DNA from: an uncultured Ilumatobacter sp. | Lineage (GTDB): Bacteria > Actinomycetota > Acidimicrobiia > Acidimicrobiales > Ilumatobacteraceae | Assembly (NCBI GenBank): GCA_905480335.1 | Contig: CAJQPY010000040.1 | Location: 1 to 64,000 of the forward strand | Reading direction: 5' to 3' | DNA length: 64,000 bases | Part shown: in pieces, positions 1-64,000 of the stretch | Layout of the letters: each line of letters starts with the position of its first letter | Numbering within the stretch: position 1 is the stretch's first letter | Notes under the pieces: model-generated | Seen by the model: only the letters and a program-made list of their open reading frames with translations | Database searches by the model: none | Told to the model about the DNA's origin: nothing | Translations under genes and position numbers: made by a program

Positions 1-1
1 G

Positions 2-733
2 CGGAACCACGTGGTGTTCATGGATCTCCCCGTCTGTCTGGACCTCGAATCGATCACGACCGGGGTCCCGTTCAAGTTCAACGCCGACGCCGGCGCGCGT
101 CTCGGCGTGATGCCCCGCAACGGCACCAATGCCGATGTCCGATGGTTCGAGATCGAACCCTGCTACGTGTTCCATCCCGTCAATGCCCACGAGGAGGGCA
201 ACACGATCGTGCTTCACGTGTCGCGACAGCCAGAAGCGTTCGGTTCGAGCAACGACGACTACGCCGAGGTCGGCCGGCTTTGGAAGTGGACGATCGATCT
301 TGACGCCGGGACCGTGACCGAGATTCAGGTCGACGATCGGCCGGGTGACTTTGGCCGCGTCGATGACCGTATGGTCGGCCTTGACGCAAGGTACGGCTAC
401 CTGATGGCGATGGCTGGAGAGGGCAACGTCGAGGAGCCAGTCTTCGGTTCGGCGCTGTGGAAGTATGACCTAAAGAGCGGCGCCTGCGTCGAGCATCAAC
501 TTGGTGATGGGGTCCGTGGTGCCGAGCCGGTGTTCGCCCCGGCGTCGCGTGCTGCAGGTGAGGATGAAGGCTGGGTCATCAGCTTGGCCCACGACACGAA
601 CTCCGATGAATCTCGACTCGTCATCGTCGATGCCCAAGACTTCTCGGCCCCACCTGTTGCTACGGTCCACTTGCCTCGTCGCGTTCCATATGGCGCGCAC
701 GGAAGCTGGGTCCCCGACTTTGCAGTGGTCTGA
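2..733 (+). CDS. Carotenoid oxygenase (RPE65/lignostilbene dioxygenase family), 5' end outside window
   Basis: C-terminal part of a carotenoid cleavage oxygenase, a non-heme Fe(II) enzyme that splits carotenoid or stilbene double bonds with O2. The frame is open from the window edge, so the start and the first iron histidines are missing. Visible family marks are a strand ending in FMDLPV, the iron-ligand stretch FHPVNAHE, and the C-terminal ligand motif PYGAHGSWVPD shortly before the stop. The 147 bp to the next gene hold nothing recognisable. The substrate cannot be told from this fragment. The family call is firm; apocarotenoid versus stilbene specificity is open. Confidence 0.9.
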   Translation, partial: RNHVVFMDLPVCLDLESITTGVPFKFNADAGARLGVMPRNGTNADVRWFEIEPCYVFHPVNAHEEGNTIVLHVSRQPEAFGSSNDDYAEVGRLWKWTIDLDAGTVTEIQVDDRPGDFGRVDDRMVGLDARYGYLMAMAGEGNVEEPVFGSALWKYDLKSGACVEHQLGDGVRGAEPVFAPASRAAGEDEGWVISLAHDTNSDESRLVIVDAQDFSAPPVATVHLPRRVPYGAHGSWVPDFAVV

Positions 734-880
734 GCAGCGCACACGACAGGAAATTGGCAACAAGGAGAATGATGCCGGCACAAAGACGTGTGAGAATGGG
801 CTCTACAAGTTTCTCAGTGATCGACGAGCGATCGTAATCGTGCGCAGTCACCACCAGATCTCGAACGGCAGGCGGGCCGC

Positions 881-2881
881 ATGAGTGACTACGCATTCTT
901 CCTTCTGCTCGGTTCGGCCGCCGGAGCGATCATCGCCGCGTTCGGGCTTGGACTGCTCATCACGCATGAGGGTTCGGGAGTCGTTAACTTCGCCTACGGA
1001 GCGATGGCGACGTGGTCAGGGTACGTCTATGCCGATCTCCGCCAGGGCGCGTATCCGTTCCCGATTCCCGGGTTGCCGGCGCGCTATCACTTCGGTGACG
1101 ACGTGGGGTTCCGGTGGGCAATGTTGTTGTCGCTGCTCACCGCCGTCATCCTCGGACTCGTCGCGTTCTTTGCGGTGTTTCGACCGTTGTTGCGCGCGCC
1201 TGCGCTCGCGAAGGTCGTGGCGAGCATTGGCCTGGTGATTGTGTTCATCTCGCTGATCGAGCAACGGTTTCCCGATAACTCCTCGCTTCGCGTTAACGCA
1301 ATTCTGCCGCGAGAGCCGGTGACTTTCGCCGACGGTGTCACGGTGCCCCGCGATGGGCTCTGGCTGGCCGGCATCGTTCTGCTGATCGCAGCTGTCGTGT
1401 GGGGGTTCTCACGGTTCACTCGTTGGGGTCTGGCCATCCGTGCGGCGGCTGAGAACGAAAAGGGCGCTGTGTTGCTCGGTTACTCGCCGGTAGTCCTCGC
1501 CGCGGGGAGCTTCGTCGTTGCGTCGGTGATCGGTGGGCTCATCGTCATCCTGGCATCCCCAATGATCCAGTTGTCATCGACGGTATTCACGTTCGCGTTC
1601 CTCGTCCCTGCGCTTGGCGCCGCACTTATCGGCCGATTCCGCTACATCTGGCCGGTCGTGTTCACTGGCCTGGCAATCGGACTTGTGCAGTCGTCGTTCA
1701 CGAAGATGCAGGTCGACTTCAGTTGGTTCCCGCAGTACGGCGCTCGTGAAGGTTTGCCGTTCCTGGTGATCATTATCGCAATGGTTGTGATGGGTGAGGG
1801 GCTCCCGGATCGCGGGTCGGTTGACACCTGGAAGTTGCCGGCGGTGCCGGTGGCGAAGGTGACGGCGCTCAACGTGTCGGTTCCGGTCGTGATTGCGGTC
1901 GGCGGGTTGATGGTGCTTGGTCCACTCTGGCGGGGGGCGATTATGACCACGGTGGTGGCGATGGTACTAGCACTTTCGCTGGTGGTCCTGACCGGCTTCG
2001 GTGGGCAGACGTCGCTCGCGCAGATGGCGTTCGCCGGCGTGGGCGGATTTGCGCTTTCAAAGATTGCTATGAACTGGGGTGTGCCGTTCCCAATTGCTCC
2101 GTTGCTTGCCGCCACGATCGCGATGGGCTTCGGGGTGGTGGTCGGGTTGCCGGCACTCCGGGTGCGTGGCACCAACCTTGCGATTATTACCCTCGCTGGC
2201 GGCGTTGCGATCAATGAGTTCGTGTTCAAGAACCCGAAATACGTGGGTGATGCGTCGACGGGAGGTGCTCAGGTTCCGAATCCGAAGCTCGGGAACTGGG
2301 ACCTCGGGCTGATTCTTGGTGATCAGGCGTCCCGACCGATCTTCGGTGCTGTCTTGGTAGTCGTCGCCGTTGGGGTTGCGCTGGCGGTTGCCAACCTGCG
2401 GCGAAGTGGGTCTGGTCGCCGGATGATCGCAACGCGCTCAAACGAGCGGGCTGCGGCTGCGTTGGGGATCAGCGTTTTCCGAACCAAGATTCAGGTGTTC
2501 GCAGTGTCGTCCTTCGTGGCGGGGCTCGCTGGATGCATGATCGCCTATCGATTCGGGAGCGTGTCAGATGCGTCATTCGGAACGATCGCCTCGTTGACTG
2601 CTCTCGCAGTTGCCTACCTCGGAGGGATCACGTGCGTGAGCGGCGCCGTGACCGCCGGAATCACTGCGACCTCAGGTGTCGCATTTTATGGTATTTCTCA
2701 GGCGACAGGCAGTCTTGGTCAGTGGGAGGCACTGATCGGCGGTGTCCTGCTCATTCTGACCGCGATTCTCAATCCTGAAGGCATCGCAGGCGGAATCCGG
2801 GCGAAGGCTGCTGAGAGCCGAGCGGCCAAGGCACAGTCGAAGAATGGCGCCACCAGCAGTGCCGCGGCCCCCGCGCACTAG
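881..2881 (+). CDS. Fused LivH-LivM branched-chain-type ABC transporter permease
   Basis: A 666-residue inner-membrane permease joining the two halves (LivH and LivM) that are usually separate proteins. The N-terminal half carries the LivH signature GSGVVNFAYGAMA after the first helix. The LivM half begins near residue 365 with the signature GQTSLAQMAFAGVGGF. The rest is long hydrophobic helices with an Ala-rich polar tail. It would import amino acids or other small carboxylates or amides with a binding protein and LivG/LivF ATPases. None of these lie beside it; the nearest set is at 27736-35746. No clear Shine-Dalgarno precedes the ATG. The cyclic-nucleotide-binding gene follows after 10 bp. 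Confidence 0.9.
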   Translation: MSDYAFFLLLGSAAGAIIAAFGLGLLITHEGSGVVNFAYGAMATWSGYVYADLRQGAYPFPIPGLPARYHFGDDVGFRWAMLLSLLTAVILGLVAFFAVFRPLLRAPALAKVVASIGLVIVFISLIEQRFPDNSSLRVNAILPREPVTFADGVTVPRDGLWLAGIVLLIAAVVWGFSRFTRWGLAIRAAAENEKGAVLLGYSPVVLAAGSFVVASVIGGLIVILASPMIQLSSTVFTFAFLVPALGAALIGRFRYIWPVVFTGLAIGLVQSSFTKMQVDFSWFPQYGAREGLPFLVIIIAMVVMGEGLPDRGSVDTWKLPAVPVAKVTALNVSVPVVIAVGGLMVLGPLWRGAIMTTVVAMVLALSLVVLTGFGGQTSLAQMAFAGVGGFALSKIAMNWGVPFPIAPLLAATIAMGFGVVVGLPALRVRGTNLAIITLAGGVAINEFVFKNPKYVGDASTGGAQVPNPKLGNWDLGLILGDQASRPIFGAVLVVVAVGVALAVANLRRSGSGRRMIATRSNERAAAALGISVFRTKIQVFAVSSFVAGLAGCMIAYRFGSVSDASFGTIASLTALAVAYLGGITCVSGAVTAGITATSGVAFYGISQATGSLGQWEALIGGVLLILTAILNPEGIAGGIRAKAAESRAAKAQSKNGATSSAAAPAH

Positions 2882-2891
2882 CCTGAATGAC

Positions 2892-3314
2892 ATGTCGAGC
2901 AAGCACTACCACCGTTACCTCCGAGCCGTCCCGCTGTTCGCGGATGTGGATGACCACGATCTCGACGTAATTGGGGCTGCGGTCACCGAGCTCTCATTCG
3001 GCGAAGGGGAGGTGCTCATGCGCGCCGGGAGCAACGCCCGTGAGATGGTGATTGTGCTCGACGGTGCGTTGTCGGTGATGCTCGGTGACATGGAAATCGC
3101 GACGATCGAATCTGGCGGGTTTGCCGGTGAGATGGGCCTGCTCACCCATCGTCCCCGGAACGCAACGGTTGTGGCCAAGTCGCCGACTCGTGTGCTGCAC
3201 ATCGATAGCCGGTCGTTCGAGAATGTGCTCGACGAGGCACCGCAGATCGCTGTCAAGATGCTTCCGATCGTTGCCCAGCGCGTGGTTGACAACAACGCCC
3301 GCCACACCGACTGA
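2892..3314 (+). CDS. Stand-alone cyclic nucleotide-binding domain protein
   Basis: A 140-residue protein that is a single cNMP-binding domain. It starts with the helix preceding the beta-roll (HRYLRAVPLFADVDDHDLDV) and carries the phosphate-binding cassette GEMGLLTHRPRNATVVA near residues 77-93, with the conserved Glu and Arg. There is no helix-turn-helix after it, so it is not a full Crp/Fnr regulator; it may act as a regulatory subunit for a partner protein. An upstream in-frame ATG at 2844 would overlap the permease gene by 38 bp; the ATG at 2892 begins where family similarity begins. It is probably co-transcribed with the permease. Confidence 0.82.
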   Translation: MSSKHYHRYLRAVPLFADVDDHDLDVIGAAVTELSFGEGEVLMRAGSNAREMVIVLDGALSVMLGDMEIATIESGGFAGEMGLLTHRPRNATVVAKSPTRVLHIDSRSFENVLDEAPQIAVKMLPIVAQRVVDNNARHTD

Positions 3315-3329
3315 CGTCAGGGTCGCTGG

Positions 3330-4592
3330 TCAGCGGAGAACGTAAGGGTCGAGCAGCGGCTCGACCCTCAGTTCGGCGGGGATGTTGTCGGGTCCGATAA
3401 TCCGGTCGATTTCCTCGTGGAGGTGCCAGATTCTGCGTTCCTGGTAGTTGATCGGGATTCCGGTGAGCGCCGGAGACTCCATCGACCGCTGCATCGGGGC
3501 CATGTTCATCTCGTCTTCGGCCATGATCTGGTTGTACACGGCGCGGCGGTCCTGCCACTCCGTCGACAGCTCGTCGGGGAACTGGTCGTCGCCCTCTGGC
3601 GGCAACGCGTAGTAGATCCAGTCGAGGCGGGTGGTGCCTTTGTCGACGGGCCAGAAGATGTTGATGGGAAAGCCGATCCGCCCCAATGGAATGATTGTAT
3701 TCGGGAAGATGCTCACGGCGGTGCTGGTGCAGTCGACCATGCCGGGCACGCCGTCGATCGTGCGCATTCCGTGCTGGTTGAGGGGCTTCCAGTCGTCCCA
3801 GCTCGACAAGCCAGAGCGTTCCAGGTTCTGCCGTGAGTAGGGCGTGATCATCCGGCTGTGCCCGTGAGGGTAGAGCCCCATTGCTGCGCCCCGATTGTCG
3901 AGCACGCTCACGCCGTCGTGTGAGTGGATGTGGCGGAAGTGGTACACCTCGAGGAATGCCTCGGCGGTCACTTTCCAGTTGCACGGCACGATGCGTGATT
4001 CCCGGTAGACCTCGCGGAGGTCTTCCGCTCGGAAGGGTGCAAGCATCTCGGCCATCGGGCCGATCCAGTCGGCCAGCGGGATCGCGTCAACATCGCGGTT
4101 GACAAAGACGAAACCGCCGAACGTGTCACACTTCGCCCGTGGGAGGCATCGTTCGTGCCAGTCGAGATCGACGAAGTCACGTTCGTCGGGGACTGATATA
4201 AGCGACCCTCTGTCGATTTCGTAGGTCCAGGAGTGATACTGACAACGCAATCGCCGGGCCGAACCGCGGTCGTCACGGACCACCGGGGCCCCGCGGTGTT
4301 GGCAGGTGTTGTAAAAGCATCGGATGACGCCATCGGTCCCGCGCACGACCAAAAGGGGCACGCCGAGGTCGTCGAAGGTCATGTAGTCCCCGGGTTCGGG
4401 TATGTCTTCCACGCGTCCGGCGATTACCCAAGTCTTGGTCCAGAGGTGGTCCTGCTCGAGATCATGGAACTGTTGGCCAGTGTGGCGGTCGGTTGGAATG
4501 TCATGGAACGCCGGAAACCCCTCGGGTGGCGCCGTCCGCTCGAACTCGTAGGACATATCCAATCGGATTCGTTCGATGAGTTGCTCGTCCAT
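3330..4592 (-). CDS. Rieske [2Fe-2S] ring-hydroxylating oxygenase, alpha subunit
   Basis: A 420-residue oxygenase large subunit. The Rieske ligands are C97-x-H99 and C117-x2-H120. The mononuclear iron site is in NWKVTAEAFLEVYHFRHIHS (His-x4-His, with the carboxylate ligand further on). Such enzymes hydroxylate aromatic, steroid or quaternary-amine substrates and need ferredoxin and reductase partners; neither is adjacent. GGAG stands 8 bases before the ATG. It is divergently transcribed from the PpsA-like gene across 180 bp that probably hold promoters for both. The substrate is unknown. Confidence 0.92.
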   Translation of the reverse strand: MDEQLIERIRLDMSYEFERTAPPEGFPAFHDIPTDRHTGQQFHDLEQDHLWTKTWVIAGRVEDIPEPGDYMTFDDLGVPLLVVRGTDGVIRCFYNTCQHRGAPVVRDDRGSARRLRCQYHSWTYEIDRGSLISVPDERDFVDLDWHERCLPRAKCDTFGGFVFVNRDVDAIPLADWIGPMAEMLAPFRAEDLREVYRESRIVPCNWKVTAEAFLEVYHFRHIHSHDGVSVLDNRGAAMGLYPHGHSRMITPYSRQNLERSGLSSWDDWKPLNQHGMRTIDGVPGMVDCTSTAVSIFPNTIIPLGRIGFPINIFWPVDKGTTRLDWIYYALPPEGDDQFPDELSTEWQDRRAVYNQIMAEDEMNMAPMQRSMESPALTGIPINYQERRIWHLHEEIDRIIGPDNIPAELRVEPLLDPYVLR

Positions 4593-4772
4593 GGGTGCTC
4601 CGTTCGAGTTCGCTATCGATGCGTCGGAGTGCAGTCACTCCACGTCTCGCCGATTACCAACAACCCGTTAAGTTTCTCTCATCGGCGGCGCTTGCCACGA
4701 ACGCAACCGGTCGCGGTCGCGGGAAAGCACGTCGGACAACACCCGCCGAAGAGCCGCAAGGGGGCCGCCGTT

Positions 4773-6530
4773 ATGACCGATCAGATCGACACGTGGATCA
4801 CCGATACTGAGATCAGTACTCGTTTTCCGTACTACACACGGGCCAACGCCGATGAGGTCGGCCCCGAACCGTTCAGTCCACTCGGATGGAGCCTCGGGTG
4901 GGCCAAGGGCTGCATCCCGGGTGTTGCGAACGGGTTCGTCGCGTTCGGCGTCGTTGAGCCCGAGGAGTTCGCCGTCGATCCTCCCGAAGTGTTCGGGAAC
5001 TGGGGCGGCTACTTCTACAACCAGCTATCTCTGCCACGAGTAATGGGTGTCCGAATGCCCGGAGCGACTCCGGAGGCAATCGACCTCGCCTACTTCGGCG
5101 ATCATCCGGGGGTGCCGCCATACACCCCGCACCCTGACGACAACAACGAGGCACAGAGCGTCAAGCTCGCCGAAACGATGGGCTGGGTGATGTCGACGGC
5201 CAGCTTCCCTGCACAGGAGGAGGCCTCCCGCGTGGCGATGCAGTTCGTGACCGATCGACCGGACCTCACAATGCTGTCGAATGCCGAGCTGATTGCCCGC
5301 GCCCGAAACCTGGCTGGGCCGGTCCTCGAGGAAGCCTGGACTGCGTACTGTCAGTCGGCGCTGGGAGCGTCGCTCGGCCCCGGCGCCGTCCAAGCGATCT
5401 GCGAGGCAATCGGTCGTGGCCCAGATGCGGTGAAGGTGATGACCGCAGTCGGCGGGATCGAGTCGGCTGATGCCGGCGTAGCGATGTGGAACCTTTCCCG
5501 TACAGTCAGGAACTCTGCGTCGCTGATGGCCGAGTTCGATGCGGGTGTCGACGGTCTCCTTGCCCGTCTGCGGGCGTCAGACGATCCCGATGCAGCTGCG
5601 TTCGTCGAGGAATGGGCCGCCGCCATTGCAGTACACGGTCACCGCGGTCCGAACGAGTGGGACCTTCGGGCGCACTCGTGGACCACGCTGCCATCGATGC
5701 CGCTCGGAATGTTGGAACGGATGCGGCATCAGGGCGACGCCAAGTCACCATCCGACGCCCACGCTCGTGGGGTGGCCGAGCGTGAACGACTCACGATCGA
5801 ACTGCTCGAGATGCTTGAGGGCGATACCGAGGCGCACGGTGGGCTCCAAGCCGGTATCGCATCGGCGGCTGCGTTCTATGGCTTTCGTGAGATGGGCAAG
5901 AACTCCTGCATTCGCCTGATCCACGAGGCAAAACTCGCCTTGATGGAGATTGGTTATCGGATGGTCGCCGACGGTGTCCTCGATGACTCGCAGCAGATCT
6001 TCATGCTGCTCGATGACGAGGTCGACGGTTTCCTCGCCGACCCGTCGTCGATGACGGCGACGATCCGCGATCGAGACGCGACGTTCGCCACGCTCCAAAC
6101 GCTTGAGCCGCCCTACATAATCAAGCTCGAGGAGGGCGTGGCGCCGATCTCGACCTGGCCAAGACGCGGTGGGGGAGAAAAGGCTGCGCCGGTTGCCACT
6201 GGCGATGTGCTGCAGGGGGCCATGGGTTCGCCCGGGGTCGTCACCGGTATTGCCCGAGTAATCCTCGATCCGTCCGACCCTGGTGCGATCGGTCCGGGCG
6301 ACATCATGGTGGCACCAACCACCGACCCATCGTGGGTCCCGTTGTTCCTGGCGGCCGAAGGCGTCGTCGTCGATGTCGGCGCAGTGGCGAGTCATGCGGC
6401 GATCATGTGTCGTGAACTCGGGATTCCGTGTGCGGTGTCGGTGGTCGCCGCGACCAAACGAATTCCTGACGGTGCGACCATCGAGATCGATGGGTCGACC
6501 GGTTCCGTAACCGTTGTGGAGGTTCCGTGA
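4773..6530 (+). CDS. PEP-utilising (phosphohistidine swivel) protein, PpsA-like, without ATP-grasp domain
   Basis: A 585-residue protein whose C-terminal domain matches the mobile phosphohistidine domain of PEP synthase, PPDK and rifampicin phosphotransferase. The motif ASHAAIMCRELGIPC places the phosphorylated His at about residue 541. The N-terminal 450 residues are helical and resemble the substrate-binding region of such enzymes. No ATP-grasp domain is present. Size and layout match PpsA of phenylphosphate synthase, which works with a separate ATP-binding subunit (family knowledge). An upstream in-frame ATG at 4233 would run antisense through the Rieske gene, so the start at 4773 is preferred. 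A paralogue lies at 46030-47775. The stop overlaps the next start by one base. Confidence 0.8.
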   Translation: MTDQIDTWITDTEISTRFPYYTRANADEVGPEPFSPLGWSLGWAKGCIPGVANGFVAFGVVEPEEFAVDPPEVFGNWGGYFYNQLSLPRVMGVRMPGATPEAIDLAYFGDHPGVPPYTPHPDDNNEAQSVKLAETMGWVMSTASFPAQEEASRVAMQFVTDRPDLTMLSNAELIARARNLAGPVLEEAWTAYCQSALGASLGPGAVQAICEAIGRGPDAVKVMTAVGGIESADAGVAMWNLSRTVRNSASLMAEFDAGVDGLLARLRASDDPDAAAFVEEWAAAIAVHGHRGPNEWDLRAHSWTTLPSMPLGMLERMRHQGDAKSPSDAHARGVAERERLTIELLEMLEGDTEAHGGLQAGIASAAAFYGFREMGKNSCIRLIHEAKLALMEIGYRMVADGVLDDSQQIFMLLDDEVDGFLADPSSMTATIRDRDATFATLQTLEPPYIIKLEEGVAPISTWPRRGGGEKAAPVATGDVLQGAMGSPGVVTGIARVILDPSDPGAIGPGDIMVAPTTDPSWVPLFLAAEGVVVDVGAVASHAAIMCRELGIPCAVSVVAATKRIPDGATIEIDGSTGSVTVVEVP

Positions 6531-7303
6531 TGAGCATGTTGGATCGATTTGCGCTCAACGGCGGCGTGGCCGTTGTCACCGGTGCCGGCCGCGGGATCGG
6601 TGAAGGTATTGCGCTCGGTCTCGCTGAAGCAGGCTGCGATGTCGTGTTGACGGCGCGGCGCGAGAACGAGATCGAGGCGGTGGCCGAGCAGGTCCGGGCA
6701 CTCGGTCGTCGGGCGCTTGCCGTGCCTGGCGACATCACCAACGGCGAATTCGTTGATCAACTCGCCGACCGCTCCAAACAGGAGATGGGCAAGGTTACGC
6801 TTTGGGTGAGCAACGCTGGAGGTGCAGACGACCGCACTCCGCGACACCTTGCCGATATGCCCGACCGGCAGTGGGATTATCAGATGGACCTCAACCTGCG
6901 CGCCGTGTTCACCGGTGCGCGCGCTGCGGCTCGGGTAGTTGAGGATGGCGGCTCGATTATCAACATCTCGTCAGGCGCAGCGCTCAAGCCGTCGCCGAAC
7001 AATGGGCCGTACGCCGTCGCGAAGGCGGGTGTCGACAGTCTGACTCGCACGATGTCGACCGAACTTGCGCCACGTGGCATCCGAGTCAACGGTGTCGCTC
7101 CGGGCCCGGTTCCGACCGAGGTCTTTATGGAGTTCTTCGGGGCGTCGGAGGAGGACATTCCGAAGCTCGGCAAAAAGCTCGGGATCCCGCTTGGCCGCCT
7201 GGGTACGCCCGAGGACGTTGCGAACGCAGTGGTGTTCCTTGCTTCGGAGGCGTCATCGTGGGTGACCGGCCAGACACTGCTGGTCAACGGCGGCAACCGC
7301 TGA
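6530..7303 (+). CDS. SDR family oxidoreductase
   Basis: A 257-residue classical short-chain dehydrogenase/reductase. The cofactor motif TGAGRGIG is at residues 17-24, NAGG at 95-98, Ser at about 147, and the catalytic YAVAK (Tyr161, Lys165). GGAGG at 6518-6522 is spaced 7 bases from the ATG at 6530, and the start overlaps the upstream TGA, so it is translationally coupled to the PpsA-like gene. An in-frame GTG one codon upstream is a possible alternative. It would oxidise an alcohol or reduce a ketone; the substrate is unknown. Confidence 0.9.
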   Translation: MSMLDRFALNGGVAVVTGAGRGIGEGIALGLAEAGCDVVLTARRENEIEAVAEQVRALGRRALAVPGDITNGEFVDQLADRSKQEMGKVTLWVSNAGGADDRTPRHLADMPDRQWDYQMDLNLRAVFTGARAAARVVEDGGSIINISSGAALKPSPNNGPYAVAKAGVDSLTRTMSTELAPRGIRVNGVAPGPVPTEVFMEFFGASEEDIPKLGKKLGIPLGRLGTPEDVANAVVFLASEASSWVTGQTLLVNGGNR

Positions 7304-7316
7304 CGCAGGTGACGGT

Positions 7317-7748
7317 GTGACTGGACTAACTCCGACCGAGATTGATGCGTTCCTCGCCGAGCCTCGCGATGCGGTGCTCAGTGTGGTGCTTGCGTCGGGA
7401 CGGGCGATGGGGACCCCGATCTGGTTTCGTTGGGTCGACGGCGCGGCACGGTTTCAGAGTCCGACGACGTCAGCCAAGACGTCGGCGCTTCGGGCGACCG
7501 GCCGGGCAAGTCTGTGTGTCCATGAGCAGCCGCTTCCGGTGGCACGGTACGTCACGATCGAGGGTTCGGTGCGGGAAGTCGACTTCGATCTTGATGCCGA
7601 CATCGGTGCGGCCGCGCACCACTATCTCGGTGACGGTGCGGGCGCGTTCCTTGGCGGAATCCGAGCGGCGCTTGACAGCGGTCGCCACTGGGCGAGTTTC
7701 GAACTCACACCGACGTTCATCGAAGGTAATGTCCAGACCCTCGGCTGA
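7317..7748 (+). CDS. PPOX-class (pyridoxamine-phosphate-oxidase fold) F420/FMN-binding protein
   Basis: A 143-residue single-domain split-barrel protein. It has the typical order of an N-terminal helix (TPTEIDAFLAEPRDAVLSVV), a strand pair around TPIWFRW, and the dimer strand RYVTIEGSVREVD. Actinobacterial members commonly bind F420 or a flavin and reduce or sense small molecules. The start is GTG. It sits 13 bp after the SDR and ends the plus-strand cluster, just before a terminator-like hairpin. The exact cofactor cannot be told by eye. Confidence 0.75.
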   Translation: MTGLTPTEIDAFLAEPRDAVLSVVLASGRAMGTPIWFRWVDGAARFQSPTTSAKTSALRATGRASLCVHEQPLPVARYVTIEGSVREVDFDLDADIGAAAHHYLGDGAGAFLGGIRAALDSGRHWASFELTPTFIEGNVQTLG

Positions 7749-7807
7749 ACACAGCCAGTCGCAGTCATCCATCAACCGTGGATGCAAATCGATTCTTGGG
7801 CCCGGGG

Positions 7808-7850
7808 TGTGTGACCGAAGGCGGCATCAAGCTGCGGTTTCGGTCACACA
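7808..7850. terminator. Bidirectional terminator-like hairpin
   Basis: Perfect 12-bp inverted repeat, left arm 7808-7819 (TGTGTGACCGAA) and right arm 7839-7850, with a 19-nt loop. It is followed by TCTTTA on the plus strand. It lies between two converging genes, the PPOX gene and the VOC gene, where a shared terminator is expected. Confidence 0.7.
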
Positions 7851-7899
7851 TCTTTAAGAATGGGATCGGTCCAGGGTGAGTGATGGATTGAGACGGGCA

Positions 7900-8370
7900 T
7901 CAAGCGTTGCCGGCCCACCACTGCTCGAAGTGGGGGAGCACAGCTCGATCGACGAGTTCGACAATCAGCCCGGTGGGCGGCTGAAGGTAGGCGAACACGC
8001 CGTAGCCGCCGCCGTCCGCCGGGCTCTTCTGAGCCCCGAGGAGTGACCATCCGCTTGCGATTAAAATCTCGGCCTCCGCGGTGACGTCGTCGGCCCACAC
8101 GCCGACGTGATGGGCGCCGGTGCATCCGCGCCCGTCCCAGAATGTGTCAGGCGGACCCTCGAGCAGCTCGATGTGCTGGGGTCCCTCGGCCGAGTACGTG
8201 AATTTCAGGTGAACCTCCTGGACTCCGTGTTTGGGAGACCACAGTGTCTGCGCCGGGTTGTCCCGCGGCGCCGCCCAGGTGACACCCATGCTCGAGCCGA
8301 GTTCGTCCATCGCCGATATGAGATCCGGCACTCGGATCCCGACATGGAACAGGTCCTGGTAGTTGATCAC
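7900..8370 (-). CDS. VOC/glyoxalase-like domain protein
   Basis: A 156-residue vicinal-oxygen-chelate fold protein. The first beta-alpha unit starts FHVGIRVPDLISAMDELG, and the second half has the matching HHVGVWADDV segment followed by PPTGLIVELVD, which supplies a metal-ligand glutamate. The GTG at 8370 is chosen because GGAG lies 8 bases upstream and similarity begins right after it; a farther ATG at 8442 would run into the E2 gene. It is the last gene of the dehydrogenase operon, 22 bp after the E2 stop. It may be a lyase, epimerase or dioxygenase; function unassigned. Confidence 0.8.
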   Translation of the reverse strand: MINYQDLFHVGIRVPDLISAMDELGSSMGVTWAAPRDNPAQTLWSPKHGVQEVHLKFTYSAEGPQHIELLEGPPDTFWDGRGCTGAHHVGVWADDVTAEAEILIASGWSLLGAQKSPADGGGYGVFAYLQPPTGLIVELVDRAVLPHFEQWWAGNA

Positions 8371-8392
8371 GTTTCGTTCTCCGATCGAGTGG

Positions 8393-9817
8393 CTACGCAG
8401 CCGGGGAGTCAAGAGCAGCGGGGTTGCCGAGCAGGTCGGCAATCGACTTGCAGAACTCGGCGGCGGGAGCGCCGTCGAACGCTCGGTGGTCCCAGGTGAG
8501 GCTGAGCGTCAGCCGCTTCGTCGTGGTGACGCTGCCGTCATCGCTGAGCACTAGATCATTGCGTAGGCGCCCGACGCCAAGGATCGCTGAGTTCGGCGGG
8601 TTGATCACCGGGGTGAACCCGTCGACGCCAAACATCCCGAGTGTGCTCACAGAGAAGGTGCCGCCCTCGAGATCGGGGAGCGCCAGCGACCCGGAGCGTG
8701 CAGCCTCGGCGAGACGAGACGACTCCGTTCCCAGGGAGGCAAGGTCGCGGCCTGCTGTGTCGCGGATCACCGGAACGATGAGCCCACCATCAAGGGCGAC
8801 GGCCATGCCGACGTGGACCTCGGGGAGTAGAGCGACGCCGTCCTCCGTGATCTGGGAGTTGACGCCTGGATGCTGAACCAGGGCCCGAGCCGCGGCAGCG
8901 ATTACGTAGTCCGTGTAGCTCGGTGCCCGCCCCTCGGTTTTTCGCCGATCCCGATCGGCGACGACGGCGTCGAGGTCGGCGTCCATGAAGAGCGTCAGCT
9001 GCGCCATCTCACTCAGCGACTCGTGCATTCGCTTGGCGATGGTGCCGCGCATGCCGCTGAGCTTGGTGACCGAGGTCGGTTCCTGCATTGCCGGCGCTAG
9101 CACTGGTGACGGGGCCTCGATCGCCGCGGGCGTCGGCATCGCGTCGGTGCCTGGCGAAGCGCCGATCAAGGCGCGGACGTACTGGGCGACTCCGTCTCGC
9201 GTGACTCGACCGTCCGTTGGGTCCGCAGGAATCGACACGAGCTCAACGCCGAGCAGATCGGCGAGTTGACGTGCCGCCGCGGTCGCCGCCACGGGTCTGC
9301 CTCCTTCTGCGAGACGTGGTGCCGGCGCGACCGCAGGTGTGGCCGACACACCCTCGAGGTCGGCGTTGACGATCCGTCCGCCGGGTCCGGTGCCCCGGAC
9401 GGAGCGGAGGTCGATACCTCGTTCGTTCGCGAGTCGCTTGGCCATTGGCGAGGCAATGATGCGTCCACCCCCTGCAACCGGAGCTGCAGCCTGCGGTGCC
9501 ACCGCTGCGGGGGCCCCGGCCGCAGCAGCGGGTTGCTCCGCTTCCGCAGCCTGCGGTGCCGCCGCTGCGGGCGCCTTCTCGCCATCGGCCAGGAACCAGC
9601 CGATCCGTTCACCGCAGGCGAAGGTGTCGCCGACCTGACCCTCGACGTGAAGTCGACCCGAGGAGGCGGCCTCGACGTCGGTCTCAGTCTTGTCGGTCTC
9701 GATGCGAAGTACAGCGGTGCCGCTCTCGACGTCGTCGCCGTCGGCCACGAGCCACTCGGCGATCGTGCCCTCCTCCATTGTGAGTCCGAGCTTCGGCATG
9801 AGGAACTCAGTCGCCAT
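8393..9817 (-). CDS. Dihydrolipoamide acyltransferase (E2) of a 2-oxoacid/acetoin dehydrogenase complex
   Basis: A 474-residue E2 component that transfers the acyl group from the E1-bound intermediate to CoA. It has an N-terminal lipoyl domain with the lipoyl lysine in ETDKTETDVEA (Lys43). An Ala/Pro-rich linker leads to a peripheral-subunit-binding domain (SPMAKRLANERGIDLRSVRG). A second such segment (AARQLADLLGVELVSI) follows, then the catalytic domain with HRAFDG (His444, Asp448). Two binding-type segments are more than most bacterial E2 proteins have. AAAGGA precedes the ATG at 9817. It overlaps the AcoX-like gene by 11 bp. No E3 gene is present, so a shared dihydrolipoamide dehydrogenase is expected. 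Confidence 0.93.
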   Translation of the reverse strand: MATEFLMPKLGLTMEEGTIAEWLVADGDDVESGTAVLRIETDKTETDVEAASSGRLHVEGQVGDTFACGERIGWFLADGEKAPAAAAPQAAEAEQPAAAAGAPAAVAPQAAAPVAGGGRIIASPMAKRLANERGIDLRSVRGTGPGGRIVNADLEGVSATPAVAPAPRLAEGGRPVAATAAARQLADLLGVELVSIPADPTDGRVTRDGVAQYVRALIGASPGTDAMPTPAAIEAPSPVLAPAMQEPTSVTKLSGMRGTIAKRMHESLSEMAQLTLFMDADLDAVVADRDRRKTEGRAPSYTDYVIAAAARALVQHPGVNSQITEDGVALLPEVHVGMAVALDGGLIVPVIRDTAGRDLASLGTESSRLAEAARSGSLALPDLEGGTFSVSTLGMFGVDGFTPVINPPNSAILGVGRLRNDLVLSDDGSVTTTKRLTLSLTWDHRAFDGAPAAEFCKSIADLLGNPAALDSPAA

Positions 9818-10880
9818 GGATGTCCTTTCGTGGGGCGATGTCCGCGGCGCGGACGTCGAAACGTTTGTTGAGCGCCGCCAAATGCAGCGTGCGTTCGACA
9901 TCGATCAGGTGTGGTCCGGACCGTTCGACCGACGCCGTCACCGTGGTGCGGGCGGACACCGGCGTGCTCCGTTCACCGTCGTAGGCCAGCACGCCTCCGC
10001 CGACGAGTTCGACATGCTGGCCCTCGGCGAGTGGTTCGACCGATGCGACCTCGAGCGTCGAGAACGTGCCCGGCGAGAGTGGGACCCGAATCCTTCGACC
10101 GCCCGGGCCGAGACGGAGCAGGACGCCGCCCGGTCCGTTCCGTTCGATCGGGTGGACCCGCCCTGCGATGCTTGCGAGACCAGTGCTCGCAGGGCTGGCG
10201 ATGCATGCGACCACCCACTGGATCGTGGCGGGGTCGGAAACCGCGCGGGCGCCGACGAACGCGGTGTCGACGAGTGCTGCCTCGACGAGCGCGTCCTCGT
10301 GGAGCACGGTGTCACGGTTCGGGTCATCAATTCTGATTGACACGCGTTTGGCGGCGGCGGTGACCGAAGTTCCCTCGACCGCCCCACTCGCAACGAGGCT
10401 CGCGGCCACCCCGGCAGTGGTGCCGTCGACGGCGGTCGGGAACACGTTGTTGGTGCCGGTCGAAATAGCGATGAGTGGTGCCTCGGGCCACCCGGTCGCG
10501 ACATCGCGGCACGTGCCGTCGCCACCGAGCGCAACCACCGCACCGGCTTCGGCCTTCCACATTGAGCGAGCGGCAGCGTTCGTGTCCAGGAAGGAACCGG
10601 TCTGAGGGCTCTCGAGGAATTCGATCGGGCCATCGAGGCCCTCGGCCGCCCGTTCGGCAAGGTGGTGGGTGTCGGTGCTCATCAGTATCCGTTCTGCGCC
10701 CTGCTCGATGGCGCCGGCGGCGACACGCCGCAGGATGCTGATCTTTACCGCATCAGAGGTCTGACCCGCTGCGGAGACTAGGCGACGGATGTCCTTCCCG
10801 GCATGGGGATTGACAATGATGCCGACCGTTGCGGTGCCAGTCGTGAGCGGTGCGCCCGTCGACGTCGCAACGGTCGCCAT
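9807..10880 (-). CDS. AcoX-like ATP-NAD kinase-family protein
   Basis: A 357-residue protein of the NAD-kinase/diacylglycerol-kinase fold. It has NPHAGKD near residues 24-30 and the nucleotide-binding motif GGDGT at 119-123, and a later ISTGTNNVFP segment typical of the AcoX branch. AcoX is encoded with acetoin dehydrogenase genes and its role is still unclear; that context is repeated here, between E1 beta and E2. The start at 10880 is the first Met before the domain and lies 4 bp after the E1 beta stop. Whether it phosphorylates NAD or another molecule is unknown. Confidence 0.85.
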   Translation of the reverse strand: MATVATSTGAPLTTGTATVGIIVNPHAGKDIRRLVSAAGQTSDAVKISILRRVAAGAIEQGAERILMSTDTHHLAERAAEGLDGPIEFLESPQTGSFLDTNAAARSMWKAEAGAVVALGGDGTCRDVATGWPEAPLIAISTGTNNVFPTAVDGTTAGVAASLVASGAVEGTSVTAAAKRVSIRIDDPNRDTVLHEDALVEAALVDTAFVGARAVSDPATIQWVVACIASPASTGLASIAGRVHPIERNGPGGVLLRLGPGGRRIRVPLSPGTFSTLEVASVEPLAEGQHVELVGGGVLAYDGERSTPVSARTTVTASVERSGPHLIDVERTLHLAALNKRFDVRAADIAPRKDIHGD

Positions 10881-10884
10881 CGCG

Positions 10885-11874
10885 TCAGGCCCCCGGGCGG
10901 GCGACAATGTCGCGGATCGCCTGCTCGATGTCGTTCGCTGACGGCAGGTAGTGCGCCTCGAGCGCCGGGCTGAATGGCACCGGGGAGAACGGTGCCGCAA
11001 GTCGCCCGACGGGTGCATCGAGGTGGTCGAACGCCTCCTCCTGGATCTGGGCGGCAACTTCAGCACCGAGCCCGCCGAACCGCACCGCTTCGTGTACGAC
11101 GATCACGCGATTGGTCTTGCGAACCGACTCGATGATGGTTGCGGTATCGAGCGGTTGGAGTGTCCGCGGATCGATCACCTCGACGTCGATGCCTTCGGCG
11201 GCGAGTTTCTTGGCGACATCGAACGCCTCATTGACCATACGTCCCCAGCCGACAACCGTGACGTCGCTGCCTTCGCGCAACGTCGCCGCCTGTCCGAGCG
11301 GGATCATGTACGGCTCCTCGGGAACCTCGCCCTGCATGCCCAGCAGTCGCTTGTGCTTGACCATGATCGTTGGGTTGTTCTCACGGATGCATGCCGTCAT
11401 CAATCCCTTCATGTCGTAGGGATTCGACGGCATGATGACCTTGAGGCCAGGGATGTGACAGATCAAAGCCTCGAGCGATTGACTGTGCTGCGCTGCGGCC
11501 GACAGGCCACCGCCACCACCGGTCGTGATGGTCAGCGGGACCGTTGCCGAACCACCGAACATGTATTTCATCTTCGCGGCCTGGTTGACGATCTGGTCGA
11601 ACGCAACGCAGATGAAGTCCATGAACATGATGTCGACGATCGGTCGGAGGCCGGTCGCTGCCGCGCCCACACCGAGGCCGATGATCGCCTGTTCGCTGAT
11701 CGGTGTGTCGACCACGCGTTCCTCACCGAACTCAGCTTGGAGCCCTGCGTAGCTCTGGAACACACCGCCGAATGCGCCGATGTCTTCGCCGGCACAGAAG
11801 ACGGTCTCGTCATCGGCCATCTCCTGGCGGACGGCCTCATTGAAGGCCTGGACGTAGCTGATCTTGCGGCTCAC
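10885..11874 (-). CDS. Thiamine-diphosphate dehydrogenase E1 component, beta subunit
   Basis: A 329-residue E1 beta subunit of the transketolase-like family, with typical segments GEDIGAFGGVF near the N-terminus, RVVDTPISEQAIIGLGVGAA, and the C-terminal domain beginning around VEVIDPRTLQPLDTATI. It forms the alpha2beta2 decarboxylase with the upstream gene. The start is GTG and overlaps the alpha-subunit stop as GTGA, so the two are translationally coupled. The AcoX-like neighbour suggests acetoin or a similar 2-oxo compound as substrate, but pyruvate or branched-chain oxoacids cannot be excluded. Confidence 0.93.
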   Translation of the reverse strand: MSRKISYVQAFNEAVRQEMADDETVFCAGEDIGAFGGVFQSYAGLQAEFGEERVVDTPISEQAIIGLGVGAAATGLRPIVDIMFMDFICVAFDQIVNQAAKMKYMFGGSATVPLTITTGGGGGLSAAAQHSQSLEALICHIPGLKVIMPSNPYDMKGLMTACIRENNPTIMVKHKRLLGMQGEVPEEPYMIPLGQAATLREGSDVTVVGWGRMVNEAFDVAKKLAAEGIDVEVIDPRTLQPLDTATIIESVRKTNRVIVVHEAVRFGGLGAEVAAQIQEEAFDHLDAPVGRLAAPFSPVPFSPALEAHYLPSANDIEQAIRDIVARPGA

Positions 11875-12860
11875 GAAGCTGCTCCTTCGGTACTCATTGT
11901 GTAGACGTCGACAAGGAGTTGTTCGGGGTCGGGAGCGGGACTGTCATCAGCGAACTGAATGGCGTCGGCGATATCGGCGCGGAGCTCAGCCCACACCGTG
12001 TTGAAGTCGTCACGAGTCGCGTTTCCAGCCTCGACCATCCGGTCCTCGAACGTGAAGATCGGGTCGCGCTCCTTCCACTCGGAGACCTCATCGTCTGTGC
12101 GATACTTGAGTCCGAGGTTCTGGACGCCGTGGTGGTTGTAGAAGCGGTAGGTCTTAGCTTCGATCAGCGATGGGCCCTCGCCGCGCAGCGCGCGGGCCTT
12201 GGCCTCGACGGCTGCTTCGTGCACAGCGACGACGTCCATGCCGTCGACGATCACGCCGGGCATCCCGTAGCCGGCAGCTCGGTCGACGATGTCGGTAATC
12301 GCCATCGTCTGGTCGCGAGGTGTGAACTCGCCATATTCGTTGTTCTCGCAGATGAACAGCACGGGCAGCTTGAGGGCGCAAGCCATGTTCGCGGCTTCGT
12401 GGAAGGCTCCGATGTTGGTCGAGCCGTCACCGAAGAACGCGGCTGACACGTTGCCGTTGCCCTTGAGCTTGTTACCAAAGCCGGCTCCGACGGCAATCGG
12501 CGCGCCTGCGCCGACGATGCCGTTGGCGCCCAACATGCCGACGTCAAGGTTCGAGATGTGCATCGAACCGCCCTTGCCCTTGTTGTATCCGGTCGACTTG
12601 GCCATCAGTTCGGCCATCATCGGACGGAACTCGCCGCCTTTGGCGACAAGATGACCGTGCCCGCGATGCGTAGACGTGATCTGGTCGCCGTCGGAGAGCG
12701 TGGCGCATACGCCGGCGGCCACGGCTTCTTGTCCTACGTAAAGGTGGAGGAAGCCCGGCAGCTTGGCAGCCTCAGCGAGTTGGCCGGCAGCTTCTTCGAA
12801 GAGACGGATCCGCACCATGCGGCGGTGCATGTCCATCAGCACCTCGGTCGAGAGTTCCAT
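11871..12860 (-). CDS. Thiamine-diphosphate dehydrogenase E1 component, alpha subunit
   Basis: A 329-residue E1 alpha subunit. The ThDP/Mg motif starts at GDGSTN (residues 144-149) and ends at NNEYG (173-177). The THRGHGH segment (residues 64-70) lines the active site, as in pyruvate and acetoin dehydrogenases. The ATG at 12860 has AGGA 6 bases upstream; an in-frame ATG 33 bp earlier lacks a site. It is the first gene of the operon running to 7900. The short length and adjacent AcoX-like gene favour an acetoin-dehydrogenase-type complex over housekeeping pyruvate dehydrogenase. Confidence 0.93.
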   Translation of the reverse strand: MELSTEVLMDMHRRMVRIRLFEEAAGQLAEAAKLPGFLHLYVGQEAVAAGVCATLSDGDQITSTHRGHGHLVAKGGEFRPMMAELMAKSTGYNKGKGGSMHISNLDVGMLGANGIVGAGAPIAVGAGFGNKLKGNGNVSAAFFGDGSTNIGAFHEAANMACALKLPVLFICENNEYGEFTPRDQTMAITDIVDRAAGYGMPGVIVDGMDVVAVHEAAVEAKARALRGEGPSLIEAKTYRFYNHHGVQNLGLKYRTDDEVSEWKERDPIFTFEDRMVEAGNATRDDFNTVWAELRADIADAIQFADDSPAPDPEQLLVDVYTMSTEGAAS

Positions 12861-12896
12861 GTGTGTCCTGTTCTGTCGAGCGTTGCGCAGCACCAG

Positions 12897-12976
12897 CCGG
12901 CGTCAGGCACCGATTGATTATTTGAGTAGAGAGAGTAGCTGCCGATGTTCTTGCGCCATTCGGTGCCTGACACCGG
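12897..12976. repeat. Near-perfect 17-bp inverted repeat, REP-like
   Basis: Left arm 12897-12913 and right arm 12960-12976 are reverse complements with one mismatch; the core is GTCAGGCACCGA. The arms are separated by 46 bp. The element lies between the thiolase gene and the E1 operon. The arm matches the GGTGCCTGACACC-type core found in many REP-like elements (recalled knowledge). It could also be a terminator for the thiolase transcript or an operator. Confidence 0.6.
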
Positions 12977-12992
12977 ATGAATACCGGGTGGG

Positions 12993-14132
12993 TCAGCGGG
13001 AGAGGATCGTGACGCCGGAGATGCCGGGAGCACCGTAGACGTGGGTGTACGCGACCTTCGGATCGTTCGGGACCTGACGCTCCCCGGCATCACCGCGCAG
13101 CTGGAGCACGTTCTCGTAGACCTGACGCAGACCGGACGCACCGATCGGCTCGCCGTTCGCAAGGCAGCCGCCGTCGGTGTTAACAGGCAGGCGGCCGTTG
13201 ATCTCGGTCTCGCCATTCGCCAGCATCTGCTCCTGTTCACCATGCTCGCAGAAGCCGTTCTCCGCCATGTGCATAACCTCAGCGCCGGCCTCAGTGTCCT
13301 GCAACTGGGCGACGTCGACGTCCTCCGGTCCGATGCCGGCCATCTCGAAGGCGGCCTTAGAAGCGGCCGAGGTCGGGCCGGGATCGTGCTCGATCGCAAT
13401 CGACGGAGCGAGCACCTCAAACGAGCCAAACTTGCGGGTGCGCACGGCGGCAGCCTTGAGGTAGATCGGCCGGTCGGTGTACTGCTTGGCCTTGTCGGCA
13501 CGGCACAGGATCATCGCCACACCACCTTCGCCCGGCGAGCAGAACATGTACTGGGTGAGGGGGTAAGAGAGCATCAAGGACTCGGCGACCTCTTCCTCGC
13601 TGAGCGGCTTGCGGCGCCAGGCCATCGGGTTGAGCGCACCGTTGCGGAACGCCTTCGCGCCAACCTTGGCCAGCGTCGGCTGTGTAATGCCGTATTGGTG
13701 CATGTAGCGGTTGATCTTCATCCCGAAAAACTGCGTGGTGAGCGCCAAGCCCGAACCGCCGTACCAGTCCTTGCCTCGGGGGCCCTTAATCCGGAACGCA
13801 CCCTTCTCGTGTTTGTCAAAGCCGATCGCAATGCCGAGGTCTCCCGCACCGGACTGAATCGTGTTAACCGCTTGAGCCAGTGCGGTTCCGCCGGTCGCGC
13901 AGCCGTTCACAACGTTGGTGAAGGGCAGGCCGGTCAGGCCGATCCGACTTACCATGGTGTCGGCGGCACCGCCGTCCATTGAGCCGCCGACGGCGAACTC
14001 CATGTCGGACCACTGCTGACCGCAGTCGGCGAGCGCACGACGCACCGCAGTGACACCCTGGTCCATTCCCGAGATGCCGTCGTGGCGGCCGAATTCGTGC
14101 ATTCCTATTCCGACGATTGCGACGTCGCTCAT
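12993..14132 (-). CDS. Thiolase-fold protein of the lipid-transfer/Ltp type
   Basis: A 379-residue thiolase-family enzyme. The nucleophile Cys78 sits in NVVNGCATGGTAL. The C-terminal signature reads NTDGGCLANGEPIGASG, with Glu where classical thiolases have His in the GHPxGATG motif. This variant is typical of actinobacterial Ltp-like enzymes that pair with a DUF35 protein, such as the retro-aldolases of steroid side-chain degradation (Ltp2/ChsH2). The upstream DUF35 gene overlaps it by 4 bp, supporting a complex. Acetyl-CoA C-acyltransferase activity is the alternative. Confidence 0.87.
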   Translation of the reverse strand: MSDVAIVGIGMHEFGRHDGISGMDQGVTAVRRALADCGQQWSDMEFAVGGSMDGGAADTMVSRIGLTGLPFTNVVNGCATGGTALAQAVNTIQSGAGDLGIAIGFDKHEKGAFRIKGPRGKDWYGGSGLALTTQFFGMKINRYMHQYGITQPTLAKVGAKAFRNGALNPMAWRRKPLSEEEVAESLMLSYPLTQYMFCSPGEGGVAMILCRADKAKQYTDRPIYLKAAAVRTRKFGSFEVLAPSIAIEHDPGPTSAASKAAFEMAGIGPEDVDVAQLQDTEAGAEVMHMAENGFCEHGEQEQMLANGETEINGRLPVNTDGGCLANGEPIGASGLRQVYENVLQLRGDAGERQVPNDPKVAYTHVYGAPGISGVTILSR

Positions 14133-14569
14133 GACTGGTCTCCGTTGTCGACAGGGGCAAATGCGTAGGTGACGATTTGATTGCCGTCCTCGTCCAGCGA
14201 GAGCGGCTCAAGAACCAGTTCCATCGGCATGCCGATCTTCAGTTGCTCGGGGTCGGCGACCGTGAGCCGGCCTTCGACGCGCAACTGGTCGGGCAGTTCG
14301 ACGTATCCGACGCCGTAGGGCGTGAAATCGTCACCGACCGGACCGAGGTACGGTGGCGCCTTTGGGGGGAACGCTTGGACGGTCCATGTCCACAGCGTGC
14401 CGGCGGTGGCCAACTCGACGTCCTCCTGCTCGTTGAACAGACAGCGTGGGCATCCGGTCTGGCGTGGAAACATGTGGTTGCCACAGTTCGTGCAGCGCGT
14501 GCCGAGCAGGACGGGCTTGCCGTCGCGAATCTCGAAGATGCCGTCAGCGACGGCAACGATGGTGGTCAT
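14129..14569 (-). CDS. DUF35 OB-fold/zinc-ribbon acyl-CoA-associated protein
   Basis: A 146-residue protein with an N-terminal rubredoxin-like zinc ribbon (C26-x2-C29 and C40-x2-C43) followed by an OB-fold half. These proteins bind acyl-CoA and partner with thiolase-like enzymes; in steroid degradation the DUF35 part of ChsH2 binds the Ltp2 aldolase (family knowledge). The stop overlaps the thiolase start in an ATGA arrangement, so the two are made together. GGGG stands just upstream of the ATG. It begins the two-gene unit downstream of the decayed TetR gene. Confidence 0.88.
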   Translation of the reverse strand: MTTIVAVADGIFEIRDGKPVLLGTRCTNCGNHMFPRQTGCPRCLFNEQEDVELATAGTLWTWTVQAFPPKAPPYLGPVGDDFTPYGVGYVELPDQLRVEGRLTVADPEQLKIGMPMELVLEPLSLDEDGNQIVTYAFAPVDNGDQS

Positions 14570-14679
14570 GGAGCCCCCTCAGGTACGCGCCGGCGCGGGC
14601 ACGCAGTGTCTAAATGGTCGTTCGATATCGAAGAGTAGCAGTCGCTTTCTACCGCTCTCCCAGCGAAGCGGTCGGGGAA

Positions 14680-15352
14680 TCAGGTGACTTCGGACGCCGA
14701 GACCGAGTTCGTGAAAGAGGGGTCCGCCGCAGTCAGCGCTGCCTTGTTGCCGACCGCGCCTACGTGTCGACGGTTGAGGTACCTCTCGCCGAGCCGCCCT
14801 TGGAGGACCGCCGACATTTCGCTTTCGTTCGCCCTGACGCTGATGCCGTGCGTGCCATCGATGTACGAGAGCCCGATCAGACGGACCAGATATTGCTTCG
14901 ACTGGCTCATCGAAAGCCCGGTGGGCTCCTGCAGGGTGGTAGCGCTCGCCCCGGCCACGATCCGAGCAATTCGGTAACCTCAGGTTGGCAATCCACCGCG
15001 CACTGGACCTCGGCGATGATGATGCGGGAGCGTCGGAGGTCGGACTGGATCCACCGCTGCGCAATTTTGCGCAACCCGCCCGCCCTGCGCAGACTGCCAC
15101 TGCTGATGCGATACAGCTCGCGCTAACAAGTCTCCACGGTTAGGTCCGCCTTGCCGGCGAAATGGCTGAAGATGGCGGGGGTCGAAACATTGGCGCTCTT
15201 GGCGATGTCGGCCAGCATCACCTCCCATACCCGAACTAGACGGATGCGTCAGCGGCAACGCTGAGCAGTCGCCCCATGTCGGTGTTCAATAACGGTCGAC
15301 CGTGGGCAGTAGGCCGGAGCGGTTCTGCGCGGTGGAGTCGAGGGAGGCCATG
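14680..15352 (-). pseudogene. Decayed TetR-family transcriptional regulator
   Basis: Reading the minus strand through several frames gives a TetR protein in order. There is a possible start near 15352, a helix-1 segment GRLLSVAADASV, an amber stop at 15236-15238, FGYG, a one-base frame loss, then the helix-turn-helix VMLADIAKSANVSTPAIFSH with FAGKADLT. A second amber follows at 15123-15125, then RKIAQRWIQSDLRRSR, another frame change near 14950, and a ligand-domain tail ending at 14680. With two stops and at least two frameshifts it cannot make a normal regulator. It probably once controlled the adjacent thiolase/DUF35 genes. It accounts for most of the gap between 14570 and 15411; the remainder shows nothing. 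Confidence 0.8.
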
Positions 15353-15411
15353 GCGGAGTTCAGTCCGTATCGAGCATGCCGCTCGCAATCGGAAGGTCGC
15401 CCTGGCTGAGA

Positions 15412-16182
15412 TCAGCTGTCGGCGCCGCGTGCCCAGCGCAGGGATCGTCGGAGCAGCTCGTAGTAGGCCGGATGTTCCCACGATCCGCGTTCGATCTGCG
15501 GGTAGAAGTCCATCGCAGGGACCATGTCGAAGTGGCCGCGGCAATGGCCGAGGGTGTTGTACAGCACTGCACCTTGGCCGAGCGGGCGGAGATACATCAC
15601 GAGGTGTTCCTCTGGTCCGTCGGTCCAATCGTGCTCGACGAATCCCCGGGCGTCACCCCTCCACTTGGTGTGGAGCAGCGGCTCGAGGGCGTCGAGGTCG
15701 GCATGTTCCGACACATATAGTTCATCATCGGTCTCGAACGGTTCGATCCCGGCTACAAGCCAGTGGTCGTCGTTCGACAACTCGACGAGATACGGCATGA
15801 TCGGTGGATGCGCCACGAACTGTGAGCCGAGCGTGTCGGCCCACAGCGGGAACACCCGCGGCGCATCGACGCCGTTCGGAGTCCCGATGTCGAGCGCCGA
15901 GTTCGTTCCGTGCAGTGCGATCCATCGACCGCCGCCTTCGACCCAACCCCTGATCGCCTGTTGTGACGCCTCAGTCGGCCGCACATTGCACGTGTAACTG
16001 ACGAGGATCGACCCGGCGGTGATCGCATCGGTGTCCTCGTAGTCGGGCTGTACCCGGACCCGGAACTCCTCGTGCTCGCCCATCAATTTGAGCAGTTCGA
16101 GGCGGGCGTAATCGATGTCGTGATACATCCCGCCTGCGACGAGCGTGACGTCGATGCGGGTCCCTGGCTGTTCGTCGGTCAT
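15412..16182 (-). CDS. ThuA-like domain protein
   Basis: A protein of about 256 residues with a ThuA/glutamine-amidotransferase-like fold. It has the early strand VTLVAGGMYHDIDYARLELL, a GGGRWIALHGTNSAL turn-strand near the middle, and the C-terminal QGAVLYNTLGHCRGHFDM, where ThuA proteins carry GHD/GH motifs. ThuA relatives occur in sugar and polyol utilisation, but their reaction is mostly undefined. AGGA is well spaced to the second in-frame ATG (16182) and too close to the first (16191). It follows the SDR gene by 62 bp on the same strand. Confidence 0.78.
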   Translation of the reverse strand: MTDEQPGTRIDVTLVAGGMYHDIDYARLELLKLMGEHEEFRVRVQPDYEDTDAITAGSILVSYTCNVRPTEASQQAIRGWVEGGGRWIALHGTNSALDIGTPNGVDAPRVFPLWADTLGSQFVAHPPIMPYLVELSNDDHWLVAGIEPFETDDELYVSEHADLDALEPLLHTKWRGDARGFVEHDWTDGPEEHLVMYLRPLGQGAVLYNTLGHCRGHFDMVPAMDFYPQIERGSWEHPAYYELLRRSLRWARGADS

Positions 16183-16244
16183 CGAGGTCATTTCCTACGT
16201 TGGTGGGCCAAGTGTTGGTTGGGTCGCTGAGAAGTTGCGGCGGG

Positions 16245-17000
16245 TCAGAAGTCGATGCGCTTGAGGAAGCCACCATCGACGGTGACGTTGACCCCGTTGA
16301 CGTGCTTTGCCGCATCGCTAGCGAGGAATGCGACGACATTGGCAACGTCCTGGGTGGTGCCCAGCTCGCCGCCCGGGTGGGTCTTCGCAGTGGCGTCATA
16401 GAAGTCGGCCATGTGATCCTTGATCATGTTCCAGTCGCCGCCCTCGACGAAGATTGGGCCAGGCGACACAACGTTGCAGCGAACGCCTTGTTTGCCCAGC
16501 ACTTGGGCCTGGCCGAGGGTCCAGTTGGTGACAGCCGACTTGAATGCGCTGTAGCTGTTTGAGCCTGAAGCGAAGTGCTCGGCCGTGGCCGTGGTGCCGA
16601 TGCTTATCACCGATCCGCCGCCGTCGGCGAGGGCCTCCTGTGCGGCGCCCACGCCGAGCACGAGAGACATCATGTCGATGTTGAAGTTATCCATCCAGCC
16701 TTCGGGGGTTTTCGCGCCCTTGCCCGAGGTGTTGTGGACGTAAATGTCGATGCCACCGAGCTGTTCGGCCGACGATGCGACCCAGGCGGCAACTGCTTCG
16801 CCGTCGCCGGCGTCGACCGCTGAGCCCACGACGGTTCCTAGAGCCGACATTTCCTCAAGCGCCTTCTCGACGCCCTCGGCGTTGCGAGCACAGATGGCGA
16901 CCGAGGCGCCCTCTGCGAGCAGGGTCTCGGCGACAGTGCGCCCGATGCCTTTCGTTGCTCCGGTGATGAGTGCCTTCTTGCCGGCGAGTCCGAGGTCCAT
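16245..17000 (-). CDS. SDR family oxidoreductase
   Basis: A 251-residue classical SDR with cofactor motif TGATKGIG (residues 13-20), HNTSG in place of NNAG, and catalytic YSAFK (Tyr150, Lys154). The usual Ser-Ser before the Tyr reads SIGTT. AGGAG lies 7 bases upstream of the ATG at 17000; a longer reading frame upstream has no such site. The C-terminal VNGVNVTVDGG segment is typical. It forms a two-gene unit with the ThuA-like gene. The substrate is unknown, possibly a sugar or polyol given the neighbour. Confidence 0.9.
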   Translation of the reverse strand: MDLGLAGKKALITGATKGIGRTVAETLLAEGASVAICARNAEGVEKALEEMSALGTVVGSAVDAGDGEAVAAWVASSAEQLGGIDIYVHNTSGKGAKTPEGWMDNFNIDMMSLVLGVGAAQEALADGGGSVISIGTTATAEHFASGSNSYSAFKSAVTNWTLGQAQVLGKQGVRCNVVSPGPIFVEGGDWNMIKDHMADFYDATAKTHPGGELGTTQDVANVVAFLASDAAKHVNGVNVTVDGGFLKRIDF

Positions 17001-17164
17001 GGTTGTCTCCTGTATTCGTGTGGATGCGAGCGAGCCGAACTTAACGAACAGCCTTTCCTGACCTTGCACCGGACGTTGCCGCCTGGGGGAGTGATTGAAG
17101 CCATGGGGAAGACGGCGCAACGGCCGTCACCGATCAGTTGTGTGTTTCTGGGGGTGATTGCTCG

Positions 17165-17650
17165 TTGCCGAGAGTCGTCAGCGGCGAGGGCTGCACCTTC
17201 ACCGAGCTTGCGTTGACGCTTGACCAACTGCTTGCTGGCGAAGCTCCGGGAGCCGTCGTCTCGGCGCTTCAGGCCGATCCAGACATCGACTACGTGCACT
17301 TCGCATTCGACGGTTTGGCCGGTGGAATGTCAGCGACACTCGCCGAGGCCGACCTGCTCGAAGGTCGCAAGCTGGTGGGTCTCGACTACAACGGAGCGAT
17401 TCTCCAGGAAATCGTCGACGGAACGCAGCAGTTCTGGACCACCAACCCTTAGGAATACTCCGCTTGGCTGATGGTCGACGCAATGGCTCGTCACGCAATC
17501 GGACAGGAGAACACCGAGGAACGGGCGAACGCAATTCCCCCGGGATTCATTGTCAACACGCCTGAAGTCGCCGAGCCGTTGATCCCGACCGACGGCTGGC
17601 CGGGGCCCGAAGGTCAGGCGGAGCAGTTCGCTGCTCTCTGGGGGGTCTGA
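17165..17650 (+). pseudogene. Remnant of a sugar-type ABC substrate-binding protein with in-frame amber stop
   Basis: This frame reads as the C-terminal half of a periplasmic binding protein of the ribose/LacI-like class: FTELALTLDQLL, a strand DIDYVHFAFDGLAGGM, RKLVGLDYNGAILQEI and QQFWTTNP. A TAG then occurs at 17450-17452. The same frame continues without gap as EYSAWLMVDAMARHAIGQE and on to TGA at 17648-17650. The N-terminal half with signal peptide is absent. The amber replaces a residue where relatives usually read on through the dimer-hinge helix. It is a truncated, dead gene unless ambers are suppressed. Between 17001 and 17164 nothing is recognisable. Confidence 0.7.
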
Positions 17651-17695
17651 TCCTGACAGCTGAGTTGCTCACTCGAGCGACTTCGTGAACACCAG

Positions 17696-17726
17696 AGCGG
17701 CCCCCGGACGATGTCTGGGGGCCGCT
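17696..17726. terminator. GC-rich hairpin after the binding-protein remnant
   Basis: Perfect 10-bp inverted repeat AGCGGCCCCC (17696-17705) with 17717-17726 and an 11-nt loop. It lies 46 bp after the last stop of the remnant and 73 bp before the SDR start. No T-run follows, as is common for terminators in high-GC genomes. Confidence 0.55.
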
Positions 17727-17798
17727 CCGCATTCCGACTCTCGTCGCAGCCGGGCATCGCGCTATCGTCCCGACGACACACGGATTCAGGGGGTATTC

Positions 17799-18578
17799 AT
17801 GGGCACACTTGATGGGCGCGTCGCCTGCATTACCGGCGGGACCAGAGGCATTGGTCTCGGTATCGCCAAGGGCTTTCTCGAAGAGGGAGCGAAAGTCGCG
17901 ATCAATGGTCGCGATCGGAGCAAGGCGGAGCGAACGCTTGCCGAGCTCGGTGCCGGCGACAACGCCTTCTACATTGCCGGTGACGTGAAGCAACGCAAGT
18001 CGTGCGAAGCGATCGTCGACACCACCGTCGACCATTTCGGGCGGATCGACATCTTGGTTGCTAATGCCGGTGGCGCATCTGGCCACGCGCCGATTGCCGA
18101 GCTCACTGACGAGGCCATGCAGGACTCGCTCGTGTGGAACTTCTGGCACACGTTCTGGACTATGCGACGAGCCTTCCACTACATGATCCCTCAGGAATCG
18201 GGCCGAGTCATGGCGGTCAGCTCGCTTGAAGGCAAGGTCGGCAAGCCGGGCATCTCGATCTATGTCGCGGCGAAACACGCGATCAACGGTCTCGTGAAAT
18301 CGGCGTCCCACGAGGTCGGCACGCTCGGCATCACGGTCAATGCGCTGTGTCCGGGCGCTATCGAAACCGACATCATGATGGCTGAGGGTCCCCCGGCCGC
18401 AGAATCGATGGGTCTGGACTATGAGGGGTTGCTCGACATGTTCTCCTCTGAATCAGCGATCAAGAAGCTCAACGAGGTCGAGGACGTAGCTGCGGTCGCG
18501 ACGCTGCTGGCGTCCGACGCCGGCGCCGGGATCACCGGCTCACTCATTTCGATCGACGGCGGCACGGCTCCGTACTGA
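17799..18578 (+). CDS. SDR family oxidoreductase (tandem copy 1)
   Basis: A 259-residue classical SDR with TGGTRGIG (12-19), NAGG (89-92), Ser141/Ser142 and catalytic Tyr155 and Lys159 in YVAAK. CAGGGGG precedes the ATG. An in-frame ATG at 17685 would add a Pro/Arg-rich stretch unlike the family and lacks a site. The next gene is a close paralogue in the same layout (MG.LDG.VACITGGTR, HYMIPQESGR, SSLEGK.GKPGI), so the pair arose by tandem duplication. Substrate unknown. Confidence 0.92.
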   Translation: MGTLDGRVACITGGTRGIGLGIAKGFLEEGAKVAINGRDRSKAERTLAELGAGDNAFYIAGDVKQRKSCEAIVDTTVDHFGRIDILVANAGGASGHAPIAELTDEAMQDSLVWNFWHTFWTMRRAFHYMIPQESGRVMAVSSLEGKVGKPGISIYVAAKHAINGLVKSASHEVGTLGITVNALCPGAIETDIMMAEGPPAAESMGLDYEGLLDMFSSESAIKKLNEVEDVAAVATLLASDAGAGITGSLISIDGGTAPY

Positions 18579-18605
18579 GCCGGAAACAGGGAACGGAGAA
18601 TCATC

Positions 18606-19388
18606 ATGGGAAAGCTCGACGGAAAGGTCGCCTGTATCACGGGCGGCACCCGCAGCATCGGCCGCGCAATGGCCGATGCATTCATTGCCGAAGGTGGCAA
18701 AGTTGTCGTCAACGGACGTGACGAAGTTAAGGGGCAGCAGTGTCTTGACGAGATGGGCGCCGGAGACAACTCAGCGTTTTACGCCGGCGATGCATCGAAG
18801 CAGGAGGCGGTCGAAGGGTTGATCGATTTCACGATCGAGCGCTACGGCCAACTCGACATCTGCTGCCTCAACTCCGGTGGCGTGCAGATGACCGCACCGG
18901 TTGCCCAGATGACCGACGAGGAATGGAACCTTGAAGTCGACTGGAACCTGAACCACGTGTTCTGGGGCATGCGCCGTGCGCTGCAGCACATGATTCCGCG
19001 TGAGTCGGGTCGCATCATCGTCACGTCGTCGGTTGAGGGCAAGCTCGGCAAGCCGGGTATCCCTGGTTACGCCGCCACGAAGCACGCAGTCAACGGTCTT
19101 GTCAAAGCCGCTGCGCATGAGGTCGGCACGATGGGGATCACGGTCAACGCGATTCTTCCCGGTCTCATTGAGACCGACATCGTTCGGGCGACCGGTCCGG
19201 ATTCGGCGGTCGCCATGGGGATGAGCGGCTACGACGAGCTGATCGAGACCTTCAGCTCGGAGTCGGCGATCAAGCGACCGAACAAGGTCGAAGAAGTCGC
19301 TGCCGTTGCCGTATTGATGGCGTCGGATGCGGCCAAGAACATGACGGCATGCATGTTCCCTGTCGACGGCGGGACGATGCCATACTGA
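18606..19388 (+). CDS. SDR family oxidoreductase (tandem copy 2)
   Basis: A 260-residue paralogue of the gene 27 bp upstream. The cofactor loop reads TGGTRSIG, with Ser for the usual Gly at its sixth position, and the NAG motif reads NSGG (89-92). Ser141/Ser142, Tyr155 and Lys159 are kept. These changes suggest a shift in cofactor or substrate after duplication. GGAGAATC precedes the ATG. The two probably share a transcript and may act on successive or related hydroxyl groups. Confidence 0.92.
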   Translation: MGKLDGKVACITGGTRSIGRAMADAFIAEGGKVVVNGRDEVKGQQCLDEMGAGDNSAFYAGDASKQEAVEGLIDFTIERYGQLDICCLNSGGVQMTAPVAQMTDEEWNLEVDWNLNHVFWGMRRALQHMIPRESGRIIVTSSVEGKLGKPGIPGYAATKHAVNGLVKAAAHEVGTMGITVNAILPGLIETDIVRATGPDSAVAMGMSGYDELIETFSSESAIKRPNKVEEVAAVAVLMASDAAKNMTACMFPVDGGTMPY

Positions 19389-19422
19389 CAAACTCGCGGG
19401 CTCACGTTCCCGATCCGTTGGA

Positions 19423-20208
19423 TTACTCGGCGCTGAATTCTGCGGCGAACCAGGCGTTTGTCGTGTCGAGGACGTGACGGGCTCGGTCGGTGGCATCGGT
19501 GAACGTCGACCGGAGCGCGGATGAGCGGATCTCCATCGAGATCGCCGTGTGCGCCGGAAGTGCGTTGACGAGTTCGCGTACGGGGAGCCCGCCGTCGCCG
19601 AGTGTCGACCGACCGTCGAGGGCGTCCGCGTATGCATCCCCTGGGCCCTTGGAAGGTGCGTCGCAGAGTTGGGCGTAGGCGAGTCTGGCCGGAGCCACGG
19701 ACGCGGCGTCGGCAGGTGTTCCGCCGGTGCGTGCCAGGTGGAGGCTGTCGATGAGGACACCGCCGTTCGGCCGGTTCGCGCGGTCAAGGATGTCGATCGA
19801 CTGGCCAAGGCTCGACACCGACATGAACGCGAGGAACTCAATCGAACAGCCGATTCCGTAGGGCGCTGCCAGGTCGCAGAGCTCGCCGAACCGCTCGGCG
19901 AAGTGGCCATCGTCGACGCCACGTGACACAACGAGGAGGTTGCGTGCGCCGACCCTGACTGCTGCTTCGACCATCCGGTTTCCGTGGTCACCGTCGGGGG
20001 TCACGAAGATCGGCTCCATGTCAAGCGCGATTAGGCCGGTGTCGTCCAGGCGGCGACGCACCTTGGTCGCCACCGTGTCGGTCCAGGTGTTGGCGTCGAA
20101 CCAGATGCCGCACGCGTCCCAACCTGCGTTGGCGCACGCGTCGACGAAGTCGGCTGGGCCCGTCTCGGGACACACTCCGGCGGCAAGCGACAGCAACCGT
20201 GATGTCAT
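19423..20208 (-). CDS. Sugar phosphate isomerase/epimerase-like TIM-barrel protein
   Basis: A 261-residue protein of the xylose-isomerase-like TIM-barrel superfamily (AP endonuclease family 2). Typical strands are GWDACGIWFDANTW, IALDMEPIFV, CSIEFLAFMS, GGVLIDSLHLARTG (metal-ligand Asp and His) and AISMEIRS (C-terminal metal Glu). These metal enzymes isomerise or epimerise sugars or inositols, or act as dehydratases. The start at 20208 is the first Met before the barrel; upstream residues look like intergenic translation. It diverges from the P450 gene across 121 bp. Confidence 0.8.
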   Translation of the reverse strand: MTSRLLSLAAGVCPETGPADFVDACANAGWDACGIWFDANTWTDTVATKVRRRLDDTGLIALDMEPIFVTPDGDHGNRMVEAAVRVGARNLLVVSRGVDDGHFAERFGELCDLAAPYGIGCSIEFLAFMSVSSLGQSIDILDRANRPNGGVLIDSLHLARTGGTPADAASVAPARLAYAQLCDAPSKGPGDAYADALDGRSTLGDGGLPVRELVNALPAHTAISMEIRSSALRSTFTDATDRARHVLDTTNAWFAAEFSAE

Positions 20209-20329
20209 GCCCGCATACCGTACGTCCCGTTTGTGTTGCACCTCTGATCGTGGGGGCGGCCGAGACTGCAATGCGACCAGCTGTCCTACGACACGTGGAT
20301 GGGAACGCCAACATGAGAAAGTGGATCGT

Positions 20330-21619
20330 ATGGCCGCCCGACCTGCGCTTGACGAACGACTGGCGACACTGGCGTGCCCGGTCGACCACACGATGTTGGA
20401 TCCGGCTGTGCAGGATTCGCCCTGGGACTTCTACGACGAACTCCACGAGAAGTGTCCGGTGTTCCCAATGCCCGAGATCGGCGCTGTGATGGTCACCAAG
20501 TACGAAGACGTACGGTACGTCTTGACTCATCCCGAGCTTTTTTCGAGCAGTGGACGGAGCGGCAAAGGGAGTCGCGCGAAGGCCGACATGGCGCAGCGGT
20601 ACCAGCAGATCTTGCGCGAACGCGGATGGGGACACGTCGAGACACTGCAACGAACCGACCCGCCGGATCACACCGCATACCGGCGGCTTGTGGCGAAGGC
20701 ATTCCTCCCCAAGCGGATTCGTGAGATGACTCCGCATATCGATGACGTCTGCACCGGACTGATCGATGCGTTGATCGACGCAGGCGAGTGCGAGTTCCAC
20801 ATGGATTTTGCGATGCCGCTCCCGGGGACAATCATCGCCGAGGAGCTTGGGCTTGATCGAGCGGAGATCCTCCGGTTCAACCGGTGGGCGAGTGCGATGC
20901 TCGCGATGGCGATGCGTCCGCTGACCGAGGAGCAGATGCTTGAAGCCGTTGAAACCGAACTCGAAGCCCAGCATCACCTGGCCGCAGAATTCGAACGGCG
21001 TCGTGACGATCCACAGGACGACCTGATCTCGACGCTGGTTCACGCTCACGTCGGTGAGGAGGACGCCGAGCCGCTCACCGTCGCCGAGCTTCAGAATCTG
21101 ATGCACCAGCTCGTTACCGGTGGATTCGAGACCACCACCAGTGCGCTGAACCACGGGATGTGGCTGATCACGCGTCGACCCGACGTGCAGGAACGCGTGC
21201 GCAAAGACCTCTCGCTCGTGCCATCGTTCGTCGAGGAGGTGCTGCGCTTCGAGAGTCCGGTCGCCGGTCTGGTGCGGCGTGCAACGCAGGACGTCGAAGT
21301 CAACGGTGTCGTGATTCCTGAGGGGGCGATGGTGATGGCCCGATATCAGGCGGCAAATCGCGACGCCGAGGTGTTCGACCACGCGGATGAGTTCGACCTC
21401 GATCGATCAAGGGATCACCAGCACTTGGCGTTCGGTGTTGGGCCGCACTTCTGTGTCGGTGCCGCGCTTGCGCGCCAGGAATTGGTGTCGGCATTCACCG
21501 CCTGGCTCGAACGCACGTCGAACATTGAGCTCGCCCAGCCATTCGACGGTCCGGTCCATGAATCCAGTTTCATGCTTTACCCGATGGTCGAGCTGCCACT
21601 CCGGTTCACGGCTGCTTGA
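20330..21619 (+). CDS. Cytochrome P450
   Basis: A 429-residue soluble bacterial P450. The heme-ligand motif is FGVGPHFCVGAAL with Cys375. The I-helix reads GGFETTT (264-270), where Glu-Thr sits at the proton-delivery position. The K-helix ExxR is Glu303/Arg306. It needs a ferredoxin and reductase not encoded nearby. The layout resembles the CYP families of actinobacterial steroid and terpenoid oxidation, but no exact family can be given. The start at 20330 is chosen because residues farther upstream overlap the divergent gene. Confidence 0.93.
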   Translation: MAARPALDERLATLACPVDHTMLDPAVQDSPWDFYDELHEKCPVFPMPEIGAVMVTKYEDVRYVLTHPELFSSSGRSGKGSRAKADMAQRYQQILRERGWGHVETLQRTDPPDHTAYRRLVAKAFLPKRIREMTPHIDDVCTGLIDALIDAGECEFHMDFAMPLPGTIIAEELGLDRAEILRFNRWASAMLAMAMRPLTEEQMLEAVETELEAQHHLAAEFERRRDDPQDDLISTLVHAHVGEEDAEPLTVAELQNLMHQLVTGGFETTTSALNHGMWLITRRPDVQERVRKDLSLVPSFVEEVLRFESPVAGLVRRATQDVEVNGVVIPEGAMVMARYQAANRDAEVFDHADEFDLDRSRDHQHLAFGVGPHFCVGAALARQELVSAFTAWLERTSNIELAQPFDGPVHESSFMLYPMVELPLRFTAA

Positions 21620-21649
21620 GCACGAGCCGCCATCGGACGGTGTGCTGGA

Positions 21650-22681
21650 TCACCAGTAACGCAGGTCAATAGCCCAGCGATCGACGATGTTGTCACCGTC
21701 GATGAGCCAGAGATGCTCGTGTTTCGCGATCGTCGGGTCGATGTGCGCCGGTTGGAGGCGAACGCGGTCGCCGACCGACCAGTCGGAGATTTCGGGCGGC
21801 AGCAGTGTGGCGTGTTCGTCAGATAGGAAAAACAGGTCGCCGCCCTCCCACGTGGGGTTGCCATGATCCATGCCCATCGACTTCAGTCCAGTGTCCGCGA
21901 TCATCCAGCCCTTGGAGCTGACCGAGACGACTGTTCCGAGCACGTTCAACGCGATCTCGAACGGCAGATCGAGTTTCGCGTAGTCGGTGTCGAGCAGTGT
22001 GTAGCTCCCAGCTTGGATCTCGGTGCACCACGTGTTCGTGTCGAATGTGCCGGTGCCGCCCCCCGAGACGATGTCGCCGCCCACGTCAGCGGCTGCGGCG
22101 AGCAGAAGAGCCATCGACGACTCGACGCGCTCGATTCGCTCGACGCGGTCCTCGACCATCATCAGGTGACCCTCGTACCCCATAACGCCACGGACGTCGA
22201 GGCCCACAGCACGAGCTCGGTCGGCCAGCCGCCCGGCATCTGCTGGGTCGCAGCCGCAACGCGGGAGTCCGACCTCGACGTCGATGAGCACCGACCGCAC
22301 GCCGCCGGTGATCGCCGCGTCGAGGGTGGCGTCGGAATCGATGGCAATGGTGATGTTCGCCTCGAGATCACCGTCACCGGCAAGCGTTCCGAGGCGTGCG
22401 ACATCAAGCGACTCGTTGGCCAGCAAGACGTCACGTCCTAACCCGGCCAACACGAGACCCTCCACCTCACGTGGCGTCGCGCAGCAAAACGCGGTGTGTC
22501 CGTCGGCGGCGAGTCGCGCTGCCATAGCGGTCGACTTGAAGGCTTTGACATGAGGCCGCAACTTCGTGCCGGGTCGGACGGCGTCCATCGCCTCAAGGTT
22601 CGCTTCGAACACGGATTGCTCGATGACGAGCGCAGGTGTTGGGAGGTCGTCGATCGTCGTAGGGTCAGGTACAGCCATCAT
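21650..22681 (-). CDS. PLP-dependent alanine-racemase-fold protein (D-threonine aldolase/D-serine dehydratase-like)
   Basis: A protein of about 343 residues with the fold-type III PLP barrel. RPHVKAFKS near residues 42-50 carries the Schiff-base lysine (about Lys46), and GGGTGTFDT forms the phosphate-binding loop. The C-terminal domain has PAHIDP where active D-threonine aldolase and D-serine dehydratase carry a His-x-Cys metal site, so Cys is replaced by Asp and the metal site may differ. The start is ambiguous among ATG 22681, ATG 22678 and TTG 22690. It converges on the P450 gene with a 30-bp gap. Confidence 0.82.
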   Translation of the reverse strand: MMAVPDPTTIDDLPTPALVIEQSVFEANLEAMDAVRPGTKLRPHVKAFKSTAMAARLAADGHTAFCCATPREVEGLVLAGLGRDVLLANESLDVARLGTLAGDGDLEANITIAIDSDATLDAAITGGVRSVLIDVEVGLPRCGCDPADAGRLADRARAVGLDVRGVMGYEGHLMMVEDRVERIERVESSMALLLAAAADVGGDIVSGGGTGTFDTNTWCTEIQAGSYTLLDTDYAKLDLPFEIALNVLGTVVSVSSKGWMIADTGLKSMGMDHGNPTWEGGDLFFLSDEHATLLPPEISDWSVGDRVRLQPAHIDPTIAKHEHLWLIDGDNIVDRWAIDLRYW

Positions 22682-22773
22682 CTGAGTCAAGCACGCGTCG
22701 CCCGTGTCGTATGTGCTGGATCGGTGGCGGTCCGCATCGTCGGCGCAGACGCCGCCGCCGTACCGTTCGGGGA

Positions 22774-23301
22774 ATGAGTGAACCAGCTGACAACTATGAA
22801 GACGTCACCGTCTTCGGCCTCGATGACGACGATGAAGCGGAGATGCTTGATGCCCAGAACGAGTGCACGTTCATTTGGTCAAATAAGGAGGGTTGGCCGG
22901 TCGGGGTGATTATGTCGTACATCTTCCGCGACGGGAAGTTCTGGCTTACTGCGTCGAGTCAGCGTGCGCGAATCAGCGCCGTTCAGCGCGACCCGCGCGT
23001 GTGCGTTGTGGTCACCTCGACGGGGTCAAGGATGCAGCGCAACAAGACGGTCACCTACAAGGGCACCTGTACGGTGCACGACGATCAGGCGACTAAAGAC
23101 TGGTTCTACCCCGCCCTGTCCAATGCTATTCGTTACGACGATGCTGAAGCTGCTGCATTGTTCACGAAGTTCCTTGATTCCCCGCGACGGGTCATCCTCG
23201 CAGTCGAGCCGATGCAGCGGATCGGCTACGACGGCGCCAAGATGGGCGTCGCAACCCAGAAGTGGATGGAAGCCCAGGCCAACAAGGACGCCGAAGCATG
23301 A
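22774..23301 (+). CDS. PPOX-class F420/FMN-binding protein
   Basis: A 175-residue split-barrel protein. VGVIMSYIFRDGKFWLTASS, with the following RISAVQRDPRVCVVV, is the classical cofactor-binding core of actinobacterial PPOX proteins. NKTVTYKGTCTVHDD is the dimer strand. GGGGA precedes the ATG at 22774. The 4-bp ATGA overlap with the nitroreductase gene couples the two, suggesting a paired redox function. Whether F420 or FMN is bound is not visible. Confidence 0.82.
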   Translation: MSEPADNYEDVTVFGLDDDDEAEMLDAQNECTFIWSNKEGWPVGVIMSYIFRDGKFWLTASSQRARISAVQRDPRVCVVVTSTGSRMQRNKTVTYKGTCTVHDDQATKDWFYPALSNAIRYDDAEAAALFTKFLDSPRRVILAVEPMQRIGYDGAKMGVATQKWMEAQANKDAEA

Positions 23302-23951
23302 TCGAACGGTCACCACACGCCACGCTGGGGCTGAGTGCCGACGAGGTCCTCACCACCACCCGCAGCGTCCGCAAGCGGCTCGACCTGACCCGCCCGGTCC
23401 CGCGCGACGTGCTGCTCGATTGCGTCGATATCGCCCATCAGTCGCCGACAGGGTCGAACTCGCAACGCTGGCGCTGGATGATGATCGAGGATCCTGCCAA
23501 GAAGCTGGCGATCGCTGAGTTGTACCGCATTCACTTCGCGGCCAAGTACGCGGCATCTGAACCACCAGAGCCCGGCTCGCAGGCCGATCGAATCAACCAG
23601 TCAGCGCAGCACCTGGCGGATCATCTCCACCAAGTCCCCGTTCTCGTGATCCCGCTACTCGCTGATCGGATGGGCGAGGGGATTCCGTCCTGGCGACAAG
23701 CTTCTCGCTGGGGCGGAATTTTGCCGGCGGTGTGGAGCTTCATGCTCGCGCTACGCGAGCGCGGCCTTGGCTCGGCGTGGACCTCGCTGCACCTTGAAAG
23801 CGAGCGGGAGGTTGCCGAGCTACTGGGCATCCCGTACGACACTTACAGTCAGGCTGGCCTGTTCCCCGTGGCGTACACGATCGGGACGGACTTCAAACTC
23901 GCCAAGCGGCCGCCCGCCGAAGAGTTCGTCCGCTGGGACGAATGGTCGTGA
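23298..23951 (+). CDS. Nitroreductase-family FMN oxidoreductase
   Basis: A 217-residue nitroreductase-fold enzyme. The FMN-binding N-terminus reads TTRSVRKRLDLTRPVP, followed by AHQSPTGSNSQRWRW, and the later GLGSAWTSLHL is the second FMN contact. Such enzymes reduce nitro groups, quinones or enones with NAD(P)H. The start overlaps the PPOX stop. A hairpin terminator begins at the stop codon. The substrate is unknown. Confidence 0.88.
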   Translation: MIERSPHATLGLSADEVLTTTRSVRKRLDLTRPVPRDVLLDCVDIAHQSPTGSNSQRWRWMMIEDPAKKLAIAELYRIHFAAKYAASEPPEPGSQADRINQSAQHLADHLHQVPVLVIPLLADRMGEGIPSWRQASRWGGILPAVWSFMLALRERGLGSAWTSLHLESEREVAELLGIPYDTYSQAGLFPVAYTIGTDFKLAKRPPAEEFVRWDEWS

Positions 23952-23980
23952 TTAGTCGGGCGTCTGACCCCCGACTAATC
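23950..23980. terminator. Bidirectional terminator hairpin
   Basis: Perfect 11-bp inverted repeat GATTAGTCGGG (23950-23960) with 23970-23980 and a 9-nt loop. It is squeezed between converging genes: the left arm touches the nitroreductase stop and the right arm touches the stop of the 72-residue protein. AATTTG follows on the plus strand. Confidence 0.75.
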
Positions 23981-24197
23981 AATTTGCGGGGCCGCTCGTC
24001 GTGCCGACTCGGTGGTTGGCGACGAGCGGCCCGCCGACCCACCCACATAACTGGGGGTCGCACTCGCGCAGCTCGCCTGAAATCCAGTGGCCGTCGGTGC
24101 CGAAGGTGCCCTCCCGTCCATTGAGGGTGACGCGAATGTTGCCGTTGCCGTCCTGTTCGTGGAGTGCGCCGGTGAAAGGGTGCACGATGCCGTTCAC
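23979..24197 (-). CDS. Small conserved-looking protein coupled to Rieske oxygenase (72 aa)
   Basis: A 72-residue protein starting at a GTG that overlaps the Rieske stop as GTGA, and ending at the shared terminator. The sequence reads as a real protein: HPFTGALHEQDGNGNIRVTL, GREGTFGTDGHWISGEL, then CDPQLCGWVGGP. It is polar, with no signal peptide or membrane segment, and two cysteines six residues apart. It may be an accessory or small subunit of the oxygenase. No family name is recognised. Confidence 0.65.
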   Translation of the reverse strand: MNGIVHPFTGALHEQDGNGNIRVTLNGREGTFGTDGHWISGELRECDPQLCGWVGGPLVANHRVGTTSGPAN

Positions 24198-25609
24198 GAT
24201 GTCCTCGCTTTCGCTCCGGTGCCGACGGTGACGGGCACATCGTTGTTTACCCATTCTCCAAGCAGGGTGTGCAGCCAGCGAATCTTCGACTCCTGATAGT
24301 TCGAAAAGGTAGCTCCCGGCTTCCGCGTCGTCTCCAGGCCCTTCTGCACCTTGGCCATGTTGAACACGTCCTGTTCGAAAACTTTGGCGAGCATCCCGAG
24401 TTCGGGTGCGTTTGTCCACGGCTCGTCGGCAGCCAATTTCGTCTCGACGGCGGGCGGAGGCCGTTCTCCTTTGAATGGCGAGAGAAGAAAGCACTCCATA
24501 ATTGCCGAGCGATGGTCGTCGCCGTTCGGACGGAATCGGTAGACGATCCGGTTGAACGCACCCCACGGATGGAAATTAGGGAACACGGTGTAGTCGATCG
24601 AGTCCATCATCTCCGAGTCGCTCATCTGGTCGACAGCGTCGCCAGCGATCGGACGCCAGCGCTCACGGGCCATCGCTGATAGCACCGCCCGAGCGGTCTG
24701 GCCCTCCTCGATCGTGACGGGTGATTCGTGGTCGACGCGCACGTCGAGCATCCCGCGGGCCATGTCGTTCTCAGTGAGGTCTGCGTCGCCGAGGAGCGGG
24801 CTCGGCGTGCCGCCCGGCGTGATGACGCGAGCGCAGTTCTCGAAAACGTCGACCTGGCTGTTGATGTCGCCAAGGTACGTGAGGATTTGGGGGTGGGTTG
24901 CGTTGACGTGGTACGCCTCGCAGAACGCTTCCTGTGCGATCTTCCAGTTTGCGTGGATCACGCGCGAGACGTGGCCCTCGACGAAGCGGTCTTCAAGGTT
25001 CCACACTTCGAACTGCCCGATGGTGTCGCCCAGGTGGTCGGCCAGCGGCGCGGCATCAGGGTTGGGGTTGATGAACACGAAGCCAGCCCACGTATCGACG
25101 CTCGCCTCCGGGAGGGTGAAGTCGTCGGGCCGTTGATCGACGTGCGGGAAGTCCCAGGCGGCGGGAACGTCCTGCAGTTCGCCGTCAAGCTTCCAGGCGA
25201 ATCCGTGGAAGGCGCAGCGAATCTCGGAGCAGTGACCGTCGTACTCCTTGAGTTGACGGCCGCGGTGCAAGCATGCATTTGGGAACGCTTTGATCGTTCC
25301 GTCGTCCTGGCGCACGACCAGGAACGAGAGCTCGGCGATTTCATAGAGGATGTAGTCACCCGCCTCGGGGATGTGCTCTTCGCGGCAGGCGAACTGCCAG
25401 ACCTTTGACCACATCTGGTCCACCTCTCGGCGGTGCCAGTCACGCGACGTGTAGCGCTCGATGGCGACGTCTTCGCTGCCAAAGTACTTAGTCGATTCCA
25501 TCCGCAGCACGTCGGGTACGGGGTGTGTGTCGGCATCCAACAAGTCTTGGTACGTGAGGCCAGGAGAACGAGCTCCGGTGTTGAGTGTTGGATCCTCGGT
25601 TGCGGTCAT
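24194..25609 (-). CDS. Rieske [2Fe-2S] ring-hydroxylating oxygenase, alpha subunit
   Basis: A 471-residue oxygenase large subunit. Rieske ligands are C113-x-H115 and C132-x2-H135. The mononuclear iron motif is in NWKIAQEAFCEAYHVNATHP (His-x4-His). The segment WQFACREEHIPEAGDY is shared with the oxygenase at 49871-51316, so those two belong to one subgroup. No ferredoxin or reductase lies beside it, only the coupled 72-residue protein downstream. The ATG at 25609 is preferred over an in-frame GTG 18 bp upstream because GGAA precedes it. Substrate unknown, possibly a steroid- or terpenoid-like ring. Confidence 0.92.
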   Translation of the reverse strand: MTATEDPTLNTGARSPGLTYQDLLDADTHPVPDVLRMESTKYFGSEDVAIERYTSRDWHRREVDQMWSKVWQFACREEHIPEAGDYILYEIAELSFLVVRQDDGTIKAFPNACLHRGRQLKEYDGHCSEIRCAFHGFAWKLDGELQDVPAAWDFPHVDQRPDDFTLPEASVDTWAGFVFINPNPDAAPLADHLGDTIGQFEVWNLEDRFVEGHVSRVIHANWKIAQEAFCEAYHVNATHPQILTYLGDINSQVDVFENCARVITPGGTPSPLLGDADLTENDMARGMLDVRVDHESPVTIEEGQTARAVLSAMARERWRPIAGDAVDQMSDSEMMDSIDYTVFPNFHPWGAFNRIVYRFRPNGDDHRSAIMECFLLSPFKGERPPPAVETKLAADEPWTNAPELGMLAKVFEQDVFNMAKVQKGLETTRKPGATFSNYQESKIRWLHTLLGEWVNNDVPVTVGTGAKARTS

Positions 25610-25995
25610 GGTTCCATTATTGATCACGCGGTCACTTCTCGTCGTAGCCGGAGTCCTCGAGAATCGATCGCACCCCGGTAGTTACCACTCCAAAGCCACC
25701 CACATGGATGGTCGCCCCGATGAGGTCGCTGGTCCGAGACTCGGTGCGAAGTTGTCGAGGTGGGTGAGCCGACCAGGCCGATCGCTTCTGGCGGTGCAAG
25801 ATGCACTGCGGATCAGGTTGGACGAGCACCGACAGCGGGTGGCCCGATCGCCGCGTTGAACATCGGTCAGCCGAGGTCGTGTTCCGATGTCGGATGAACC
25901 TAAGTGAACGTGCTGGTGACTGAAGCATCGATGGCCGTGATCGGAATCTCGCTGACGCCGAAGACGACGGCGTCAGTCTTTGGCGTGGTGGCCCG
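25610..25995. other. 386-bp gap without a supported gene
   Basis: Six-frame reading gives only short frames without family features. One minus-strand frame ends in a somewhat protein-like stretch (GGFGVVTTGVRSILEDSGY) just before the Rieske start, but lacks a start signal and could not be assigned. The gap probably holds the promoter of the Rieske gene. Confidence 0.5.
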
Positions 25996-26343
25996 TCAGT
26001 CGAATGATGCGGTGGCGACGCGGTCTTCGCCGTACACCGGAGCCGACTTATCGATGCGGTGCTTATTACTCACTGCGCTGACCAGACCGCCGGCGCCAAG
26101 CATCGCACGCATGTCGTGGTAGTTCGGGTGAGCGAAGTGTGCCTGCAACGCCTCCTCGGACTCCCAGAGTTCGTACACCTGGATCAGGTCGTCCTGGCAC
26201 GGGTCAGCCGCAAAGCAGTAGACCATGCACCCCGGTTCGTCATCACGTGTGGCTTTCTGGATCGGTGCCGACTTCTCGATCAATGCCTGGCGCGTGGAGG
26301 GGTCGGCGATCTTGATGGCGGCTTCGACAGCGATAAGGCTCAT
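25996..26343 (-). CDS. Antibiotic biosynthesis monooxygenase (ABM) domain protein
   Basis: A 115-residue dimeric alpha-beta barrel protein. The order is first strand LIAVEAAIKI, helix RQALIEKSAPIQKATRDD, strand GCMVYCFAADP, then QVYELWESEEALQAHFAHPN, which matches the ABM motif (YELW followed by an HF helix). Members act as cofactor-free quinol oxygenases or as small heme- or substrate-binding proteins. It diverges from the alcohol dehydrogenase gene across 117 bp. Confidence 0.83.
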   Translation of the reverse strand: MSLIAVEAAIKIADPSTRQALIEKSAPIQKATRDDEPGCMVYCFAADPCQDDLIQVYELWESEEALQAHFAHPNYHDMRAMLGAGGLVSAVSNKHRIDKSAPVYGEDRVATASFD

Positions 26344-26460
26344 TGAGGCTCCTGGTTGGACTCGTCTTGGATGGGTGGGGCTGAGTCAGTATGACTTCGG
26401 GTTGGACGCCGGTCAGTATGACAAGGCGTCCATACCGACAAGCGAGCCGGAAGGACCAAC

Positions 26461-27495
26461 ATGCACGCAGCACTCATCACAAGCCAGGAGACGGTAGAGC
26501 TCGTCGAGTTCCCTAACCCAACTCCGGCACCGGCCGGCGTCGTCGTCGACATTGCATTTTGCGGGATCTGCGGAACCGACATTCACGCCTACCAATCCGG
26601 GCGCCCGTACAATCCGGCGATCTGTGGCCACGAATGGTCGGGCACTGTTTCGGCGATCGGTGCTGACGTGACGTCGTTGACCGAAGGTGATCGAGTGGTG
26701 GTCGCTGTTGCGCCGTCGTGCGGAAACTGTTCTGCGTGTAATCGAGGCCAGGCGGAACGGTGTCAGGTCGCGTTCCTGTCAGCGCTCGGCCGTGACTCGC
26801 TCGCCCCACCGCACGGAGGCTTTGCGCCGAGGATTCCGGTGGCGGCCACCCGGGTCGTGAAGACCGACAGCGGGCTGACAGATGAGCAGGCAGCGCAGGT
26901 AGAGCCGATCACTGTCGCCTTTCACGCCGTGCGCACAAGCGCCCTGCGACTGGGCGACATCGCCGTGATCCAGGGCGCCGGTCCGATCGGATTGGGAACG
27001 CTGCAGTGGGTGCATGCCGGCGGCGCCGGAAAGGTAATCGTCGTAGAGCCGAATGAGTCGCGTCAAGCGCTTGCCCTTGCGCTCGGAGCTCACCATGCCG
27101 TAGCGCCTGGGGAGGAAGCCGACGCGTTAATCAAGGAACTCAGCCACGGACTCGGTGCCGACATCGTCTACGAATGCGTCGGCCGTCCCTTCGCTGTGCA
27201 GTCGGCCGTTGATCTCGCCCGTCGCGGTGGTGCGATGTGTCTGATCGGGTTAGCCGAGGGGGATGCTCCGATTTCACCTGGATCATGGTTGATCAAGGAG
27301 ATCTCAGTCACCTCGTCCTTGGCGTACTTCCGCGAGGAGTTCGAGATGGCGATGGGAATGATGGCCGACGGACGGGTGCGCGTGGACCCGCTGCACTCGG
27401 CGACGGTCGATCTTGGTGGGCTTGAAGCAGCGCTCGTTGATCTGGCGAGCGGCACGAGCGCGCAGACGAAGGTCCTCGTCGATCCAAATCTCTGA
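26461..27495 (+). CDS. Zinc-dependent alcohol dehydrogenase (MDR family, butanediol/sorbitol-dehydrogenase-like)
   Basis: A 344-residue medium-chain dehydrogenase. Catalytic zinc ligands are Cys37 in CGICGTDIH and His57-Glu58 in GHEW. Structural zinc cysteines are C87, C90, C93 and C101. The cofactor fold has GAGPIGLGTLQ. The pattern is closest to 2,3-butanediol, sorbitol or threonine dehydrogenases. With the acetoin-type operon in the window, butanediol/acetoin interconversion is conceivable but unproven. AAGGA stands before the ATG. It is monocistronic. Confidence 0.9.
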   Translation: MHAALITSQETVELVEFPNPTPAPAGVVVDIAFCGICGTDIHAYQSGRPYNPAICGHEWSGTVSAIGADVTSLTEGDRVVVAVAPSCGNCSACNRGQAERCQVAFLSALGRDSLAPPHGGFAPRIPVAATRVVKTDSGLTDEQAAQVEPITVAFHAVRTSALRLGDIAVIQGAGPIGLGTLQWVHAGGAGKVIVVEPNESRQALALALGAHHAVAPGEEADALIKELSHGLGADIVYECVGRPFAVQSAVDLARRGGAMCLIGLAEGDAPISPGSWLIKEISVTSSLAYFREEFEMAMGMMADGRVRVDPLHSATVDLGGLEAALVDLASGTSAQTKVLVDPNL

Positions 27496-27735
27496 ACGGG
27501 TGCTTCGGCGCGTTGGACACGTTCTCCCCCAACGATTTGCCAGAACCGGGACGGAGCGAAACACTGCGGTTCCTTTACGTAGAGGGGTTGTAACGGGAGT
27601 TGCGAGTTGGTGTGACGTCCGACTCGTTGGGAAATTGGCCGCTCGGTTACTTTAAGACATACCGATCGACGCCAGTCGATTCGGTCCCGGCCTGGGGAAG
27701 GCTGGTGCACCACTTCAATAGGGGGACTAGTTCCA

Positions 27736-29256
27736 ATGTCAAAACGATCAACTAGGAGAGTCGTTGCCGGACTCGCTGCTCTAGCGCTTGTCGCTGGCGC
27801 GTGCGGGAGCGACTCTGCAACTGAAAGTGTGGAGGACGCAGCCGACGACGTTGTCAGTGACGTTGAAGACGGAGCCGACGATGTTGCCGATGCTGCCGAA
27901 GACGTAGCCGACGACGCAGCCGGTGCTGCCGAAGACGTTGCTGATGAAGTCGAGGACGTCGCCGATGATGCGGTGGACGATGTTGAAGATGTAGTTGACG
28001 GCGATAGCGGCGATGCTCCTTCGGGCGAGGCCACAGGCGAACCGATCAAAATCGGTGTGCAGAATCTCGAGGGAGATCCAAACGGATCCTTCCCAGAGTA
28101 TTCCTTGGCTATTCAGGCGGCATCCGACTACATCAACGCAGAACTCGATGGGCTCGGCGGCCGTCCGATCGAGATCGAGCTGTGTAAGTCGGTCGTATCA
28201 CCGGATGATTCCCAGCGCTGCGCGAACGAACTGTCGGCGGATGGCGTAGAACTCGCCCTGTCGACACTGAACTTCTTTGGTAACCACTTCTCGATCTATC
28301 AGGGATCCGATATCCCTGTGATCGTCGGAACGCCAATCACGTTGGCCGACTTCACCGCTGAGGGTGTCTTCTCGATTGGCGCCGGCGGTGGTTGCCTCGG
28401 CGTGCACACCGGACTGGTCCAATTCGCGACCGGTGAGATTGAGGCGCTCGAAGAAATCACGGTCAACAAGGTTGCGGTGCCGTGGGCCGACACCCCTCCT
28501 GGTGTCGTCTGCTACAACGACCTTGAGGCAAAGCCGCTTGACGTGCTCAACGGCACGACACCCGGTGAATCAGCTCGTGCCGGCGAGAAGCCGGAACTGA
28601 CCTATGTCGGCGTGCCGATTCTCCCAGCATCCGCCGACGTGACGCCTCAGGCCACCGAGGTTCTTGACTTCGATCCTGACGTCATTATTTACTCCGCCCA
28701 AGGCGCCGATTGCTGGAACTTTGTCAATGCGCTTGGACGTCTTGGATGGAACCCAGAGGAGACGCCGCTCGTCCTGTCCGGTGCCTGCACCGACTTTGAT
28801 GCTCTGGCCGCAGCGGGGGACCTCTCGAAGGGGATCTACCTGACGAGCACTGAGAATGGTCTTCTCAGCCCGCTCGACGGGCTTGAGGGCCAGCACTTGG
28901 ATAATGCGAGCACCTTCCAGACAAAGGCACCCGAATACGGTATGCCTGAGGACCTTCTGTTCACGGGCTTCGCTACCGCCGGCTTTGGCATGATGATGAA
29001 CATCTGGCAGATGGCGCAGACGGTTGACGGCGAGGTCACTGGCCAGAAAATCGCAGACGCCTTCGCTAGCACCGACGGCAGCCTTCCGGCATTCGGTGGA
29101 TCGCCACTCGATTGCAGCAACGCTCCGGCTCCTTACGTGGCAGTTTGCTCGGCGCCGATCACTGTGACGCAGTGGGATGGCACCCAGCTCAACCAGATCG
29201 GTGGCACCATCAACGCTATCGACCTGGTCGCTGGCACCGAGCTGCGCCCGGGCTGA
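27736..29256 (+). CDS. Branched-chain-type ABC substrate-binding lipoprotein with acidic stalk
   Basis: A 506-residue extracellular binding protein. The signal peptide ends in a lipobox LVAGAC, so Cys23 would be lipidated. Residues about 31-95 form an Asp/Glu/Ala/Val-only stretch with roughly seven-residue spacing (repeats like AEDVADD and VADEVED), unlike ordinary binding proteins. The ligand domain follows at about residue 105 (EPIKIGVQNLEGDPNG) and is of the LivK/type I class. The 240 bp upstream are A/T-richer and likely hold the promoter, though no clear -35/-10 pair was fixed. The gene is followed by two strong hairpins before the permease. Ligand unknown. Confidence 0.9.
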   Translation: MSKRSTRRVVAGLAALALVAGACGSDSATESVEDAADDVVSDVEDGADDVADAAEDVADDAAGAAEDVADEVEDVADDAVDDVEDVVDGDSGDAPSGEATGEPIKIGVQNLEGDPNGSFPEYSLAIQAASDYINAELDGLGGRPIEIELCKSVVSPDDSQRCANELSADGVELALSTLNFFGNHFSIYQGSDIPVIVGTPITLADFTAEGVFSIGAGGGCLGVHTGLVQFATGEIEALEEITVNKVAVPWADTPPGVVCYNDLEAKPLDVLNGTTPGESARAGEKPELTYVGVPILPASADVTPQATEVLDFDPDVIIYSAQGADCWNFVNALGRLGWNPEETPLVLSGACTDFDALAAAGDLSKGIYLTSTENGLLSPLDGLEGQHLDNASTFQTKAPEYGMPEDLLFTGFATAGFGMMMNIWQMAQTVDGEVTGQKIADAFASTDGSLPAFGGSPLDCSNAPAPYVAVCSAPITVTQWDGTQLNQIGGTINAIDLVAGTELRPG

Positions 29257-29265
29257 TTCGTCTTG

Positions 29266-29306
29266 GATCGCACAGGCCCAACCTCAGTGGTTGGGCCTGT
29301 GCGATC
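29266..29306. terminator. Strong 18-bp hairpin after the binding-protein gene
   Basis: Perfect 18-bp inverted repeat, left arm 29266-29283 (GATCGCACAGGCCCAACC) and right arm 29289-29306, with a 5-nt loop TCAGT. It begins 10 bp after the stop codon. No T-run follows. It may terminate or partly attenuate transcription, or protect the 3' end of the binding-protein mRNA. Confidence 0.8.
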
Positions 29307-29332
29307 GACGAACCTATGGCCAAGAACGGCCT

Positions 29333-29380
29333 AAATGTCTGAATACCTGAACACCTAAACACCTAAACACCTGAATTACT
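29333..29380. repeat. 8-bp tandem repeat array, about six copies
   Basis: Six consecutive 8-mers: AAATGTCT, GAATACCT, GAACACCT, AAACACCT, AAACACCT, GAATTACT (consensus RAACACCT). Units 3-5 are nearly identical and the outer ones diverge. The array lies exactly between the two hairpins of the intergenic region. Confidence 0.85.
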
Positions 29381-29388
29381 GAGACTTC

Positions 29389-29422
29389 TGGGTCGGCGCG
29401 ATCAACTGATCGCGCCGACCCA
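29389..29422. terminator. Second perfect hairpin (16-bp stem) before the permease
   Basis: Left arm 29389-29404 (TGGGTCGGCGCGATCA) and right arm 29407-29422 are exact reverse complements with a 2-nt centre AC, so this is almost a pure palindrome. It lies 51 bp before the permease GTG. It could be a second terminator or attenuator, or, given its symmetry, a DNA-binding site for a dimeric regulator. Confidence 0.7.
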
Positions 29423-29473
29423 GGTTTCATCTCATCTCCTTCGAATCTCGTCGCATCACCCTGGGGGAACTGC

Positions 29474-32038
29474 GTGCAAGACATCATCTTCGACCTCATC
29501 AGTGGTCTCGGCCTCGGGGCGCTGTTTGCAATGCTCGCTGCGGGCCTTGTGGTCTCCTACAAGGGTTCTGGAGTTATCAACTTCGCGCACGGCGCGCTCG
29601 CCATGTACGGCATGTTCACGTTTGACTCGGCATGGAACCGGGGTGAGATTTTTCTGCCATGGGTCGATTTCCTGCCAACCGATTGGCTGAATATTCCAGT
29701 CCGCATCACGGTTGCATCCGATGGGACCTGGGAAATGGTCCCCTCCCTCATCGTGGCGCTCCTCATGGCGGCGTTCCTTGGACTCTGCGTCCACTTTTTG
29801 ATCTTTCGTCCTCTGCGCAACGCGGCTCCACTCGGCAAGGTCGTTGCCTCGGTCGGTCTGCTGCTCTACCTCCAGGGCGTGGCGCTTTTGAACTTCGGCA
29901 ATTCATTTCCGCAGCCGCGCAGCGTCGTGCCCGATGAGGTCATCACGAACTTCCTCGGACTTGGAAAGCCGTATCCCCGAAACTCCATTTACGTTGTTGG
30001 TTTCGCGATCCTTTTCGGCCTTGTCTTGTGGGCTGGATATCGATTCACCAAGTTTGGCCTCGCCACGCGTGCTGCCGCCGGGAATGAGAAAGGCGCCATT
30101 CTTCTCGGCTACTCGCCACAGACGCTCGCCGCAGTCAACTGGGTGATTGCGTCGGTCACGGCGACACTCGCCGTCATCGTGGTTGGACCGATCCAGGGAA
30201 CGATCACTCCGATCGGGTTGTCTGCACTCATCGTGCCGGCGCTCGCAGCGGCATTGATCGGCAGCTTGCGATCCATTCCGATCGCAATGGCCGGCGGCCT
30301 CGCACTCGGGTCTGTCCGGACGATGCTCGAGCTCAATAAGGCATCGTGGTTCGACAACCCTGGCCTGCGTTGGCTCGAAAACGGTGTCGCCGCAGCTTTG
30401 CCGCTGATCGTGATCATCGTTGTGCTGGTGCTGCGCGGCAAGGGCCTACCGATTCGAGGATCCGTTGAGGAGCGCAGATTGCCTCTGGCACCCGTCCCGA
30501 GACGAATGTACGAACACGCGCTCGTGTGGGTCACCGCTCTGACCCTGTTGGCTTTCGTTTTCGAGAATGCTGGCGACCGAACCCGCTTCGCCAACGCCCT
30601 TCAGAATGGTCTCGTGCTTGCGATCATCATGTTGTCACTCGTGATACTGACCGGCTATGTCGGCCAGATCTCGCTCATGCAAATGTCGTTCGCTGGTATT
30701 GCGGCATTCTTCACCGCACGAATGATGGCCGATGGCATCGGACGGGGATCGAATCTTTCCCCGGTCACTGGACCTGGCCTCGCCTGGCCGATCGCCGGGT
30801 TGATCGGTATTGCGGTGGCCGTCTTGGTCGGGATAGTGGTCGGCTTACCAGCGCTACGGATCCGAGGTGTGCAGCTTGCAGTAGTCACCATCGCAACGGC
30901 GGTTGCGATCCAGTCGCTGTACTTGGAAAATGAATTTATTACTCAGCTCAGAGCCGGTATCCCTGCTTACGTGAAGGACCCGACGTTCTTCGGCGTTGAC
31001 ATCGGAGCGCGCAGCGAACGACAACAGAACGAGAACCCTCTTTTCGTGCTGTTCGGTGGTGCCGTGCTTGCGTTGTGCGCCCTTGGCATCGCCAACATTC
31101 GACGTACTGGCGTCGGGCGTCGGTTCCTTGCAGTTCGGGCAAACGAACGTGCAGCTGCGTCGGCCGGCATTAACGTCGCTCGGACCAAGCTCCTCGCATT
31201 TGCGATGAGCGCCGGCATCGCGGGCCTCGGTGGCGTGATGCTCGGCTTCAAGCAAGTTGAGGTCTCATCGGCGAACTTTGTCTACGGCGGCAGCCTCGCA
31301 ATTCTCGCCACGGCCTATCTCGCCGGTATCACATCAATCAACGGTGCCATTATCGGTGGCATGTTGTTGAGCGCAGGTGCGCTCATCCCGACGTTCTCGA
31401 ATTACATGTTCGCTGGCACCAACATCGACAGCTACATCGGTGCTCTGACCGGACTCGGCATCATCGTGACGGCAATCGTGCATCCCGAGGGAGTAGCTCC
31501 CTTCTTCGGGGAAGGCATCAGACATGCAGGCGACTGGCTCGTCGGAGCGATCCCCGGGGCCGAGACCGTCCGAACCGAGTACCGCGGACCTCGTAAGAAC
31601 GCAGTGAAGGCATTCATGGCGGCGCTCGTCGTCGGCACCGCCCTGTTCTTGTATAACGCCAAGTTCGTCGAAAATGTGTACCTCTGGGTCGTAATAACGG
31701 CGTTCTTCGTCTGGATTGTCATACTGATCGCCGCCGTCATCCTCGGAGGGATCAGTCCAACGTTCGGTGAGGCCGGTACGGCCTGGATCGGCTGGGGGAA
31801 GCGATTCGGACCAACCGCACTCGTCGGATATGTTGCCGGGTGGTTGATCTGGCCGATTCGGGTTGACACCTACAGCAAGCTCTGGATGCCGCTCCTCGGT
31901 GTCGGAATTGCGCTCTTCATCAGGTCGATCGTCAGGCAAATTCGTGGATCGGCCGAGAAAGAAGCTGCTGCAGCAGTCGACAACTCGGACGATACGCCTG
32001 AACCAAGTACCGAACCATCACTCGCGGGGGTGAACTGA
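29474..32038 (+). CDS. Fused LivH-LivM permease with extra C-terminal membrane domain
   Basis: An 854-residue membrane protein. The LivH half carries GSGVINFAHGALAMYG near residue 31. The LivM half starts near residue 390 with GQISLMQMSFAGIAAFF. After the normal LivM end (about residue 680) there are some 170 further residues with at least four hydrophobic helices (FMAALVVGTALFLY, YLWVVITAFFVWIVILI, ALVGYVAGWLIWP and one more) and an acidic tail. The start is GTG at 29474 with GGGGGAA upstream. The LivG gene follows after one base. This extra part is not usual for LivHM fusions. Confidence 0.9.
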   Translation: MQDIIFDLISGLGLGALFAMLAAGLVVSYKGSGVINFAHGALAMYGMFTFDSAWNRGEIFLPWVDFLPTDWLNIPVRITVASDGTWEMVPSLIVALLMAAFLGLCVHFLIFRPLRNAAPLGKVVASVGLLLYLQGVALLNFGNSFPQPRSVVPDEVITNFLGLGKPYPRNSIYVVGFAILFGLVLWAGYRFTKFGLATRAAAGNEKGAILLGYSPQTLAAVNWVIASVTATLAVIVVGPIQGTITPIGLSALIVPALAAALIGSLRSIPIAMAGGLALGSVRTMLELNKASWFDNPGLRWLENGVAAALPLIVIIVVLVLRGKGLPIRGSVEERRLPLAPVPRRMYEHALVWVTALTLLAFVFENAGDRTRFANALQNGLVLAIIMLSLVILTGYVGQISLMQMSFAGIAAFFTARMMADGIGRGSNLSPVTGPGLAWPIAGLIGIAVAVLVGIVVGLPALRIRGVQLAVVTIATAVAIQSLYLENEFITQLRAGIPAYVKDPTFFGVDIGARSERQQNENPLFVLFGGAVLALCALGIANIRRTGVGRRFLAVRANERAAASAGINVARTKLLAFAMSAGIAGLGGVMLGFKQVEVSSANFVYGGSLAILATAYLAGITSINGAIIGGMLLSAGALIPTFSNYMFAGTNIDSYIGALTGLGIIVTAIVHPEGVAPFFGEGIRHAGDWLVGAIPGAETVRTEYRGPRKNAVKAFMAALVVGTALFLYNAKFVENVYLWVVITAFFVWIVILIAAVILGGISPTFGEAGTAWIGWGKRFGPTALVGYVAGWLIWPIRVDTYSKLWMPLLGVGIALFIRSIVRQIRGSAEKEAAAAVDNSDDTPEPSTEPSLAGVN

Positions 32039-32039
32039 C

Positions 32040-32888
32040 ATGGCACTACTCGAAGCGCGTGGCCTTAGCGTCAATTACGGCGGCCTGTATGCGAACCGCG
32101 ACATCGATCTCGACTGCCAAATCGGCAAGCTCGTCGGCCTGATTGGCCCGAACGGCGCCGGCAAGACGACGTTCATTGACGCCATAACGGGGTTCACCCC
32201 GGTCAGCGAAGGCCACGTTACGTTCGATGGACAGAACCTCGAAGGCATGACGCCGGATGCTCGGGCCAAGGCCGGGCTCACTCGTACATTCCAGTCGTTG
32301 GAGTTGTTTGAGGATCTGAGTGTGCGGGACAACTTGATGGCTGCTGCCGAGCGCCCACAATGGCACTCATTCGTCACCGACATTTTGTTGCCGGGACGCA
32401 ACGAGCGTCAGTATCGCGAGCAGGTCGACTGGGCGCTCGAAATCATGCGTCTCACCGACATGGCTGACACGTTGCCTAGCGATCTCAGTCACGGCCAGCG
32501 CAAGCTGATCAGCGTTGCGCGGGCATTGGCAGCCAAGCCGAAGCTGGTGCTGCTTGACGAGCCGGCTGCCGGCTTGGATACTGCCGAGAGCCAGTTGCTG
32601 GGCAGTCACCTCCGTGACTTCCTTGAGCACGACATGAGTTTGTTCCTGATCGACCATGACATGGGTCTTGTGTTGAACGTGTGCGACTACATCTACGTGC
32701 TCGATTTCGGCGAGATCATCGCCGAGGGAACCCCCGCCGAGGTGCGTGCCGATCCGGCCGTGATCCAGGCGTATCTGGGCGAGAATGCCGGGGAGGCGCA
32801 GGCCACGAGCGGGGCATCATTTGGCGGAGGCGATGACGCTGCAGCGCTCAACGCGGTCCTAGAAGACGTGATCGAGGAGACGACATGA
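32040..32888 (+). CDS. ABC transporter ATP-binding protein, LivG type
   Basis: A 282-residue cytoplasmic ATPase. Walker [10 protein letters not shown] is at 36-44, the signature LSHGQ at 149-153, and Walker B ends LLDEP with Asp173 and Glu174. The signature has His for the usual Gly, as LivG proteins often vary here. The C-terminal end carries the LivG-type [22 protein letters not shown]. About 30 additional residues (Ala/Gly/Asp-rich) follow. It overlaps LivF by 4 bp (ATGA). It powers the permeases on either side. Confidence 0.95.
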
Positions 32889-33649
32889 CCGACACCGCAA
32901 TCAGCAGCGAGACCATCTCAGATGCTGATCTCCTGGTCGACGTCCGCGGATTGCATGCCGGATACGGCGGGATTCCAGTCGTGCGTGACCTGAATCTCAC
33001 CGTCGGGCGCGGCGAAGTGGTTGCGCTTCTCGGGCCAAACGGCGCCGGAAAGACCACAACGCTGCTGACGCTTTCGGGTCTACTCACGCCGCTTGACGGG
33101 GACGTGATGGTGCTCGGTGAGAAGGTCGACGGTTCTAAGCCGCACACGATCCCGCGTCGCGGACTCGCCCATGTCGCCGAGGACCGGTCGCTATTCTTCG
33201 ATTTAACAGTCGATGAAAATATCAAGTTGGGGCTGACCGGCGATAAGGGCTCGCGCAAGGCTGCCCACGATCGTGCGATGGAGCTGCTGCCAGCTCTCAA
33301 GCCGCTTGGTGGTCGTCTTGCGGGCTTGCTGTCCGGGGGTGAGCAACAGATGCTTGCCGTCGCTAGAGCGCTGGTGTCGGAGCCGAAGTGTCTCCTCGTC
33401 GACGAGATGAGTCTCGGTTTGGCACCGATCATCGTCGAGCGTCTTTTGCCGATCGTACGAGACATTGCCGACCAGACCGGGTGCGGGGTGCTCGTCGTCG
33501 AGCAGCACGTACACATGGCGCTGGAAGTCGCTGACCGGGGTTACGTCCTGAACCATGGCGAAGTCTTGTTGCAAGGGTCCGCAGCGGAACTGTCGGCCAA
33601 TCGTGCTGTGCTTGAGGCGAGCTACCTCGGCGACTCTGCCCTGCACTGA
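32885..33649 (+). CDS. ABC transporter ATP-binding protein, LivF type
   Basis: A 254-residue ATPase. Walker [10 protein letters not shown] is at 50-58, the signature LSGGEQQ begins at 149, and Walker B has Asp173 and Glu174 in [12 protein letters not shown], the LivF hallmark. About 18 residues precede the domain. The start overlaps the LivG stop. It forms the nucleotide-binding heterodimer with LivG; six bases separate it from the next permease gene. Confidence 0.95.
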
Positions 33650-33655
33650 CCGAAC

Positions 33656-35746
33656 ATGAACACCTGGGCGTTCTACGCCCTGCTGGGCGTAGGAACCGGC
33701 GCGATGTACGCGGCGTTCGCGATGAGCGTCATCATCACGTACCGCGGTAGCGGTGTCGTGAACTTTGCTGTTGGCGCGATGGCGATGATCCCGTCAATGG
33801 TGTTTGCCGAACTGCGCCGAACAGGCGATCTTGTCCTGCCGTTCGTCTTGATTCCTCGGAGGTTTTCGCTCGGCGACCCGTTGGACCCAGTGCCGGCGGC
33901 GGCAATCGCATTGTTGGTCGGGACGATCCTGTCGGTAATCATCTACATCCTCGTCATTCGTGCGCTGCGTGGTTCCCCTCCCGTCACAGCCCTCGTCGCA
34001 ACCGTCGGCCTGACACTCGTTCTCCAAGCGCTTGCTGTCAAGGGCTTCGGAAATGTGACACTGCGCGTTGGTTCGATCCTTCCACAGCAGGTCGTTCAGC
34101 TTGGTGGTCGGCCATTTCCCGTTGACCGACTCTGGCTTCTCTTGTTCGTCTGTGTGATCGCAGGCGGCGTCATGTTCGTGTACCGAGGCACCCGGTTCGG
34201 CATCGCGACCAGAGCATCGTTTCTCAACGAGAAAGGCGCGATCCTGCTCGGTCTCAACCCGACCCGGCTGGGCCTGTATAACTGGGTGTTCGCCTCAGCG
34301 CTTGCGGGAGCAATCGGCATTGTCGGGTCGTCGCTCGGCGGCGTGAGTCCGTTCAATTTCAGTCTGTTTGTGGTGCCAGCACTCGCTGCGGCTTTGGCTG
34401 CTCGGCTCAAATCGATTCCGGTCGCTGTCGCTGTCGGCGTTGCAATCGGCAGCTTTGAGGCGATCGCCGTCCACATCGTGGCGCAGCGTCAGGTGCCACG
34501 GTTCTTTCTCGGCGGAATCAGTACCCTCGTTCCCTTCGTCGCCATCGTGATTGCGCTGCTCGTCGTCGGGAAACGTTTGCCGAACCGAGCCGCCATTCTT
34601 GAGCGGGCGCAGGTGCCGGTTGTCCTCGGGCGAGCCAACCCGGTGGTGTGGACGGTCACGTTTGGCTTAGCAGTGCTTGCGTTGGCATCCAACGACCCAA
34701 CCGTTCGGTTTGCTGCGATGCAGACGCTCTTCGTCGTCACGCTCTTAATGTCAATCGGGCTGTTGACCGGCCTGGTTGGACAGGTTTCACTGGCGCAGTT
34801 GTCACTTGCCGGATTCAGCGCGTTCATGTTGTCCCGTTTCGACACGACGATGGGGTTTCCCCTTGCGCCGATTGCTGCGGTCGCCACTACCGTCATTGTC
34901 GGCACCTTGGTGAGTATCCCGGCGCTTCGCGTCCGGGGGGTACAATTCGCGATTCTCACCTTCTCGCTCGCTGTCGTTTTCGACGACCTGTTGTTTCGGA
35001 GCCCGACGTTCGTCGGCCGTGGTGGCATCGCCGAAGTCGAGCCGCCGATCATCGGTGGGCTCAAACTCGGGATTTTCGATGGTGGACAGTTTCCGGCGAA
35101 GCGGTTCGGGTTCCTGATGCTGCTCATCACGCTGTGCTGTGCCTTGATCCTGCTCGGTGTTCGTCGTGGTGCGCTCGGACGTCGCTTTCTCGCCGTACGG
35201 GCGAACGAACGCGCAGCGGCTGCTGCAGGGATTGATGTTGCACGAACAAAAATCTTGGGAGCGTCGCTGGCTGCCTTCATCGCCGCCGTCGCCGGGCTGA
35301 TGTTCGGCTACAAGGCCACGACCTTCAACGGAGGAGGACTGAGTGCCCAGGACGGACTGCAACTGCTTGCGTTGGCGTACCTAGGAGGTATCGGTTCCAT
35401 CGCAGGCTCCGTGGTCGGCGGCGTGCTCGCACCGTCGGGACTGTTTGCCGTGGTCATCCTCGGTGGTGGCTCATCAATAGATCAATTCCTCATCACCGGA
35501 TTGGGGCTCGTTCTGGTCGCTGTGAAGTTCCCTCAAGGCATTGCGGGATCATGGCAGATGCTTCGACGGCGAATGGCTGATTCCGCTGCTGCGGATCCAC
35601 CCTTTGGCGCAGATATCGACATGGAGCTGCTCAGCGATGGGTCGCCTCTGCCGACGGTGACCGGCGCGCCGGCACCAACCGGTCCGTTGATTCCGCCACA
35701 AGATGCATCACCTGAGTCGCCAGATGACACCCTGTGGCGTCCATGA
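33656..35746 (+). CDS. Second fused LivH-LivM permease of the ABC cluster
   Basis: A 696-residue membrane protein. The LivH motif is GSGVVNFAVGAMAMIP near residue 31, and the LivM motif GQVSLAQLSLAGFSAFM begins near residue 378. It ends in a Pro/Asp-rich cytoplasmic tail of about 60 residues. With the permease at 29474 this cluster holds two complete LivHM fusions for one ATPase pair and one binding protein. They may form alternative transporters that share the ATPases, or a heterodimer of fused subunits. The SDR start follows after 7 bp. Confidence 0.92.
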   Translation: MNTWAFYALLGVGTGAMYAAFAMSVIITYRGSGVVNFAVGAMAMIPSMVFAELRRTGDLVLPFVLIPRRFSLGDPLDPVPAAAIALLVGTILSVIIYILVIRALRGSPPVTALVATVGLTLVLQALAVKGFGNVTLRVGSILPQQVVQLGGRPFPVDRLWLLLFVCVIAGGVMFVYRGTRFGIATRASFLNEKGAILLGLNPTRLGLYNWVFASALAGAIGIVGSSLGGVSPFNFSLFVVPALAAALAARLKSIPVAVAVGVAIGSFEAIAVHIVAQRQVPRFFLGGISTLVPFVAIVIALLVVGKRLPNRAAILERAQVPVVLGRANPVVWTVTFGLAVLALASNDPTVRFAAMQTLFVVTLLMSIGLLTGLVGQVSLAQLSLAGFSAFMLSRFDTTMGFPLAPIAAVATTVIVGTLVSIPALRVRGVQFAILTFSLAVVFDDLLFRSPTFVGRGGIAEVEPPIIGGLKLGIFDGGQFPAKRFGFLMLLITLCCALILLGVRRGALGRRFLAVRANERAAAAAGIDVARTKILGASLAAFIAAVAGLMFGYKATTFNGGGLSAQDGLQLLALAYLGGIGSIAGSVVGGVLAPSGLFAVVILGGGSSIDQFLITGLGLVLVAVKFPQGIAGSWQMLRRRMADSAAADPPFGADIDMELLSDGSPLPTVTGAPAPTGPLIPPQDASPESPDDTLWRP

Positions 35747-35753
35747 TGGTTGG

Positions 35754-36602
35754 ATGAGCGATACACCCACCGCTGCCTCCGCCGCGCCGGACTCTGCGCC
35801 AGCGAACGGTCTCCGCACGATGTTTGCCTCCGACTTGCTCGCCGGCTCGGTGGCGCTCGTCACCGGCGGAGGAACGGGTCTCGGACGCGCAATCGCCGAG
35901 GGACTCTCTGCAGCAGGTGCGACAGTCGTGATTGCTGCCCGGCGCACCGAGGTGCTCGAAGCAGCGGCTGCCGAGATCACCGCGGCGACAGGTAACCCTG
36001 TCACGGTCGACCTGGTCGATATCCGTAATCGTGAGAGCGTCGAAGCGCTAGCCGGGCGGCACGAGGTTGACATCCTCGTCAATAACGCAGGTGGACAGTT
36101 TCCGCAGGAGGCACGTCGGTTCAGCCCCAACGGCTGGAACAGCGTGATCGACTTGAACCTCAACGGCACGTGGTCGATGACACAGGTGTTCGGAAACCAG
36201 ATGCTTGATGGTGACGGAGGCGTGATCGTACAGATCGTTGCAATCGTCGGACGCGGTCTGCCCGGCATTGCCCACAGCGCGGCGGCACGAGCTGGGGTCA
36301 TCGAACTCTCGAAGACACTCGCTTTCGAATGGGGCCCGAAGGTGCGGGTCAACTGCGTCGCGCCTGGAGCGTTCCGCACGGACGGTTGGGAAAGGACGTA
36401 CGACGAGAAAGTGGGCAACGATATGTCCGGCGTTCCGCTGCCATACCCCGGCCGGCCGCACGACATCGCCAACTCGGTCGTGTTCCTTACGTCGCCGGCC
36501 GCCGCCTACGTTACGGGCGAATGTCTCTACGTCGACGGTGGCCACATCTTGCAGGGACCGATCAGCGCCCTCCCAGCCGACGGCTACGCTGATCGCTCAT
36601 AA
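35754..36602 (+). CDS. SDR family protein, dienoyl-CoA-reductase-like, without catalytic Tyr/Lys
   Basis: A 282-residue SDR fold with cofactor motif TGGGTGLG (37-44) and NNAGG (110-114). Where classical SDRs have YxxxK this one reads AHSAAARAG, so Tyr is replaced by Ser175 (next to His174) and Lys by Arg179. 2,4-dienoyl-CoA-reductase-like SDRs also lack the Tyr, so this may be an enoyl/dienoyl-CoA reductase or isomerase. A Ser/Ala/Pro-rich N-terminal 25 residues precede the fold. GGTTGG precedes the ATG. It may be co-transcribed with the ABC genes. Confidence 0.85.
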   Translation: MSDTPTAASAAPDSAPANGLRTMFASDLLAGSVALVTGGGTGLGRAIAEGLSAAGATVVIAARRTEVLEAAAAEITAATGNPVTVDLVDIRNRESVEALAGRHEVDILVNNAGGQFPQEARRFSPNGWNSVIDLNLNGTWSMTQVFGNQMLDGDGGVIVQIVAIVGRGLPGIAHSAAARAGVIELSKTLAFEWGPKVRVNCVAPGAFRTDGWERTYDEKVGNDMSGVPLPYPGRPHDIANSVVFLTSPAAAYVTGECLYVDGGHILQGPISALPADGYADRS

Positions 36603-36677
36603 CGCATCAGCCGACCCCTCGTTGATCGGTGTCGTCCGGTTAGTCGATGTCGATGGTGCATCCCGTACGCTCACCGC

Positions 36678-37082
36678 ATGGCGACGTTGTTGGCACACAT
36701 TACGGTCAAGCCGGGTTCCGAGGAGCGATTTGAAGGCATTGCCCGAGAGTTGTACGAGCGGACGCACGCGCTCGAAACCGGCGTGCTCCGCTACGAGTAC
36801 TGGCGTGGCAACGACCCACGCACGTACTACACGTTGCTGTCGTTTGACGACCATCGCGCCTTCATTGTCCATCAGACGAGCGACCACCATGAAGTCGCGT
36901 CGCCGTCCATCGGCGAGATGGTGGAATCGCTGCGTCTTGAGTGGCTCGACCCCATCGCCGACGCCAGCCCGCTCCCGCCGACCGATGCGCAGACCGCGCC
37001 GGAGGGCGCCAATGAGTTGACGATCACCTACACCGACCGGTTCGCAGCTGATGTCGCCGACTGGTGGCTGACCCAGCGTTGA
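36678..37082 (+). CDS. Putative quinol monooxygenase (ABM domain)
   Basis: A 134-residue protein with one ABM-type alpha-beta barrel: LLAHITVKPGSEERFEGIAREL, then TGVLRYEYWRGNDP, then TYYTLLSFDDHRAFIVHQTS. An extension of about 35 residues (NELTITYTDRFAADVADWW) follows. ABM proteins include cofactor-free anthrone and quinol oxygenases. It follows the SDR by 75 bp on the same strand and faces the minus-strand CMD gene. Confidence 0.78.
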   Translation: MATLLAHITVKPGSEERFEGIARELYERTHALETGVLRYEYWRGNDPRTYYTLLSFDDHRAFIVHQTSDHHEVASPSIGEMVESLRLEWLDPIADASPLPPTDAQTAPEGANELTITYTDRFAADVADWWLTQR

Positions 37083-37108
37083 AACCTGTCAAATACTGAT
37101 TTGGCGGA

Positions 37109-37612
37109 TTAGTCGGTGGCTGGTTCACGACTCCAATTCACATCGAAATCGCGCTCGATGTCGAGCACCTGATACGCACGCCCGAGACCTACACAGAATC
37201 CGACGGTCACGGTGAGTTCGAGAATTTCGACTTCGGTGAACAGGTCCTTGAGCTGCGCCCACATTTTGTCGTCAATTGCAGTGTGATCGATTGCGAACTG
37301 CTCTGCGAACGCCGCCGCTAGCTTCTCGCGGTCGGTGAACTTGGAGTTGCTGCGAAAGTCCTCAATGTCGTGGTACAGCTCTTCGGTCAGTCCTTGCTGC
37401 ATCGCCGATGCAGCGCGCGTGTTCAGTCAAACGTGACACTCGTTGAGTTGGGCTATGCGCATGCGTGCGACCTCGCGTTCACGAACGCTGATGCTCGTCT
37501 TGGTGTAGACGGCTTCGCCCATCACCCCCATGGCCTTGCCGAGCTCTGGGGCAAGACTCCAGATGCGTTTAGCCTCCATGCCCTCGCCTTTGGGAACATT
37601 AATCTTCGCCAT
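37109..37612 (-). CDS. Carboxymuconolactone decarboxylase/AhpD-family protein, candidate CxxU selenoprotein
   Basis: Read through an in-frame TGA at 37427-37429, the gene gives a 167-residue protein. The first part is MAKINVPKGEG... ending REREVARMRIAQLNECHV; the frame continues LNTRAASAMQQGLTEEL and on to a normal stop at 37109. AhpD-like proteins have a redox CxxC after RIAQLNxC. Here Cys59 is followed two residues later by TGA as codon 62, giving C-H-V-U. The ATG has GAGGAG upstream. A hairpin begins 12 nt after the TGA. AhpD-like selenoproteins with CxxU are known from marine metagenomes (recalled). Selenocysteine is the best reading; a Cys-to-stop mutation is the alternative. No selA, selB or tRNA-Sec gene lies in the window. 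It is downstream of the molybdopterin gene. Confidence 0.75.
37396..37414 (-). promoter_or_regulatory. Candidate bacterial SECIS hairpin
   Basis: On the minus strand GCTGCATC (37414-37407), loop GGC (37406-37404) and GATGCAGC (37403-37396) form a perfect 8-bp stem. It begins 12 nt after the in-frame TGA, with the loop's first G after 20 nt. A short stem with G at the start of the apical loop, about 16-37 nt after UGA, is the recalled bacterial SECIS pattern. The element lies within codons of the CMD gene. Confidence 0.65.
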
Positions 37613-37661
37613 CAGAATCTCCTCAGCTTTGGGTGATGATCGGGATTGTCTTTAGAAGTTG

Positions 37662-39821
37662 TCACGCGACCGCTTCACTTGCCTTCGCGACTGCGACCGG
37701 AATGGCGCTTGACACGACCATGCCGGTTACCGGATCGGAGCCGATATCGGTTGACACGAGGCGGCTCGTTGGCGAGCCGATCTCGCGGACTTTTTCGTCG
37801 GTGAGCGAACGGCCGCCCCATGAGTGCGCCATCGAGATGACACCGTGTTTAACGTCGTCGGCTGCCTCGACGACACCGAGTAGGGACGCCTGAGGGGAGC
37901 TGATCTCAATTACGTCACCTGACTCGAGGCCTAGTTTGGCGACGTCGTCAGGGTGCATGTACGCCGAATTAGTCGTGCCCTTCCGAGCGAGGCCCGGGAG
38001 TTCGGTACCGGTCGAGTTGAGTACGTGCTTCAGTCGCCGGCTGACCAGGCGGAACGGGTAGTCGGACACGTCGTTTCCGGCGAAGGTGTCGGCGGTCTCG
38101 GCGAGCACCTCGGCTAGTTCGGCGACGAAGTCGTCGGGGGCCGGCGCGAACTTTGCGGTGGCATTCTCGTCAGCGGGATCGACCACCAGCTTCTTGTCCA
38201 TGTGCACGGTCCGCAGATTTGCCCGCACCTCGTCGAGCGGCATCCGGGAGCCGTGGTACGAACGATCAATGATCTCGTCGGTGTCGGGACGCACGGTCAT
38301 GTCCGGCGAACCACCCGGCAAAGGGAGGGTGCTGCCCAGGCGGGCCGCAAGTTCCCAGAAGACTTCCCACTCATTCAGCACATCACCGTCACGCTCGACG
38401 ACTGCCCCGGTGTAGTTGGTGTACGGCGCGCGGAACCAGCGGTCCATGAGGTGTGGGACATCGGCGCGTTCAAGCGGCAAGGTCGGAGCGATCACGTAGT
38501 TGGCCAATTCAGCCGTTGCGGTCATCCGGTAGTCAACGACGACGAGGAGTTCGAGATCCTCCATCGCCTCCATAGTGAGTTCGTGGTTGGGAAATGCCAC
38601 GACCGGGTTGCCGCCGCTGACGATCAACGCCCTGATACGGCCGTCACCGGGAGTGAGAATCTCCTCGGCCAGGGTGGCTGCAGGCATCTCTCCGCGATAC
38701 CCGCGGAGGTTGCGGATGCGCGCTTCGGGGCCGTTCGTCGGGTTGCGGGGGGCGGTGGCCTGGGCCCGGTGGGGCATCTCGGGATAGAGCAGGAGGCCGT
38801 TCTCCATGAGGTCGCCCTCACGATTGACCCGTCCGAGAATTGTGTTGAGGACCGCAGTCATGTGCTCGGTGAGGCTTGAATGCGCGGCCATGTTCGGGCC
38901 GGTTCCCGTTCCCGCCGTGCCGCGCCGTCCGTCCGCGAACATTCGCACGGCGGCGACGATGTCGTCAGGATCGAGTTGCGTGCGCTCAGCGACAAGGTCG
39001 AGAGTGAATCCCGAAACGGCGGCTTCGAGTTCGCCCATCTGGTCCACCCAGCGGTCGCAGAACTCGTGGTCTTGCATGCTCTCGTCGAGAACGATCTTGA
39101 TCATCCCGGCGAGCAGTGTGGTGTCCTGGCCGGGGCGGATCTGAAGGTGGATGTCGGCGAAGCTTGCCAGCTCGGTGCGACGCGGATCGATGACAATCAG
39201 CTTCATGCCTTCGGCCTTGCGACGGCGCATCACCGTGAACGGATTGGTGCCTTGCAGGCCACCGATTGGAGCGTACGACGAGACCATCGAGTTGTATCCG
39301 ATCGCCATATGGACGTCGGAGTCGGTAAACGAGTGGTATCCGGCTTCCCAGCCGCCAAGGCGAAGCATTGCCAGGCCCTTTGCCGGCTGGTCAATCGTGA
39401 CCGAGGTGTAGAACGACACCGAGTCGAGGCCCTGATGGAACGAGCGGGCCGCAGGCACCGCTACTGAGTTCTGGTAACCACCAGTGCCCGTGTAAGAGGC
39501 GACCGCACGCGGCCCGTAGGCGTCGATGATCCGGCGAAGCTCGGCAGCGATCTCGTCGAGTGCATCGCCACTCGTTGTCTCTTCGAACGTGCCGTCCGGT
39601 CGGCGACGCAGCGGTTGACGGATCCGTTTCGGATCGGCCATCTGGTCGGGGATCTGACGTCCTTTGATGCAGGTGTATCCCTCGAACAGTGGGTCGTCCA
39701 TCACGCCACGGACAGCAACGACCTTTTTGTCCTCAATATCGACCTCCATCGGACAGCTTGCGTGACACACGCGACAGAACGTGTGCTCGGTGCGTACCCC
39801 GGCGGTGGTCTCGCTCGACAT
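37662..39821 (-). CDS. Molybdopterin-dependent oxidoreductase (DMSO reductase/formate dehydrogenase superfamily)
   Basis: A 719-residue catalytic subunit. The N-terminal [4Fe-4S] ligands are C16-x2-C19-x3-C23 and C51. Family segments for bis-MGD binding follow (GYNSMVSSYAP, VIDPRRTELASFADIHLQI, VSGGNPVVAFPNHEL). The C-terminal domain has the MGD-binding cap with HPDDVAKLGLESGDVIEI. No Tat signal is seen, so it is probably cytoplasmic. No electron-transfer subunit is adjacent. The Mo ligand could not be assigned and neither could the substrate. The next gene downstream on the same strand, 49 bp away, is the candidate selenoprotein. Confidence 0.9.
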   Translation of the reverse strand: MSSETTAGVRTEHTFCRVCHASCPMEVDIEDKKVVAVRGVMDDPLFEGYTCIKGRQIPDQMADPKRIRQPLRRRPDGTFEETTSGDALDEIAAELRRIIDAYGPRAVASYTGTGGYQNSVAVPAARSFHQGLDSVSFYTSVTIDQPAKGLAMLRLGGWEAGYHSFTDSDVHMAIGYNSMVSSYAPIGGLQGTNPFTVMRRRKAEGMKLIVIDPRRTELASFADIHLQIRPGQDTTLLAGMIKIVLDESMQDHEFCDRWVDQMGELEAAVSGFTLDLVAERTQLDPDDIVAAVRMFADGRRGTAGTGTGPNMAAHSSLTEHMTAVLNTILGRVNREGDLMENGLLLYPEMPHRAQATAPRNPTNGPEARIRNLRGYRGEMPAATLAEEILTPGDGRIRALIVSGGNPVVAFPNHELTMEAMEDLELLVVVDYRMTATAELANYVIAPTLPLERADVPHLMDRWFRAPYTNYTGAVVERDGDVLNEWEVFWELAARLGSTLPLPGGSPDMTVRPDTDEIIDRSYHGSRMPLDEVRANLRTVHMDKKLVVDPADENATAKFAPAPDDFVAELAEVLAETADTFAGNDVSDYPFRLVSRRLKHVLNSTGTELPGLARKGTTNSAYMHPDDVAKLGLESGDVIEISSPQASLLGVVEAADDVKHGVISMAHSWGGRSLTDEKVREIGSPTSRLVSTDIGSDPVTGMVVSSAIPVAVAKASEAVA

Positions 39822-39969
39822 TCCGACTCCCTCACAGTGCTCAATGGGTTTCCGTACGTCCTTAAAGTAATCGGTGGGCTATGTTCGCCACGCAGCGGAC
39901 CGGCACGGTCCCGCATGGTCACGACTGGGGGTCGCAGATGCAGGTCACGCACGTTTCGGAGAGCGCACG

Positions 39970-40953
39970 ATGAGACGCCCGTTTCGCTTTGGGGTGCAGA
40001 GCTACGCTGCCAAAAGCCCGCAGGACTGGCGTGAACAGGCCAAGCGCGCCGAGTCACAGGGGTTCTCGACCTTCAGTGTTGCTGACCACGTGATCGGACC
40101 GGGCCCGGCACTCACCGCAACGAACCACCCTGTGCAGAACGTGGCCGCAATTCCGGCCATGGCCGTTGCTATCGAAGCGACCGACGCGATCAGTATCGGA
40201 GCCCGAGTGTTCTGCGTCGATTATCGCCAGCCGGTGATGTTCGCGAAGGAGTTGGCGACTCTCGACTTCTTCGCCGGCGGCCGCCTGGAACTCGGACTCG
40301 GCGCCGGATGGCTTCAGGGTGAGTACGAGGCAATGGGTGTTGAGTGGGATCGCGCTGGCGTTCGGCTCGACCGATTCGAGGAGACGCTCACGCTGATTCG
40401 ACAGCACTTCGGCGACGGTCTCGTCGAGATCGACGGAGAGCACGTTCACGCCGCCGGATTCGAGGGGCTTCCCAAGCCGCCAAATGGTGTCCCGCCGATC
40501 ATGATCGGCGGTGGCGCGAAACGGGTGCTCGGTATTGCTGGACGTGAAGCTGACATCGTCAGCCTGAACTTCAACAACAGCTCTGGCAAGATCGGCCCTG
40601 ACGGCGTCGGGAGCAGCACGGCGCAGCTCACAGCGCAGAAGGTCGATTGGATCCGGGCAGGGGCCGACCAGCGCACCGACGGGAAGAGCTTCGATGACAT
40701 CGAGATCGAGATCGGCGGGTATTTCACCGTAGTGACCGACGAACGCGAGGCGACGCTCGCCAAAATGGCGCCCATGTTCGAGCTCGAGCCCGAGCAACTC
40801 GCCGAACACCCGCATGCCTTGATCGGTTCGGTCGACACGATCTGCGAGCAGCTCATCGAGCGTCGCGAAATATACGGCATCTCCTACGTCACCTTCGGAG
40901 GCTCTGCCTCTGAGTCGGTGGTTCCGGTGGTCGAACGCCTCGCCGGCACCTGA
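39970..40953 (+). CDS. LLM-class F420-dependent oxidoreductase
   Basis: A 327-residue luciferase-like TIM-barrel enzyme. It has the order FRFGVQSYAAKSPQDWREQA, FSTFSVADHVIG, LATLDFFAGGRLELGLGAGW (the LLM signature) and VPPIMIGGGAKRVLG. The layout fits the F420-using subgroup common in actinobacteria. An upstream in-frame ATG at 39874 adds Arg/His-rich residues with no site; the ATG at 39970 begins with the first barrel strand. It is the first gene of a plus-strand series to 46011, diverging from the molybdopterin gene across 148 bp. Confidence 0.9.
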   Translation: MRRPFRFGVQSYAAKSPQDWREQAKRAESQGFSTFSVADHVIGPGPALTATNHPVQNVAAIPAMAVAIEATDAISIGARVFCVDYRQPVMFAKELATLDFFAGGRLELGLGAGWLQGEYEAMGVEWDRAGVRLDRFEETLTLIRQHFGDGLVEIDGEHVHAAGFEGLPKPPNGVPPIMIGGGAKRVLGIAGREADIVSLNFNNSSGKIGPDGVGSSTAQLTAQKVDWIRAGADQRTDGKSFDDIEIEIGGYFTVVTDEREATLAKMAPMFELEPEQLAEHPHALIGSVDTICEQLIERREIYGISYVTFGGSASESVVPVVERLAGT

Positions 40954-41030
40954 TCCGCAGCGAGCTGATCCGCTCCGAGTCTCCCCGCAACATCCGTCAT
41001 CGCCGCACAGAACAGGAAAGCAGCAGCAAC

Positions 41031-42119
41031 ATGAAGGTCGGGATCAATCTCCCATCGCAGTTCCCCATGGACAGCACCACCCAAATGATGGAGGTGTACG
41101 AACAAGTTGGTTTTGACTCGTATTGGGCCCCTGACCACCTGCTCGGTGTGTTCCATCCGGATCTGTGGAGTGAGACGCCGCTATCGGCGCTCGCTGCGGA
41201 TCCCGACGCTTTCTACGACCCTTTCGTCTACGGCGCCGTTGTTGGCACGATGACCGACCGGCCGTTCGGAATATCGGTCACGGACGCAACGCGTCGCGGT
41301 GCCGCTGATCTCGCCCGAACTGCGCTTTCTCTCAACGACCTCAATCCTGGAGGTTTCATCCTCGGGATCGGCTCGGGCGAGGCCGAAAGCTTGCTGCCCT
41401 TCGGCTATCCGTTCGACAAGCCGGTCGGTGTACTCGAAGACGTGCTCCGTGACCTCCGGTCCCTGCTCGACACCGGCAAGATGGCCGATGGGGGTGTGGG
41501 TCGCATGGGACTGCCGCTGCAGGCCGAGGGTCGCGGTAGCCCCCCTGTCTGGGTTGCGGGACACGGCCCACGCATGCTGCGCCTGACCGGCGAATATGGA
41601 GACGGCTGGATTCCCGCCTGGTGGATGAAGCCCGAGGAGTACGGCGCGAAGCGTGAGGTCATCGCCGGCGCAGCGGCAGCGGTAGGGCGGTCGGCTCCGG
41701 AGAACGCTCTGCTTCCGTTTGTGCTCTTTTCCGAGAGTCAGGACAAGGCCGCAGAGATGTTCGATGCGGAACCTCTGGGCAAGCTCTTTGGACTGTTCGC
41801 CCACGGCCACATCTGGGAGTCGCACGGCCTGCAGCACCCGCTCGGTAACGACTCACAGGGCTTTGTCGACGTCATCATCCACGACTTGGACGCAAGTGAC
41901 CTTCGCGATCTTGCCGACACCATTCCGTTCGACATGGTCAAAGAGGTGCTGTTCATCGGCAACTCCGAAGAGCTTGCCACCCAATTCGAGGGCTACGCCA
42001 AGAACGGTCTTGAACACATTGTGCTCGCCAACATCACCGGTGTCGTCGGCGGCATGGACGAGATCATGGCGCGTGGGATGGAACTTCCCACGTTGAAGAA
42101 CGTGCTGTCCGAACTGTGA
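41031..42119 (+). CDS. LLM-class F420-dependent oxidoreductase
   Basis: A 362-residue luciferase-like enzyme, MKVGINLPSQFPMDSTTQMM onward. Its N-terminus has FDSYWAPDHLLGVFHPDLW, and the signature GGFILGIGSGEAESLLPFGY matches F420-dependent methylene-tetrahydromethanopterin-reductase-like and glucose-6-phosphate-dehydrogenase-like proteins. Later GSPPVWVAGHGPRMLRLTG binds the deazaflavin. AGGAAAGCAGCAGC precedes the ATG. It sits between another LLM enzyme and a P450, so it probably handles the same compound. Confidence 0.9.
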   Translation: MKVGINLPSQFPMDSTTQMMEVYEQVGFDSYWAPDHLLGVFHPDLWSETPLSALAADPDAFYDPFVYGAVVGTMTDRPFGISVTDATRRGAADLARTALSLNDLNPGGFILGIGSGEAESLLPFGYPFDKPVGVLEDVLRDLRSLLDTGKMADGGVGRMGLPLQAEGRGSPPVWVAGHGPRMLRLTGEYGDGWIPAWWMKPEEYGAKREVIAGAAAAVGRSAPENALLPFVLFSESQDKAAEMFDAEPLGKLFGLFAHGHIWESHGLQHPLGNDSQGFVDVIIHDLDASDLRDLADTIPFDMVKEVLFIGNSEELATQFEGYAKNGLEHIVLANITGVVGGMDEIMARGMELPTLKNVLSEL

Positions 42120-42171
42120 TGACCGACCCCGCGATGATCCGACCCGAGACGACGCCTTCGAGGAGGCCCCA

Positions 42172-43455
42172 ATGACAGACCTGGCCACGTTCAATCCGTT
42201 CGACCCGGACACGCTGCAGTGCCCTTTTCCGCACTACGCACAGATGCGCACCGAACAACCGGTGATGCACCTCGGATCCATGGGCATGTACCTCGTGACG
42301 CGACACGACCTCGTCCTGCAGATCGTGCGCGACGTCGATACGTATTCGTCGCAATTCGGTATGGCAAGCATGCCAATGCCCGGTGATTCGCAGGAGCGCA
42401 TTGCTGCGGTGATCTCCGAGGGTTATCCACGGGTGCCGACAATGCTCACCGCCGACATGCCCGACCACACCCGGTATCGACGGCTCATCTCGAAGGCATT
42501 TACGCCCAAGGTGATCGCCGAGCTCGAACCGGTTATCCGCTCGATCACCACGCGCTTGATCGACGCCTGGTTCGCAGCCGACCCCGGAGAGTCGCTCGAC
42601 CTTGAGTTTGTCGAGCAGTTCGGGGTGCCGTTGCCGGTAGAAGTAATTGCGCACGCACTGAACGTTCCCGACGAGCGGCTGGCCGACTTCAAACGTTGGT
42701 CCGACGATTCGATTGCCGGCATCGGCACCCAGATCGGGCTTGAGGAGCGCCTCGAAGCGGAGAAGGGCGTCAACGAGTTTCAGCACTATTTCGCCGAGCA
42801 GTTCGAACTGCGTAAGTCGACCCCCCAGGACGACCTGCTCACGAACCTGCTCAACGCCCGAGTCGATGACGACGATTCTGACGTCGCCGACAAGCGCCCG
42901 CTCGACATGCCCGAGATGCTGAGCATCGTGCAACAACTCCTCGTCGCCGGCAACGAGACCACTACCAAGCTGCTCACCGAGACAGTTCGTTTACTCGCCG
43001 AGAATCCCGACCAGTGGCAGCAGCTGAGAGACGACCCGAGCCGCGCCCCGGCGATCGTCGAAGAGGCGCTGCGTCTTTCGACACCCACCCAGGGCATGTT
43101 CCGGATAGCGACGAAGGACCACGAGTTAGAGGGCGTCCAGATTCCGAAAGGCGCTCGAATCGTGATCGTGTTCGCCTCAGCGAATCGTGATGTCGATCTG
43201 TTCGGCGAGCCCGATGCGTTCGATCCCGACCGGGACAACTTGCGCGACCACCTGGCGTTCGGAAAGGGCATCCACTTCTGTCTCGGCGCAGCGCTTTCAC
43301 GCCTCGAGGGCAAGGTGGCGCTCGAGGAGTTCGCCCGACGTGTCGACCGGTTCGAACTCGACGAGTCGAATGACTTCGGGTATCATCCGAGCTTCTTGCT
43401 GCGGGGCCTCAAACGTCTCGACATCATCGTGACCCCCGCAGGGAGCGACCAATGA
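42172..43455 (+). CDS. Cytochrome P450
   Basis: A 427-residue P450. Heme-ligand Cys370 lies in FGKGIHFCLGAAL. The I-helix motif AGNETTT begins at residue 259 with the usual acid-alcohol pair, and ExxR is Glu298/Arg301. It lacks a membrane anchor. GAGGCCCCA stands before the ATG. The following SDR start overlaps its stop by 4 bp, suggesting that the SDR oxidises the hydroxyl introduced by this P450. A second P450 at 20330 shares the same overall layout but is not a close copy. Confidence 0.93.
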   Translation: MTDLATFNPFDPDTLQCPFPHYAQMRTEQPVMHLGSMGMYLVTRHDLVLQIVRDVDTYSSQFGMASMPMPGDSQERIAAVISEGYPRVPTMLTADMPDHTRYRRLISKAFTPKVIAELEPVIRSITTRLIDAWFAADPGESLDLEFVEQFGVPLPVEVIAHALNVPDERLADFKRWSDDSIAGIGTQIGLEERLEAEKGVNEFQHYFAEQFELRKSTPQDDLLTNLLNARVDDDDSDVADKRPLDMPEMLSIVQQLLVAGNETTTKLLTETVRLLAENPDQWQQLRDDPSRAPAIVEEALRLSTPTQGMFRIATKDHELEGVQIPKGARIVIVFASANRDVDLFGEPDAFDPDRDNLRDHLAFGKGIHFCLGAALSRLEGKVALEEFARRVDRFELDESNDFGYHPSFLLRGLKRLDIIVTPAGSDQ

Positions 43456-44264
43456 GTAGGGCACTCGACGGCAAGATCGCCGTGGTCACCGGATCAAGCC
43501 GAGGTATCGGACGCGGCACGGCGATAGCGCTCGGTGAACAGGGCGCAACCGTTTACATCACTGGTCGAAGCACCGGCGACGGCGAGCTCACCATCGATCG
43601 CACCGCTGCACTCGTCGAAGCTGCAGGTGGCACCGGGATCCCGGTGCAGACCGATCACGGCAACGACGACGAGATCGCAGCACTCTTCGAGCGGGTCAAG
43701 ACCGATCAGGGCAAGCTCGACATTCTGGTCAACAACGTCTACAAGATCCCGAGCCCGCCCGCGTGGGGCGGAGGCTTCTGGGATCACCCCGTGTCGATCT
43801 GGGACGACCAGGTCGGCATCGGGCTCCGGTCGCACTACGTTGCGTCATGGCACGCAGCTGAGCTGCTTTTTGCGGCGGGCCCGGGCGGCTTCATCTGCAA
43901 CGTGTCGTCACCGGGTGGGCAGAGCTACCACTTCAGTTCGTCGTACGGGGCAGGTAAGGCTGGACTTGACCGCCTCGGTGCCGACATGGCAATCGAGCTC
44001 GAACCGAAAGGAATCGCGTGCGTGACGCTGTACCCCGGCACGGTCTCGACCGAGTTCATCGTCGAGTCATCCGGTGTGCGTGACATCGACATGGACGGCG
44101 CGCAGACACCGCTCGTTGTTGGTCGGTCGATCGCAGCGTTGGCGGGCGCCGCCGACCTCATGGAGCGTTCCGGATCGATCCAGTGGGTCGAAGATGTCGG
44201 TGCCGAGTTTGGTCTCGTCGACGAGCATGGCCGCTCGCCGGCGCCGTATCACCGCCGCAACTGA
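43452..44264 (+). CDS. SDR family oxidoreductase, DHRS1-like
   Basis: A 270-residue SDR with TGSSRGIG (13-20) and catalytic Tyr165 and Lys169 in YGAGK, with Ser152. NNVYKIP stands where most SDRs have NNAG, as in DHRS1-type enzymes, which act on steroids and xenobiotics (family knowledge). The ATGA overlap couples it to the P450. The kinase-like gene follows after 53 bp. Confidence 0.9.
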   Translation: MSRALDGKIAVVTGSSRGIGRGTAIALGEQGATVYITGRSTGDGELTIDRTAALVEAAGGTGIPVQTDHGNDDEIAALFERVKTDQGKLDILVNNVYKIPSPPAWGGGFWDHPVSIWDDQVGIGLRSHYVASWHAAELLFAAGPGGFICNVSSPGGQSYHFSSSYGAGKAGLDRLGADMAIELEPKGIACVTLYPGTVSTEFIVESSGVRDIDMDGAQTPLVVGRSIAALAGAADLMERSGSIQWVEDVGAEFGLVDEHGRSPAPYHRRN

Positions 44265-44317
44265 CGCAACGGACAGCGAGTAAAAGTCGTATGCGCAAGA
44301 CGCCGAGGGAGGCAACA

Positions 44318-45430
44318 ATGGGAATGATCGCAGGACTCGAAGTCGGACTACCGGCATCGATCGATGACGTCGATGCGACGTGGATGACCGCGGTGTTGCG
44401 TTCTAGCGGTGCAATCGGAGCAGAATCACTTGTGACGGCGCTGTCGAATGAGCCGTTCATCGCAGGTGGGCTGCTGAGCCTGCTGTTCCGATCCACCATT
44501 GAGTCGGACGACGCAAATGCACCGGCGACGGTGATCGTGAAGTTCCCGACCGATGTTGTGGCGCAGCGGGCGATGGCCGATGCGTTCGGTGTCTACAACC
44601 GGGAGGTGGTCTTTTACCGTGATATCGCCCCGCAGTCCGACATCAACATGCCGATCATTCACGCAGCGATCACCGCCGACGATCTGTCGAACTCCTGCAT
44701 TGTCATGGAGGATCTCGGCTACCTCCGCCAGCCGGATCGCAACGCTGGTGTCACGTGGGACGAGGCGGTCAAGGGGATCCGTGCGCTTGCGCGCTATCAC
44801 GCCGGTTGGCTCGGCTCGCCCCAACTTCCAGCGCTGATGGACCCGTTTATCTCGATCGGCGCACCGATTCAACGCGCCGGGTTGCCGAGCATTGCTGAGA
44901 ATGGGTGGCCGGGCGCGAAGCGCCACGCGCCCGAGGTCCTCTCGCCCGATGTCGTTGCGCTCGGCGACATGTGGGTCGACAGGCTGAACGCAATGCTTGA
45001 CCACATGTGCACGAACCCGACCCTATGTCACCAGGACTGGCGAGCCGACAACATGTTCATCGGTGCCGACGGAGAGATCGTGATGATTGATCCGCAGATC
45101 GCCGGCGTTGCGAACGGCGCCTACGACATCGGCTACTTCATCAGCCAGTCGACCGAACGCGAGACACTGCAGGGCCGTCACCGTGAGTTGGTTCAGCACT
45201 ATGTTGACGAGATGGCGGGCCTCGGGCACGCGCTCGACACGGACCAGGTCTTCTTCGACACTCGAGTGGCTGTCGGGCTGTGCCTCATGTACGGATTCTC
45301 CTCGTATGCGCAGTACGACGAACTTGACGACCAAGGCAAGGTGATGACCTTGAAGCTGTTGCGTCGCGGTGCGGAGAGCATCGAGGACTTCGATTCGCTC
45401 GGCGCAGTCCGTGAGCTCCCTGTGAGCTGA
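44318..45430 (+). CDS. Ecdysteroid-kinase-like/APH-family phosphotransferase
   Basis: A 370-residue protein with the aminoglycoside-phosphotransferase fold. VIVKFPTD near residue 72 supplies the ATP lysine, followed by YNREVVFYRDI and a hinge IVMEDLG. The catalytic loop has His238, Asp240 and Asn245 (HQDWRADN), and the Mg-binding Asp258 is in VMIDPQ. The arrangement matches the EcKinase/CHK-like branch, members of which phosphorylate steroid or other secondary alcohols. GAGGGAGG precedes the ATG well; a longer frame upstream is not supported. A paralogue lies at 53786-54883. Confidence 0.85.
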   Translation: MGMIAGLEVGLPASIDDVDATWMTAVLRSSGAIGAESLVTALSNEPFIAGGLLSLLFRSTIESDDANAPATVIVKFPTDVVAQRAMADAFGVYNREVVFYRDIAPQSDINMPIIHAAITADDLSNSCIVMEDLGYLRQPDRNAGVTWDEAVKGIRALARYHAGWLGSPQLPALMDPFISIGAPIQRAGLPSIAENGWPGAKRHAPEVLSPDVVALGDMWVDRLNAMLDHMCTNPTLCHQDWRADNMFIGADGEIVMIDPQIAGVANGAYDIGYFISQSTERETLQGRHRELVQHYVDEMAGLGHALDTDQVFFDTRVAVGLCLMYGFSSYAQYDELDDQGKVMTLKLLRRGAESIEDFDSLGAVRELPVS

Positions 45431-45480
45431 CTCCGCCCGAAGCGTCAAGCCGACCTAGCACCCAATCCAGGAGGATTTTC

Positions 45481-46011
45481 ATGGCATTCGTCCGAGTTCC
45501 GTTCCAGCAGGCGTTCTTCGTGCCAGACATTGCGTCCGCCGTCGAGCACTGGGCGGCGACCACCGGTGCCGGCCCGTTTTTCCTTGCGCCACATCACACG
45601 ACGGACTGGTTCCGGTACCGAGGTGAGGATGTGGAGGCCGACGTGTCGTACGCGTTCGGGTATGCGGGCGACATCCAGATCCAGTTCATCGAGCAGCACG
45701 ACGAGACGCCGTCGCTTTATCGTGAAATGTATGCCGACGGGGAAGGCGGGTTTCACCACGTCGGTGTCCTCGCGGACGACTACGACGGTGAACGCCAACG
45801 GCTGCTCGACCAGGGATTCGAGATAGCGACGGAGCTCCGCGCTGACGGTGCGACAGCTGTCTACTTCGACACCCGAGCGTCGATCGGCGCCTACACCGAG
45901 ATCCACTCGACGCCCGAACGGATCATGACCACGTTCGAGCGCTGGAAGGCAGCGCACCAGGAGTGGGACGGCGTGACTGAACCGCTTCGCGGCCGACTGC
46001 CACCCGCCTGA
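45481..46011 (+). CDS. VOC/glyoxalase-like protein
   Basis: A 176-residue vicinal-oxygen-chelate protein. The first unit is QQAFFVPDIASAVEHWAATT, the second has GFHHVGVLADDYDGERQRL and ends in YFDTRASIGAYTEIHS. His in FHHVG and Glu in YTEIH are the likely metal ligands. CAGGAGG lies at a good distance before the ATG. It closes the plus-strand series from 39970 and converges on the PpsA-like gene. It may act as an epimerase or lyase on an intermediate. Confidence 0.82.
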   Translation: MAFVRVPFQQAFFVPDIASAVEHWAATTGAGPFFLAPHHTTDWFRYRGEDVEADVSYAFGYAGDIQIQFIEQHDETPSLYREMYADGEGGFHHVGVLADDYDGERQRLLDQGFEIATELRADGATAVYFDTRASIGAYTEIHSTPERIMTTFERWKAAHQEWDGVTEPLRGRLPPA

Positions 46012-46029
46012 CGCGGGCGCTGCGGTCGT

Positions 46030-47775
46030 TCAGGGCAGGGCGTCGATGGTGACGGTGCCGGCGTCGGCGTCGATCGTGATCGTAGCGCCATCGGGAATGA
46101 CGTCGGTTGCATCGGCAACCGACACCACACACGGCACGCCGAGTTCGCGTGAGACAATCATTGCATGGCTACCCATGGCGCCGACGTTGACGACGACACC
46201 TGCCGCTGGCACGAAGAGCGGCACCCACGACGGGTCGGTCTGTGGAGCGATGAGGATGTCGCCTGGCTCCAACCCCTCAGGGTCAGCAGCGTCGAGGATG
46301 ACTCGTGCCCGTCCGGTCGCCGAGCCGCTTGAGCCTGCCGACCCGGTCAGCACTGTGCCCACGATGCCTGACTCGACGGAGTGTTCGCGCGGGGTCATCT
46401 CCGAGAGATCGGGGACCCTCCCGTTTACGACGAACACGGGCTTGCGTTCGAACAACGTCTGGAACTGATCCCAGCGAGCATCGAGCGTCGACACGATGGT
46501 TTCGGGTGAATGCCGCAGCCGGTCGAGTTCGGCATCGGTGGCCATGAACACCTTCTCGATGCGGTCGATCGTCCCGCGTTCGGCGAGCCGATTGCCGAAC
46601 TCGCGCAACGCCACACGCATCTCGTTGATGATCATGACGAGGTTGGTTTTGGCTCGTTCTCGGCCGGCGAGGAACAGTTGCGCAGAACCGAGTGCCGCCT
46701 CGAACATCCCGGCAGCCTCAGCATCCTCGGCGACCTTTCCGCGAATCTCGGCCACGATGCGATCACGTTCGATGACGGAGGCCTCGTGGCGGACTGCCGG
46801 CGCCTGACTCTCGGCAGATCTGCGCATCAGGTCGATCGCTGCGAGCGCAATCCGTGGCCTGACTTCCCACGACGTGGCGTAGAGGTCGTACTCGTTTTGC
46901 GCACGTGAGCCGTGCTCGAACAGGAACGTGTCGAACCGCTCGAGGAAGTCGTCAGCATCGGGGGAGTCCAAAGCGCGTAGCTCGTCGAGCACACTGTCCG
47001 GGCCGGCGTCGAACGCTGCGCTGACCGCATCGGACGCCGCGGCGATCCGGCCGAGCTCCCACATCGCATGTGATGGTGCGGCAGAATCGACTTCGATGCC
47101 GGCCAGCAGACGAATCGAAAGAGATGCGTCGCCGATGCCCTCGCACACCGCACCGAGCGCTCCCGGACCGAGGCCCGAGAGTGACGACACTCGCATTGCA
47201 TTCTCGAAGGTCCGTTGCAGCAACGGCACCATTGATCGTGCTCGCGCAAGGAGCGCGGCATCGGACAAAGATGAGAGGTCTGGCCGCTGGGCGCGTTGAG
47301 CTCGAACCATGTCGCGGTCGTCGTCAAGTTCGGGCAGCGACTGTGCCGACATGGCCCAGCCGACCGACTCCCCAAGCCGCGCTTCGTTTGACTCCGAGAT
47401 GTGCCACGGCTGCTCGTCGTACGGCGGCACCTCATCGCGTTCGTCGAAGAATGCCTGGTCGATCATCTCGGGCGATGCGCCCGGCATCCGTGCGCCAAGA
47501 ATCCGCGTCAGCGTGAGCGGGTTGTAGACGTAGCCGCCAAAGATCTTGAAGAGGTCCGGAGCATCGGGGTTCTCGTACTCGTCGTAGTTAAGTGCCCCCA
47601 AGTCAATATATGCATCTCGCAGGCCGGGCGACATTCCCTTCAACAGCACCAGGCTCTTGCCGAGCGGGCTGAACGGGTCGGGGAACACGTCGGCAGCGTT
47701 GCCGCGTGTCCAGGCCGGAAATCGGTCACCGAGTTTGGAGTCGCCGATCCAACCGATGTTTATTGCATCGCCCAT
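46030..47775 (-). CDS. PEP-utilising (phosphohistidine swivel) protein, PpsA-like, second copy
   Basis: A 581-residue paralogue of the protein at 4773-6530, colinear over its whole length: N-terminal FPAWTRGNAADVFPDPFSPL, a middle helical part, and the swivel motif GSHAMIVSRELGVPC with the phosphoryl-accepting His at about residue 537. It also has no ATP-grasp domain. The last gene of a minus-strand series with a Rieske oxygenase and an acyl-CoA synthetase, 98 bp after the synthetase... upstream in transcript order lies that synthetase at 47874-49439, and this gene is the more distal one. Partner ATP-binding subunit not in the window. Confidence 0.8.
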   Translation of the reverse strand: MGDAINIGWIGDSKLGDRFPAWTRGNAADVFPDPFSPLGKSLVLLKGMSPGLRDAYIDLGALNYDEYENPDAPDLFKIFGGYVYNPLTLTRILGARMPGASPEMIDQAFFDERDEVPPYDEQPWHISESNEARLGESVGWAMSAQSLPELDDDRDMVRAQRAQRPDLSSLSDAALLARARSMVPLLQRTFENAMRVSSLSGLGPGALGAVCEGIGDASLSIRLLAGIEVDSAAPSHAMWELGRIAAASDAVSAAFDAGPDSVLDELRALDSPDADDFLERFDTFLFEHGSRAQNEYDLYATSWEVRPRIALAAIDLMRRSAESQAPAVRHEASVIERDRIVAEIRGKVAEDAEAAGMFEAALGSAQLFLAGRERAKTNLVMIINEMRVALREFGNRLAERGTIDRIEKVFMATDAELDRLRHSPETIVSTLDARWDQFQTLFERKPVFVVNGRVPDLSEMTPREHSVESGIVGTVLTGSAGSSGSATGRARVILDAADPEGLEPGDILIAPQTDPSWVPLFVPAAGVVVNVGAMGSHAMIVSRELGVPCVVSVADATDVIPDGATITIDADAGTVTIDALP

Positions 47776-47873
47776 TGTTCTGACTCCCTCTTCATCCGTT
47801 GTAACGTCGCTACATTACTAACGCTGGCGTGGCGGGTCGGAGTCGAAGCGAGGGGTCCAACCGGCCAGGGTGG

Positions 47874-49439
47874 TCAGAGAATCCCGGTGTCGCGGTCGTC
47901 CCAGAATGGTGAGCGCAGTTTGGCCTTCTGGATCTTGCCCGTGCCGGTTCGTGGGAGTGCGTCGACGAAGTCAAACGACCGCGGCCTTTTGTAGCCGGCG
48001 AGGTGCTCGCGGCAGAAGGCCACCAGCGTCGCCACTACCTCGTCGCCAGGATTGACGCCGTCGTTGGGTACCACAATTGCCTTCACCTCCTCGCCGAACT
48101 CCTCGTTTGGTACGCCGATCACGGCGACGTCACCCACTAGCGGGTGACCGCCGAGCACATTCTCGATCTCGGCTGGGTAGATGTTGACTCCACCCGAGAT
48201 GATCATGTCGATCTTTCGATCGCTCAGCCACAGATAGCCGTCGTCGTCGAGATAGCCGACGTCGCCGGTCGTGAAGACGCCGGGCTCTAAATGGCTGTCG
48301 GCGGTCTTCTCTGGTGCGTTGTGATACTCGAAGTCGCTGCCCATCGCGTTCCGAAAATAGAGCGTGCCCGACTCGTTCGGACCGAGACGTGAACCGTCGT
48401 CGCCTACGACGAGGATCTCCATGTTGTCGAGCGCCTTACCGACGCTGCCACCCTTGGCCATCCATTCCTCGGAATCAATCATGGTGATCACCGACCCCTC
48501 CGTCGAGCCGTAGTACTCGGAGATCTTGGGGCCCCACCAATCGATCATCGACTGCTTGACGGCCGGTGGGCACGGAGCGGCACCGTGCAGCACGAGGCGC
48601 AACGACGAACCATCGAACGAGTCCTTCACGTCGTTGGGAAGGTCCACGAGGCGCTTCATCTGTGTCGGAACGAGATGAATGTTGGTCGCTTGATGGTCAT
48701 CGATGAGCCGAAGCACTCCAGCGCTGTCGTACTTGTGCTGCATGACCGTCGCTGAGCCCGTGAGCATCGGCAGGAACGAGTACGCCCATTGCGCCGAGTG
48801 GTAGAACGGCCCGCACAGCACGGTGCGGCCAGGTCCACCCATCTGTTCGGCGAAACCGGCACCGATCAGCTGCCAGATCGTCGGATCGGCTCCCTCGGGC
48901 ATGTTGGTCAACGATCCGCGGACGCCTTTCGGGTGCCCGGTCGTACCGCTCGTGTAGAACATCGGCCCACCGAAGCTTTGATTCTCCGGTTCCTCCGGGG
49001 ACCCGGCTGCCAGGAAATCATCGAAGTTCTGGAACCGGCCATCACTGGGTGCGCCGATCACGAGCGCTAGTTCGATCGCAGAGCAACGCTCGTCGTCGAG
49101 TGCCTTAAACATCTCGTTGACGAAGTGGTGTCCGACGATCACTGCCTTCGAATCAGAATCGCCGAGGATGTAGGCGATCTCGCTCGCCACGAGGTGCCAG
49201 TTGACGGGAACGAACACGATGCCGGCGTTGGCGCACGCGAACGCGGTCTCGAACCATTCGTTGCAGTTGCCGCTGAGGACGGCGATCGTGTCGCCTGCTT
49301 CGACGCCGGCATCACGCAGGCTGTGGATCAGGCGGTTGACGCGCTCATCAAACTCGGCCCAGGTGCGGGTCTGCGTGTCGTCGGCGAGGGCCAACTGGTC
49401 GCCCTTCTCGGCGGCGAATCCCGAAGTCAGAACAGCCAT
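47874..49439 (-). CDS. Acyl-CoA synthetase (AMP-binding)
   Basis: A 521-residue ANL-superfamily ligase that activates a carboxylic acid as its acyl-adenylate and then its CoA ester. The P-loop YTSGTTGHPKG is at 162-172. The adenylate motif YYGSTEG lies in the middle. The hinge GDVGYLDDDGYLWLSDRK leads to the C-terminal domain. The catalytic lysine lies in TGTGKIQ (about Lys502). It follows the SnoaL-like gene by 6 bp and lies in a minus-strand unit with a Rieske oxygenase, fitting a catabolic route toward CoA esters. Chain-length specificity is unknown. Confidence 0.95.
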   Translation of the reverse strand: MAVLTSGFAAEKGDQLALADDTQTRTWAEFDERVNRLIHSLRDAGVEAGDTIAVLSGNCNEWFETAFACANAGIVFVPVNWHLVASEIAYILGDSDSKAVIVGHHFVNEMFKALDDERCSAIELALVIGAPSDGRFQNFDDFLAAGSPEEPENQSFGGPMFYTSGTTGHPKGVRGSLTNMPEGADPTIWQLIGAGFAEQMGGPGRTVLCGPFYHSAQWAYSFLPMLTGSATVMQHKYDSAGVLRLIDDHQATNIHLVPTQMKRLVDLPNDVKDSFDGSSLRLVLHGAAPCPPAVKQSMIDWWGPKISEYYGSTEGSVITMIDSEEWMAKGGSVGKALDNMEILVVGDDGSRLGPNESGTLYFRNAMGSDFEYHNAPEKTADSHLEPGVFTTGDVGYLDDDGYLWLSDRKIDMIISGGVNIYPAEIENVLGGHPLVGDVAVIGVPNEEFGEEVKAIVVPNDGVNPGDEVVATLVAFCREHLAGYKRPRSFDFVDALPRTGTGKIQKAKLRSPFWDDRDTGIL

Positions 49440-49445
49440 TTACGA

Positions 49446-49874
49446 TCAGGCCCACGCGTTTTGGAACGGAGCGGACAGGTCCTGTGGGCCGCCGTACTGG
49501 ATCACCAGCTCGCGGCTCGCGAAGAGCCACTCCCCGTCGACTCTGGTGTAGAGGTCGTCGTAGTAGGCCAGCAGAATTCCTGTGGAGCCATCCGCACGCC
49601 ACCAGTGTTCCATGATGTAGCTGCGACCCGAACCGGAGCCGGCGTCCTCATCGAGGGAAGCCGTCGAGTTGACCACATTTTGCACGACGGCCTTGAAGCC
49701 ATCCATCGCTGAGTTCCACAAATCGAGGATTGCGTCGCGCCCTTCGACGCGCCGACCCTTGCCCAGCTCCCACACCGCATCAGGTGCCCATGTTGCTGCC
49801 CACTGGTCGGCGTCGCGATGGACGACGGCGTCGGCGTACCGGTGGGTGAGGTCGGTGATCGCAATTCGGCTCAT
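49446..49874 (-). CDS. SnoaL-like/NTF2-fold protein
   Basis: A 142-residue cone-shaped alpha-beta protein. The helix start ITDLTHRYADAVVHRDADQW, then WAPDAVWELGKGRRVEGRDAI and a C-terminal YDDLYTRVDGEWLFASRE, are the typical SnoaL-like pattern. The fold includes ketosteroid-isomerase-like enzymes and the small (beta) subunits of Rieske dioxygenases. Its start overlaps the stop of the Rieske alpha gene (ATGA), so a beta-subunit or isomerase role is possible. Confidence 0.85.
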   Translation of the reverse strand: MSRIAITDLTHRYADAVVHRDADQWAATWAPDAVWELGKGRRVEGRDAILDLWNSAMDGFKAVVQNVVNSTASLDEDAGSGSGRSYIMEHWWRADGSTGILLAYYDDLYTRVDGEWLFASRELVIQYGGPQDLSAPFQNAWA

Positions 49875-51316
49875 GCGGTGGTCTCCTTTTGTTGATGGGT
49901 TCTGCCGTCAGCGATGTACCGACGGACCATGTCCTGGAGGTGGCGTGCACGCACCTCCTGGTAGTTGCCGAGCGTCTGTCCGCGCTTCTTGCTCGACTTA
50001 AAGCCACGGGTCTGCGCGGCAAGGTTGGTTGTGTCCTGGTCAAGGACCTGGCCGAGTGAGGTCGGCAGCCCCGGCACGGTCGTGTAGCTGTCGTTTACGT
50101 CCAAGTCGAACGGCTCGGCGGGTTCGGGCACTTTGCCCGACTGCGGCTTAGGGCGTAGGTACAGCACCTCATAAATGCACTTGTCGGGATCGGGTCCGTC
50201 GGGCCGGAACCGGTAGCAGAGCGGGATCTGCAGCCCGGGGAAGAAGAACGCGTTCGGAAAGAGGTGGTACTCGATCGAATCGATCGTCTCGGCCACCGAG
50301 AGGTGCGAGAAGTCGTTGTCGTAGGCCTTGCCCAGCACGGATTGCATGTGTCGTGCATAGACATCTCTCGCCCTCTCGCCTGTGGGAATCTCGGGAACGT
50401 CGTCACCGGCGTTCTTGCGGGCCATCAGCATCTGGAGCATCGCCTGTTCATCAGGCCGTTTTTCAGCAGGAACGTGCGGGCTGGTCGTCGCGATGGTGTG
50501 GATGAAGCGGGTCACGTGGTCACCGAATACGTCGTACTGTGCGTTCGCGTCGCCGGCGGTCATCACGGACTGAGAGTGCGTTTCGAGAATGTGGTACGCC
50601 TCAAGGAATGCTTCGGCCGATGCTTTCCAGTTCGCTGGGAGCTTCTTGCGGATGTGCACCTCGACATAGCGGTCGCCGAGGTTCCAGTCCTGGAAGTGCT
50701 CGGGGAGCACACCGAGGTACTCTTCCAACGGTCCAGCGACCAGTTCCGGGGCACAGTCGTCGAAGTTGACGAACACGAATCCACCCCACAGTCCGGTGCG
50801 GATCTGCGGAAGCGCGAACTCATCGGCATCCACATGAGGGAAATCCCACTCACATGGCAGATCGACGAGCGCACCGTCGAGGTCCCACGTCCAACCGTGG
50901 AACGGGCAGCGCAGTTTGGTGCTGAAGCCCGTGGTGGCCGGAGGTTTGAGCTGGGTGCCGCGGTGGAGACAGGCGTTGTGGAACGCCTTGATCAATCCGT
51001 CCGGTCCGCGCACGATGACGGCTGAGCGGTCGCCGACGTCGTACACGTAGTAGTCGCCGGGTTCGGGGATGTGCTCCTCACGGCAGGCCCATTGCCACGT
51101 GCGGCCCCACATGTGCTCGTGTTCGGCTTGCGCGTAGGCGGGTGAGGTGAATTCCTCGTACGGGATGTCGCTGTCGCCTTCAAACGTGTACGACTCGGTG
51201 AGCAGCGGCGAGGGTGTCGGCGTCGAGTCACCGAGAATGATGTCGCGCGTGCTGGGCCCCGGACAGCGGGCATCGCCAGGGTTGACGCTAACGGGGGTGA
51301 TCTGGTCGGTCATCAT
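49871..51316 (-). CDS. Rieske [2Fe-2S] ring-hydroxylating oxygenase, alpha subunit
   Basis: A 481-residue large subunit. Rieske ligands are C116-x-H118 and C137-x2-H140. The mononuclear iron motif is in NWKASAEAFLEAYHILETHS. WQWACREEHIPEPGDYYVYD shows its close relation to the oxygenase at 24194. The start overlaps the upstream VOC stop, and its stop overlaps the SnoaL-like start, so three genes are tightly coupled. Two adjacent ATGs (51316, 51313) are possible starts. Substrate unknown. Confidence 0.92.
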   Translation of the reverse strand: MMTDQITPVSVNPGDARCPGPSTRDIILGDSTPTPSPLLTESYTFEGDSDIPYEEFTSPAYAQAEHEHMWGRTWQWACREEHIPEPGDYYVYDVGDRSAVIVRGPDGLIKAFHNACLHRGTQLKPPATTGFSTKLRCPFHGWTWDLDGALVDLPCEWDFPHVDADEFALPQIRTGLWGGFVFVNFDDCAPELVAGPLEEYLGVLPEHFQDWNLGDRYVEVHIRKKLPANWKASAEAFLEAYHILETHSQSVMTAGDANAQYDVFGDHVTRFIHTIATTSPHVPAEKRPDEQAMLQMLMARKNAGDDVPEIPTGERARDVYARHMQSVLGKAYDNDFSHLSVAETIDSIEYHLFPNAFFFPGLQIPLCYRFRPDGPDPDKCIYEVLYLRPKPQSGKVPEPAEPFDLDVNDSYTTVPGLPTSLGQVLDQDTTNLAAQTRGFKSSKKRGQTLGNYQEVRARHLQDMVRRYIADGRTHQQKETTA

Positions 51317-51822
51317 GAATCTCCGCTGGTGGTTGTGGCGAGGAGTGGGGCCTGCTCGAGGTGGAACGGGACTCGGGGGTCGATCACCTCTTGGAGTTCG
51401 ACGATGTTGCCATCCGGGTCGCGGGCGTAGATCGCACGGATGTGGTTGCTGCCAAGTTCCTTCGGGGTCGGTGGTGGGCTGTGGAACGTCATCCCGTGGT
51501 TCCTCAAGCGCTCGTATTCGGCGTCGATGTCAACCACGTCAAGACAGAAGTGGGTGTATCCCTGGCTGGCCGGCGTTCGATTGGGATCGGCCGGTGTGCC
51601 AGCCGGCAACTCGTACTGGAAGAGTTCGAGATAGGCGTTTCCGGCCTGCAGCATGATCTGGCGAGCGGCCGAGCCGCGGAGGTTGATGATCCGGTCGACG
51701 ATGGGACGGTCGCTCCAGCTGGTGTTCATCACCTCAGTGAAGCCGATCACGTCCCTGTAAAAGGCGGCCAGACGATCGAGGTCAGGCGTGCAGATCGCAA
51801 CGTGGTGGATACCCCTGATCAT
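51313..51822 (-). CDS. VOC-family (glyoxalase/dioxygenase-fold) protein
   Basis: A 169-residue VOC protein. IRGIHHVAICTPDLDRLAAF opens the first module, YLELFQYELPAG supplies a Glu ligand, YTHFCLDVVDIDAEYERL the second His, and ARDPDGNIVELQEVI the last Glu, as in active metal-binding members. GGGGGAA lies before the ATG at 51822; the longer upstream reading lacks a site. It is the first gene of the minus-strand unit to 46030, diverging from another Rieske gene across 178 bp that should hold both promoters. Confidence 0.87.
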   Translation of the reverse strand: MIRGIHHVAICTPDLDRLAAFYRDVIGFTEVMNTSWSDRPIVDRIINLRGSAARQIMLQAGNAYLELFQYELPAGTPADPNRTPASQGYTHFCLDVVDIDAEYERLRNHGMTFHSPPPTPKELGSNHIRAIYARDPDGNIVELQEVIDPRVPFHLEQAPLLATTTSGDS

Positions 51823-52000
51823 TGCTGTTCCCCCTGAAACATTCGGCCCGATGCTCTGACCCTCGGACCCGACTGCCCTGCTGGACAAGCGTTAGGTTAA
51901 TCGCAGGAGATCGGCGACATCTCAGCGGAGTATGAGCGGCACCGTCTGCATCGAACCGCTGGAAGATCCAGAGCAGCGCACACGAGGGGACGTTATCGAC

Positions 52001-53356
52001 ATGACCGACACTGTTGGGCAACCAGTAAAGGTTCGCGGCATCAGCCGGGCCAAGGCAGCCGAACCCGAATTCGGCACGACGCCCATCGCTGGCGACCGGT
52101 ACTGGGCGCCAGAGTTCGCCCGGCTCGAAGCCGACACCCTCTGGCCCCGCGTGTGGCAAGTTGCGGGCCGAGTTGACCAGATTCCGGATCCCGGTGACTA
52201 CGTCACCTACGAGATCGGCCGCGACTCGGTGATCGCCGTGCGCGGGGAGGACCATCGGGTTCGGGTGTTCTTCAACGTCTGTCAACACCGAGGCAACCGG
52301 CTGGTCACCGCCGAGGTGGGCACACTCGTGACCGGGGAGTTCCAGTGCGCCTATCACGGCTGGCGTTTCGGCACCGACGGCAATCTCAACTGGGTTCCTG
52401 ACGAGGACGACTTCCCGCAGGGCAGCCCGTGTGGCGTCCGCAACCTGATCGAGATGTCGTCCGACACGTGGGCGGGATTCATCTGGTTCAACATGGACCG
52501 CGACGCTGCGCCACTGCGTGACTGGCTCGATCCGGTTGCCGATCACCTCGACGCGTATCAGATGGAGAATATGAAGCGGACTCACTGGGTGACCGTGGAG
52601 GGCGAGTTCAACTGGAAGTGCGTGCAGGACAATTTCAACGAGAGCTATCACCTGCCGTACGTACACCCGCAAACACTTGCGTCGATGAACGAACACCACA
52701 GTGGCTGCCAGTTCGACCTCTACCCCTCGGGTCACGCCCGCATGCTCATGCCGGGTGGTGGGCCGGGGCCGCAGTACACGGGCAAGCCCGAGCGGACGCT
52801 CAAGAGCCTGGCAGCTGACCTGGAGTTCTGGGGCGTCGATCCCGAATCGCATCGTGACGATCTGCAGGGTCTCCGCATTGCGTTGCAGCAGGCCAAGCGC
52901 GAGCTTGGCGGTGATAAGGGGTACGACTTCTCGATGTACTCCGACGAGCAGTTGACCGACAACTACCACTACACGGTGTTCCCGAATATTTCGTTCAGCA
53001 TGAAGCCTGACGGCTGCATCTGGCTGCGGGCGACCCCGCACCCCACCGACCCGCAGAAGTGTTACTTCGACATGTGGTACCTGACACTTTTCCCGCAGGG
53101 CTCGAGCGAGTACTTCTCGAACTCGATGAAGGACTGGGTGTCGGTCGAGCACCAGGTCGAACACCAGACCGGTATCGCCGGCGAGGTGTCGTGTGGCCCG
53201 GGTATTGATCAAGACGTTGCGATCTGGAACACCCAGCAGCAGGGTTTGCGTTCACGCGGATTCCGCGGCGAATACATGCCGTGGCAGGAGCGGAGGATCC
53301 GTTTCTTCCACGACAACATCGACAAGTTGATAGCGCGGGGAGCGCTTGATGGCTGA
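52001..53356 (+). CDS. Rieske [2Fe-2S] ring-hydroxylating oxygenase, alpha subunit
   Basis: A 451-residue large subunit with Rieske ligands C94-x-H96 and C116-x2-H119. The mononuclear iron motif is NWKCVQDNFNESYHLPYVHP. It is of a different subgroup from those at 24194 and 49871, with the N-terminal WQVAGRVDQIPDPGDYVTYE. GAGGGG precedes the ATG at 52001. The gene overlaps a Rieske ferredoxin gene by 8 bp, its likely electron donor. The reductase is not in the window. Confidence 0.93.
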   Translation: MTDTVGQPVKVRGISRAKAAEPEFGTTPIAGDRYWAPEFARLEADTLWPRVWQVAGRVDQIPDPGDYVTYEIGRDSVIAVRGEDHRVRVFFNVCQHRGNRLVTAEVGTLVTGEFQCAYHGWRFGTDGNLNWVPDEDDFPQGSPCGVRNLIEMSSDTWAGFIWFNMDRDAAPLRDWLDPVADHLDAYQMENMKRTHWVTVEGEFNWKCVQDNFNESYHLPYVHPQTLASMNEHHSGCQFDLYPSGHARMLMPGGGPGPQYTGKPERTLKSLAADLEFWGVDPESHRDDLQGLRIALQQAKRELGGDKGYDFSMYSDEQLTDNYHYTVFPNISFSMKPDGCIWLRATPHPTDPQKCYFDMWYLTLFPQGSSEYFSNSMKDWVSVEHQVEHQTGIAGEVSCGPGIDQDVAIWNTQQQGLRSRGFRGEYMPWQERRIRFFHDNIDKLIARGALDG

Positions 53357-53729
53357 TATCGACGCCGAGATCGAACTCGGTGACCTGAGCGACCTTGCCG
53401 ACGGTGAGATGCGCTGCTTCGAGAACATCGGACCCGACGGCATCGTCGTGTGTCGCTCCGGCGGAGCGCTTTACGCGCTCACCGATAACTGCTCGCACGC
53501 CGACACGCCGCTCAGCGAGGGTCGTCTGCGCGGGTTCGGGCTCACCTGCCCGTTGCACGGGGCATCCTTTGACGTCCGCGATGGATCCCACTCCGGTCCG
53601 CCGGCGTGGGAGGGCGTCGGGTGTCACCAGGTCACCGAGTCAGATGGCGTGGCTGTCGTGGTGCTCGCCGAACGCTCTGGCGGCGATGACGGTCCGTCGG
53701 CCGACGGCAGCCGGATGCAGTCCCGCTGA
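53349..53729 (+). CDS. Rieske-type [2Fe-2S] ferredoxin
   Basis: A 126-residue small iron-sulfur protein with C48-x-H50 and C67-x2-H70 (CSHADTPLSEGRL and CPLHGASFDV). It carries one electron at a time from a flavin reductase to the oxygenase. The ATG at 53349 overlaps the oxygenase stop; a TTG one codon before is a less likely start. It ends in a Gly/Asp/Ser-rich tail of about 20 residues. It is the only ferredoxin gene in the window, although four Rieske oxygenases and two P450s need donors. Confidence 0.93.
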   Translation: MADIDAEIELGDLSDLADGEMRCFENIGPDGIVVCRSGGALYALTDNCSHADTPLSEGRLRGFGLTCPLHGASFDVRDGSHSGPPAWEGVGCHQVTESDGVAVVVLAERSGGDDGPSADGSRMQSR

Positions 53730-53785
53730 GAGTTTCTGCGGCTCCGACTCCCGATGGCCAAGGCGCGGCTCACTAGCTTCGCCGC

Positions 53786-54883
53786 ATGAGTACGTTCCCG
53801 ACGACTGCCACCGAGATCACCGCAAAATGGATGACCGAAGCGTTACGGAGCTCGGACACGATCGGACCGGACACCACGGTCCAATCGGTCTCGGTTGACC
53901 CCGGTGCTGCCGGCGTCGGCTTCATGGGTGAGGTCGACGGCGTCGGGATCACCTACTCGGGGGACGCAGAGGGGGCGCCAGCGCATGTGATGGCGAAGTT
54001 TGCCACGAACGTGCCGGAGATCCGGACGATGATGCATCCGACGCGCGTGTACGAACGAGAGCATCGCTTCTACGAACAGCTTGCCGCAGAGACTCCGGTC
54101 CGAACACCCGAGGTGTACCACGTCACCTGTGACGTCTCGGATGACCCGATGGCGGAGCGGTACATGCTGCTGCTGGAGGATCTTGGTGGCCTCGAGTTGG
54201 GTGATCAGCTTGCAGGGGTGACGCCTGAGCAGGCCGAATCAGCGCTTGTCGGTCTCGCTCGCCATCACGCACGGTTCTGGAATCGCAACGGACTCGAGAA
54301 TGTTCCGTTCGCGCCCACGATCAACGGTCCTCTCAACAAGGCTGGCCAAGGCATTTACGAGTCGTCACTGCCGGGTTTTAAGGAGGTCTTCGGTGACGCG
54401 CTCTTGCCCGAGATGGTGCCGGTCGCCGAGGCGTACGGCGCCAACCACCCGTTGCTCCTCGACCGATTCGCGGCGATGCCCCACACGCTCGTGCACTTCG
54501 ACTACCGGGCCGACAACCTGTTCTTCGACACGGATGGCTCAGTCGTCGTGATCGACTGGCAGTCAATCAGCATCGGCGGGGGCTCGGCCGATGTCGGCTA
54601 TTTCCTCGGGCAGAACCTCGCCGTGGCCGACCTCCGGGCACACGAGGATGATCTGCTGCATCGCTACCATGACACGCTCGTCGCCGAGGGCGTGAGCGGG
54701 TACGAGTTCGAGCAGTTCTACAACGACTACCGCATGGCCGTGCTCTACGGCTGGGTGATTCCCGTCTTTGCAGTCGGTTCGCTCGACACATCTAGCGAAC
54801 GCGCGATGGCACTTTGGACCGCTGTCCTCGAACGGATTCAAGATGCAATTTTCCACCACAACGCACAGGAGTTCATCGCATGA
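53786..54883 (+). CDS. Ecdysteroid-kinase-like/APH-family phosphotransferase, second copy
   Basis: A 365-residue kinase-fold protein. HVMAKFATN near residues 67-75 supplies the ATP lysine, YMLLLEDLG the hinge, His237, Asp239 and Asn244 (HFDYRADN) the catalytic loop, and Asp257 the metal site in VIDWQ. It is related to 44318-45430, and both begin with TWM/KWMTEALRSS-like segments. It lies between a Rieske system and an SDR whose start overlaps its stop. It probably phosphorylates a hydroxyl on the shared substrate or uses CoA- or steroid-like alcohols. Confidence 0.85.
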   Translation: MSTFPTTATEITAKWMTEALRSSDTIGPDTTVQSVSVDPGAAGVGFMGEVDGVGITYSGDAEGAPAHVMAKFATNVPEIRTMMHPTRVYEREHRFYEQLAAETPVRTPEVYHVTCDVSDDPMAERYMLLLEDLGGLELGDQLAGVTPEQAESALVGLARHHARFWNRNGLENVPFAPTINGPLNKAGQGIYESSLPGFKEVFGDALLPEMVPVAEAYGANHPLLLDRFAAMPHTLVHFDYRADNLFFDTDGSVVVIDWQSISIGGGSADVGYFLGQNLAVADLRAHEDDLLHRYHDTLVAEGVSGYEFEQFYNDYRMAVLYGWVIPVFAVGSLDTSSERAMALWTAVLERIQDAIFHHNAQEFIA

Positions 54884-55719
54884 GCAACGGATCAGGTCGA
54901 CTCGACGGCAAGGTCGCTGTCATCACTGGCGCAGCGAGCGGGATCGGTGCCGGCACGGCGCGCGTGTTCGTGCGAGAAGGAGCGAAAGTCGTCGTCGCCG
55001 ATCTGCAGGACGACGCAGGGCGGTTACTTGTCAATGAACTCGGCGATGCCGCACGGTTCACTCACTGCGACGTGACCAGCGAGGATGACATCGCGTCGGC
55101 GGTCGACCTTGCGGTTGACGAGTTCGGGCGTCTCGACGTGATGTTCAACAATGCCGGCATCGTCGGCATCGTCGGGAAGATCTCCGAGATGCCCGTCGAC
55201 GCATGGGACAACACGATGTCGATTCTGCTGCGCGGCGTCTTCCTCGGCACCAAGCATGCCGCCCGGGTGATGCAGGAGCAGGGCTCGGGCGTGATCATCA
55301 GTACGTCGAGCACCGCCGGCATCCTCGGTGGCCTCGGACCGCACGTCTACACGGCGGCGAAGCATGGTGTGATCGGGCTCACTAAGTCGGTGGCGAACGA
55401 GTTGGCACCGTACGGCATCCGCGTCAACGCAATCTCGCCCGGCAACACGGTGACTGCGATGACTGCAGCAGTGACGACGGGCGACGCGGACAACACAGCT
55501 GATACCGAGAAAAGTATCGCCAAGGGATCACCGCTCGGCTACGCCGGCGTACCCGACGACATCGCTGCTGCGGCGCTTTACTTGGCGAGTGACGACTCGC
55601 GGTACGTGTCAGGCCACACCCTTGTGGTCGACGCCGGCCAGACCACCGCGGGCATGACCCCGCAGCGTTTCAATACCGGCCCCAGCCGCCAGTTTCATGA
55701 GGCTGGCCGCGTTACTTGA
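54880..55719 (+). CDS. SDR family oxidoreductase
   Basis: A 279-residue classical SDR with TGAASGIG (17-24), NNAG (90-93), Ser143/Ser144 and catalytic Tyr157 and Lys161 in YTAAK. It resembles NAD-dependent hydroxysteroid or cyclopentanol dehydrogenases in its VADLQDDAG cofactor specificity loop (acidic Asp after the second strand suggests NAD). It overlaps the kinase-like gene as ATGA. It converges with the LLM gene at 55769; a weak 6-bp hairpin (55749-55768) lies between. Confidence 0.91.
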   Translation: MSNGSGRLDGKVAVITGAASGIGAGTARVFVREGAKVVVADLQDDAGRLLVNELGDAARFTHCDVTSEDDIASAVDLAVDEFGRLDVMFNNAGIVGIVGKISEMPVDAWDNTMSILLRGVFLGTKHAARVMQEQGSGVIISTSSTAGILGGLGPHVYTAAKHGVIGLTKSVANELAPYGIRVNAISPGNTVTAMTAAVTTGDADNTADTEKSIAKGSPLGYAGVPDDIAAAALYLASDDSRYVSGHTLVVDAGQTTAGMTPQRFNTGPSRQFHEAGRVT

Positions 55720-55768
55720 CGCTGCTCTGTCGCGATCCCCGACGGTTGGCCCCGCCCCAAAACGGGGC

Positions 55769-56659
55769 TCAAACCCGAGGCGCAGAAAGTTCGAGGCGCT
55801 CGGCGACCTCGGCAAAGAAATCGAGGTGGGCCTCGATCGAGTCGCGGCCAGCGCCCATCGAGACAGTCGCAAAATGAGTGCCACCGGCGTCTCTCCACCG
55901 CTCGGCGTGGTTCGCCGTGTTGTTGATCGTGGGAACGCGGAGCGCCAGGTATTCGAGGCCGAAGCCGTCGAGTGAGCAGCCCTTTTCGGTGGCTTCGTTG
56001 CGCAGCGCAGCCAAAGCATCGTGCACCGCTGACTCTTTTCCGGCGAACATGAATCCATCGCCGCGAGTGACGCCGCGGCGGAACGCCGGCGGGCTAAACC
56101 CCCCGACCCAGATCGGGATGTTTCGTTTCGGCGCGGGCAGCACGACGCCTCGATCGAGCCGATCGAACTCACCGTCGTATGATGTGACTTCGCCCCGCCA
56201 CAGGCTGCGCAGAATGCCGATCTGTTCATCGGCGCGCTGACCGCGTCGGGCGAACGATTGGCCCAAAGCGTTGTATTCGACGTAGTTCCACCCGACGCCG
56301 ACGCCCAACCGCAGCCGGCCGCCCGACAGCAGATCGAGATCGGCAGACTGCTTTGCAACGAGCACGGTTTGACGCTGAGGGAGGATGAGCACGCCGGTGG
56401 CAAACTCCAATCGATCAGTGATTCCCGCAAGGTACGCAAACATTACGAATGGGTCGTGGAACGGATCGTGCTCGGTGTACGGGCCCGTCAGGGCCGGCTC
56501 TCGGTCGGCGTGCACGGCACCGACGACGTGGTCATAGGCGAGCAGATAGTCGTAGCCGAGGGATTCGGCGGCCAGGCCTATGCGGCGGACGGCGTCGGGG
56601 TCGCCGCGTAATTCGGTCTGTGGGTACACCGCACCGATCTTCATGTGGGGCCGTGTCAT
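55769..56659 (-). CDS. LLM-class F420-dependent oxidoreductase
   Basis: A 296-residue luciferase-like barrel. MKIGAVYPQTELRGDP opens it, followed by YDYLLAYDHVVGAVH, LEFATGVLILPQRQTVLVAK, and the signature GGRLRLGVGVGWNYVEY. IPIWVGGFSPPAFRRGV is the later substrate strand. The start overlaps the SnoaL-like stop (ATGA). It is the distal gene of a three-gene minus-strand unit. A downstream Met six codons on is possible but less coupled. Confidence 0.9.
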   Translation of the reverse strand: MTRPHMKIGAVYPQTELRGDPDAVRRIGLAAESLGYDYLLAYDHVVGAVHADREPALTGPYTEHDPFHDPFVMFAYLAGITDRLEFATGVLILPQRQTVLVAKQSADLDLLSGGRLRLGVGVGWNYVEYNALGQSFARRGQRADEQIGILRSLWRGEVTSYDGEFDRLDRGVVLPAPKRNIPIWVGGFSPPAFRRGVTRGDGFMFAGKESAVHDALAALRNEATEKGCSLDGFGLEYLALRVPTINNTANHAERWRDAGGTHFATVSMGAGRDSIEAHLDFFAEVAERLELSAPRV

Positions 56660-57177
56660 CTAGGCGCTCCGATTACCCCGGTACCCGGAGTCATGTTGGT
56701 CGTGTCGGTGGCGAGTTTCATGATCGCCTCGTTTCCGCGTCGCCACCACACAGTGAGTTGTACCGCATCGATCCGCCAGCGGTCGTCGTCGTCCTGTACG
56801 AGGTGGTCGTCGTAGTAGCCGCCGATCGTGAACTCCGGATCGGCGCTCCCGGTGTGCGCCTCGAGGTCGTCACGCCACAGGAAGTGCGCAGCTTGCATGT
56901 ACATACGGCAGCGAGCTTCAGCGCCATCGATCTCCACGAGCGCGTTACTCATGGTGTGTTGGGTGGCGTCGAGACCCGTGAAGAGTGGGGTGACTATCCC
57001 GATCCAGGCGTCGACACCCATCGTCGACGGTGGACGTCCGTTGTACGACGAGTAGTCGAAGGCGATTTCGGCAGGTGGCGGCACGAAGATCGTTCGATAG
57101 CTGACCCAGTCGCGTTGGTCGATGCCGTACGCGAATCGGTAGACGACCTCGGCGACGTCGACTCGTGAATCGTGCAT
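56656..57177 (-). CDS. SnoaL-like/NTF2-fold protein
   Basis: A 173-residue protein of the SnoaL-like 4 type. VAEVVYRFAYGIDQRDWVSYRT is the opening helix, FDYSSYNGRPPSTMGVDAWI the lid, and TQHTMSNALVEIDGAEARCR the first strands; FTIGGYYDDHLVQDDDRWRI ends the sheet. Such proteins include dehydratases, isomerases and Rieske beta-like subunits. It lies between two LLM enzymes and overlaps the downstream one by 4 bp; the upstream gap is 10 bp. Confidence 0.85.
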   Translation of the reverse strand: MHDSRVDVAEVVYRFAYGIDQRDWVSYRTIFVPPPAEIAFDYSSYNGRPPSTMGVDAWIGIVTPLFTGLDATQHTMSNALVEIDGAEARCRMYMQAAHFLWRDDLEAHTGSADPEFTIGGYYDDHLVQDDDDRWRIDAVQLTVWWRRGNEAIMKLATDTTNMTPGTGVIGAPR

Positions 57178-57187
57178 CCAATCCTCC

Positions 57188-58075
57188 TCAGAGCACGTAG
57201 GGGGCCAGGGCGGTGAGGGAGTTGGGCGTCATCGCGCTGATCGACACCGATGAGATCCCCAGCGACTCCAGCCATGCGAGTCCCTCCGCAACGTGCCCGG
57301 GTGCGCCGAAGAATCGCCGGAAGAGTCCGCCGCCGGAGCGCATCGCATCGCCGACTTGCGTGGTCACCGGGTCGTCACCCACGCTCAGCATCATGAAGAT
57401 CGACATCTCGATGTCGGGGCGAACAGAACGGACCTGCTCGATGAGTTCGATCAGGTGCTCGTCCGGAACGCCGGCCATCACTTCGAGGTCGAGCGAACCG
57501 CCCTTCGTGGCTGCGCTTTGCGCCTTGAGTTCCACCCGATCTAAATGCGGGGTGACCTCTCGAATCGTCCGTGGGCCGCCGACGGAGCCGACGAGGAGTG
57601 GCGGCGACTCCGAGGTCGGCCCGACCATCGGCACATTGATGTCGTAGTAGTCGCCGCTGAACCGACAGGCGCCCTCATGCATCAGGGTTCGAATGATTTT
57701 CGCCGACTCGGCAAACATTCCAGCCCGTTCCCTGGGCGGCGGGTACCGCAACCCCGACCCTGTGATCTCTTCGTCGGCCCACCCGGCACCGAGCCCGAGC
57801 TCGAATCGCCCGTCGCTCACCTGCTGCAGCTGGAGTGCCGCCTGAGCGACTTCGACCGGAGTGCGCAGCAGGTTGTTGACGAAGGCAGTCGAAATCGTCA
57901 CCTCGGTAGTCGCCATTGCCATGGCCGTCGCACTCACCCAAACGTGGGGATATGCGCGGTGGGGCATGAAGACATGGTCGGCAACCGACAGCGCATGCCA
58001 GCCTTCTCGTTCGCGTTCGCTTGCCCACACCGCGGGGTCGTCCTCGACACCCAAAAGGTTGACGGTGAAGCGCAT
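57188..58075 (-). CDS. LLM-class F420-dependent oxidoreductase
   Basis: A 295-residue luciferase-like barrel. It begins MRFTVNLLGVEDDPAVWASE, has HALSVADHVFMPHRAYPHVW, and the signature SDGRFELGLGAGWADEEI followed by PPPRERAGMFAE. It belongs to the F420-type group. The ATG at 58075 is preferred to a TTG one codon earlier. It is the first gene of the minus-strand unit and stands back to back with the ribosomal-protein block. Confidence 0.9.
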   Translation of the reverse strand: MRFTVNLLGVEDDPAVWASEREREGWHALSVADHVFMPHRAYPHVWVSATAMAMATTEVTISTAFVNNLLRTPVEVAQAALQLQQVSDGRFELGLGAGWADEEITGSGLRYPPPRERAGMFAESAKIIRTLMHEGACRFSGDYYDINVPMVGPTSESPPLLVGSVGGPRTIREVTPHLDRVELKAQSAATKGGSLDLEVMAGVPDEHLIELIEQVRSVRPDIEMSIFMMLSVGDDPVTTQVGDAMRSGGGLFRRFFGAPGHVAEGLAWLESLGISSVSISAMTPNSLTALAPYVL

Positions 58076-58560
58076 CAACTCGATGCTATGCCGCTTCGGC
58101 GGGCCCTACGGAATCAGACCTCAGATGTCGAACCCGATGGCCGTCGGTGTTTGTAGGGGGTCGTAAGTATTGGACGATGCCGTGATCACCAAGCCAGCCG
58201 ATTACCGGGCATCCGGTCGATGCGTTGAGCATCCGCGACGAGAGATCCTGACGTCGGCCGGTCGTTTCTCGCGACGAGTACTCTGAAGGTGCTCTTTCCG
58301 ACCCTGATGGGCCAGCGACGACGGCGCGATGTGGCCGGCGAGGGTGGGATCGTCGAGCCGGAAGTCGGTTGAGAGCATGATTGCGTCAATGGGTCCATCA
58401 TCGAGCGCGAAGAATGATCAGTCCATGCAGTTACCCGACTGACCTGAGGCCAGGAGAACCTCCACAACTTCTTCATCAAGACACATTTTGAGCGGTCAAC
58501 CAGCTCGGTCCGTGACGATCGGTAGCGAAACGGCCGAATCGCCCGTATCTTTTTACCTAC
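58076..58560. other. Gap of 485 bp without a supported gene
   Basis: No frame shows a secure family. A minus-strand frame at about 58202-58430 reads protein-like (LDDGPIDAIMLSTDFRLDDP) but has no good start and a stop just upstream; it may be a relic. The right end, with the A/T-rich stretch CTTTTTACCTACATATAC near 58549, probably carries the rplJ promoter, but no firm -35/-10 pair was fixed. Confidence 0.5.
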
Positions 58561-58564
58561 ATAT

Positions 58565-58735
58565 ACGGTTCTCGCCGAAGACCGTTGGTCCGCTCCGAGC
58601 GGGTAATGACTTCTAAGTCGCCAACCGAGGTGCATGCCTTCGAAGTTCATGCGCTCCAGTCGATTTCGATTGGTTGCAGCGCATCGCTCCTCGTTGGTGT
58701 TCGCACATGATGCGAGCGCCCCGAGTTGCAGCGAG
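58565..58735 (+). promoter_or_regulatory. L10-type ribosomal-protein leader upstream of rplJ
   Basis: The long leader before rplJ holds CCGAAGACCGTTGGTC (58575-58590) and, after GGGTAATGACTTCTAAGTCG, the matching CCAACCGAGG (58621-58630). GTTGG at 58584-58588 pairs with CCAAC at 58621-58625, enclosing a GC-rich hairpin. A further small hairpin (58632-58652) follows. Position and layout match the L10 leader by which free L10(L12)4 represses its own mRNA. The exact fold was judged by eye. Confidence 0.6.
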
Positions 58736-58749
58736 AGGAGGTAATGCAC

Positions 58750-59289
58750 ATGTCAGAAGGAAACGCACCACGCCCCGACAAGGTGGCAGTGGTTGAAGAA
58801 GTTGCCGCAAAGCTCAACTCAGCCAGCGCGGTGTTTGTCTCGGAATACCGGGGTCTCACCGTGAGTCAGCTCGCCGATCTGCGAAAGCCCCTGCGGGAAT
58901 CCGGAGCCGAGCACAAGGTGTACAAGAACACACTCGTCAAGCTGGCGGCCACAGCCGCCGGCATGGAGGGACTGATCGAACACCTGACCGGCCCGACCGC
59001 CCTCACATTCGTGACGGGCGACGTCGCCGCGTCGGCCAAGGCGCTTACTGAGCAGGCCAAGACCACACCGGCCCTTGTCATCAAAGGCGGCATGATGGGT
59101 GAAACCGTCATGTCGGCAGAGGATCTGAAGGTTCTCGCCGATCTGCCGCCGCGCGAAGTGTTGCTGGCGAAGTTTGCCGGCGCACTGCAGGCACCACTGG
59201 TCAAGACCGCAGGTCTGCTCCAGGCGCTGCCCCGCAACTTCGCTTACGGCCTCAGCGCCCTTGTTCAGAAGCAAGAAGAAACTGCCTGA
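58750..59289 (+). CDS. rplJ: Ribosomal protein L10
   Basis: A 179-residue large-subunit stalk-base protein that binds 23S rRNA and anchors L12 dimers. [20 protein letters not shown] is the usual N-terminus, and [20 protein letters not shown] the conserved core. AGGAGG at 58736-58741 is 8 bases before the ATG at 58750, so this start is preferred over an ATG at 58744. The C-terminal helix that binds L12 ends KQEETA. rplK and rplA do not precede it; instead there is the long leader. rplL follows after 68 bp. Confidence 0.97.
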
Positions 59290-59357
59290 ACATCCCTTAC
59301 TCCTGGGGCGCCGTATGGCCCCCATTTAATAACGTTAGAACTGAAAGAGAGAACAAC

Positions 59358-59735
59358 ATGTCTCAGGATGAAATCCTCGACGCAATTTCCAACATGACGG
59401 TGATCGAGCTCAAGGGCCTCCTTGACGCCTTCGAAGAGAAGTTCGATGTCACTGCTGCTGCCCCCATGGCAGTCGCAGCAGCAGCTCCTGCGGCTGGCGG
59501 CGACGCTGGCGGCGGCGAAGAGCAAAGCGAATTCGACGTGATCCTCAACGGCGCCGGCGCCCAGAAGATTCAGGTCGTCAAGGTCGTCAAGGATCTGCTC
59601 GGCGTTGGTCTCAAGGACGCCAAGGACCTTGTAGACGGTGCCCCGAAGCCGCTCTTGGAGAAGGCCCCCAAGGCCGATGCTGAGGCAGCCAAGGCCAAGC
59701 TGGAAGAGGTCGGCGCAGACGTCGAACTGAAGTGA
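59358..59735 (+). CDS. rplL: Ribosomal protein L7/L12
   Basis: A 125-residue stalk protein that recruits translation GTPases. The N-terminal dimerisation domain is [20 protein letters not shown], the Ala/Gly hinge is around residues 35-55, and the C-terminal domain has [20 protein letters not shown] and the typical [20 protein letters not shown] precedes the ATG. The intergenic region before rpoB carries a terminator-like hairpin and a separate promoter. Confidence 0.98.
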
Positions 59736-59784
59736 TCTCGTGCGCCTCGGGCGTGCAGTTCCCTTCAAAGTAAAAGCCTGAATG

Positions 59785-59810
59785 GAGCCCGGCGGGAAAC
59801 CGCCGGGCTC
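59785..59810 (+). terminator. rplL-rpoB intergenic hairpin
   Basis: Perfect 11-bp stem GAGCCCGGCGG (59785-59795) with 59800-59810 and a GAAA tetraloop, 50 bp after the rplL stop. It is where many bacteria have a partial attenuator that lowers rpoBC relative to the ribosomal proteins. No T-run follows. Confidence 0.75.
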
Positions 59811-59876
59811 GTTCGCGTCGGCGCCGCAAAATCGCTGCAGCAACATTGCAGTTTGAGGGCCTTGCAAAGAGAGCCC

Positions 59877-59905
59877 TTGACACGGAGGCTTGGTTTCCCT
59901 ACCTT
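59877..59905 (+). promoter_or_regulatory. Candidate sigma-70-type promoter for rpoB
   Basis: Consensus -35 TTGACA at 59877-59882 and a -10-like TACCTT at 59900-59905, with exactly 17 bp between them. Transcription would begin near 59912, giving a leader of about 240 nt before rpoB. It lies between the rplL hairpin and rpoB, so rpoBC could be transcribed separately from rplJL. Confidence 0.65.
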
Positions 59906-60149
59906 AACTCGCAAATCAGTGCGGTCGTCGTCACGTTCGGCCGATCGAAATTGCCAGACTCGTTCGAGAGAGCTCCGAGTCTGGTTGACGTTGCGTGCTC
60001 GGCCTGGCTAGACTTGCTCGTTGCCGTGCGCGTCAGTCTCCTCTGTTCTTCCTCAGGTAAGACACGTCGCGTGCGGTTGCTGGCAGCACCCACAATGACG
60101 TCGTCCATTCCAGCCGTGGCGACGTCGAAGACCCTATGGAGAGTGATCT

Positions 60150-63100
60150 GTGGCGATTCGTCCCGTGTCTCGTGAACGTTATTCGTTCGGCAACTTGAAG
60201 GAGCCCCTCGAGCTCCCCGACCTGGTTGCGGTTCAGACCGAATCCTTCCAGCACTTCCTCGACGAGGGACTGGCGGAGACGTTCCGCAGCATCTCGCCGA
60301 TTAAGGACTTCTCGGAAAACCTCCAGCTTGAGCTTGAGTTCGACCCGTTCGATCCAGACCTGCGCCCGCCACCGAAGTTCTCGGTGGAGGAGTGCAAAGA
60401 GAAGGACATGACCTTCTCGGCACCGGTCTTCGTCCGGGCGCGATTCATGAATCGCAACACCGGCGAAATCAAGGAGCAGGTCGTCTTCATGGGCGACTTC
60501 CCGATGCAGACCGAGAAGGGCACGTTCATCGTGAACGGCACCGAGCGTGTCGTTGTGTCCCAGCTCGTCCGTTCGCCAGGCGTCATTTTCGAGCCTGGTG
60601 AGCGATTCCGCCTGCGTAACCTCACGAAGCACCAGCTCGTCAAAGGCACCATCCATCCTTATCGCGGCGAATGGATGGAGTTCGACGTTGAGCACAAGCC
60701 GGGCAAGGACGTCACCGCCGGTACCCGTGTCGCCCGTAAGCGCCGCCTCGGCATCTTCACGATGCTGCGAGCGCTGGGTTACGACGAGGAGAATGCCCCG
60801 GGTTTCCTCGACCGTTTCGTGGCCCACTTCGACTTCCTAGAGGGGCAGTGGGAGAAGGAACGTGAAATTGCGCCGACGCAGGAAGAGGCGCTCGTCGAAA
60901 TCTACAAGCGCGCACGTCCCGGCGAGCCGCCGACCGTCGAGTCGTCAAAGGCATACTTTCGCAACGCGTTCTTCGAGAGCCGTCGCTACGACCTCAGCCG
61001 AGTCGGCCGCTACAAGCTGAACCGCAAGCTTGGTGAGGAAGTCGCTCAACTTGACGAACTGTTCGGGCTTGGCAACCTTGCTAATGCCGAAGGTGAGCCG
61101 CTGCTCGATTACCCCGAAGAGGGTCAGAACGTCTTGAGTCGGTGCGAGGTTCTTGCCTCGATTACCTACATGCTGCACCTAGTCAAGCAGGAGCCCGGCT
61201 ACCGCCTTGACGACCAGGACCACTTCGCTAATCGTCGCATCCGTAGCGTCGGTGAACTGATTCAGAACCAAGTTCGCATCGGCCTCAGCCGGATGGAGCG
61301 CGTGGTGCGCGAACGTATGACGACACAGGACGTTGAGTCGATCACACCGCAGACCCTTATTAACATTCGTCCGGTCGTTGCTGCGATCAAAGAGTTTTTC
61401 GGAACTTCACAGCTGTCGCAGTTTATGGACCAGGTCAATCCGCTCTCTGGACTGACCCACCGCCGCCGCCTTTCGGCGCTCGGCCCGGGTGGCCTCAGCC
61501 GTGAGCGTGCCGGCTTCGAAGTCCGCGACGTGCACTTCAGCCACTACGGCCGGATGTGCCCGATTGAGACTCCAGAGGGCCCGAACATCGGTCTGATCGG
61601 TGGTCTATCGACCTACGCCCGTGTCAACGAGTTCGGTTTCATTGAGTCGCCGTACCGTCAGGTCAAGGACGGCAAGGTAACCGGCAAGATCGTTTACATG
61701 GCAGCCGACGAGGAAGAGAACTACGTCGTCGCCCAGGCGAACACACCGCTTGACGAGGACGGCTCCATTCGTGACGCGAAGACGCTCGTGCGTCGTTCGC
61801 CCCAGGCCGCCAGCCTCGAAGACCTCCGCAAGATGCTCGAAGCCGAAAGTTTCTTTGGCGCAACCACCGATATTGGCTACGTGCCGCCGTCCGAGGTCGA
61901 CTTCATCGACGTCAGCCCGAAGCAGATCGTGTCCGTCGCCACGGCGTTGATCCCATTCCTCGAGCACGACGATGCCAACCGCGCCCTAATGGGCGCCAAC
62001 ATGCAGCGCCAGGCCGTGCCGTTACTGCGCGCCGAGGCGCCGTACATCGGGACCGGCATGGAAAATCGTGCCGCCCGCGATGCCGCCGACCTAATCCAGG
62101 CTGTTGACGACGGTGATGTCACCGAGGTCACCGGAGACATGATCACCGTTCAGTACAAGAATGAGGGCAAGAGGGTCTACCGCCTCAACAAGTTCACTCG
62201 TTCGAACCAGGACACTTGCATCAACCAAAAACCACGAGTCCGCGAGGGCGACAAGGTGAGGAAGGGCACGATCATCGCTGACGGTCCCTCGACCGACCAC
62301 GGTGAACTCGCACTTGGCAAGAACCTGCTGGTGGCCTTCATGCCGTGGGAGGGCTACAACTTCGAGGACGCGATCATCTTGTCCGAGCGCCTGGTGAAAG
62401 ACGACGTGCTCACGTCGATTCACATTAAGGAGCACGAGGTCGACGCTCGTGACACGAAGCTCGGCCCGGAAGAGATCAGCCGTGACATCCCGAACCTGAG
62501 CGACGACATCCTTGCCGACCTTGACGACCGTGGGATCATCCGTGTCGGGGCCGAAGTCGGCCCGGGTGATGTTCTCGTCGGCAAGGTCACGCCAAAGGGC
62601 GAGACCGAGCTGACCCCGGAGGAACGCCTGCTGCGAGCAATCTTTGGTGAGAAGGCTCGCGAAGTGCGCGACACTTCGCTCAAGGTTCCCCACGGCGAAG
62701 TCGGCAAAGTCATCGACGTCAAAGTGTTCAACCGTGACGACGGCGACGAACTGCCACCCGGCGTTAACCAACTCGTGCGTGTGTACGTGGCTCAGAAGCG
62801 CAAGATCTCGGTGGGCGACAAGCTTGCTGGGCGCCACGGCAACAAGGGCGTCATCTCCAAGATTCTCCCGATCGAGGACATGCCCTACAACTCTGATGGC
62901 CAACCGGTCGATATCATTCTCAACCCGCTCGGTGTTCCGTCGCGAATGAACGTGGGTCAGGTGCTCGAATCGCACCTCGGCTACTGCGCTCGCTGGGGCT
63001 GGACCAACCCGGACGGGGCCAAGATCGGCGACGATCCGATCCGCGGCACCGAGAATAAGACGCGGCCGAACACGAAGCCCGCCACGTTCGTAGCGACGCC

Positions 63101-63779
63101 GGTCTTTGACGGTGCCAACTGGGACGAGAAAGAGAAGTCGATCGATCATCCGACGATCCAGGAGATTCTCGGCGAACTCAACCCCGAGTCTGCGAACGGG
63201 AATCGTCTCGTCGGTCTCAATGGCAAGATGACGTTGTTCAACGGCCGTACCGGCGAGCAGTATGACAACCCCATCACCTGCGGGTACATGTACATCCTGA
63301 AGCTGGCGCACCTCGTCGACGACAAGATTCACGCCCGCTCCACCGGGCCGTACTCGATGATCACCCAGCAGCCGCTTGGTGGTAAGGCACAGTTCGGCGG
63401 TCAGCGCTTCGGCGAGATGGAAGTGTGGGCCCTTGAGGCCTACGGCGCGGCGTACTGCTTGCAGGAGCTTCTCACTATTAAGTCCGACGACGTGCTCGGC
63501 CGGGTGCGGGTTTATGAGTCGATCGTTAAGGGCGACAACATTCCCGAGCCCGGTGTACCCGAGTCGTTCAAGGTGTTGATGAAGGAGATGCAGGCACTCT
63601 GCATCAACGTCGAGGTGCTGACCGAAGAGGGTCAGCAGATCGAGATGCGAGACCTGGACGATGAAGTGTTCCGTGCCGCTGAAGAACTCGGCATCGACAT
63701 CTCACGCCCAGAGCGCGGAACCGACGAAGATGACGCCCGGCGCGAACGCGAAAGGGCTGAGCGCGCCGCTCGGTACTGA
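60150..63779 (+). CDS. rpoB: DNA-directed RNA polymerase subunit beta
   Basis: A 1209-residue catalytic subunit with all usual regions. The rifampicin-pocket region has [20 protein letters not shown] (V429 where E. coli has Asn518), followed by [20 protein letters not shown], then [19 protein letters not shown]. The hybrid-binding lysine region [15 protein letters not shown] and the C-terminal [20 protein letters not shown] are present. The start is GTG with GGAG at 60138-60141; there is no upstream Met. The long 3' tail is acidic with Arg/Glu. Downstream, 140 bp separate it from rpoC, with a small perfect hairpin at 63845-63864. Confidence 0.99.
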
Positions 63780-63844
63780 ATGATCGGGTGCCAGGCTCGG
63801 ATGATTCCGCTGCCTGACTACTCGAGCCTGATTCCGGGGGCGCT

Positions 63845-63864
63845 GTCTGGTTCTGCTACCAGAC
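63845..63864. other. Small hairpin between rpoB and rpoC
   Basis: GTCTGGT (63845-63851) and ACCAGAC (63858-63864) form a perfect 7-bp stem with a 6-nt loop. It lies in the 140-bp rpoB-rpoC gap. It is too short for a confident terminator; it could be an RNA-processing site. Confidence 0.4.
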
Positions 63865-63919
63865 GACGCACTCGATGAACGACTGACAACGCAAGAGCAA
63901 TTCAAAAGGGACCCATTAC

Positions 63920-64000
63920 ATGCTCGACGTCAACATGTTCGACCAACTTAAGATCGGGTTGGCCACGGCTGACCAGATTCGCACGTGGTCACACGGTGAA
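63920..64000 (+). CDS. rpoC: DNA-directed RNA polymerase subunit beta', 5' end only
   Basis: The first 27 codons, cut by the window edge. [20 protein letters not shown] matches the conserved beta'-subunit N-terminus of actinobacteria. AAAAGGGA precedes the ATG. It follows rpoB as usual. Confidence 0.95.

Follow-up and report, generated by a model that had tools for sequence, protein, structure and literature searches.

An In-Frame UGA Very Probably Read as Selenocysteine in a CMD/AhpD-Like Gene of Ilumatobacter

Introduction

AhpD- and CMD-like selenoproteins with a CxxU motif have appeared in lists drawn from metagenome reads since 2005 (PMC1088965). According to the descriptions published with two such sets, the Sargasso Sea data held 4 CMD and 27 AhpD-like selenoprotein sequences (PMC1088965), and the GOS data held 70 sequences of AhpD-like 2 (pfam02627) and 299 of AhpD-like 1 (COG2128) (PMC2398784). 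A prokaryotic selenoprotein catalogue of 2026 describes CMD-like (PF02627) and AhpD-like (TIGR01926) proteins, both with CxxU; the same review describes the clustered AhpD-like and Prx-like selenoproteins as still without a known function, and states that such genes are often truncated or missed by automatic annotation (PMC13188914). The CMD family also includes AhpD of Mycobacterium tuberculosis and PA0269 of Pseudomonas aeruginosa, and for AhpD a relay of Glu118, Cys130, His132, Cys133 and His137 has been described (PMC3141380).

Here, a gene of this kind is described from a 64,000-nt stretch of DNA of an uncultured Ilumatobacter sp. (hereafter the window). It resembles the Sargasso Sea and GOS selenoproteins in its domain (pfam02627 or COG2128), its CxxU motif and the hairpin behind the UGA (PMC1088965, PMC2398784); those sets consist of metagenome reads, and the likeness is one of domain, motif and hairpin descriptions. 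It likewise shares Pfam domain and motif with the CMD-like proteins of the 2026 catalogue, as these are described there (PMC13188914). The kind of protein is therefore already in print (PMC1088965, PMC2398784, PMC13188914), and it is the subfamily that is new as far as these sources go. The terms Ilumatobacter, Actinobacteri* and Actinomycet* do not occur in the main text of PMC13188914, and a search for published work on selenoproteins of Acidimicrobi* or Ilumatobacter, whose coverage took in few subscription papers, returned none on this subfamily. What is added is the placement of a CMD CxxU subfamily in whole genomes of Acidimicrobiia, with a conserved position behind a molybdopterin oxidoreductase gene and with Arg in place of the relay His of AhpD. 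Because whole genomes, a conserved neighbour and natural exchanges of selenocysteine (Sec) and Cys with selA retained are at hand, both the function of the protein and the benefit of Sec become testable.

Gene Structure and Domain Assignment

The gene occupies 37109..37612 on the minus strand, from a start ATG at 37612-37610 to a final TAA at 37111-37109. It begins with ATG and comprises 61 sense codons, a TGA, 105 sense codons and the TAA, 168 codons in all, and would encode 167 residues with the TGA at codon 62 (37427..37429) read as Sec. A ribosome binding site, GAGGAG, was recognised by eye 6 nt 5′ of the ATG (37619..37624, minus strand). The residues around the TGA are Cys59-His-Val-TGA62 (CHV-TGA-LNTR); Cys59 (codon 37436..37438), the first residue of CxxU, is found in 18 of 18 rows of an alignment of relatives (A1), in which the frame and the invariant residues behind the TGA are also kept. 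An earlier note made from the letters of the window had described a frame broken only by this TGA, the GAGGAG site and family similarity on both sides of the interruption. All three are borne out by the sequence, and the strand, which the note had left out, is the minus strand.

With regard to the family, the Pfam CMD domain (PF02627) matches residues 22-104, across the TGA, with 37.6 bits against a curated cut-off of 23, which places the read-through protein in the PF02627 superfamily. Eight NCBIfam models match it at E ≤ 1, none of them at its own cut-off. The best is NF053654, YciW-related (seleno)protein, with 52.6 bits over residues 26-138, far under the cut-off of 310, so the protein is not a member of that family; similarly, TIGR01926 (peroxidase-related enzyme), the model of the AhpD-like selenoproteins in the 2026 catalogue, scores 29.1 bits, its cut-off being 81.8. 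In the genome there are two CMD matches at E ≤ 0.001, and only the gene at 37109..37612 contains a TGA.

A scan of the 64-kb window for in-frame TGA codons returned many chance frames, and nine ORFs were checked by Pfam. One frame, 17664-19388 on the plus strand, looked like a read-through candidate but was rejected: at 17685-19388 it holds two genes side by side in one frame, with a TGA and 27 nt between them, and each has a full SDR domain.

Selenocysteine Machinery in the Genome

The genome to which the window belongs (2.95 Mb in 51 contigs, 94% complete) contains the complete set of genes for Sec synthesis and insertion. selA (345 bits) is located on contig C6, and selB, which has the SelB winged-helix domain PF09107, overlaps its end. 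In addition, there are selD (366 bits) and a tRNA-Sec with anticodon UCA, the latter scoring 66.5 bits (gathering score 47). The earlier note had named the absence of selA, selB or selC as grounds to call the gene a plain pseudogene; all three are present, and this check did not refute the Sec reading.

The SelD gene itself carries an in-frame TGA, in the context GUGCK, which we take to be typical of selenoproteins. A further TGA was found in one of the six molybdopterin-domain matches of the genome, a formate-dehydrogenase-like protein (L192, G000:C3:44709-45998), where it stands in RTUHAPSV, presumably the formate dehydrogenase signature and likewise a typical selenoprotein context. Since both of these genes contain a TGA as well, the genome is likely to have at least three selenoprotein genes.

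Orthologues and Exchange between Sec and Cys

Relatives were sought at three levels: in 200 genomes from the family and, with the 18-row alignment, in 397 from the order and 396 from the phylum. Each set is a sample of a larger group, and DNA was fetched for part of the matches at each level. Besides that of the window's own genome, close orthologues occur in 26 of the 200 family genomes, with 55-76% identity to the protein. Codon 62 is TGA in 22 of these, as the sole stop within the match and down to 60% identity, and Cys in the other four. The gene is thus not decayed in these relatives, whose decay was the other ground for refutation given in the earlier note. The orthologue of Ilumatobacter nonamiensis YM16-303 (Acidimicrobiia, Ilumatobacteraceae), 76% identical, has TGA at codon 62, and the same species was the one relative found when genome contigs were scanned with the single protein as query. 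No relative was detected among the viral contigs searched; in a plasmid collection 63 records matched, all below 60% identity, the best among the matches listed being at about 33%.

The four Cys orthologues bear on another reading, according to which the locus encodes two short proteins, the first stopping at codon 61 and the second starting within the gene. An ORF of 97 residues does exist from an internal ATG at 37402. In the Cys forms, however, one continuous frame runs through this position, the CMD domain crosses the TGA, and the stretch from the TGA to the internal ATG is conserved in frame, so that two separate products are exceedingly improbable.

All four genomes with a Cys form have a SelA match, as do 21 of the 22 with a TGA orthologue; the match in G114 reaches no better than E 9.5e-4, and the TGA genome missing from the matches is G187, which is 76% complete. 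The correlation of the TGA form with SelA is a weak test and was discarded as evidence, as 151 of the 200 family genomes have a SelA match. Two sequence peculiarities were observed among the orthologues: the start is cut off by N in the TGA orthologue of G017, and the Cys orthologue of G176 has a frame change near its end.

For the wider comparison, 75-nt windows were obtained from 128 non-redundant hits, 79 with TGA and 45 with Cys, of which 74 and 45 are distinct. The tree was built from 126 rows, 81 with TGA and 45 with Cys, the fragment and L186 being left out. The motif search demands CxxU or CxxC, and hits other than one fragment have one or the other; L186 was missed by it despite a CSY-TGA motif. 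The window's clade comprises 32 rows, 28 with TGA and 4 with Cys, with a support of 100/99. Its Cys rows fall in two places, G022 on the one hand and G025, G043 and G176 on the other. Two exchanges of Sec for Cys within the clade are suggested by these placements, which are moderately supported in the tree (98/79 and 98/72). Within this clade UGA-62 goes together with the hairpin; the Cys forms lack both, with selA still present. On the whole tree, the TGA/Cys label needs nine changes, six of which are forced by well supported branches; counts of rows overstate the number of independent events, because the rows are related.

Several genomes hold more than one CMD paralogue with TGA on different branches of the tree: L022 and L165 in G050, L056 and L156 in G274, and L057, L154 and L155 in G430. 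It therefore seems that the CMD family radiated as selenoproteins in the order.

The SECIS Hairpin

The hairpin reads GCTGCATC-GGC-GATGCAGC and lies at 37414..37396 on the minus strand, starting 12 nt behind the TGA, with a perfect 8-bp stem and a GGC loop, exactly as the earlier note had described it. That note had also judged it unlikely that a random nonsense mutation would strike this very codon with such a hairpin behind it. The folding energy of the single sequence is unremarkable (z −0.75; 43 of 200 shuffles fold as well) and is uninformative on its own as proof of a SECIS element. Because the single hairpin is no more stable than its shuffles, the case for Sec rests on the machinery and on comparison, and it is in synonymous recodings and in the covariation among relatives that the hairpin stands out.

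All 8 pairs were retained in just 252 of 20,000 synonymous recodings of the hairpin stretch. The published bacterial SECIS (bSECIS) model, as far as its limits are given, allows a loop of 3-9 nt, a stem of 4-16 bp, an MFE of ≤ −7.5, and a G at loop position 1-2 at a distance of 16-37 nt from the UGA (PMC13188914). These limits were coded in a script and applied to TGA, Cys and recoded windows. The hairpin in the window falls within them (loop of 3 nt, stem of 8 bp, loop start 20 nt after the TGA, −11.2 kcal/mol), as do 65 of the 74 TGA windows, with nine outside; the corresponding figures are 4 of 45 for the Cys windows and 188 of 3,700 for the synonymous recodings.

Silent variation is also reduced at the hairpin. 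In 48 TGA rows (51 before the removal of near-copies), the normalised synonymous entropy averages 0.13 at the five degenerate hairpin codons (67-70 and 72), compared with a mean of 0.87 and a minimum of 0.56 at 40 other conserved codons; a rank test between the two groups gives p 1.6e-4 on rows that are not independent. Among the 74 distinct TGA windows there are 26 distinct hairpins. An alignment (A4) was made of the window and 25 of these, its own hairpin being one of the 25; the divergent TGA row L166, whose hairpin site fits 2 of the 8 pairs, was left out. In A4, 89.4% of the cells pair, and both sides have changed in some row for 7 of the 8 pairs. None of the five measures taken was reached by any of 500 shuffles, and pairing falls to 22-53% when the 3′ arm is shifted by 1 to 3 columns. 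At the same place, three Cys rows of the clade have GCAGCCTCTGCAATGGCAC, which retains 3 of the 8 pairs, and the remaining one has GCGCGAACAGCGGTCGATC, which retains 5. In 73 of the 74 TGA windows the loop opens with G, and the next base is G (57) or T (16), a loop-G rule like that of the published bSECIS model (PMC13188914).

These data also weigh on the possibility that the gene is a plain pseudogene, cut by a nonsense mutation at codon 62. The frame is indeed broken by the TGA and the single-sequence fold is not exceptional. Against this stand the same sole stop in 22 other genomes, the frame and invariant residues retained behind it, and a hairpin whose silent sites are nearly frozen and whose pairs covary, all of which leave the pseudogene a vanishingly small probability. 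The earlier note's reading of UGA as Sec is thus upheld by the Sec machinery, the conserved TGA and the covarying hairpin, and TGA-62 is almost certainly read as Sec, on comparative evidence.

The RNA stem constrains the protein sequence as well, since a switch between Gln and Arg at residue 72 tracks the pairing base at Ala67. In close orthologues with Arg72 (CGG), the partner codon Ala67 is GCC in seven, giving a C-G pair, and in those with Gln72 (CAG) it is GCT, giving U-A; G199 has the intermediate U-G pair (GCT...CGG). The locus is therefore an example of a SECIS stem limiting a protein sequence, as read from these orthologues.

A covariance model of the element, which includes the window's own hairpin, detects the site at E 1.2e-9 in the genome of the window, where the second-best match has an E of 1.9; in this run 150 of 2,730 first-look candidates were scored. 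In the window, the single site is the hairpin at TGA-62; other matches are weak, the best being one in L001, outside the window (18.2 bits, E 0.046). The model is family-specific, because it did not recognise the selD site when run on it.

Bases around the UGA

The base before the TGA (37430, minus strand, in the window) is A or T in 70 of the 74 TGA windows vs. none of the 45 Cys windows, counts that are inflated because the rows are related. Val61, present in 24 of 48 TGA rows, is encoded by GTT every time, and the codon before position 62 is GTG in the two Cys lineages of the clade and GTT in the close TGA orthologues. It is possible that this base forms a 5′ element of the Sec signal.

The base after the TGA is C or A in all 74 TGA windows, and likewise in 37 of the 45 Cys windows, with the same inflation by relatedness. 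UGA followed by C is a leaky stop context in bacteria, which could suit a reading of the UGA by a near-cognate tRNA (Trp, Arg or Cys); alternatively, TGA might be reassigned in this genome. Both are countered by codon 62 being Cys, without TGA, in four close orthologues, by the selection on the SECIS element, by the full Sec apparatus and by neighbouring genes that end in TGA (33647, 35744). Taken together, these two routes are highly improbable.

Active Site and Proposed Mechanism

The gene very likely encodes a genuine CMD/AhpD-like selenoprotein, including a redox role proposed for Sec62 and Cys59. The predicted structure is all-helical (mean pLDDT 83.3, pTM 0.79), and the top PDB sequence match is PA0269 of Pseudomonas aeruginosa (2o4d, E 1.9e-10). 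AhpD and PA0269, as described, share with the protein the Glu 12 residues before the first Cys and the CxxC spacing, with the second Cys replaced here by Sec62 (PMC3141380). They differ from it at His137 of AhpD (His55 of PA0269), which is Arg66 here, and at His132 (Tyr50), which is Val61 (PMC3141380).

At the offset of AhpD Glu118, Glu is present in every one of the 81 TGA and 45 Cys rows (Glu47 in the window, codon 37472..37474, minus strand). All 126 rows have Arg where AhpD has His137, and 76 of the 81 TGA rows have Val or Ile where it has His132. Such counts are uninformative on the two redox positions themselves, because CxxU or CxxC was demanded by the motif search. Of the five-residue proton relay of AhpD, then, the Glu and both redox positions are kept, with Arg at the position of His137. 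The label AhpD/CMD given in the earlier note accordingly stands for the family and less so for the mechanism: with Arg at the His137 position in all rows, a plain AhpD mechanism is not assured, and with Val or Ile at the His132 position as well, the protein is CMD/AhpD-like and not AhpD by its relay.

In the mechanism we propose, SelB would bind the hairpin, whose loop begins 20 nt after the UGA, and deliver Sec-tRNA(UCA), as expected from SelB biology, and decoding of UGA-62 as Sec would create the redox pair Cys59-His-Val-Sec62, with Glu47 twelve residues earlier. By analogy with family chemistry, the selenol of Sec62 may attack an oxidised substrate, either a hydroperoxide or a disulfide or oxidised cofactor. 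Cys59 would then resolve Sec62 as a selenenylsulfide, which a thiol reductant would reduce. Glu47 may take part in proton transfer, and Arg66 could possibly stabilise the selenolate. Redox chemistry at CxxU is likely; peroxide as the substrate is plausible and just short of what we would favour.

Gene Neighbourhood and Possible Role

A molybdopterin oxidoreductase gene (PF04879, PF00384, PF01568) lies 49 nt upstream of the CMD gene on the same strand (37662..39821, minus strand), and the two are probably on one transcript. Its product is a single chain that scores below the cut-off of every NCBIfam model (the best is TIGR01591, with 208.8 bits where 666 are required) and contains a VTIDQPAK stretch; by eye, there is no Cys or Sec at the site of TUHAP in the TGA-bearing molybdopterin protein of the genome.

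The neighbourhood was surveyed at 28 of the 32 loci of the clade, with longer flanks and including some short contigs. In 18 of the 28 loci a molybdopterin oxidoreductase gene precedes the CMD gene on the same strand at a distance of 13-49 nt, and in two more it lies 870 and 1,267 nt upstream; it was not seen at the other eight surveyed, in G024, G051, G149 and the f16, f27 and f42 genomes. The Cys forms G022, G025 and G043 also have this upstream gene. The fetched flanks also hold members of protein clusters with P450 (15 of 28), LivH/LivM-like permease (16), ABC transporter ATPase (22, named by eye) and F420 luciferase-type oxidoreductase (8), and the gene cluster looks catabolic.

Given the nearby genes for molybdopterin, P450 and F420/luciferase-type oxidoreductases and for a branched-chain-type ABC transporter, the most likely role of the protein is to maintain the redox state or to remove peroxide within a pathway of oxidative catabolism. 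As a guess, the protein might reduce a peroxide or an oxidised partner in the service of the pathway of the molybdopterin enzyme. The catabolic appearance of the neighbourhood, together with Arg in place of the AhpD His in all 126 rows, would also suit a selenoprotein with isomerase- or decarboxylase-like chemistry on a pathway intermediate, in which Sec acts as a nucleophile and the protein is neither a peroxidase nor a thiol redox enzyme. This is unlikely in view of the CxxU or CxxC motif in every hit but the fragment and of the relay Glu in all 126 rows, as expected for redox use.

A broader and rather tentative picture may be drawn, namely an Acidimicrobiales-wide radiation of CMD selenoproteins, with the member in the window outside all NCBIfam models, in which this clade would act as a dedicated selenol redox partner of the molybdopterin oxidoreductase within an operon for oxidative catabolism. 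Its relay would be based on Arg instead of His, and A/U before the UGA would be a second element of the Sec signal in this family.

A limonene-1,2-epoxide-hydrolase-like gene (PF07858) was also observed behind the CMD gene in 13 of the 28 loci (e.g., L110:5509-5880); it is absent in the window and in all four loci surveyed for its genus, and it accompanies the Cys form G022.

Follow-up and report, generated by a model that had tools for sequence, protein, structure and literature searches.

An in-frame TGA in a CMD/AhpD-like gene of an uncultured Ilumatobacter very probably marks a CxxU selenoprotein of a known kind

Our analysis of a 64,000-nucleotide stretch of DNA from an uncultured Ilumatobacter (the whole of which we call the window) indicates that one of its genes, interrupted by an in-frame TGA, almost certainly codes for an intact CxxU selenoprotein of the AhpD/CMD family, a confidence that applies to the gene product as such and excludes its substrate and partner. 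The proposal in the initial annotation that this UGA stands for selenocysteine is supported by the selenocysteine genes of the genome, by the alternation of TGA with Cys codons among relatives and by a hairpin that is kept in TGA genes only. The gene comprises the following elements.

37109..37612, minus strand: predicted CMD/AhpD-like selenoprotein CDS, 167 aa with Sec62, from the ATG at 37612 to the TAA at 37111-37109
37427..37429, minus strand: in-frame TGA, codon 62, read as selenocysteine; CxxU with Cys59 at 37438-37436
37619..37624, minus strand: ribosome-binding site GAGGAG, 6 nt 5' of the ATG

The TGA at codon 62 is the sole in-frame stop ahead of the TAA in this 167-codon frame, and the product (MAKINVPKGEG...QLNECHV[TGA]LNTRAASAMQQG...REPATD, 167 residues) reads C59-H-V-[TGA]-L-N-T-R around it. 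Coordinates, codon number, motif, ribosome-binding site and hairpin had all been given correctly at the outset, with the minus strand (37612->37109) left unstated; a plus-strand reading of 37109-37612 gives a nonsense translation and was rejected. Scanning the window for genes with a single read-through TGA, that is for a TGA parting a pair of open stretches, each 45 codons or longer, with candidates prefiltered to an overlap below 30% with other genes, returned 24 places, among which the CMD locus alone has zero overlap with other genes. The remaining 23 either overlap a predicted gene or consist of a gene together with its neighbour or leader, and were dropped on coordinates alone. In a plasmid search, all 23 records stayed below 60% identity, the 20 listed lying at 31-34%.

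The genome that contains the window (G000) measures 2.95 Mb in 51 contigs and is 94% complete. It carries selA and, overlapping its end, selB (L004 7157-8875; 285 bits, cut-off 242.25), together with a tRNA-Sec gene (66.5 bits, cut-off 47; ARAGORN also calls SeC(tca)) and selD (365.7 bits, cut-off 125). An absence of selA, selB and selC, which the initial annotation had named as the mark of a plain pseudogene, is therefore not the case. In addition, selD itself carries an early in-frame TGA with a strong hairpin directly 3' of it and, judged by these features, counts as another selenoprotein gene.

G000:C31:56738-57658, minus strand: selD with in-frame TGA (locus L042, outside the window), SHGAG[U]GCKLAPGEL

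To this can be added a co-occurrence across the order, where 82 of the 298 genomes searched have a match to the CMD gene at E <= 1e-20, 38 of them with at least one match that holds exactly one stop, a TGA, and 44 without a stop. selA or tRNA-Sec is present in 37 of the 38 genomes with a TGA copy versus 19 of the 44 whose copy lacks TGA (Fisher P 4e-8, by a test that ignores phylogeny). This count disregards six weak selA matches (E 8.8e-4 to 1.5e-17); with the three of them that belong to the 44 no-TGA genomes, the figure for the latter rises to 22/44. The one exception, G170 (83% complete, about 520 contigs), has a TGA copy, with neither selA nor tRNA-Sec found.

Relatives were also collected by a scan of one collection of genome contigs, using two peptide patterns that leave out codon 62 and a query alignment rich in TGA members, which matched 253 stretches and gave 217 relatives. 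Codon 62, read in the best 80 of these, is TGA in 72, TGT in five, TGC in three and nothing else. Among the best 30 order-wide matches, one of which is the window's own copy and some of which recur among the 80 loci, 26 have a TGA at codon 62 and no other stop, and four have Cys there; the remaining matches were judged by stop count only. A plain pseudogene, with a nonsense mutation at codon 62 followed by drift, would fit a frame that a stop codon interrupts as well as the downstream fragments that stand in the protein database, yet seems extremely improbable in the face of a TGA that recurs at the same codon in nine-tenths of these best 80 of 217 relatives, that is the only stop in every TGA locus (26/26) among the best 30 order-wide matches and that comes with a hairpin kept in TGA genes but not in Cys genes. 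Nor was the decay in relatives seen that had been put forward as a further sign of a pseudogene: beside the 72/80 TGA and 8/80 Cys forms, the two nearest Ilumatobacter MAG copies (L044, L048) are free of any further stop. A same-genus genome, G134, neither supports nor refutes our reading because it has no copy of the window's CMD gene at E <= 1e-20.

That a Cys codon (TGT/TGC) was turned into TGA by sequencing or assembly error would take a single base. The same TGA and a hairpin in the same place are, however, found in contigs of many projects, and two database fragments that are 96-99% identical to the C-terminal part of the window's product (on contigs of at most 3.1 kb) also start after the TGA, so we rate such an error as next to negligible. 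Such short entries are common: 45 of the 120 homologues listed (351 found) are 92-112 aa long, and the 15 of these that were read all start 3' of the TGA. As downstream-sized fragments, they point to a widespread selenoprotein that gene callers hide. They could also speak for a split or internally initiated protein, of the sort gene callers do report, in which a 97-residue ORF from the ATG at 37402 (M71) is made apart from an N-terminal piece. We hold this to be highly improbable, as that ATG lies within the 3' arm of the hairpin and has no ribosome-binding site before it (by eye), and the Cys relatives span the full length in a single frame. Moreover, silent and replacement differences from L044 are about equal across the first 61 codons (19 synonymous and 20 replacement; 27 and 24 across the 98 codons after the TGA, all raw counts). 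Finally, UGA might be decoded as another residue, through general reassignment or ordinary read-through. We found no points in favour of this and consider it exceedingly unlikely: TGA is the usual stop, ending 52 of the 59 mechanically predicted genes of the window, and codon 62 alternates with Cys only (best 80 of 217 relatives) and tracks the sel genes.

How Sec and Cys forms are related was followed in a tree of 104 rows (the 80 loci, the window and 23 full-length Cys homologues) with column 62 masked. Seven state changes are needed, three of them forced by well-supported branches, where support means SH-aLRT only and 36 of 98 inner branches are unresolved. Full-length database rows are Cys by construction, hence their Cys share is no frequency. 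The rows nearest to the window are Sec genes, namely L044 and L048 (uncultured Ilumatobacter) and then L081 and L047; given its long end branch and the many unresolved inner branches, the exact place of the window row is unsure. As for the Cys form of L093, its aligned frame breaks near the C-terminus with two TGA (codons 145, 151), probably by a frameshift.

The hairpin that follows the TGA in the window, GCTGCATC-GGC-GATGCAGC, has a perfect 8-bp stem and starts 12 nt 3' of the TGA.

37396..37414, minus strand: SECIS-like hairpin, 8-bp stem, 3-nt loop GGC, loop 20 nt after the TGA

According to the Fig. 2 legend of PMC13188914, bacterial SECIS elements have a loop of 3-9 nt, an upper stem of 4-16 bp, a G in the first two loop positions, a UGA-to-loop distance of 16-37 nt and an MFE <= -7.5; the window hairpin agrees with all of these rules (loop of 3 nt, GGC; stem of 8 bp; spacing of 20 nt; -12.7 kcal/mol). 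When codons were redrawn by usage with the amino acids fixed, its eight pairs were reached in only 1 of 300 draws, which is more pairing than expected by chance; in folding energy, a weaker version of the same test, it is not unusual, as 9% of the 300 reached its value. Among relatives, at least seven of the eight stem pairs form at the same distance in all 73 TGA genes (72 loci of the best 80, plus the window), with a mean of 7.47 pairs seen versus 4.61 in the synonymous redraw, whereas the eight Cys genes have a mean of 3.62 versus 3.39 and a maximum of 5. Changes on both sides occur in five of the eight stem pairs, a number that 0/500 shuffles (which ignore relatedness) attained, and sliding the stem partner by 1-3 columns leaves at most two pairs with such changes. 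One example extends to the protein: GCCGCATC pairs with GATGCGGC, CAG (Gln72) having become CGG (Arg) while the opposite arm changed silently. Because stem types are few (one is shared by 26 and another by 23 of the 73 TGA genes) and relatedness was not removed, the rows are not independent and the independent evidence is smaller than their count. Residues encoded by the 3' arm also fall within one of the two peptide patterns used to find the loci, which favours those amino acids, a bias that is allowed for since the synonymous redraw holds the protein fixed. Together, these data show that the hairpin is selected in TGA genes and not kept in Cys genes.

A covariance model of this hairpin, run on the window's genome, gave nine matches at E <= 10. 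The window came out on top at 70.8 bits (and was counted twice, once for each strand); further matches were weak. One of them, C5:154455 (E = 5), sits within a CMD-like frame of 168 residues that reads DCHT[U]LSLR.

G000:C5:154287-154790, plus strand: candidate second CMD-type CxxU gene (P0122; loci L129/L132, outside the window)

Although an E of 5 proves nothing alone, this gene, which scores 23.6 bits against the Pfam CMD cut-off of 23, is supported by the recurrence of TGA at the CxxU place. There are matches to it in 25 of the 298 genomes at E <= 1e-15, with a TGA at that place in 17 (G134 included), no stop in seven and a TAG elsewhere in one (G190), and of the 17 TGA genomes, 16 carry selA or tRNA-Sec whereas G170 once more does not. 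The hairpin of this second family, assessed in 23 of 28 matches (L147 and L156-L159 left out), has a mean of 5.65 of six pairs in 17 TGA loci versus 3.74 by redraw, but six Cys loci also show 4.67 pairs (redraw 3.33), making the test weaker than that for the window family; in the gene's own genome alone, P is 0.14. A hairpin model built on one family can in this way point to a further selenoprotein candidate of the genome. Of the other matches, C5:109379 was dropped on both strands because it looked by eye like a mere stem inside an uninterrupted LysR-like frame, and C8:44779 because no fitting frame was seen by eye; the remaining three matches were C10:84343, C5:164829 and C28:42310. An ORF that looks CMD-like by eye (...FSPRDRTALAFTEQY...) ends just ahead of the second CMD gene (L129:1056-1331, plus strand), and a Pfam scan of the longer frame at that place returned no family.

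Upstream of the window's CMD gene lies a gene for a larger redox enzyme.

37662..39821, minus strand: molybdopterin oxidoreductase, 719 aa (Pfam PF00384/PF01568/PF04879), 49 nt upstream of the CMD gene

In 20 of the 80 loci (best 80 of 217), fewer than 100 nt separate the end of the oxidoreductase match from the CMD gene that follows it, a count limited by contig ends in several loci; these 20 adjoining loci comprise 15 Sec and five Cys forms of the CMD gene. A P450 gene stands divergent on the other side of the oxidoreductase in 16 of the 20. We regard the oxidoreductase as a probable operon partner of the CMD gene, and it is this adjacency only that suggests the two proteins may be partners in function, too. 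In L048 and L081, about 1.3 and 0.8 kb separate the oxidoreductase match from the CMD gene, the gap in L081 being measured either from residue 33 of that match or from an inferred start. PDB matches of the 719-aa protein include acetylene hydratase and formate dehydrogenase-type subunits (E 3.5e-36 and 1.6e-34), but for each of the 25 NCBIfam models listed its score lies far under the cut-off.

From these observations we infer how selenocysteine insertion, chemistry, substrate and partnership may look. The gene would give rise to a small, all-helical AhpD/CMD thiol oxidoreductase with the active site Cys59-x-x-Sec62. For its synthesis, SelB with Sec-tRNA(Sec) would bind the hairpin (37414-37396), and the UGA in the A-site would be decoded as selenocysteine to yield the 167-residue protein. 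The selenol of Sec62 is probably a fast, low-pKa attacker of a peroxide, a disulfide or another small oxidised substrate, with Cys59 resolving the Sec62 intermediate, and the CMD selenoprotein may cooperate with the molybdopterin oxidoreductase whose gene directly precedes its own. Taking all parts jointly, a tentative scenario (to our minds possible, if somewhat short of probable) may be envisaged in which a distinct, so far unmodelled selenoprotein subfamily (CMD, CxxU, Arg in place of the AhpD His) is spread across the Acidimicrobiia and went through several Sec/Cys switches. In one lineage it would form a two-gene unit with the molybdopterin oxidoreductase and may recycle that enzyme or accept electrons for it; with the second CxxU protein, selenium would then serve a broader redox system. 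The Acidimicrobiia lineages concerned lead a mostly aerobic life. Sec and Cys forms, five of the latter behind the same molybdoenzyme gene, make up a natural set that helps to ask why Sec is kept.

The kind of protein is already known, as CMD/AhpD-like CxxU selenoproteins have been published since 2005, when a CMD domain-containing example (PF02627) appeared in print in the Sargasso Sea set, a study that also describes hairpins downstream of the UGA in the families it introduced (PMC1088965). They are listed in reviews as well (PMC9312934, PMC13188914), and the Global Ocean Sampling survey describes AhpD-like 2 (pfam02627, CxxU), with 70 selenoproteins in 25 samples, as commoner in non-marine samples (PMC2398784). 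Set beside the window gene by description only, the Sargasso protein shares the same Pfam domain and CxxU (PMC1088965) and AhpD-like 2 the same domain and motif (PMC2398784); quite possibly, the AhpD-like 2 set includes the subfamily found in the window. PMC1088965 contains no mention of actinobacter-, and PMC13188914 none of actinobacter-, actinomycet- or acidimicrob-. Literature searches on selenoproteins in Acidimicrobiia and selenocysteine in Ilumatobacter, with supplements outside their scope, returned only papers that seem unrelated by their titles and opening abstract lines. Hence, we see in the window gene a further example of a known selenoprotein kind that was cut short by gene finders and is very probably intact.

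Its product matches the Pfam CMD family PF02627 above the cut-off (E 2.2e-9; 37.6 bits, cut-off 23), and since C59 and C/U62 are invariant in an alignment of 24 rows, the CxxC/CxxU dithiol is present. An AlphaFold model built on these 24 rows, with residue 62 modelled as Cys (pLDDT 83.2, pTM 0.77), predicts an all-helical, AhpD-like fold, with P. aeruginosa AhpD as its best PDB match (7xw1; TM 0.71/0.87). Among NCBIfam models, the best match is NF053654, a YciW-related (seleno)protein (E 4.4e-14, residues 26-138), but at 52.6 bits versus a cut-off of 310 the window protein is outside that family; it also stays below the cut-off of TIGR01926 (29.1 bits, cut-off 81.8). AhpD-type enzymes are known for peroxidase or lipoyl-linked reductase activity, and M. 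tuberculosis AhpD has a proton-relay Glu before its motif and a His after it. All 104 rows of our tree alignment have a Glu 12 residues ahead of the first Cys and, four residues past the second Cys, an Arg at the slot of the PA0269 His. With Arg at the His slot, one classical AhpD feature is missing, which is why we call the protein AhpD-like rather than AhpD proper. Compared with M. tuberculosis AhpD (1knc, 1gu9, 1lw1), the fold is distantly alike (query TM 0.48-0.57) and the Glu before the first Cys is shared, whereas the Foldseek match is weak (E 0.28-0.95) and the His slot differs. P. aeruginosa AhpD/PA0269 (7xw1, 2ijc, 2o4d) is alike in fold, in its profile match (E 2e-14) and in having CxxC at the same place, and differs by its His (here Arg) and its Cys (here Sec). 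The CMD protein of the window may work like AhpD.
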